NCBI RefSeq assembly: GCF_019244115.1 | Contig: NZ_JAFATE010000344.1 | Coordinates: 1 to 36,560 of the forward strand | Direction of reading: 5' to 3' | DNA from: Bradyrhizobium sp. | GTDB taxonomy: Bacteria > Pseudomonadota > Alphaproteobacteria > Rhizobiales > Xanthobacteraceae | Length of the DNA stretch: 36,560 bases | Shown: positions 1-36,560 of the stretch, one piece after another | Layout: every line of letters begins with the position of its first letter | How positions within the stretch are numbered: the stretch's first letter is position 1 | Program-made: the position numbers and the translations under genes | Notes under the pieces: model-generated | Databases searched by the model: none | The model's input: the letters and a program-made list of their open reading frames with translations, nothing else | What the model was told of the DNA's origin: nothing

Positions 1-587
1 AGCGAGTTCTTCGGATAAACGAAAGGCTGGCCGACGGTGTATTTGTAGGCCATCGCCGCCAGCGTCGGGATCTTTGCGATCATCCGCATCGAGGCGATCA
101 TGCGCTGCTGCGGATCGTTGATGTCGGTGGAGTCGTGGTAGAACGCGGCCAGCGCGCCGACCGCCGCCACCATGATCGCCATCGGATGGGCGTCGCGCCG
201 AAAGCCCTGGAAGAAGCGCGCCATCTGCTCGTGCACCATCGTGTGATGGGTCACGCGGTAGTCGAAATCCTTCTTCTGTGCCGCGGTCGGCAGCTCCCCG
301 TAGAGCAGGAGATAGCAGGTCTCCAGGAAGTCCCCGTGTTCGGCGATCTGCTCGATCGGGTAGCCGCGATATTCGAGAATGCCGGCGTCGCCATCGATGT
401 AGGTGATTTTTGACTGGCAGCTCGCGGTCGAGGTGAAGCCGGGATCGTAGGTGAACATCCCGGACTGGCCATACAGTTTGCCGATGTCGATCACGTCAGG
501 ACCGACGGTGCCGCTCAGAATCGGGAGATCGTAGTTCTTGTTGCCGACGGTCAGCGTCGCGGTTTTTGTTTCGGATTTGGCGTCCAT
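1..587 (-). CDS. gltA: Citrate synthase, N-terminal part (gene runs off the left edge)
   Basis: Minus-strand reading from ATG at 587: [101 protein letters not shown]..., typical type I citrate synthase. Confidence 0.95.
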
Positions 588-753
588 CGTCAGTCCCCGA
601 TGAGCTCGTCGCGCTTGATGGCGCGTGGTTAAGACATGGCGAGGCAGGCCGAAAAATCCAGTATGTCGCGCCGCGCAAATGGGTAACGTATTGCCCTGTG
701 CACCGCAAGATGGGCGGAACCGCGGCCGTGAAACGACGGTTGCGGCTGGAAAA

Positions 754-2184
754 CTAGGTAACCTGATCCGCGAGCCGGTCCAGGCATTCCTCGCGACCGA
801 GCACCGCCAAGACATCGAAAATACCGGGCGATGTGGTGCGGCCGGTCAACGCCGCTCGCAGCGGTTGGGCCACCGCGCCGAGTTTCAGGTTGCTCGCCTC
901 GGCAAAGGCGCGCATGGCGGCCTCCGTGGTCTCGCCGCTCCAGGGCGACACTTCGGCGAGCGCGTCGCGCAGGCGGCCGATCAGGGCGCGGTTTTCCGCC
1001 GTCAGCACGCCCAGAGCCTTCGGCTCGATCTCGATCGGCCGGTCGGCAAAGATGAAGTAGGAGCCGTCGATCAGCTCGATCAGGGTTTTGGCCCGCTCTT
1101 TCAGGCTCGGCATCGCCTGCAAAAGTTGCGTGCGCGTGGTCTGGTTGAGTTTTGGCTTGAGCTCCGCCCCCTTGGGCACGTAGTCCAGCACCGCCTCGAA
1201 CATCTTGACCAGCGCCGCATCGTCACTGTGGCGGATATAGTGGCCGTTGAGGTTTTCCAGCTTGGCGAAATCGAAGCGGGCGGCCGAGCGGCCGATCGCG
1301 GGCAGGTCGAACGCCTCGATCATCTCCTGCGTCGAAAAGATTTCCTGGTCGCCATGGCTCCAGCCGAGTCGCACCAGGTAATTCCTGAGGGCCGCCGGCA
1401 GGTAGCCCATGGCGCGATAGGCATCGACACCGAGCGCGCCGTGGCGTTTCGACAGTTTTGAGCCGTCCGGGCCGTGGATCAGCGGGATATGGGACATGCT
1501 GGGGACGGTCCAGTCCAGCGCGTCGTAGATCTGCTTCTGGCGCGCCGCATTGATCAGATGATCGTCGCCGCGGATGATGTGGGTGACGCCCATGTCGTGG
1601 TCGTCGACGACGACGGCGAGCATGTAGGTCGGCGTGCCGTCGCCCCGCAGCAGCACGAGATCGTCGAGATTTTCGTTCTGCCAGACCACGCGGCCTTGGA
1701 CCTGGTCTTCGATCACGGTCTCGCCGGTCAGCGGCGCGCGCAGGCGGATCGTCGGCTTCATGCCGGCGGGCGCGTCCTTAAGGTCGCGATCGCGCCACAT
1801 CCCGTCATAGAGGCGGGTACGCCCCTCGCGGCGGGCCTTTTCGCGCATGGCGGCCAGTTCCTCTGGCGTGGCGTAACAGTGATAGGCTTTTCCGGCCGCC
1901 AGCAGTTGCTCGGCCACCTCGCGGTGGCGCGCGGCGCGGCTGAACTGGTAGATGACGTCGTCGTCCCAATCGAGCTCGAGCCATTTGAGGCCGTCCAAAA
2001 TGGCGTCGATGGCCGCCTTGGTCGACCGCTCGCGGTCGGTATCCTCGATGCGCAGCAGCATCTTGCCGCCGCGCCCCCGCGCATAGAGCCAGTTGAACAG
2101 CGCGGTACGGGCGCCTCCGATGTGGAGGAAACCGGTCGGGGAGGGGGCAAAGCGCGTGACGATGGGATCGGTCATTGACGGCAA
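754..2184 (-). CDS. gltX: Glutamate--tRNA ligase
   Basis: 476 aa ORF; HIGH-type motif [19 protein letters not shown] and KLSKRHGA (KMSKS-type) motif. Confidence 0.96.
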
Positions 2185-2297
2185 GCGTGGGCAGGTGTTC
2201 GGAAGGCGGGTGTATAGCAGGTACCGTGCATAACTAAAGCCTTCCTTGAGACAAGCGGATTTGGCAGATAGTCGATTGATTCCTGAGGGAAAGACTG

Positions 2298-3977
<1,680 letters not shown>

Positions 3978-4014
3978 GTGCGCCGAGCTTTCCTCCGCTT
4001 TCTCGGTTTGTTCC

Positions 4015-4044
4015 GCTATCCCGGAGCTGACTACCTCCGGTAGC
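4015..4044 (+). terminator. Hairpin downstream of glnS, possible terminator
   Basis: GCTA-tc-CCGGAG-ctgactac-CTCCGG-TAGC inverted repeat 38 nt after the glnS stop; no clear U-tract. Confidence 0.35.
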
Positions 4045-4069
4045 TTAACGCTCTCTGGATCTCCGGGGC

Positions 4070-6358
4070 GTGGGGCATATGGCGGAGCCGGGCAGAAGGC
4101 CGCGGACGCAGGGAATTGCCGGGACCTGGCCGCTCGGTGGACGGGCGCAGGCCGGCGGTTTTGCGCCAGTCGACTTCGAGGCCTGGTCGTCGTTCGTCGC
4201 CAGGCTCAAGGCGTGGATTCGCGCGGAAGCGGGCGCCGGCCGGCTTTTGCCCTGGGTGCCGGTCGCCTTCGGGGCCGGCATTGCGCTGTATTTCACGGCC
4301 GACCGCGAGCCCGTGCTGTGGGTCACGGCGCTGCCCGCATTGGTTCTGTGCGGCGTCTGCTGGCCGATGCGGCGGCACCGGCTGTTCGCGGTCGCCGTCC
4401 TGCTCGCGGCAGTGGCATCGGGCTTTGCGACCGCGACCTTCCGGACCGCCCACGTTGGCCACACCGTGCTGGCGCGGCCGCTCTATTCGGTCGCGCTGTC
4501 GGGCTTTGTCGAGACGCGCGATATCCGCGAGAAGACCGACCGTTTCGTGCTGCGCGTGACGGCGATGGAAAGCCAGCGCGGGCATGTGACGCTCGACCGC
4601 GTCAGGCTATCGGTTAAAAAGGGGACCGCACCCGACGTCGGCAGTTTCGTCGAGCTAAAGGCGCGGCTGATGCCGCCGCTCGCGCCGCTTCGCCCGGGGT
4701 CCTACGACTTCGCCCGCGACCTGTTTTTTCAGGGCATCGGCGCCTCAGGCTTTGCGATGGGTGCGATCAGGACTGCCGCGCCGCCCGAGAGCGGCGGCCT
4801 CGCGCTGCGCTATGCGGCCCTCATGCAGAACCTGCGCGATGCGATCGACGCCCGCATCCGCACCCGGCTCGATGGCGACGAGCGGGCAATCGCGACCGCG
4901 CTCCTGACCGGGCGGCGCGATGCGATCACCGAGCCCGTCAATGATGCAATGTTCATCTCGGGGCTCGGCCACGTGCTGTCGATCTCCGGCTATCACATGG
5001 CCGTGGTCGCCGGCGTCGTCTTCTTTGCCGTGCGCGCGCTGCTCGCGCTGTTTCCCGCGCTGACCGTCGGTTTTCCGATCAAGAAGTGGGCGGCCGCCGC
5101 GGCGCTCGCCGCATCCGCCTTCTATCTGCTGCTGTCGGGCGCCGAGGTCGCGACGCAAAGATCATTCTACATGACGGCGGTCGTCCTGATCGCGGTGATC
5201 GTCGATCGCCGCGCCATCACCTTCCGCACGCTGGCGCTGGCCGCGATGATCGTGCTCGTGATCGCGCCGGAGGCGCTGGTGCATCCGAGTTTCCAGATGT
5301 CGTTCGCGGCGACGCTCGGCCTGGTCGCGCTGGTGCAGTTCGGCATGCCGCGGCTGCTTGCCTCCGCCGACAGCTCCACGACGGCGCGGGTGGCGCTGTG
5401 GAGCGGGCGGGAACTCATGATGCTGCTGTTCGCCTCGCTGGTGGCGGGGCTTGCGACCACGCCCTATGCGGCCTTTCATTTCCACCGCGTGACGCCTTAC
5501 GGCGTGCTCGCCAATCTCGCGGCAATGCCGGTGGTCTCGGCGGTGGTGATGCCTGCGGGAATCATCGGGCTGCTCGCCATGCCATTCGGCTTCGACGGGG
5601 TGTGCTGGCAAGCGATGGGCCTCGGCATCGACTGGATGATCGCGGTGACGCGGTGGGTTGCGGCGCTCCCCGGGGCGGTCGGACGCGTCGCCGGGTTCGG
5701 CGCCGGTCCCCTCATCCTCGCGAGCCCTGGCCTCATCCTGCTCGGCTTGCTGCGCACACCGCTGCGCTGGTCGGGCGCGGCCTTGCTCGCGCTGGCGGTC
5801 GTGTGGGCCGCGGCTACGCCCCGGCCGGATATCCTGATCTCCGGCGATGGGCACAACGTCGCCGTGCGGGGCCGGGATGGGCAATTGCATCTGATGCGGA
5901 CCAGCAAGGACGCCTTCCTGTTCAAGGAATGGCTGGCGGCGGATGCGGACGCGCGCGGCGTGACCGATCCGTCACTCTCGAGCGGCGTCTCCTGCGACGA
6001 AGCGGGTTGCGTGGTGCCGAAGGCCGACGGCGCGCTGGTCGCGCTCAGCCTGCGCGCCGACGCGCTGGCCGATGACTGCGCGCGGGCCGCACTCGTCGTC
6101 AGTGCGCGGCAAGCGCCCGCGTCCTGCGCCGCCTCGGTGATCGGCCGCGAGCGCGTGCATCGGGAGGGCGCGCTGGCGCTGCGGCAGCGGGGCGATGGCT
6201 TTGTCGTGGACGCGGTCAGGCCGCGCGGCATGGACCGGCCCTGGTCGCCGGCGACGGGCGCTGGCGCAGAGACCGATACGTCGTTTATTCCGAAAGCTTC
6301 GGCGCCGCGCGGGCCGGACGCGACACCCTCCGAGGCCGACCTTCAAGCGGACGACTAG
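4070..6358 (+). CDS. comEC: ComEC/Rec2-family competence/DNA uptake channel protein (start GTG 4070 or ATG 4079)
   Basis: 762 aa polytopic protein; ComEC competence-domain motifs GLGHVLSISGYHMAVVAGVVFF, GLATTPYAAFHFHRVTPYGVLANLAAMPVVS. Confidence 0.9.
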   Translation: MGHMAEPGRRPRTQGIAGTWPLGGRAQAGGFAPVDFEAWSSFVARLKAWIRAEAGAGRLLPWVPVAFGAGIALYFTADREPVLWVTALPALVLCGVCWPMRRHRLFAVAVLLAAVASGFATATFRTAHVGHTVLARPLYSVALSGFVETRDIREKTDRFVLRVTAMESQRGHVTLDRVRLSVKKGTAPDVGSFVELKARLMPPLAPLRPGSYDFARDLFFQGIGASGFAMGAIRTAAPPESGGLALRYAALMQNLRDAIDARIRTRLDGDERAIATALLTGRRDAITEPVNDAMFISGLGHVLSISGYHMAVVAGVVFFAVRALLALFPALTVGFPIKKWAAAAALAASAFYLLLSGAEVATQRSFYMTAVVLIAVIVDRRAITFRTLALAAMIVLVIAPEALVHPSFQMSFAATLGLVALVQFGMPRLLASADSSTTARVALWSGRELMMLLFASLVAGLATTPYAAFHFHRVTPYGVLANLAAMPVVSAVVMPAGIIGLLAMPFGFDGVCWQAMGLGIDWMIAVTRWVAALPGAVGRVAGFGAGPLILASPGLILLGLLRTPLRWSGAALLALAVVWAAATPRPDILISGDGHNVAVRGRDGQLHLMRTSKDAFLFKEWLAADADARGVTDPSLSSGVSCDEAGCVVPKADGALVALSLRADALADDCARAALVVSARQAPASCAASVIGRERVHREGALALRQRGDGFVVDAVRPRGMDRPWSPATGAGAETDTSFIPKASAPRGPDATPSEADLQADD

Positions 6359-6373
6359 AGCTGTTGAGACCCA

Positions 6374-6610
6374 TTACGGCTGTTGATCCGCGTGATCCGC
6401 AGATGATTCCGCGATGTCGAACGTGCCGAGCCGGAATTCATCCGGCGCGTCGGCGTCGGACGCAACCTCGACGAGCGTGAACGACGCGTCCGGATAGCGC
6501 TCCCATACCGCAAGATCGTCGGACGTGACGGTGAGCCAGCCGAACGTGAACATGTAGCGCCCGGGTTTGGTGACCCGACCGGCCTTCTGCCAGGTAATCT
6601 TGTTGACCAC
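6374..6610 (-). CDS. Conserved hypothetical small protein
   Basis: 78 aa ORF MVNKITWQKAGRVTKPGRYMFTFGWLTVTSDDLAVWERYPDASFTLVEVAS..., protein-like composition, complete between start and stop. Confidence 0.6.
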   Translation of the reverse strand: MVNKITWQKAGRVTKPGRYMFTFGWLTVTSDDLAVWERYPDASFTLVEVASDADAPDEFRLGTFDIAESSADHADQQP

Positions 6611-6701
6611 GAAACTGTTGACCGAGGGGTATCACCCCTCGGCGAACAGCGAGACATCGCCGAGGGCAGAAAATTGCTGTCGAAGCCTTGAGCCGCCGAA
6701 C

Positions 6702-7124
6702 TTATCCGATCGGTGTCCGTTCGACAACCGGAGCAGCCGGCGTCTGATGCTTGTGCTCGACGGGCGCATGCGTGACGGGCAACTGCAGCACGGTTACCCG
6801 CTGTCCTTCGCAGAGTTGCGTCACCAGCACATAGCTGCCATCGGCGAATTCCACCGCGTCATGATGCCGGTAGGGTATGTCGCGATCGATCTGGTTGAAT
6901 TTCCCGACGCGCGAATCGATCGTCTTGGTCCAGATCCAACGGTTATCGTACCGGACGTTGTCGGCGAATGCGAGTTCGGTGCCGGGCAGCATGCACACCG
7001 CGACATTGAGATCGGTCTCGGAGGCAAAGCCGCGTGTCGCGGTGCCGCGGAATGTCGTGGTTACCAAGGTTTCTCCAACTTTGGCCGGGCGCGTCGCGAC
7101 GGCGTGTAAGCTATAGTCACACAT
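6702..7124 (-). CDS. Hypothetical protein (about 140 aa)
   Basis: MCDYSLHAVATRPAKVGETLVTTTFRGTATRGFASETDLNVAVCMLPGTELAFADNV...; start at ATG 7124 preceded by GAGGAG ribosome-binding site; the longer ORF start at 7169 is less likely. Confidence 0.65.
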   Translation of the reverse strand: MCDYSLHAVATRPAKVGETLVTTTFRGTATRGFASETDLNVAVCMLPGTELAFADNVRYDNRWIWTKTIDSRVGKFNQIDRDIPYRHHDAVEFADGSYVLVTQLCEGQRVTVLQLPVTHAPVEHKHQTPAAPVVERTPIG

Positions 7125-7682
7125 TGGTCTGCTCCTCGTTCTCGATAGAGCCAGCGCCCTGAGAGGCACCGCCTCTATCAGTGGACAATAAGCGCGCTAT
7201 TGTTCGCTTCATTATGGGCAATTCTACGATCAATGCGCGCAACCGTTCGATCACAAATGCGTGGACGTTCTTTGTGCCTGCGTGCGGCTGTGAGCGCAAA
7301 GGTCTAGGCTGTTTGCGTGGCTAAGGGCTGATCTCGCTGGAATCGATACGCCTCTTGCTCGAAAGGCGTTTCGATGAAATGGGAGCTTTGTCGCGCCGGT
7401 CTCGCGAGCGAAGAGCGCACGCGAACACCCGTCGCAAGATGAGCGCGGCGCTGCTCGCAAGCAACAACTCAGGATCCCGCGATTGTTTTCATTCGTGCGA
7501 CGATGAGTCACGCTTTGGTGAGGCGCGGCCAGGACCGAACGTGCCCGGCAATCACTCAAAGTCGTTGCGACGCGCTGGCCGCGATCGCGACCGACTGATT
7601 ATGAGTTCTGCTTGAAGATCCGTCGGCGCGGCGGGTGAACGCCAAGCGCGGTAACCGCATGGTTCACTTGATGAGACGAGTG

Positions 7683-7740
7683 CCCCCACCTCAGCCCTCC
7701 CCCGCAGGCGGGTCGCAGGCCGGGGAGGGAGCCCTCACCG
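7683..7740. repeat. GC-rich palindromic intergenic repeat (CCTCCCCCGC...GGGGAGGG type)
   Basis: cccccacctcagccctcccccgcaggcgggtcgcaggccggggagggagccctcaccg in the lexA-distal intergenic region; similar to the element at 26053-26108. Confidence 0.5.
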
Positions 7741-7857
7741 ATGCGGCACTCAATTCAACCTTGGCTCATCGCGCTGTACTGGCAGCATCACGCAGCGCGG
7801 CTGCACCAGCTGCAGGGCTGGCGCATCGCAGAAAACGAATTCTCCCGGCAGTCCCGC

Positions 7858-8562
7858 TCAATACTTTCGATATAGGCCGACCAGCTTGCCTTGAATTTTG
7901 ACCCGGTTCGGCGGCAGGATGCGCACCTCATAGGCCGTGTTCGCCGGCTCGAGCGCAATGGATGCGCCGCGGCGGCGGAAACGTTTTAGGGTTGCTTCCT
8001 CCTCGTCGATCAGCGCGACCACGATGTCGCCGGTCTCGGCGGTCTCGTTGCGCTGGATCAGCGCCATGTCGCCATCGAGAATGCCCGCATCGACCATCGA
8101 ATCGCCGCGCACTTCGAGCGCATAGTGCTCACCCGAGCCGAGCATGTCCGGGGGCACGCTGATGGTGTGGCTGCGCGTCTGCAGGGCCTCGATCGGCGTG
8201 CCCGCCGCGATGCGGCCCATCACCGGTACGGCCACCGGGCGTTCGCCGCTGTCATCCGCGCCGGCGCTGGCCGCGCGCACCTTGCCGAGATTGCCCTCGA
8301 TGACGCTCGGCGTAAAACCGCGACGGCTGGAGCCACCAGCCGCCGAAAGCTCGGGCAGCTTGATCACCTCGATGGCGCGCGCCCGGTTCGGCAGGCGGCG
8401 GATGAAGCCGCGTTCTTCGAGCGCGGTGATCAGCCGGTGAATGCCGGACTTCGAGCGCAGATCAAGCGCGTCCTTCATCTCGTCGAAGGAGGGAGGGACG
8501 CCGGCCTCTTTGAGCCGCTCATTGATGAAACGCAGAAGTTCGTACTGTTTGCGCGTGAGCAT
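7858..8562 (-). CDS. lexA: LexA SOS repressor
   Basis: [66 protein letters not shown]; Ala-Gly cleavage site (GRIAAGTP), S24 peptidase Ser (GDSMVDAGI) and Lys; start trimmed to ATG 8562. Confidence 0.96.
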
Positions 8563-8679
8563 CGCGATCAAGTCCCCCGGTTGATGCCGTCCTGAAAATG
8601 TTCGAAATCGCTTATCGAGCAGGCTTGCCGAGGCTACCTGCAACCAGCGCTCGAAACAAATCATGAACGAACACTATAT

Positions 8680-8694
8680 GTTCGGTATGTGTTC
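8680..8694. promoter_or_regulatory. Alphaproteobacterial SOS box GTTC-N7-GTTC upstream of lexA
   Basis: GTTCGGTATGTGTTC at 8680-8694, 118 bp upstream of the lexA start. Confidence 0.85.
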
Positions 8695-9022
8695 CGCAAC
8701 TCCTTAATTTGCGGTGAACGCGGTAAATGTCGCGCGCCAACGCGAAGCGGGCGGTCCGATTATACCGACGTCTGAAATCGGGCCGAACGTATCGTCGATG
8801 ACTGCCGGTGCGAGCCGGGCATGTCGCAGATGTGCCTGTGCCGCAGCCGGATCGACGAAACTGCGACCCCGCAACGGCCGCGCGGAACTGGCATCGTGCG
8901 GCCGCGAATCGTCCGTTCGGATCTCATCGCGCTCGCAAAGCCAGTTCGGCGCGCGCACCGCTGCGCTGAGCGCGTCCCGCGATGGCGGCATGCGCGAATC
9001 AGCACCGGTCAATGCGGTGCGA

Positions 9023-10564
9023 TTAATGCACCGCGGCGTACAGAATCTTGTCCTGGGTGGCCTCGGCCGCGTTGAACTCGGCGACAATGCGGCCCGTGCG
9101 GGCCACCAGGATACGGTCGGAGACCGCGAGAATTTCGGGCAGATAGGACGAGATCACCACCACGGCTTTGCCCTCGTCGGCGAGGCGGCGGATCTCGGCA
9201 TGGATATGGGGAATGGTGCCGACGTCGACGCCGCGCGTCGGCTCGTCGAAAATGACGATCGAGGGATCCTGGCCGAGCGATTTGGCCAGCACCACCTTCT
9301 GCTGGTTGCCGCCGGACAGTTCGACAATTTTCGCCTTGCGCTGCAGCGCGTTGATCTTGAGCCGCTCGACCCAGTAGTTGGCCAGTTTCGAGCGGCGGGC
9401 GCGCGACAGCAGGAAGCTGAAACCTAATCTTGTGGCGAGCTTGCCGATATAGACGTTGTCGTCGACGATCATGGTTTCGAAGAAGCCGTTGGCCTTGCGG
9501 TCCTCGGTGATGTAGGCGATGCCATCGTCGATCGCCTGCCGCGGCACGCGGTAGCGGATCGGCTTGCCGCGCAGCCGGATCGTGCCGCCATTGACCAGAT
9601 TGCGCTTGAGCGCCCCGAAGATGATTTTTGCGATCTCGGTGCGGCCTGACCCGATCAGGCCGGCGATGCCGACCACTTCGCCGGCATAGACCGAGAACGA
9701 CATGTTCTTGACCACCATGCCCATGGTGACGTTCTCGACCGTCAGCACTTTCTCGCGGCGCTGGTTGGCCGCCTTGCTGCGCTGATAGATCCCCTGCGCC
9801 ACCTGGCGGCCGACCATGTGCTGCACCAGCGCGTCGCGGTTGAGCGATTTCGCCGGCGCCGTGATCACCAGCCGCCCGTCGCGGAGCACGGTGATGCGGT
9901 CGGCGATCTGCAGCGATTCTTCCAGCGCGTGCGAGATGTAGATGATGGCAACGCCGCGCGCGCGCAGGTCGCGGACCAGATGGAAGAAGTGCACGATCTC
10001 TTCCGGCGTCAGGCTTGCCGTCGGCTCGTCAAAGATGATGATGCGCGCCTTGTTGTAGATCGCGCGCGCGATCTCGACCATCTGCTTCTTGGCGGTGCCG
10101 AGCAGAGCGACGGGCGTCGCCGGGTCGACGTGGAAATTGAGCGATTGCAAAAGCTGCTGCGCCTGGATGTTCAGGGTGCGAAAACGCGTCAGCAGTTTTT
10201 CGTTGCCGAGCTCGATGTTCTGGGCCGCCGTCATGGTCGGGACCAGGCTGGTCTCCTGATAGACCATGCAGATGCCGGCCGCGAGCGCATCGCGCGGCTG
10301 CCCGAAATCGACGCGGCGGCCATCGACATGGATGTCGCCCGACGTGAGCTGGATCGCGCCGGCGATCGCCTTGCACAGCGTCGATTTTCCGGCGCCGTTC
10401 TCGCCGACCAGCGCATGGACCTCGCCGGCGAAGAGATCGAAGTCAATACCCTCGATGGCGTGGACGCCGCCGTAGATCTTGGCTCCGCCGGTGACCTGCA
10501 GCACCGGTTTGCGGGTCTGATCGGCGGCACCGGTCGCGTTGGCAAGCGTGGCGGTGTCGTTCAT
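9023..10564 (-). CDS. Sugar-type ABC transporter ATP-binding protein (RbsA/MglA-like, two ABC domains)
   Basis: Walker A GENGAGKST, second-domain signature LSGGNQQKV; 1-nt stop/start overlap (TGATG) with the upstream gene; likely ATG start at 10564 (ORF track extends to a TTG at 10567). Confidence 0.93.
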   Translation of the reverse strand: MNDTATLANATGAADQTRKPVLQVTGGAKIYGGVHAIEGIDFDLFAGEVHALVGENGAGKSTLCKAIAGAIQLTSGDIHVDGRRVDFGQPRDALAAGICMVYQETSLVPTMTAAQNIELGNEKLLTRFRTLNIQAQQLLQSLNFHVDPATPVALLGTAKKQMVEIARAIYNKARIIIFDEPTASLTPEEIVHFFHLVRDLRARGVAIIYISHALEESLQIADRITVLRDGRLVITAPAKSLNRDALVQHMVGRQVAQGIYQRSKAANQRREKVLTVENVTMGMVVKNMSFSVYAGEVVGIAGLIGSGRTEIAKIIFGALKRNLVNGGTIRLRGKPIRYRVPRQAIDDGIAYITEDRKANGFFETMIVDDNVYIGKLATRLGFSFLLSRARRSKLANYWVERLKINALQRKAKIVELSGGNQQKVVLAKSLGQDPSIVIFDEPTRGVDVGTIPHIHAEIRRLADEGKAVVVISSYLPEILAVSDRILVARTGRIVAEFNAAEATQDKILYAAVH

Positions 10565-11682
10565 CAAAATTCTCCCGGTGCGAGCAGGAGGCAGCCTGCG
10601 CCTCGGCTTGCAATCACCGCGCCTTGCGGTGTTGCGCAGGCACCGGTGATGCCGTGGAAGCGGCCGCCGGCGCGGCTATGAATGCTGTCGGTCGCTTCGC
10701 CATCGCCGTCCAGATGGACAAGCAACCCATAGGAGCGCGGCGGTGCCCACGGCTTCTGAATGCCGAGCGCCTTGACGCCCCCAATCTGCATCGGCTCGAG
10801 ACAATCGGCCCCGCCCGCATAGGCCGGTGCGATCCAGTAGTCGGGCGGCATGCCGGCGATCATCTCCTGACGGAAATCGTCCTCTTTCAGCACGAACTCG
10901 ATCAGATGGGTGCGGCGCGCGAACAGGCCGAGATAGAACCCTCCGCGCCCGTCCGATTTGAGCCGGGCTGGATAGCCGGGCAGGTTGCGCTGGATGACGA
11001 TGGGGTGTCCTGCTCCGCTGCCAGACAGCGCCATGCGGCTGATCCGGTGGGCCCAGCTCTCGGTGAACCAGAGTTCGCTGCGATTGGGCGCAATCGCGAT
11101 CCCATAGGGATAGTGCAGGCCTTGCAGCAGCGTCGCCGGCGATCCCAGCGACGCGTCGCAGGCGATCAGGCGGCCGTGGTGCCGCTTTTCCATCAGGTCG
11201 CGGCGCCAGGCGTCAGGCGGGCGGCCGCTTGAGCCCTCGACGGCGAAGATGCGGCCGTCTGCGCTCGCCGCGACCGATGTCAGCCCGGCCAGCATCTGAC
11301 CATCGACCGCGTTGAGCCAGTGCGGGTTTGGTCGGGCAGGATCAAGCGCGACCAGCCCGCGTCCGGCGACACAGACGAGCAGCCGCCCATCGGGATGAAC
11401 CGCAAGCCCCCCGGCGTCGCCCTCGAACTCGGCCACGACCGCGCGTGATGCAAAACCGTCGCCCGACAGTCGGAGAACGCATTTTCCCGCGGAAACGAAC
11501 AGGGCGCCATCGGCCGCGGCAACGACATCGTCGAGGCCGGGCAGGGGATCGCCGATGACGGTGCAGGCATCGAGCCGGTCGTTCGGGCTGAGCGCGCCGT
11601 CGAGCGGCGGGATCGCGTTGTCTTCGCCGTCGCGGTTGATGACGCTGCGGATGTCGCGGAGAAAATGGTCGAACAGTCCCAC
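10564..11682 (-). CDS. Strictosidine synthase-like/SMP-30-type beta-propeller protein
   Basis: 372 aa; GTG start; motifs WFTESWAHRISRMALSG, IVIQRNLPGYPARLKSDGRGGFYLGLF resembling strictosidine synthase/APMAP-like proteins. Confidence 0.8.
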   Translation of the reverse strand: MGLFDHFLRDIRSVINRDGEDNAIPPLDGALSPNDRLDACTVIGDPLPGLDDVVAAADGALFVSAGKCVLRLSGDGFASRAVVAEFEGDAGGLAVHPDGRLLVCVAGRGLVALDPARPNPHWLNAVDGQMLAGLTSVAASADGRIFAVEGSSGRPPDAWRRDLMEKRHHGRLIACDASLGSPATLLQGLHYPYGIAIAPNRSELWFTESWAHRISRMALSGSGAGHPIVIQRNLPGYPARLKSDGRGGFYLGLFARRTHLIEFVLKEDDFRQEMIAGMPPDYWIAPAYAGGADCLEPMQIGGVKALGIQKPWAPPRSYGLLVHLDGDGEATDSIHSRAGGRFHGITGACATPQGAVIASRGAGCLLLAPGEF

Positions 11683-11685
11683 GGC

Positions 11686-13824
11686 CTACCCCGTCACCTT
11701 GCTTTTCGCGCCCCAATAGGCATCGTAGCCGCACCAGCTCTCGTCGGCGCCATCGAGCTTGATGCGCCCGATCCGGTTGTTCTCGAGGCCGCCGAGATAG
11801 AGATAGCCCTTGTGCTCGCGCATCGAGGTCAGCGTCGAATGCGAGATGCCGGTCGGATCCCACCAGGACTCCAGGGCCTCGCCCTGCTCGTTGAATTTCA
11901 GCACGCAGCCGTGATTGAGCGCCGGCGCCAGCCACTCGTCCGTCGGCACCTGCTTGACCATGCGAAGGCGGAAACCCGGCTTGCGCGCCGCGAGGTCGAA
12001 GGTCGGCGTGCGAATGCCGACCAGCGCCAGCCAGTAATTGCCATCGGAGGCGCGGTTGATGTTGTCGGGATTACCCGGCAGCTCGTCGATCAGGATCTCG
12101 GTCTGGCCCCGCTTTGGGCCTGCAAGCCAGTAGCGAAAGATCTTGCATAGCGAAGTCGAGGCGATCAGCAGCGATTTTCCGTCGTGGGAGACACAGACCC
12201 CGTTCGGGAAATAGAAATGGTTGATGATGGTGCGCGTGGTCTTCGTCTTGGGATCGTAGCAGACCATGCGGCCGTTCGGACGGGCCTCCAAAATGTCGAG
12301 CGTGTTGGTCGTCATCTCGTAGCGCGTGGTGCAATCGGAAAAATAGATTTTTCCGTCGGGGCCGATGTCGAGATCGTCGGCCATGCGGAGGCGGGAATCG
12401 TCGTTCAGCTTATACCAGGTGCGGTTGGTCTCGTCGGTGACCTTGAACACCTCGCCATCCGGCTTGACACCATAGACGCCCATGCCCGCAACGGCGACGA
12501 TCAAGTTCTCGTCGCGGTCGAACTGCATGCCGAGCGGCCGGCCGCCGATATGGGCGAACACTTCGCGCTTTTCGAAATTGGGGCCGGAGAAGCGGATGAT
12601 GTTGCCGTCGCGGGTCGAGCCGTAGAGGCGGTCCTGGCGGTCGAGGATGACGTCCTCCGGCCCCTCGACCTGGTTGAGCCCGATCGCCTGGGCGTTGATG
12701 AGGCGGTCGTTCTGCGCATAGGGCGAGGCCGCGCCTACCTGCACCGAGGGCGCCGGCGAGAGCGCGACAAAGGCGGGATTGACGTAGATCTTCTGGATCG
12801 CCTTGCCACGGTTCTTGGCCCATTTGACATCGATGCCGACGGCGGCGAGGAGGATGATGCCGATGACGGCCGAGGTCACGTAGCCGGGGATGCCCATCCG
12901 CACCAGGCCGTTGATCAAGAGGAAGACGATCAGGGCGCCGATCATCGCGCGCCAGACCGTGCCCTTGCCGCCGGCGAGCGAGACGCCGCCGAGCACGACC
13001 GCGGTCAGGGCCTGGAACTCCCAGCCCACGCCGGTCGTCGAGTCGGTGGAGGATTGCCGCGCCGCGTAGAAGATGCCGCTGGCCGCGCACAGCACGCCCG
13101 AGAGAACATAGGTGAAGAACAGGATCAGCCGGACGCGGATGCCGGCATGCCGCGCCGCCTTGCGGCTGGCGCCGATTGCCGTGAGATGCCAGCCATAACG
13201 CGAGCGCGACAGGAAGATGTGGCAGACCAGCAGCACGACGAAGAGCGTCGCGGCATTGATCGGGATGCCGAGCACGCTGCCGACGCCGAGAAAATCCCAG
13301 GCATCGCTGTCGACCGAGTTGGTGGCGAACACCTGGGCGTAGCTGGTGTTGAGGAGGTTGACGCAGGCGCGCAGGATGATCAGCATCACCAGCGTAGTCA
13401 GGAACGGCCGCGTCTTCAAGAAGCCGATCAGGAGCCCGTTGACGCTGCCGAGCGCGGCGCCAACCGCAAGCGTCGCCGGGATCGCGAGGGACACGGGAAG
13501 CTCGAGCACGAACAGGAAGTACAGCGCCGAGAAATTGCAGAACGCAAAGATGGCGCCGACCGAGAGATCGATGCCGCCGCTGATCAGGCAAAACCCCATC
13601 GCGAGCGCGACGAAACCGAACTCGGCGAACAGGCGCAGCAGCGACAGCGTGTTCTGGATCGTAGCGTAGTCCGGGATCGTGAGCGCGAAATAGAGCCAGA
13701 GAGCGATCATGACCGTGAACGGAATCACGGGCTCGAACCACTGCTTCAACAGCAGCTCTGACAGGAGCAGGCGCGGCGAGAAGCGCCGCACCGAGGCGGT
13801 CCATGAATCCGCAGCCATCGACAT
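11686..13824 (-). CDS. Fusion protein: RbsC-type ABC transporter permease + C-terminal strictosidine synthase-like/SMP-30 beta-propeller
   Basis: N-terminal about 350 aa polytopic BPD_transp_2-like permease (SGGIDLSVGAIFAFCNF, VLGGVSLAGGKGTVWRAMIGALIV), then a continuous frame into LNQVEGPEDVILDRQDRLYGSTRDGNIIRFSG...YFSDCTTRYEM...NGVCVSHDGKSLLIASTSLCKIFRYWLAGPKRGQTEILIDELPGNPDNI; start trimmed to ATG 13824. Confidence 0.88.
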   Translation of the reverse strand: MSMAADSWTASVRRFSPRLLLSELLLKQWFEPVIPFTVMIALWLYFALTIPDYATIQNTLSLLRLFAEFGFVALAMGFCLISGGIDLSVGAIFAFCNFSALYFLFVLELPVSLAIPATLAVGAALGSVNGLLIGFLKTRPFLTTLVMLIILRACVNLLNTSYAQVFATNSVDSDAWDFLGVGSVLGIPINAATLFVVLLVCHIFLSRSRYGWHLTAIGASRKAARHAGIRVRLILFFTYVLSGVLCAASGIFYAARQSSTDSTTGVGWEFQALTAVVLGGVSLAGGKGTVWRAMIGALIVFLLINGLVRMGIPGYVTSAVIGIILLAAVGIDVKWAKNRGKAIQKIYVNPAFVALSPAPSVQVGAASPYAQNDRLINAQAIGLNQVEGPEDVILDRQDRLYGSTRDGNIIRFSGPNFEKREVFAHIGGRPLGMQFDRDENLIVAVAGMGVYGVKPDGEVFKVTDETNRTWYKLNDDSRLRMADDLDIGPDGKIYFSDCTTRYEMTTNTLDILEARPNGRMVCYDPKTKTTRTIINHFYFPNGVCVSHDGKSLLIASTSLCKIFRYWLAGPKRGQTEILIDELPGNPDNINRASDGNYWLALVGIRTPTFDLAARKPGFRLRMVKQVPTDEWLAPALNHGCVLKFNEQGEALESWWDPTGISHSTLTSMREHKGYLYLGGLENNRIGRIKLDGADESWCGYDAYWGAKSKVTG

Positions 13825-13901
13825 CGGAAAAGCCCTCCCGGTCACAACGCGCGAACTGCCGGCCCGCATTTGTCGCAGGCCGGCGCGACCCACGTCCCAG
13901 A

Positions 13902-14927
13902 CTACTTCTTCGGAAGGGCGAAGCAGTTGGCGCCGCTGGCGTTGCTCTTATCGAGCCAGATCGGCCGGGTGTAATATTCGAGATGTTTTGTGCCGGGCTT
14001 GTCGCCGGACTCCAGCAGGGTCTGCGCCGCGAACATCAGGTCGTGGCCCTGTTCGGTCGCCTTGTAGCTCAGGAACTTGTAAAAATTGCCCTGATTGAGC
14101 TGGTCGCAATCGAGCTGCGAGCCTTCGCCCGAGGCATAGATCTTCACGTCGTCGATCTTGTTCGCATTGCGGATCGCCTGCGCCGCACCGGACTGCATGA
14201 TGCCCCAGAAGCCGACGCTGGCGCAGAGATCCGGGTGCTGCTGAATGACGGTCGCGGTGATGTTGATTGCGGTGTTGGTGTCCCAGTTGGCGGCCTGGTT
14301 GGACACGACCTTGATCGCCGAATCCTTGCCAAACACCTCCATGATGCCGGCGACCTGGTCGACGCTGGCGGCCGCGGTGAGCTCGCCCTGGATGATCTGG
14401 ACCTTGCCCGATTTGCCCGAGCCGGAGCCGCACTGCTTGACCACGTCGGTCGCCAGCATCTTGCCGATCTCGTTCCAGTCGGCGCCGACGAAGGCGCCGG
14501 ACTTGTAGTTCGACGACATGTTGATCTGGATGACATGCGTGCCCTGGCTCTCGGCCCGCTTGAGGTCCTTCATCAGCAGCGTGACGCTCGGATTCTGCAC
14601 GATCAGCACGTCGGGCTTCTGGTCGACCAGCGCGGTCAACGCCTGCTGCATGGCGGAGGGATTGTTGTTGGGATCGCGCACGATGTATTTCATGCCGCGC
14701 CACTCGGCCTCCTCCTGCACCACGCGGCCCCATTCGTCGGACAGCGGCACGCCGAGGGCAATCGGCAGATAGGCGATGCTCTTGCCCTTCAACGACTTGT
14801 CGTAGTCGGCGCGGAGTTCGCGCGCGGTCTTGGTGCCGCCTTCCTCCTGCGCAGACGCCATCAATGGCAGCGCTGCGAGTGCGAGCCCCGCAACCGCTGC
14901 CGTCCACGCTTTCGAGACCTTGCTCAT
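13902..14927 (-). CDS. Sugar-type ABC transporter periplasmic substrate-binding protein
   Basis: 341 aa with signal peptide MSKVSKAWTAAVAGLALAALPLMASAQ and a periplasmic-binding-protein type-1-like fold sequence (ALTALVDQKPDVLIVQNPSVT...). Confidence 0.88.
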   Translation of the reverse strand: MSKVSKAWTAAVAGLALAALPLMASAQEEGGTKTARELRADYDKSLKGKSIAYLPIALGVPLSDEWGRVVQEEAEWRGMKYIVRDPNNNPSAMQQALTALVDQKPDVLIVQNPSVTLLMKDLKRAESQGTHVIQINMSSNYKSGAFVGADWNEIGKMLATDVVKQCGSGSGKSGKVQIIQGELTAAASVDQVAGIMEVFGKDSAIKVVSNQAANWDTNTAINITATVIQQHPDLCASVGFWGIMQSGAAQAIRNANKIDDVKIYASGEGSQLDCDQLNQGNFYKFLSYKATEQGHDLMFAAQTLLESGDKPGTKHLEYYTRPIWLDKSNASGANCFALPKK

Positions 14928-14972
14928 GATTTCCTCCCGGTTTCTCGATGTGAAAGCTTCTTGAATTTCCGA

Positions 14973-15986
14973 TCAGTCGCCTTGTCGCGCTGTTTCCTCG
15001 TCGCGGGGATGCAAAAAATTGTCGAGCACGATGGCCGCGAGCAGCACGATGCCCTTGATGATGTTCTGCACCTCGTTGTTGACGTCCATGATGGTGAAGG
15101 CGTTGAGCAGGATGCCGATCAGCACGCAGCCGACGACCACGCTGAACACGCTGCCACGGCCGCCGACCAGACTGATGCCGCCGATCACCACCACCAGCAC
15201 CACGTCGTAGATCATCGTGCCCTGGATGATCATCATCTGCATGCTGCCGGTGGTGCCGACCCAGACCAGGCCCGCGATCCAGGCGAGCAGGGCGACCAGG
15301 ACGTGCTCGAGCACGATCAGCGGCCGCAGCGCAACGCCGGACAGCCGCGCGGCTTCCGGGTTGTCGCCCTGGGCGTAGATGAAACGACCGGTCGAGGTTT
15401 TCGACAGGAACAGATGCATGACGATCGCCGCGCCCGCGAACACGAAGATCGGCACGGGAATCCCGAACAGCTGTCCGCCACCGAGATACATCAGCGCCGG
15501 CGCGTCCTTCGGCGCATAGAGCACCCAGGCCGGCGCGAAGGAGAACGCAAGCCCGTAGATCACAAAGCCCGCCGCGAGGGTGACGAACAGCGCCGGCGCC
15601 TCGACGAAAGCGACCATGATGCCGTTGACGATACCGATTGCGAGCGCGATCGCGAGTGCAATCAGACAGGCCCAGCCGATCGGCAGGCCCTTCTGCATTT
15701 CAATGAGAGCGATCGCCCAGGAGCCGGCCATGATCGCGACTTCGCTCAAATCGATGCCGCGGCTGATCACGATCAGTCCCATGCCCAGGCCAAGGATGCC
15801 GAGGATCGAGATGCTGCGCAGCAGGTTGAGCAGATTAGAGAGCGTCGCAAAACCGTGCAAAGTGAGGCCGAAGCCGATCAGCAGCGCGATCGTGATCAAC
15901 AGAACGATCTGCTCCTGGTTGGGCTTGGCCAGGTTCAGGCGAAGGCGGGACGTGCGCGGCGGGGCAAGAGGCGAGTCAAAGGCCAC
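14973..15986 (-). CDS. ABC transporter permease (RbsC-like)
   Basis: 337 aa; GTG start; LGMGLIVISRGIDLSEVAIMAGSWAIAL, VVIGGISLVGGRGSVFSVVVGCVLIGIL. Confidence 0.9.
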   Translation of the reverse strand: MAFDSPLAPPRTSRLRLNLAKPNQEQIVLLITIALLIGFGLTLHGFATLSNLLNLLRSISILGILGLGMGLIVISRGIDLSEVAIMAGSWAIALIEMQKGLPIGWACLIALAIALAIGIVNGIMVAFVEAPALFVTLAAGFVIYGLAFSFAPAWVLYAPKDAPALMYLGGGQLFGIPVPIFVFAGAAIVMHLFLSKTSTGRFIYAQGDNPEAARLSGVALRPLIVLEHVLVALLAWIAGLVWVGTTGSMQMMIIQGTMIYDVVLVVVIGGISLVGGRGSVFSVVVGCVLIGILLNAFTIMDVNNEVQNIIKGIVLLAAIVLDNFLHPRDEETARQGD

Positions 15987-16232
15987 GGCAGCTCCGCGAC
16001 GCAGCGTGGCGCTGCCTTAGTGGTGGACGAGGCCGCGACCTTGCGCATCACATCCCTCCCAAGTTTTTTGTTGGGATCAACCTTCCACGGGATGGCGGCG
16101 CTCGTCAAATATCAAATGAAGTGCGGCGCGTGCGGTGATGCTGAAACCAAACAATGCGATTCGGTCGACGTACGAGACGTGCAGGCCTCGATCGCGATCG
16201 TCAGCGAGCGCCCATGTATGCCACGACGAGCG

Positions 16233-16251
16233 TTTGAAACTAAGTTTCAAA
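16233..16251. promoter_or_regulatory. Perfect 19-bp inverted repeat, candidate operator for the ABC/propeller operon
   Basis: TTTGAAACT-A-AGTTTCAAA; contains TGAAAC-N3-GTTTCA, which resembles the KdgR (IclR-family) consensus. Confidence 0.6.
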
Positions 16252-16346
16252 TCGCATCGCAACGGTAGGATGATGAGATGCGTTTCAATGCGCGATGCAC
16301 ACTATCGGCGTTATCGCGATAGGCGGTGTAGCACTGGCCCTTCCAC

Positions 16347-16440
16347 GTCGTCATGGCCGGGCTTGTCCCGGCCATCCACGTCTTAGACCCAAAAAGGAAG
16401 AAAGACGTGGATGCCCGGCACAAGGCCGGGCATGACGACT
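16347..16440. repeat. Bradyrhizobium-type palindromic intergenic repeat, copy 1
   Basis: cgtcgtcatggccgggcttgtcccggccatccacgtctt...aagacgtggatgcccggcacaaggccgggcatgacgac: two hairpins in head-to-head arrangement; matches 32011-32102 in inverted orientation. Confidence 0.85.
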
Positions 16441-16451
16441 GTTGGGATTGC

Positions 16452-17663
16452 TTATTCCGGCAGCCGCAAAATCTGGCAGGGTGAGCCGGCCTTAGCCGCC
16501 GGCGCGAACGGCGGACGGATCACCAGCGCCTGTGCTGAAGCGAGAAAGCCGAGCAGGGACGAGTCCTGGTGCGTGACCGGCGTCGCAATCCATGCGCCGT
16601 CCGCGCGCCGTTCGAGGCGTGCGCGCAGATAGTCCTCGCGCAGATCGTTGGCGTCGAGGTCGCGGCCGAGCACGGCCTGCTCGCGGGCATCGTGAAGCAC
16701 GCGGGCGCCGGACAGCGCCCGGATCAGCGGCACCAGGAACAACAGGCTGCAGACATAGGAGGAGACGGGATTGCCGGGCAGGCCGATCACGCGCATCGCG
16801 CCGAGCCGCCCGTGCATCATCGGCTTGCCCGGCCGCATCGCGATCTTCCAGAAGGCGATTGTCACGCCTTCGGCCTCCAGGGATTCCTTGACCAGATCGT
16901 GATCGCCGACGGAGGCGCCGCCGGTGGTGATGAGAATGTCGGCCGCTGCGTCACGCGCCTGACGGATTCCTGCCGTGGTTGCCGCTGTCGTGTCGGCGGC
17001 GACGCCGAGATCGATCGTCTCGGCGCCCTCGGCGCGCGCCAGCGCCCGCAGCGCATAGCCATTGGAATAGACGATCTGCCCGGGCCCGGGGATGCTTCCG
17101 GGCATCACCAGTTCGTCGCCAGTGGCGAGCAGGGCCACTTTCGGCCGCCGCCGCACCGGGAGTTTTGGATAGTTCATGCTGGCGGCGAGCGACAGATCGC
17201 GGTCGCTGAGGCGCCTGCCGGCTTTCAGCAGCACGTCGCCCTCGCGGAAATCGACGCCGGCGGGACGGATGTGGCGTCCGGGCCTCGCCGCTTCCGTAAT
17301 CCTGATCGTGCTGCCGTCGGCGATGGTGTCTTCCTGGATCACGACGGCGTCGGCCCCTTTCGGAATGACGCCGCCGGTGAAGATGCGGGCGGCTTCGGCG
17401 GGGCCGATCGCACGGTCGAACGGCCGGCCGGCTGCGACCTCGCCGATGACCGTGAGCCGCGCGTCGGGCTTGGTGGCATCCTGCGAGCGCACGGCATAGC
17501 CGTCCATCGCCGACATCGCCTCCGGCGGCTGGGTACGGAGCGCCGCCACATCGCGTGCCAGAATGCGGTGGTAGGCCGCATCGAGTGCGATCATCTCCTC
17601 GGGAAGCGGCTCGCTGCCTGCAAGGATGGCGGCAATCGCATCGGCAACCGGCATCAAGCCCAC
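16452..17663 (-). CDS. moeA: Molybdopterin molybdenumtransferase
   Basis: 403 aa; MGLMPVADAIAAILAGSEPLPEEMIALDAAYHRILARDVAALRTQPPEAMSAMDGYAVRSQD, TGGASVGDHDLV, GLPGNPVSSYV. Confidence 0.95.
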   Translation of the reverse strand: MGLMPVADAIAAILAGSEPLPEEMIALDAAYHRILARDVAALRTQPPEAMSAMDGYAVRSQDATKPDARLTVIGEVAAGRPFDRAIGPAEAARIFTGGVIPKGADAVVIQEDTIADGSTIRITEAARPGRHIRPAGVDFREGDVLLKAGRRLSDRDLSLAASMNYPKLPVRRRPKVALLATGDELVMPGSIPGPGQIVYSNGYALRALARAEGAETIDLGVAADTTAATTAGIRQARDAAADILITTGGASVGDHDLVKESLEAEGVTIAFWKIAMRPGKPMMHGRLGAMRVIGLPGNPVSSYVCSLLFLVPLIRALSGARVLHDAREQAVLGRDLDANDLREDYLRARLERRADGAWIATPVTHQDSSLLGFLASAQALVIRPPFAPAAKAGSPCQILRLPE

Positions 17664-17687
17664 GGCAAGACTCCCAAATTCATCTGG

Positions 17688-18317
17688 CTAGATCCCGAGT
17701 GCGGCGAGCGCATCCGCGACGTCCTCGGATGACCTGACATGGACGGCCTGAAGGCCGCAGGCCCGCGCCCCCCTGACGTTCTCGGCGCTATCGTCGAAGA
17801 ACAGGATGCGCGAGGCCGGCACGCCGATCGCCTCCACCACGTGATCATAGGCGGCCTTGTCCGGTTTTCTTAAGCCGATCGTGGAGGACAGATAGACCTC
17901 ACGAAAATGGCCGAGGAGGGGGGCATAGGCAACGGTGAAATGTGCGACATGCGCACCGTTGGTGTTGGAGAAGGCGTAGAGCGGGAGGTGGTTTGCGGCG
18001 CGCGCCAGGTGATCCGCGATATCAGGCATTTCGCCGGCGAAGATCGCGTTCCATCCTTCCAGGAATTGCGCGTCGGAAATCGCAATCCCGAGCGCTGCGC
18101 GCAGCGTCGCAAAATAGTCGGAGTCGCTGATCTGCCCGGTCTCATGCAGCCGATAGGCTTCATCGCGCACGAAGCGGGTGAGGATGTCTGACGGTGCGCA
18201 GCCGGCGTGGCCGGCCCATGTGGCAATCGCCCTGGCAAAATCGATGTCGAGCACCACGCGTCCGAGATCGAACAGCAGCGCGTCGGCGGAGCCCTTGGCG
18301 AGAGGTGCTGATGGCAT
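17688..18317 (-). CDS. HAD-superfamily hydrolase, YihX-like
   Basis: LLFDLGRVVLDIDFARAIATWAGHAG resembles the YihX-type motif FDLGNVIVDIDF; motif III/IV region GLRKPDKAAYDHVVEAIGVPASRILFFDDSAENVRGA. Confidence 0.88.
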   Translation of the reverse strand: MPSAPLAKGSADALLFDLGRVVLDIDFARAIATWAGHAGCAPSDILTRFVRDEAYRLHETGQISDSDYFATLRAALGIAISDAQFLEGWNAIFAGEMPDIADHLARAANHLPLYAFSNTNGAHVAHFTVAYAPLLGHFREVYLSSTIGLRKPDKAAYDHVVEAIGVPASRILFFDDSAENVRGARACGLQAVHVRSSEDVADALAALGI

Positions 18318-18321
18318 CAGA

Positions 18322-19422
18322 TCAAATTCCCCGGCTGCGATGGCGGGCGGCCTGCAGCGACGTGGCGACGAAACCGACGTCGATGAGGCCGCGGTAAAGC
18401 TCCTGCGAGTAGAGCAGCACGGTCAGCACGGCGGCGAGTGCTGCGGCTCCGATCGCAGCCGGGCCCGGGCTTGCGCACAGTGCCTGGATGATGGCGTCGA
18501 GCGCCGCCACAGGGGTGGACGGAGGGCTGGTGCACGCGGAGGCCAGTTGCGCTGCGAATACGGTCGCGCAAGCCGGCACCACGGCGGCATTCGCCGCGGC
18601 GAGTGCGATCACGATGATGGCAAGCCCCTTTCGCAGGGTCAGAACCACATCGGCCAGCTTGACGACGAGAAGGCTGGCGAGGGCGAAGACCGCCGCAATC
18701 GACCCGGCCTGCATGCGATCGACGGTCGCTGCGGACTGGGCGCCCCACCACAGGATGGCAGCCGCGCCGGCGAGCACAAACAGGTTAGCCTTGGCGAATT
18801 CCGGGAATTTGCAGCGGAGCAGGCGGAACACGGTCTTTTCGAGCAGGTCCAGGAGCGCGCAGGCGATCAGGCCAGCGCAAAAGCCGCCGGCGTGGATGCC
18901 CCAGTCGATGCGCGGATTGCTGAGCGCCAGCACGACATTCAGGCCGATATTAATGACGAAGAAGTTGCCGGGAAGGTCGGTCCGGCCGAGGATCCACAGG
19001 CACAGCAGTGCGCCCAGGATGCCGGAGGTCGCGCCCGATGCGCCCACCGTGAGATAGGGTTTTGCGTGAAGGGCGTCACCGATGATGGCGCCGAACACCA
19101 GCGCGCTCGCGTAGACCACGACGAAATAGGTCCAGCCCAGCCGCCTTTCGAGCTGTCCGCCCCACAGCAGCAGGCATAGCATGTTGGTGAGGAGATGGAC
19201 GAGGTTCGAATGCAGAAATCCATAGGCGATCAAGCGCCAGTATTCCTGGCGCGGCAGCGCGAAGGCATGCATGGCGCCATAGCGGTACAGCAGCGCGCCG
19301 GGCAGTTCCGGCGTCCCGGCAAGCTTCAGGCACAGCGCGAACACCAGGATGTTCACGGCCAGCAGCAGATAAACTGCCGCCTGAGGCGCCGCGAAAAAGC
19401 TCTGACTGTCGCGATAGGCCAT
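18322..19422 (-). CDS. Rhomboid-family intramembrane serine protease with C-terminal membrane extension
   Basis: MAYRDSQSFFAAPQAAVYLLL...FLHSNLVHLLTNML, catalytic GASGATSG and GIHAGGFCAG; start trimmed to ATG 19422. Confidence 0.9.
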   Translation of the reverse strand: MAYRDSQSFFAAPQAAVYLLLAVNILVFALCLKLAGTPELPGALLYRYGAMHAFALPRQEYWRLIAYGFLHSNLVHLLTNMLCLLLWGGQLERRLGWTYFVVVYASALVFGAIIGDALHAKPYLTVGASGATSGILGALLCLWILGRTDLPGNFFVINIGLNVVLALSNPRIDWGIHAGGFCAGLIACALLDLLEKTVFRLLRCKFPEFAKANLFVLAGAAAILWWGAQSAATVDRMQAGSIAAVFALASLLVVKLADVVLTLRKGLAIIVIALAAANAAVVPACATVFAAQLASACTSPPSTPVAALDAIIQALCASPGPAAIGAAALAAVLTVLLYSQELYRGLIDVGFVATSLQAARHRSRGI

Positions 19423-19465
19423 GAGCGGCGAATCCCCGGGCGACGGGATGCGCGCCCGCCGGTTC

Positions 19466-20602
19466 CTAATAGCGGAACGGCTCGATGTCCAACAGCGGGA
19501 AAGCGCTGAGCACGCTTGGCATATTGGTCGGAGTCGCCGGATGCAGGAAGGATTTGTCGAGGTCGGCAAACGAGGTCAGGCCGAGCAGCCCGAGACAGCG
19601 GGCCACCTCGTCCTCCAGCAGTTCCAGCATCCGCTCGACCCCGCGCTCGCCGGCCGCGGCCAGCGCCCAGCACTGCAACCGGCCGATACCGACGAGATCG
19701 GCACCCGAGGCGATCGCCTTCACGATGTCGGTGCCGCGGCAGAAGCCGCCGTCGACCATGATCTTGGCGCGCCCCTTAACCGCGTCGACGATCTCGGGCA
19801 GCACATGCATGGCGCCGCGGCCATGATCGAGCTGCCGCCCGCCATGGTTGGAGACGTAGATCCAGTCGACGCCGTGATCGAGCGCGATCTTCGCGTCCTC
19901 GGCCGTGGCGATGCCCTTGATGACCAGCGGGATGTCGAACCTGTCCTTGACCAGCTTGACGGTGCGCCAGCTCAGCCCCTTCTGGTAGTCGCCGCCGGTG
20001 GAGCGCAGCCGGCTTTCGCGCACATAGCGCTTGGCGATGTCGCGCTCGCGCCGGCTGTAATGGGCGGTATCCACGGTGATGCAAAATGCCGTGTAGCGGC
20101 AGGCAATGGCGCGGCTGACATAGTCCGCGACGAAAGCGTCATCGCCCCTGACATAAAGCTGGAACATGCGTAAGGCGTCCGGCGCGGCCTCCGCGACCGC
20201 CTCCAGCCCCGGGGCGGAGACGGAACTCAGCATATGCGCCGCCCCGAAGGCGCCAGCCCCGCGCGCGACGCTGGCCGCGCCATCGGGATCAAAAATTTCC
20301 AGCGCCCCGACCGGCGCCAGCACGACCGGCAAGCGCAACTTTCGGCCGAATCGCTCGACCGCTGGGTCGACGCGCGCCACGTCGCGCAGCACGCGCGGCC
20401 GGAATGCGATCTCGTCCAGGGCCATGCGATTGCGCCGCAGCGTCGTCTCGGTCTCTGCGCCGCCGACGATGTAGTCCCACGCGTTCTGATTTAGATTGGC
20501 GCGGGCCTTGCGGATGAACTCGTGGAGATTCTGGAACGTCTCGTCGCTTGCGCCGAGCTCGATATTCTTCCGTGCGGGCCGGATCGGCGTCGCCTCGTGC
20601 AT
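19466..20602 (-). CDS. FMN-dependent alpha-hydroxy-acid oxidizing protein (lactate/glycolate/mandelate oxidase family)
   Basis: 378 aa; active-site VSNHGGRQLDHG, IMVDGGFCRGTDIVKAIASGADLVGIGR. Confidence 0.92.
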   Translation of the reverse strand: MHEATPIRPARKNIELGASDETFQNLHEFIRKARANLNQNAWDYIVGGAETETTLRRNRMALDEIAFRPRVLRDVARVDPAVERFGRKLRLPVVLAPVGALEIFDPDGAASVARGAGAFGAAHMLSSVSAPGLEAVAEAAPDALRMFQLYVRGDDAFVADYVSRAIACRYTAFCITVDTAHYSRRERDIAKRYVRESRLRSTGGDYQKGLSWRTVKLVKDRFDIPLVIKGIATAEDAKIALDHGVDWIYVSNHGGRQLDHGRGAMHVLPEIVDAVKGRAKIMVDGGFCRGTDIVKAIASGADLVGIGRLQCWALAAAGERGVERMLELLEDEVARCLGLLGLTSFADLDKSFLHPATPTNMPSVLSAFPLLDIEPFRY

Positions 20603-20743
20603 CCCCTGTCCTCCCGATCACCGGTAACGTCAGGCTGTGTTTGTCTTTCGCCTATCGTTTCTTGCGCTTGAGCGCTATCCCAAAAATGCATGGCTCCAGG
20701 GAAGCCTTGATGTGAGGTTCCATCCCTGGGGAGGAGGAAAAGT

Positions 20744-20854
20744 ATGATCTTTTTGCCCGTGGCGGCAGAATCCGTACGACATGGCGCGGTGCCATGGCGC
20801 TTTCGCTGCGCGGTCAAGAACGGGTCGACCGTACAACCGAACAAGCCGATTTGA
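20744..20854 (+). CDS. Possible small ORF (36 aa)
   Basis: MIFLPVAAESVRHGAVPWRFRCAVKNGSTVQPNKPI*, preceded by strong GAGGAGG Shine-Dalgarno (20731-20737) and a CCAGGGA/TCCCTGG hairpin (20696-20729). Confidence 0.25.
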   Translation: MIFLPVAAESVRHGAVPWRFRCAVKNGSTVQPNKPI

Positions 20855-21293
20855 TTGTCGCGTCCGCGGAAAATTCAGATAATTCGCGAAGTGCGGCTGA
20901 CTCTGTGCCTTGAAACTAGGCGTTGATGATTCCATCTGGCCATGCGGGGCGCTCCTGTCGGACACGCCAGCAACCGTCGGGCCGGCCTTGAAGAAAACAG
21001 AAAGGAGTCCTGATTTTTCTGCTTTATCGATTCTAACATCGTATTTCATTTTTGTTGCGGAAGCGCAGATGTTAAGAGTCGCTGGGCCGCCGGGAAACGA
21101 TTTTCCCGGAAAGGTGGCTTTTGGCATTCGCGTTGCGGGCTCGCGGGCGTTAGCGGCTGACGCATCGGTGAGCAGCGGATGTCGCGTTTGTTGCTGATCG
21201 TTTGTTGCTGCTGGTTGTTGGTTCTGGGTTTATCGTCAAGCGTCGTCATCTCTCGTCTCAAGGCGTCATCACCAACGCGGAAAGCGCGAAGCT

Positions 21294-22628
21294 ATGCGGA
21301 AGAATGTTCTGTTTCTCTTGGGGTCGCTGGCTGGTGCGAGCTTGGCCCTGCTTGCGACCGGGCCTCAAGGTGAACAGCTCATTGCCAGGGCTAAGGCGGC
21401 CGCCGGCGTCGACACCTATTCCCAACTCAGCCTGTTCGGCGAAGTGTTCGAGCGCGTGCGGGCCGACTATGTCGAGAAGCCGAGCGACAGCGCGCTAGTC
21501 GAAGGCGCGATCAACGGCATGGTGACCTCGCTCGATCCGCACTCACGCTACATGAACGACAAGTCCTGGCACGAGATGCAGGAGACCACGTCAGGCGAGT
21601 TCGGCGGCCTCGGCATCGAAGTGACGATGGAAGACGGGCTCGTCAAGGTCGTGGCGCCGATCGACGACACGCCTGCGGCCAAGGCCGGCCTGCTCTCGGG
21701 CGACCTCATCACCCAGATCGACGGCGAGGCGGTGCAGGGGCTGAGCCTCGAGCAGGCCGTGAACAAGATGAAGGGCGCGGTCAACACCAAGACCAAGCTC
21801 AAGATCATCCGCAAGGGCAAGGATGTGCCGTTCGACGTCGCGATCACGCGCGAGATCATCCGCGTCAAGCCGGTGCGCTCGCACACTGAAGGCGGCGACA
21901 TCGGCTATATCAGGATCACCTCGTTCAACGAGCAGACCACCGACGGCCTGCACAAGGCGATCGCCGACATCGGCAAGGAGATTCCCGCCGACAAGCTCGC
22001 CGGCTACGTCGTCGATCTTCGCAACAATCCGGGCGGCCTGCTCGACCAGGCGGTGTCGGTCGCCAGCACCTTCCTGCCGCGCGGCGAGATCGTCTCGACG
22101 CGGGGCCGCAATCCGGAGGAGACCCAGCGCTTCACCGCGCGCGGCGGCGACCTCACCAAGGGCAAGCCGCTGATCGTCCTGGTCAACGGCGGATCGGCGT
22201 CGGCCTCCGAGATCGTGGCCGGCGCGCTGCATGACCACAAGCGCGCGACGCTGGTCGGCACGCGGTCCTTCGGCAAGGGCTCGGTGCAGACCATCATTCC
22301 GCTCGGCGCCGGCAATGGCGCGCTGGCGCTGACGACCGCGCGCTACTACACGCCATCAGGCCGCTCGATCCAGGCCCAGGGCATCGCGCCTGACATCGAG
22401 ATCCTGCAGGAGGTGCCGGACGAGCTGAAGGGCCGCGCCGACATCCGCGGCGAGGCGTCGATGCGCGGGCATCTGTCGGCCGACGGCGCCGAGCAGACCG
22501 GCTCGCAATCCTATGTGCCGCCGGACGAAAAGGACGACAAGGCGCTGAACGCGGCCTTCAACCTGCTGCGCGGCGTCACGGTCAATGCCGACGTCCGCCC
22601 CGCGCCCAAAGCGGCGGTGCCGAACTAG
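21294..22628 (+). CDS. ctpA: S41-family C-terminal processing peptidase (PDZ domain)
   Basis: 444 aa; GGLGIEVTMEDGLVKVVAPIDDTPAAKAGLLSGDLI (PDZ), catalytic NGGSASASEIVAGALHDHKRATLVGTRSFGKGSVQ. Confidence 0.94.
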   Translation: MRKNVLFLLGSLAGASLALLATGPQGEQLIARAKAAAGVDTYSQLSLFGEVFERVRADYVEKPSDSALVEGAINGMVTSLDPHSRYMNDKSWHEMQETTSGEFGGLGIEVTMEDGLVKVVAPIDDTPAAKAGLLSGDLITQIDGEAVQGLSLEQAVNKMKGAVNTKTKLKIIRKGKDVPFDVAITREIIRVKPVRSHTEGGDIGYIRITSFNEQTTDGLHKAIADIGKEIPADKLAGYVVDLRNNPGGLLDQAVSVASTFLPRGEIVSTRGRNPEETQRFTARGGDLTKGKPLIVLVNGGSASASEIVAGALHDHKRATLVGTRSFGKGSVQTIIPLGAGNGALALTTARYYTPSGRSIQAQGIAPDIEILQEVPDELKGRADIRGEASMRGHLSADGAEQTGSQSYVPPDEKDDKALNAAFNLLRGVTVNADVRPAPKAAVPN

Positions 22629-22646
22629 ACTTTTTCCACTGCTTTC

Positions 22647-22782
22647 ATCGTGCCGGCCTTGTGCCCGGGATCCACATGTTGCTTGTCCGCAGCGCAAGAC
22701 GGAGATGTGTCAGCCATCTCTCCGAACACCTGTCAGCTCAGCCCTCGCGGCGAACCAAACGACAAGCCCGGCCATAACGACG
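22647..22782. repeat. Degenerate/expanded copy of the palindromic repeat
   Basis: tcgtgccggccttgtgcccgggatccaca ... gacaagcccggccataacga: both outer arms recognisable, inner arms/loop divergent compared with 16347-16440 and 32011-32102. Confidence 0.5.
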
Positions 22783-22822
22783 GGGAAAGACTGGTATCAA
22801 TGTCTGCCGTTGCCGGGTGAAG

Positions 22823-25510
22823 CTAGGCCGAGGCGCGGACGTGCCGGCGGTGCGAATAGATGAGCTCGTTGATCTCGCTGACGGGCCGCGCCTTGCTGAA
22901 CAGGTAGCCCTGCATTTCCGTACAACCGAGCGAGCGCAAGAGCCGCCGCTGCTCTTCGGTCTCCACCCCCTCGGCCGTCGTCCTCATGCGCCGCGCGGCG
23001 GCAAGGTCGACAACGGCCCGCACGATGCTCGTGGACGCCTCCGACTCCGCGATGCGGTCGACGAAGCAGCGGTCGATCTTGATCTTGTCGAACGGAAAGC
23101 GCTGCAGATAGCTGAGCGAGGAATAGCCGGTGCCGAAATCGTCCAGCGCGATCCGCACGCCCAGCGCACGAAGCTGATGCAGGATGGCGAGCGCCGCCTC
23201 GTCGTCGCGGATCAGCACCGCTTCGGTGATCTCGAGCTCCAGCCGGCTCGCCGGAAGGCCGGCGGCCGCAAGCGCGGAGGCGACGCGCAGCGGCAGCGTG
23301 CCGCTCTTGAACTGGCTCGGCGACACGTTGACCGCGAGCTTGACGTCGTCGGGCCAGTTCGCCGCGTCGGCGCAGGCGGTCGCCAGCACCCACTCGCCGA
23401 GTTGGTTGATCAGCCCGGTGTCCTCGGCAATCGGGATGAACTCGGCCGGAGAGATGAAGCCGCGCTGCGAATGGCGCCAGCGCAGCAGCGCTTCGCAGCC
23501 GGTGATCCGGTCATCGAGCAGGTTGATGCAGGGCTGGTAGTGCACTTCCATCGCCCCTGAGCCGATCGCCTGGCGCAGGTCGACCTCGAGCTGGTGGCGC
23601 GCCTTCACCTTGGCGTCCATTTCCGGCTCGAAGAAGCTGTGGGTGTGCCGGCCCGCCGATTTGGCGGCATACATCGCAAGGTCGGCGTTCTTCAGGATCT
23701 GGTCGAGATCGACGCCGTGTTCCGGCGCCAGTGCAATGCCGATCGAGGCATCCGTCGTGAGGTGGTGGCCGAGGCATGCGAACGGCGTTCGGATGGCCTC
23801 GAACACGCGTGCGACGAGGGCGGTGACGTCGTCGATCCTCTTCACGCCGGTCTGCACGATGGCAAACTCGTCGCCGCCGAGCCGCGCGACGAAGCCGCCC
23901 GCGCCGACGCAGCCGTTCAAGGCGCGCGCGACCGATTTCAAAAGCTCGTCGCCGACCAGATGGCCGAGCGAATCGTTGACGCTCTTGAACTCGTCGATGT
24001 CGATGTAGTGCACCGCGACGCGCTGTCCGGGCAGGATGTCGGCCAGTTCCTGCTTCAGCCATTCGTGGAACAGCGTGCGGTTCGGAAGATCGGTCAGCGC
24101 GTCATAGTGAGCAAGATGGGTGATGCGCTGTTCGGCGAGCCGCCGCTCGGTGATGTCCTCATGGGTCGCCACCCACCCGCCGTCCGCCAGGGGTTCGTTG
24201 ACGATCTGAACGAAGCGCCCGTCGGAGGTCTCGATCACGGTCGTCTGCTTGCGTCCGATGTCGCGCAGCACCGCATCGACATAGGCCTCGACGTCGCCGA
24301 CGAACGAGCCGGTAGCCCTGCGATGCGCGATCACGTCCCGAAAACTGCAGCCCGGCTTCACGACGTCCGCCGACAGGCCATACATCTCGATGTAGCGGTT
24401 GTTGCAGACGACGAGCCGCTGCGAGGCATCGAACAGCAATAGGCCCTGCGTCATATTGTTGACGGCGCGGTCGAGGCGCTGCGTCTCGAGCCTCAGGCGG
24501 CGTTCCGACCTCCGGTGGTCCTGCGACAGCCGGCGCACCGCGACGACCAGCAGGGCCGCGATCAGCAGCATGGAGCTGCCGCCGACGCTGATCAAAAAAT
24601 TCATCTGCTCGCGCCAGCCGGCAAGCGCGGAGGACAGGGTGGTCGAGGCCACCACGAAGATCGGGAAATTGTCCAGTCCATAGGCTGCGCCGAGCCGCTC
24701 CTGGCCGTCGGCGGGACTGACGTAGATTCCGGTGCGGGGGCCCGGCTGCGCGCCGATCAGGCGGAACAGCGGGCCGTTGCGGAAATTACGGCCGATCACC
24801 GCCTCGTCGTGCGGGTAACGGGCGAGCAGCGTGCCGTTGCGATGGATCATCGAGATTGCGGCATCGGTCCCGAGCGCGACGGACGCGAAGAATTTCTCGA
24901 AATGCAGGGCCTCGAACCCGCGTCCGATGACCCCCAGGAATTCGCCATTGGGCGCAACCAGTTTGCGCGCAAGCACGGTGGTCCAGGCGCCGGAGATGCG
25001 GCTGTGGACCGGCTCGACCAGCACGTCCGGTGCGTTCGGGTCGGTCTTGAAGGCCCTGAAATAGGGCCGGTCACCGACACGCACCGCGGGTACCGGCCAG
25101 GCGCCGGAGGAATTGAGCAGCATGCCGTCCGAATCGAACAGCGTGACATTGCCGACATAAGACAAGGCGCCGACATTGGTCTTGAGCATCAGATGGATGT
25201 CGGGACTGGACATCCGGTTCTTGAAGCGGTCGCCAGTATCGATACCTGCCGAGCGGACAAAGGCGGCAAAGTCCTGCTGGATCGCGCCGAGATCGCGGAA
25301 CTGTTGATCGAAATGCCGCGCCAGCAACAGGACGGTGTTTTCCAGCTCGCGCCTCGCGCCGTTGAGCGCCCGCTCACGGAAGATGCCGGCCATGACGGTC
25401 GTGCCGACCGCGATCGCGACGATCAGGATGAGGCCGCCGATCACCAGCATCCGGATCGGGCCGCGGCGCGCCGGACTGTCAATCGTGATGGGCGGGGACC
25501 CGCTTGTCAT
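22823..25510 (-). CDS. Membrane-anchored Cache-PAS-GGDEF-EAL protein (bifunctional diguanylate cyclase/phosphodiesterase)
   Basis: N-terminal TM plus Cache-like extracytoplasmic region, second TM, PAS (LLLFDASQRLVVCNNRYIEMYGL), intact GGDEF (RLGGDEFAIV) and EAL (CEALLRWRH, DDFGTGYSSLSYLQRFPFDKIKID) motifs; start trimmed to ATG 25510. Confidence 0.93.
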   Translation of the reverse strand: MTSGSPPITIDSPARRGPIRMLVIGGLILIVAIAVGTTVMAGIFRERALNGARRELENTVLLLARHFDQQFRDLGAIQQDFAAFVRSAGIDTGDRFKNRMSSPDIHLMLKTNVGALSYVGNVTLFDSDGMLLNSSGAWPVPAVRVGDRPYFRAFKTDPNAPDVLVEPVHSRISGAWTTVLARKLVAPNGEFLGVIGRGFEALHFEKFFASVALGTDAAISMIHRNGTLLARYPHDEAVIGRNFRNGPLFRLIGAQPGPRTGIYVSPADGQERLGAAYGLDNFPIFVVASTTLSSALAGWREQMNFLISVGGSSMLLIAALLVVAVRRLSQDHRRSERRLRLETQRLDRAVNNMTQGLLLFDASQRLVVCNNRYIEMYGLSADVVKPGCSFRDVIAHRRATGSFVGDVEAYVDAVLRDIGRKQTTVIETSDGRFVQIVNEPLADGGWVATHEDITERRLAEQRITHLAHYDALTDLPNRTLFHEWLKQELADILPGQRVAVHYIDIDEFKSVNDSLGHLVGDELLKSVARALNGCVGAGGFVARLGGDEFAIVQTGVKRIDDVTALVARVFEAIRTPFACLGHHLTTDASIGIALAPEHGVDLDQILKNADLAMYAAKSAGRHTHSFFEPEMDAKVKARHQLEVDLRQAIGSGAMEVHYQPCINLLDDRITGCEALLRWRHSQRGFISPAEFIPIAEDTGLINQLGEWVLATACADAANWPDDVKLAVNVSPSQFKSGTLPLRVASALAAAGLPASRLELEITEAVLIRDDEAALAILHQLRALGVRIALDDFGTGYSSLSYLQRFPFDKIKIDRCFVDRIAESEASTSIVRAVVDLAAARRMRTTAEGVETEEQRRLLRSLGCTEMQGYLFSKARPVSEINELIYSHRRHVRASA

Positions 25511-25842
25511 TGGCAGCCCAGGGGAGAGGAGGAACACCGAACGCGGTCGGGACGCTTTTTAAAAAACACAACCCGGCCCCATAGCTACGCGACCGGTATG
25601 GAAGTGGCGTTAGCAATCTCGGTAAATTGGAAATTAATTTTCCGGCCGCGGCCGCGTCGTCTGTGGCTGCGGCCGCGATGCAAGCCGGAATCATTTGCCG
25701 TCTTGCGGCGCGCAGGCGGAAAGAGATTCCTGCCTCCGCTGTGCCTACCCGCGGTTAACCACCTAAGCCCCTGAAGCGGCGCACTTACGAATTGGCATCG
25801 TCCTTGCGAGGACCATGGCGATCAAGCAGGAGGTCCAGCGCA

Positions 25843-26007
25843 ATGAAAGACGTTTTCATCCGATTCCTCTCAGACGAGTCCGGCGCGACATCGATCGAAT
25901 ACGGTCTGTTGGTCGCATGCATTTCGTTTGCCGTGCTGTCCAGCGTCAATGCGGTCGGCAAGCAGCTGTCCACCAAACTCGCCGCCGTCAGCACGTCGCT
26001 GCATTAG
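25843..26007 (+). CDS. Flp-family type IVb pilin
   Basis: MKDVFIRFLSDESGATSIEYGLLVACISFAVLSSVNAVGKQLSTKLAAVSTSLH; Flp motif G-ATSIEYGL; start trimmed to ATG 25843. Confidence 0.88.
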   Translation: MKDVFIRFLSDESGATSIEYGLLVACISFAVLSSVNAVGKQLSTKLAAVSTSLH

Positions 26008-26052
26008 AGCAGGAAAGATGTTCGGTCGGATCGGTCTCCTACGCGCCTGCGG

Positions 26053-26108
26053 CTCACCTCTCCCCGCTTGCGGGGAGAGGTCGCCGGGCACTTGCGCGGC
26101 GGGTGAGC
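26053..26108. repeat. GC-rich palindromic intergenic repeat / bidirectional hairpin
   Basis: CCTCTCCCCGC-TT-GCGGGGAGAGG at 26057-26080 (11-bp stem) between convergent flp and moaC; related to 7683-7740. Confidence 0.6.
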
Positions 26109-26174
26109 GACGCGGCGACGATCGAACCCGAACGCACCACCCTTTTGAGGACGAGAACGTTCGGGCTGAATGGT

Positions 26175-26666
26175 TCAGGCGCGATAGTGGCCGGACTTGC
26201 CGCCCATCTTCTCGACGATATGGATGGCCTCGATGCGCACGCCGCGCTCGACAGCCTTGATCATGTCGTAGATCGTGAGGCATGCGACGGAGACCGCCGT
26301 CAGCGCCTCCATCTCGACCCCGGTCGGGCCGGTCACTTTTACGCTCGCACGGACCAGGCACCCCGGCAGCGCCGGATCGGGCGTGATGTCCACGGTGATC
26401 TTCGAGAGCGCCAGCGGATGACAGAGGGGAATGAGCTCCGCGGTGCGTTTTGCGGCCATGATGCCGGCTATGCGTGCCGTGCCGAGCACGTCACCCTTCT
26501 TGGCGTTGCCGGAGACGATCAGCGCGAGCGTCGCCTGGCTCATGATCACGCGCCCTTCGGCGACGGCGATGCGCTCGGTCGCCGGTTTCTCCGAGACGTC
26601 CACCATGCGTGCTTCGCCTGACGCATCGATGTGGGTGAGTGCGGATGCCTCCGGCTTGCGCGGCAT
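26175..26666 (-). CDS. moaC: Cyclic pyranopterin monophosphate synthase
   Basis: 163 aa; [53 protein letters not shown]; 1-nt TAATG overlap with trpC. Confidence 0.96.
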
Positions 26667-27487
26667 TAGCGCGTGCCCGTCGCGGTCACCGGCTCGCTCC
26701 TCGACAACAGGCCCTGCGTTGCTGTGGCAACGTCGGCCTGCCGCATCAGGCTCTCGCCGACCAGAAAGGTCGAGATGCCGACACGCGCCAGCCGCGCGAG
26801 ATCGGCAGGCGCAAAGATCCCGCTCTCGCCGACCAGCAGGCGGTCTTTCGGCACAAGCGGCGCCAGCGCCTCGCTGGTCGCGAGCGTGGTCTCGAAAGTG
26901 CGCAAATTGCGATTGTTGATGCCGATCATCGGCGACCGCAGTTTTGTGGCGCGCTCGAGTTCGGCGCGGTCGTGGATCTCGATCAGCACGTCCATGCCGA
27001 GCGCGAGCGCCGCATCCTCGAGATCGCGCGCTGCGGCGTCGTCGAGCGCCGCCATGATGATCAAAATGCAGTCGGCGCCATGCGCGCGCGCCTCGACCAC
27101 CTGATAGGTGTCGAACATGAAATCCTTGCGCAGCACGGGCAGGCTGGTGGCGGCGCGTGCCGCCACCAGGTAATCCAGATGACCCTGGAACGAGGGCGCG
27201 TCCGTCAGCACCGACAGGCAGGCGGCGCCGCCGGCCTCATAGGCTTTCGCCAGCAAGGGCGGATCGAAATCGGCGCGGATCAATCCCTTTGACGGCGAGG
27301 CCTTCTTGATCTCGGCGATCAGCGCATACTCGCCCCGGGCGAGTTTGTCGCGGATCGCGCGCGCAAATCCGCGCGGGGCGGACGCCGCCTTGGCGCGCGC
27401 CTCGATCTCGGCCGGCGGACAGGCCCGCTTCGCGGCCGCGATCTCCTCGCGCTTGTAGGCCTCGATACGCGTGAGAATATCGGACAT
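26666..27487 (-). CDS. trpC: Indole-3-glycerol-phosphate synthase
   Basis: [52 protein letters not shown]; start trimmed to 27487. Confidence 0.96.
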
Positions 27488-27500
27488 CGGCGGCACCGTC

Positions 27501-28514
27501 CTAACTGTTGGAGACCGCGATCAGTTGCTTCAAGCGCGTGGCTGCCGCACCGCTGTCGAGCGACTGCGCGCCAAGCGCGACGCCTTCCTTCAGGTTCTTG
27601 ACCTTGCCTGCGACGACCAGCGCCGCCGCCGCGTTGAACAGGGCGACGTCGCGAAACGGGCTCGGCTTGCCGTCGAGCACGCTCCGAAGCGCGACCGCAT
27701 TGGCGTCCGCATCGCCGCCTCTGAGCGACTCGCCATGCGCATGCGGAAGACCCGCATCGTCGGGCGAGATCTCAAAGCTTCTGACTTGCCCGTTCTCGAG
27801 CGCGGTCACGAAGGTCGGACCGGTCAGCGTGATCTCGTCCAGACCGTCAGAGCCGTGCACCACCCAGGCGGCATCGGAGCCGAGATTCTTCAACACCTGC
27901 GCCAGCGGCTGCACCCATTGTCGCGAGAACACACCGACCATCTGCCGCCTGACGCCGGCCGGGTTGGTCAGCGGCCCGAGCAGGTTGAAGATGGTGCGGG
28001 TGGCGAGCTCGACCCGGGTCGGCCCGACATTCTTCATCGAAGGATGATGGGCTGGCGCGAACATGAAGCCGATGCCGGCTTGCTTGACGCAGCGGCCCAC
28101 GTGATCGGGCTTGAGGTCGATCTTCACCCCCAGCGCCGTCAGCACATCGGCCGCGCCCGAGCGCGATGACAGCGCGCGATTGCCGTGCTTGGCGACGGGA
28201 ATGCCGGCACCCGACACGATGAAGGCCGCGCAGGTCGAGACGTTGACCGAGCCCGAGCCGTCGCCACCGGTGCCGACGATGTCGATCGCATCGCTGGGCG
28301 CATCGACCCGCAGCATTTTGGCGCGCATCGCCGACACCGCGCCAGTGATTTCGTCGACGGTCTCGCCGCGCACGCGAAGCGCCATCAACAGTCCACCCAT
28401 CTGCGAGGGCGTTGCCTCGCCCGACATCATGCTGTCGAACGCGGATGCGGCCTCCTCACGCGACAGCGAGGCGCCGGTGGCGACTTTGCCAATGATCGAT
28501 TTGAGGTCGTCCAT
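27501..28514 (-). CDS. trpD: Anthranilate phosphoribosyltransferase
   Basis: [91 protein letters not shown]; start trimmed to 28514. Confidence 0.96.
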
Positions 28515-28531
28515 CCCCTGCCTACACAAAC

Positions 28532-30436
28532 CTATTGTTCGTTGTTCGCCCCGGTCACCTGGGCGACGGCCGCCTCGTTGATCGTCGTCCCCAGGTTCTT
28601 TTCCAGTTGATGGACGTATTGCGTGACCTGCTCCTCGGTCAAGTTGCCTTGCAGCGTCTCCTTGAGCTTCTTGACGTCCTCGGCGGCGAAATCCACCTTC
28701 GGCACCACCACATCGGTGATCCGGAAGACGATCCACTCGCCGCCGCCGGTGCCCGGCGTCTGCCCGGCACCGTCCTTGGGTGTGCGGAACGCCGCCGTGA
28801 TTGCGCCGGCAGGGACACCGGGCGAGGCCGTTTCGCGCTTCAAGTTGGTCGCGGTCTCGACCTTGACGCCAAGGCTCGCGGCCTCATCCGCAAGGCTGGC
28901 GCCGGTGGTCAGCTTCTGCACCATGTCGTTGGCCTTGCTGCGCAGTTTCGCAGCGACCTGGTCCTCGCGCCAGCGTACCTCGACCTGGTCCTTGACCTCG
29001 TCGAGATTGCGGTCGCGCGAGGGCGTGATGCCCAGCACGTCAAACCAGACATAGCCGCCCTTGAAGGGGATCGCGTCATTGTCGACGCCGACGTCGCTGC
29101 CAAATGCCTGCGTCACGACATTAAGGCCAACCGGGACGTTCGCAGGTTCGCCGTTCGGCAGCTTGCCGGAACGGTCGACGGCGTCGATCGTGGTGGCGGT
29201 CAGGCCGAGCTTGTGGGCCGCTTCGACGACGCTCGCGCCGCCGCCGCGCTCGTCCTCCATCTTGTCGCGCAGGCTCGTCGCCTGGTTGCGGGCGCGTTCG
29301 GTCGCGATCTCCCGCTTCAGCTCGGGCGCTACGCTCTCATAGGACGGCTCGATCGCGGGCTGGATGGTGCCGATCTTGACCAGCGCCACGCCAAAACTGC
29401 CTTTGACAGGCTGGCTCACCTCGCCCGAGGGCAGTGCAAAGGCGGCGTCCGCAACCGCGGGATCCAGGATCGCGGATTTCGTCACCAGGCCGAGATCGAA
29501 GTCCGCGGCCTTCAGGTTGCGCTCCTTGGCGAGGTCGTCGAACGACAGGCCGGAGGCGATGCGCTCGCGCGCCGCCTGGGCCTCTTCGACATTGGGGAAC
29601 ACGATCTGCGACACCTGCCGCTTCTCCGGCGTTCCCAGCTGGTTGCGGCGCTGCTCGAACAGTTTTTTCGCGTCCTCGTCGGACACCTCGGCGCCCTTGG
29701 CGAGGTCTTCGGGCGTGATCGCGACAAACGCGATCTTGCGGTATTCGGGGGCGCGAAACAGCGTCTTGTGCTCGTCGAAATAGGCGGCCAGGGCCTCGGG
29801 CGAGGGCGGATCGATGGTGCCGGCCTGCGCTGCGGTCAGCCGCACATATTCGATCGAGCGCTGCTCGTCCGCGAACCGGCTTTGGGCCTCGATCAGGGTT
29901 TTCGGCGGCTCCAGGGCGGCCGAGATGGTGCCGGTGATCTGACGGCGCAGCCCGACGCGGCGGCGATCGGCGATGTAGCGCGCTTCGGTATAGCCGAGCT
30001 GGCGGACGATGGTCTGGAAGCGCTGGGCATCGAACTTGCCGCCGCCGCCCTTGAAGTTGGGATCGTCATAGATGGTCCGCAGCGTTTCGGCGTCGGACTG
30101 GTTGAGCCCGAGCCGGCGCACCTCCTCGTCGAGCGCGGCTTCCCCGATCGTCTGCAGCAGCACCTGACGGTCGAGGCCGAATGCGCGCGCCTGCTCCTGC
30201 GTCAACGGACGGCCGAACTGGCGGCCGATCTGTTGCAGGCGGTCGGTATAGATCTGGCGGAATTCGTTGAGCGAAATTTCGGTCGAGCCGACCTTGGCGG
30301 CGGTCGATTGTCCGAACCCGCGGAAAATATCGGCGATGCCCCAGATTCCGAAACTGACGATCAATACGCCCATCACGACGGCCATGATGGTCTTGCCGAG
30401 CCAACCTGATGAGGCGTTGCGTAGTCCTCGAAGCAT
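28532..30436 (-). CDS. SurA-N/PpiD-like periplasmic peptidyl-prolyl isomerase, membrane anchored
   Basis: [38 protein letters not shown] (single TM anchor), parvulin-type region; start trimmed to ATG 30436. Confidence 0.9.
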
Positions 30437-30664
30437 GTGTCCAATCTGTCTTGAAGGAGGGGGGCTCGCACCTGTCGCGGAAGCGCAAAAGGGCGTCACC
30501 AATTGATGGGACATCATAAAGTGCGGGCCGCGTGCCTGCAACCTCGCTTCCGAGCATTGATCTCGGACGAAAGCCGAATATTAGCAGCAGGAAAGCTGAC
30601 ACTGGAACTGCGGCTGCGGCTCTGCTAGCGGATGCCAAAGAGCAATCAACCGGGTTGTCCCGCC

Positions 30665-31420
30665 ATGACCGACGCCATCCGCCCGCTGATCGCGGGAAAC
30701 TGGAAAATGAACGGCCTCAAGGTCTCCTTGGGGGAGTTCGAGGCCATGCTTGCCGGCAGCGCCGCGGTCTCATTAAAGGCTGACCTTCTGGTCTGTCCGC
30801 CCGCCACGCTGATTTCGACCTTTGCCGGGCAGGCGAGGGGGGCGACGGCGCTGTCGATCGGTGCGCAGGACTGCCACCCGAAAGCGTCGGGCGCGCATAC
30901 CGGGGACATCTCGGCCGAGATGCTCGCCGATGCCGGCGCACGCGCCGTCATCGTCGGCCATTCGGAGCGGCGGACCGATCATGGCGAGAGCGATGATTTG
31001 GTGCGCGAGAAGGCCGAGGCGGCCTGGCGCGCGGGCCTCGTGGCAATCGCCTGCATCGGCGAGACCCAGCACCAGCGCGATGCCGGCCAGGCACTGGAGA
31101 TCTGCCGCGGCCAGCTCAATCTGTCGCTGCCCGGCGGGGCGAGGGCCGACAATCTGGTCGTCGCCTATGAGCCGGTCTGGGCGATCGGGACCGGGCGCAC
31201 GCCGACGACCGATGATGTCGCCGAGGTTCATGCCGCGATCCGCGAGGTGCTGGTCACGCGCTTCGGCGCCGAGGGCGCGAGGATGCGGATCCTCTATGGC
31301 GGCTCGGTCAAACCGTCGAATGCAGGGGAGTTGATGGCGGTGGCCAACGTCAATGGCGCGCTGGTCGGCGGCGCCAGCCTGAAGGCCGCCGATTTCCTCG
31401 CGATCGCGGCCGCCTGTTAG
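30665..31420 (+). CDS. tpiA: Triosephosphate isomerase
   Basis: [51 protein letters not shown]; start trimmed to 30665. Confidence 0.96.
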
Positions 31421-31422
31421 GC

Positions 31423-31602
31423 AGAGGCTCGATCGAGGCCAAGCCGGGCGGACGTCACATCATGTTCGTCGGCCTCGTGCATCCGCCGGCCGCGGGGGAG
31501 AAAGCCCGGGGCGTCCTGCAGTTCGAGCACGCCGGCAGGGTCGAGGTCGAATTCGAGGTGGTCGCGATGGGAGCTCCGCCGCCGGGAGGCCGTGCCAATT
31601 GA
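31423..31602 (+). pseudogene. C-terminal remnant of a PCu(A)C-family copper chaperone
   Basis: Hand translation from 31423: RGSIEAKPGGRHIMFVGLVHPPAAGEKARGVLQFEHAGRVEVEFEVVAMGAPPPGGRAN*; resembles the C-terminal half of PCu(A)C (PGG.H.M..GL...L..G....L.F..AG.V.V...V); no N-terminal half; begins 3 nt after the tpiA stop. Confidence 0.65.
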
Positions 31603-31615
31603 GCCCGCACGACGC

Positions 31616-31975
31616 TCATTTGGCGTGCTCGATCACCTTGAGGTCCCGGATCGTGTAGGTCTTGTCCTCGACCGAGAATTCAATCCTGTCGCCAGCCTTT
31701 ACGCCATCGCTCAGGCTGCGCGGATTGACGCGGAACAGCATCTCCATCGCCGGCATCAGGCCTTTGATCTCCTGGTGTTTGACGGTCAGCGCTCCGGTCT
31801 CCGCGTCGATGTCGGTGACGACGCCGATTCCTCGAAAGCGGCCGTTGCTGTCCTGAACCAAAGTGAGGTCGGCGCGCGGCGGGCGCGTAAGCGCGGAGCT
31901 TTTGGGAGAGAAGGCGTGCCCCGCTTCGAGGCCGAGTGCCATTGCGGCTGCGCACATGACGATGCAAGTTTTCAT
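31616..31975 (-). CDS. CusF-like copper-binding periplasmic protein
   Basis: MKTCIVMCAAAMALGLEAGHA signal peptide; GVVTDIDAETGALTVKHQEIKGLMPAMEMLFRVNP...LSDGVKAGDRIEFSVEDKTYTIRDLKVIE; start trimmed to ATG 31975. Confidence 0.82.
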   Translation of the reverse strand: MKTCIVMCAAAMALGLEAGHAFSPKSSALTRPPRADLTLVQDSNGRFRGIGVVTDIDAETGALTVKHQEIKGLMPAMEMLFRVNPRSLSDGVKAGDRIEFSVEDKTYTIRDLKVIEHAK

Positions 31976-32010
31976 GACAAGCTCCGAATACCCGGCCTCA
32001 ACCGATGACT

Positions 32011-32102
32011 CGTCATGCCCGGCCTTGTGCCGGGCATCCACGTCTTTCTTCGTCGTTGCGCCAAAGGCGTGGATGGCCGGGACGAGCCCGGCCATGACGA
32101 AG
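32011..32102. repeat. Bradyrhizobium-type palindromic intergenic repeat, copy 2 (inverted relative to copy 1)
   Basis: cgtcatgcccggccttgtgccgggcatccacgtctttcttcgtcgttgcgccaaaggcgtggatggccgggacgagcccggccatgacga. Confidence 0.88.
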
Positions 32103-32177
32103 TGGAAAGGTCTGTGCCAGCGCCCGTTGCTATTACATGAGCGGGATCGGTCTGGGAAAGTGGGAGATGGGCTCGCT

Positions 32178-32717
32178 TTATGATGCAGCAGACTGGTCGT
32201 CCGCGAGCCGCTTCCAGTAGATCATCGTCCCGGTCAGCCCGCCATGCGGCTTCAGCGCATAATCCGGGATGATGCCGGCGAGCATGAATCCCATGCGCTC
32301 GTAAAGCGCGGAGGCGCCGTCCTCGACCGCGGTATCGAGCACCAGCAGCGTGCGGCCGCGCGCGATTGCGAGTCTTTCGGCCATATCCAGCAGTGCGGTC
32401 GCAACGCCGCGATGCCGGTGGCTGAGGCGCGTCATCATCTTGGCGATCTCGGCGCGATGCGGCTGGTTCGGCGGCAGGTCGAGCAGCAGCGTCACGGTGC
32501 CGACCAGCGTATCGCCGTCGAATGCGCCCAGCACGATTCGTTCGCCCCGCTCGGCGGCGGCGAGCGAGCCCTCCCAGAACCGTGACGCCGACTCGCGCGG
32601 CAGCGGATGCATGAAGCTGACCGAGCCGCCATTGGCGACCACCTCGACCAGGATGTCACTCAAGGCCGCGGAGATCTTGGCGGATGATGTCAGCGGCTCG
32701 ATCCTGAATTGGTTCAT
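32178..32717 (-). CDS. GNAT-family N-acetyltransferase
   Basis: MNQFRIEPLTSSAKISAALSDILVEV..., AEIAKMMTRLSHRHRGVATALLDMAERLAIARGRTLLVLDTAVEDGASALYERMGFMLAGIIPDYALKPHGGLTGTMIYWKRL; start trimmed to 32717. Confidence 0.92.
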   Translation of the reverse strand: MNQFRIEPLTSSAKISAALSDILVEVVANGGSVSFMHPLPRESASRFWEGSLAAAERGERIVLGAFDGDTLVGTVTLLLDLPPNQPHRAEIAKMMTRLSHRHRGVATALLDMAERLAIARGRTLLVLDTAVEDGASALYERMGFMLAGIIPDYALKPHGGLTGTMIYWKRLADDQSAAS

Positions 32718-32719
32718 GG

Positions 32720-33286
32720 TCAGCCCCTGGCCAGTGCAACGACATATTCGCAGGGCGCGCTCGTCTCGTTGGCGAAAGTGGTGTCCGCGGGCGCGCCGAA
32801 GCCGAGACAGTCTCCGGCGCCGAGTACGTAGCGGTCGCCGCCCTCCGATAGGACGAGGCTGCCGCGCCTCACCCACACGATCTGGCGGATATGGGCATAG
32901 GAGGATTTTGGCAGCGTCACGCGCTGGCCGGCCGGCATCTCGACCTCGACCAGTTCGACGGGGTGATCGGGCCGGCCGAACACCTGCCTGCGGACGTAAC
33001 CAGTCTCGGGATCGCGCCAGACCGGCTGGTCGGCGATGCGCGACAGCCGATCGGGCTGTCCTTCGGCGCGCAGCATAAGCCCAGCCAGGGTCAGGCCGAA
33101 TGCAGCCGAAAGCCGGACCAGGATGGCGGCGGTCGGGCTCGCCTCGGCACGCTCGATCTTGCTGATAGTGGCCTTGGCGACGCCGGAACGCTCGGCGAGA
33201 TCCGATAGCGACCAGCCGCGGCTGTCGCGCTCCAGCCGCAGCCGCTCCGCCAGTTTGAGACTGAAATCGTCTACTATAGTAGTCAT
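32720..33286 (-). CDS. XRE-family HTH transcriptional regulator with cupin domain
   Basis: MTTIVDDFSLKLAERLRLERDSRGWSLSDLAERSGVAKATISKIERAEASPTAAILVRLSAAFGLTL + cupin-like C-terminus; 2 nt from the GNAT start; start trimmed to 33286. Confidence 0.92.
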   Translation of the reverse strand: MTTIVDDFSLKLAERLRLERDSRGWSLSDLAERSGVAKATISKIERAEASPTAAILVRLSAAFGLTLAGLMLRAEGQPDRLSRIADQPVWRDPETGYVRRQVFGRPDHPVELVEVEMPAGQRVTLPKSSYAHIRQIVWVRRGSLVLSEGGDRYVLGAGDCLGFGAPADTTFANETSAPCEYVVALARG

Positions 33287-33302
33287 TTGGACACTATAGT
33301 AG
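33271..33302. promoter_or_regulatory. Tandem ACTATAGTAG boxes, candidate autoregulatory operator
   Basis: CTACTATAGTAG (perfect palindrome, 33271-33282) and ACTATAGTAG (33293-33302), start-to-start spacing 20 bp, straddling the start codon of the XRE-cupin gene. Confidence 0.6.
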
Positions 33303-33516
33303 AAACTTGCAAGCCGACGCAAGACGCCGCGGTGAGATCATCACAAAAGCTAAGCCGCGCTTGCTGCGCCGCCGGCAGGGACTATCTGCCGATTGCGGCA
33401 CGCGAGCAGGGGGTGACAATGCCCCATGGCTTCGTGTAACACCGCGCGACTTCAAAACCTTGCAAGTCTCCATGGTGCCCGCTCCGGGGCCTACAGACTT
33501 GTGTTGGAAGGGTGCA

Positions 33517-33906
33517 ATGCAGACTGTCATCATCGTCGTTCACCTCATGATCGTGGCCGTGCTGATTGGCGCGGTGCTGCTGCAGAAATCCGAGGGCGGC
33601 GGCCTCGGCATGGGCGGTGGTGCGGGCTTCATGTCGAGCCGCGGCACAGCCAACCTGTTGACGCGAACGACGGCCGTGCTGGCTTTCCTGTTTTTCATGA
33701 CCAGCCTCGGATTGAACTGGCTCGCGAGCTACGACCGCAGGCCTGCGACGATCATCGGCACTCAGCCGCCCGGTCAGTCGCAGCCCGCCGGCGGTGCAGC
33801 CCCGGTGGCGCCGCCGACCTCGGGCGGCGTGCTGGATACCCTGAAAAAGGCGGACGAACAGCAGAATCAGGCCCCCAGCGCGCCCGAGGCGCCACGGTCG
33901 CAATAA
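33517..33906 (+). CDS. secG: Preprotein translocase subunit SecG
   Basis: MQTVIIVVHLMIVAVLIGAVLLQKSEGGGLGMGGGAGFMSSRGTANLLTRTTAVLAFLFFMTSLGLNWLAS; start trimmed to 33517. Confidence 0.95.
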   Translation: MQTVIIVVHLMIVAVLIGAVLLQKSEGGGLGMGGGAGFMSSRGTANLLTRTTAVLAFLFFMTSLGLNWLASYDRRPATIIGTQPPGQSQPAGGAAPVAPPTSGGVLDTLKKADEQQNQAPSAPEAPRSQ

Positions 33907-33987
33907 AGCAGGGTGGCCATGCAGGATTAGTGTTCGCTTCCTGCATCAAAAATCCTGTCTAACGCATTGAAGACATTTTCGTTTCGG

Positions 33988-34023
33988 CGTCACCCACAGC
34001 CGCTTTCAAAGTTCGGGGTGACG
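33988..34023 (+). other. Intergenic hairpin upstream of pyrG
   Basis: CGTCACCC (33988-33995) ... GGGTGACG (34016-34023), 8-bp stem, 20-nt loop, followed by gtctttt. Confidence 0.4.
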
Positions 34024-34066
34024 GTCTTTTCGCTTTGGCGAATCGGCACCACGACCTTAAAGGTAA

Positions 34067-35704
<1,638 letters not shown>

Positions 35705-35820
35705 GTCGTCAGATGCAAAGCGTTGCGCGGCATCATCGTGCCGCGCCCATGCGATTGCGTCTCAAGACAGCCTCCCGGTCAGCCGCTATAAGCGGCCGGT
35801 CACCAGGGAGGAACCAGGCA

Positions 35821-36147
35821 ATGATCTACGAGAGCCGCGTCTATCGCTGCATCCCCGGCCGTCTGCCGGCGCTTCTGAAGCGGTTTGAGAACGTCACGCT
35901 AAAACTCTGGGAGAAGCACGCGATCCGGCCGGTCGGCTTCTTCACGACGCTGATCGGCGAATCCAACCAGGAACTGACCTATTTCCTGGCCTGGGAGTCG
36001 CTCGCCGAGCGCGAAACCAAATGGACCGCGTTCCAGTCCGATTCTGACTGGATCTCCGCGCGCGCGAAAAGCGAGGAGGACGGCCAGATCATTCAGAACA
36101 TCGTCAGCCAGCTTCTGGTGCCGACCGCGTTTTCGGCGATGAAATAG
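35821..36147 (+). CDS. NIPSNAP-family protein
   Basis: MIYESRVYRCIPGRLPALLKRFENVTLKLWEKHAIRPVGFFTTLIGESNQELTYFLAWESLAERETKWTAF; start at ATG 35821 after aggaacc. Confidence 0.88.
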   Translation: MIYESRVYRCIPGRLPALLKRFENVTLKLWEKHAIRPVGFFTTLIGESNQELTYFLAWESLAERETKWTAFQSDSDWISARAKSEEDGQIIQNIVSQLLVPTAFSAMK

Positions 36148-36271
36148 GCCGCGGAACGGCCGCGTCGGCGCAACCCAGCCTATTTTAGGCCGCCGATCCC
36201 TAAAGCCGATAATCGCTTTTCGACCTCACGCTTCAGGCCCTATGGTCCACCGACAATTCGGGGAAAATACC

Positions 36272-36560
36272 GTGGATGCCCAAAATTCCGCTTCACCCGT
36301 GGTGACCGCAGGCTCGGTTGCCTTCGGCAACAACCTGCCGCTTGCGGTGATCGCCGGCCCCTGCCAGCTCGAAAGCCGCACCCATGCGCTGGAAGTCGCC
36401 ACCGCGCTGAAGGAGATTTCCGGCCGGCTCGGTATCGGGCTCGTCTACAAGACCTCGTTCGACAAGGCCAACCGCACCAGCGCGTCGGGTCAACGCGGCC
36501 TGGGACTGAACAAATCGTTGCCGATTTTTGCCGAGATCAGGTCTTCGCTCGGCCTGCCGG
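36272..36560 (+). CDS. kdsA: 3-deoxy-8-phosphooctulonate synthase, N-terminal part (runs off the right edge; alternative in-frame ATG at 36242)
   Basis: VDAQNSASPVVTAGSVAFGNNLPLAVIAGPCQLESRTHALEVATALKEISGRLGIGLVYKTSFDKANRTSASGQRGLGLNKSLPIFAEIR. Confidence 0.93.
   Translation, partial: MDAQNSASPVVTAGSVAFGNNLPLAVIAGPCQLESRTHALEVATALKEISGRLGIGLVYKTSFDKANRTSASGQRGLGLNKSLPIFAEIRSSLGLP

Follow-up and report, generated by a model that had tools for sequence, protein, structure and literature searches.

The window analysed here, a 36,560-nucleotide stretch of Bradyrhizobium sp. DNA, encodes a single protein in which a permease of the CUT2 importer type is joined in frame to a six-bladed propeller domain (propeller A), and the gene encoding this protein lies within a five-gene operon whose order is fixed. 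Taken as a whole, these features are best explained, with a probability of about one half, by a CUT2-type importer in which a cytosolic propeller A would hydrolyse an incoming ester or lactone where the channel opens into the cytosol, with the product of the adjacent gene (propeller B) serving as a non-catalytic partner. Primary ABC importers release their substrates unmodified. A conserved enzyme-like domain within a permease would be an unusual form of coupling between transport and chemistry at the membrane.

The fused protein is 712 amino acids long, begins MSMAADSW and is encoded by a single uninterrupted frame on the minus strand (11686..13824), with the sequence GGGAGG preceding the ATG. 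Pfam searches identify a BPD_transp_2 domain at residues 59-329 (E 1.4e-36), followed by SSL_N at 368-412 (E 7e-16), SGL at 427-603 (E 1.2e-13) and Str_synth (strictosidine synthase) at 483-569 (E 2.6e-23). The permease part comprises residues 1-335 (12820..13824, minus strand) and propeller A residues 368-704 (11713..12723, minus strand). A preliminary description of this DNA had proposed that one frame encodes an RbsC-type permease followed by a propeller tethered to the channel; the open frame and the Pfam domains bear this out, and the motifs quoted at the time are present in the protein. Although widespread, the family goes by no other name in public records than ‘SMP-30/gluconolactonase/LRE family protein’ or ‘ABC transporter permease’, so that one half of the fusion, the transporter or the enzyme, is always hidden. 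No description of the fusion was found in the literature searched, coverage of which was incomplete, but the architecture is probably already listed in domain databases.

Could the fusion be an artefact, with a frameshift or misassembly joining two separate genes? The genome from which the window derives is a 915-contig draft, which leaves room for such errors. However, we collected 129 distinct full-length fused relatives from same-genus, family, order, class and phylum samples, together with named genomes and plasmids, and the frame is joined in all of them. Nearly all are around 700-740 amino acids in length, their propellers are 49-100% identical to that in the window, and they come from independent assemblies that include single-contig genomes and complete plasmids. 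An artefact is rejected on these grounds and we give it next to no chance. Apart from fragments at contig ends, interrupted copies were seen at three loci only (L071, L072 and L074, from strains Pear76 and Pear77), where an identical 1-nt deletion near 6228 breaks the fused gene. The deletion is confined to the assemblies of these two strains, is present in two copies within one strain and looks like a local assembly fault or a sequencing error of a systematic kind, prompted by a GC-rich motif.

Hosts of the fused relatives include many Alphaproteobacteria, and both soil and marine bacteria are represented. Within the same-genus sample, 39 of 120 genomes contain a match at E<=1e-30. Extending the search for the two-domain architecture across the Rhizobiales likewise recovered fused relatives: 29 of the 249 genomes in the order sample contain a match at E<=1e-60, one of these genomes (G526, discussed below) having an unfused permease. 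Matches were found in 12/385 genomes of the class sample, two of them free-standing propellers, and in the phylum sample the matches outside the window's own class are free-standing propellers. The complete fused operon is also present on Paraburkholderia and Pantoea plasmids, suggesting that it has spread to these bacteria by transfer. Some genomes carry two to four copies, and tandem copies are seen at L206/L207.

In the window, the operon runs on the minus strand in the order permease 1 (BPD_transp_2, unfused; 14973..15986), periplasmic binding protein (Peripla_BP_4; 13902..14927), permease 2 fused to propeller A, propeller B (372 amino acids; 10564..11682) and an ATPase with two ABC_tran domains that resembles RbsA, AraG and XylG (9023..10564). 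Propeller B starts 3 nt past the stop codon of the fused gene and its own stop codon is overlapped by the ATG of the ATPase gene. Gene order and direction are kept at all 113 fused loci with enough flanking sequence on both sides, some of these loci being near-identical or overlapping. Neither propeller B (10564-11682) nor the fixed five-gene block had been noticed in the preliminary description.

With BPD_transp_2 permeases, a Peripla_BP_4 binding protein and a double-domain ATPase encoded in one operon, the system has the features of CUT2 importers such as RbsABC, AraFGH and XylFGH. It differs from these in that its two permeases are unlike each other, one of them ending in a propeller at the C-terminus, and in having an extra propeller gene. 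None of the five proteins reaches any NCBIfam sugar-transporter equivalog cut-off, those of the named CUT2 systems (ribose, arabinose, xylose) included: the best score of the fused permease is 180 bits against a cut-off of 398 (ribose), that of the ATPase 478 against 689 (arabinose) and that of the binding protein 67 against 335 (allose). The operon thus belongs to the wider CUT2 family and not to its named sugar systems.

On which side of the membrane do the propellers lie? Ten transmembrane helices are predicted in the fused permease, with 18 lysine and arginine residues in the inside loops and none in the outside loops, and the linker between permease and propeller A is strongly basic. An even number of helices places the C-terminus inside, giving an N-in/C-in arrangement in agreement with the accepted topology of RbsC. 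A clear transmembrane segment was looked for in propeller B and is absent. Taken together, the loop charges, helix number, basic linker and lack of a membrane segment in propeller B indicate that both propellers are most likely cytosolic. A periplasmic propeller was rejected on the loop charges, the even predicted helix number and the positive linker; the permease half matched no solved structure by sequence. AlphaFold predicts the fused protein with only moderate confidence (pLDDT 64), so that a position of propeller A at the channel mouth is conjectural.

The nearest solved relatives of propeller A, by both sequence and fold (Foldseek), are TGW6, the strictosidine synthases and DFPase. In common with the SSL or nucleophilic-attack six-bladed propeller (N6P) hydrolases, a group that includes TGW6, DFPase, PON1 and the SMP-30 lactonases, propeller A combines SSL_N and Str_synth/SGL domains with a six-bladed fold and has the four metal-ligand positions E, N/D, N, D. 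These are E390 (12655..12657), D483 (12376..12378), N541 (12202..12204) and D587 (12064..12066), all on the minus strand. Conservation of such pocket residues had been raised earlier as a test of the propeller and, across the 129 relatives, E390, N541 and D587 are invariant, whilst position 483 is D in 113 and N in 16. The same four positions are common to 20 free-standing SSL proteins. PDB titles record DFPase mutants at E21, N120, N175 and D229, residues that are its Ca2+ ligands. Whereas TGW6, DFPase, PON1 and the SMP-30 lactonases are free or secreted enzymes, propeller A is part of a channel protein, in all likelihood on the cytosolic side, and comes with a degenerate paralogue.

Mean conservation among the fused relatives is 0.69 for the propeller domain compared with 0.59 for the permease domain, which argues that propeller A is not a decaying tag. 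Strictosidine synthase proper shares the fold and part of the sequence of propeller A but lacks equivalents of N541 and D587. Strictosidine synthase activity was rejected for propeller A, since T666, a threonine in 129/129 relatives, aligns with the catalytic glutamate of strictosidine synthase, Glu309 in Rauvolfia STR1. Four further residues (D629, H662, E670 and H671) are invariant in the fused proteins and mostly not kept in free SSLs.

Propeller B is predicted to adopt the same fold as propeller A (pTM 0.82), and its best structural matches are strictosidine synthase, TGW6, Drp35, PON1 and lactonases. The metal-ligand pattern of the hydrolases is not retained, however: the equivalent of N541 is asparagine in only 17 of 131 propeller B sequences and that of D587 is alanine, serine or glycine in 129/131, with arginine as the next residue in 127/131. 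Propeller B nevertheless has invariant residues of its own. In a tree, propellers A, propellers B and free SSLs each form one clade. Propeller B is a paralogue of propeller A that has lost the metal ligands.

A single relative lacks both propellers. In genome G526, the operon (locus L201) comprises permease 1, the binding protein, the ATPase and a permease 2 (52% identical) that is unfused; the operon lacks propeller B, and nothing in the whole genome matches propeller A. As the only unfused close relative, L201 might have represented a split ancestral form. Its permease nests inside the fused clade (support 96/92), so that propellers A and B were probably lost jointly in the G526 lineage, and the ancestral reading is rejected with moderate certainty only, since the outgroup branches in this tree are long. 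Joint loss would tie propeller A functionally to propeller B. G526 keeps its permeases, binding protein and ATPase, so transport can probably persist without either propeller, a point that weighs against the hydrolytic reading.

The main rival to hydrolysis is sensing. Propeller A might be a cytosolic sensor or gate: on binding the compound brought in, or a product further downstream, it would adjust transporter activity by trans-inhibition, much as MalK and MetN do through their regulatory domains, and propeller B would supply the other half of the sensor. That propeller A is accompanied by a degenerate propeller, and that both are absent at L201, fits such a regulatory module as well as it fits an enzyme, and H662, E670, H671 and D629 could form an interface. 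There are also propellers that retain this fold yet act in binding alone, which counts against hydrolysis. A sensor, on the other hand, need not keep the complete hydrolase-type metal site that propeller A retains without exception, and the regulatory domains of ABC importers are usually found on the ATPase, not the permease. On balance, we consider a sensor rather unlikely.

In the preferred hydrolytic scheme, the binding protein would capture a small ligand in the periplasm, and the two permeases and double ATPase would carry it inward. Propeller A, at the cytosolic end of the channel, may then hydrolyse an ester or lactone bond via a putative Ca2+-type site formed by E390, D483, N541 and D587; the incoming molecule would thereby be trapped as a (hydroxy)acid in free form, ready to be catabolised. 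Propeller B may dock on, or regulate, propeller A or the transporter. That propeller A binds a metal, that it cuts the substrate on its way out of the channel and that the propellers touch each other are inferred. The preliminary description had already suggested a coupling of transport to lactone or ester hydrolysis, or to substrate sensing; with the metal ligands intact, our results are in keeping with an imported molecule being cut or sensed on entry. Hydrolysis is supported by the retained metal-ligand positions, by the nearest relatives being enzymes and by the catabolic nature of neighbouring genes.

Those neighbours vary by clade. At four loci (L193, L207, L225 and L256) a degradative HMG-CoA reductase is encoded beside the fused operon, with HMG-CoA lyase near three of the four, making these importers candidates for mevalonate or mevalonolactone uptake. 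Other clades have CMD and quinone oxidoreductase genes, sometimes with an aminotransferase; Zn-alcohol and aldehyde dehydrogenases; 3-hydroxyisobutyrate and isopropylmalate-type dehydrogenases; or AMP-binding and acyl-CoA dehydrogenases. At another locus (L208:10804-11784), an extra free-standing SMP-30/SGL protein is encoded directly upstream of the fused operon. Since the neighbours belong mostly to acid and CoA pathways, the substrates of the family are probably hydroxy-acid-type compounds, or their lactones or esters, rather than ordinary sugars. The earlier label ‘sugar-type’ thus stands for the transporter family but not for the substrate, for which neighbours in other clades point to carboxylic or hydroxy acids and CoA-linked catabolism.

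A third possibility is that the propellers are a scaffold, recruiting a downstream enzyme or stabilising the asymmetric permease pair, with a structural metal site. Metal ions also stabilise propellers, propeller B is a propeller without a metal site and the catabolic neighbours differ between clades, all of which would be in line with this. The invariance extends to pocket residues and not only core residues, however, and the nearest relatives are enzymes; a scaffold therefore seems improbable. Returning to hydrolysis, hydroxy-acid lactones or esters would be fitting substrates for a hydrolase at the channel exit. More broadly, we tentatively propose, at somewhat less than even odds, an importer family that couples uptake directly to hydrolysis through an enzyme within the channel: the ester or lactone would be split on leaving the pore, and a pseudo-enzyme propeller would act as partner. 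The acid lactones or esters would differ by clade, as with mevalonolactone/mevalonate in the HMG-CoA reductase clade, and the clade-specific neighbours offer testable substrate guesses for importers otherwise labelled ‘sugar’.

No catabolic neighbour accompanies the window's own operon or its clade, which counts against hydrolysis. Its flanks (moeA, lexA and a HAD hydrolase) are not common to other fused loci and give no substrate hint, and inferring a substrate from them was rejected. They do reveal how the operon is situated. In 12/12 same-genus genomes checked, moeA and lexA are adjacent, ~95-230 bp apart, whereas in the window they are separated by 7.8 kb containing the five-gene block and a palindromic repeat. 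The block (8664-16452) is a clean insertion between the two genes. The repeat (16347-16439) is intergenic, lies at the edge of the insertion and has 38-nt arms that are 89% complementary; at <=2 mismatches the genome contains 72 occurrences of its core (0 for a backward control).
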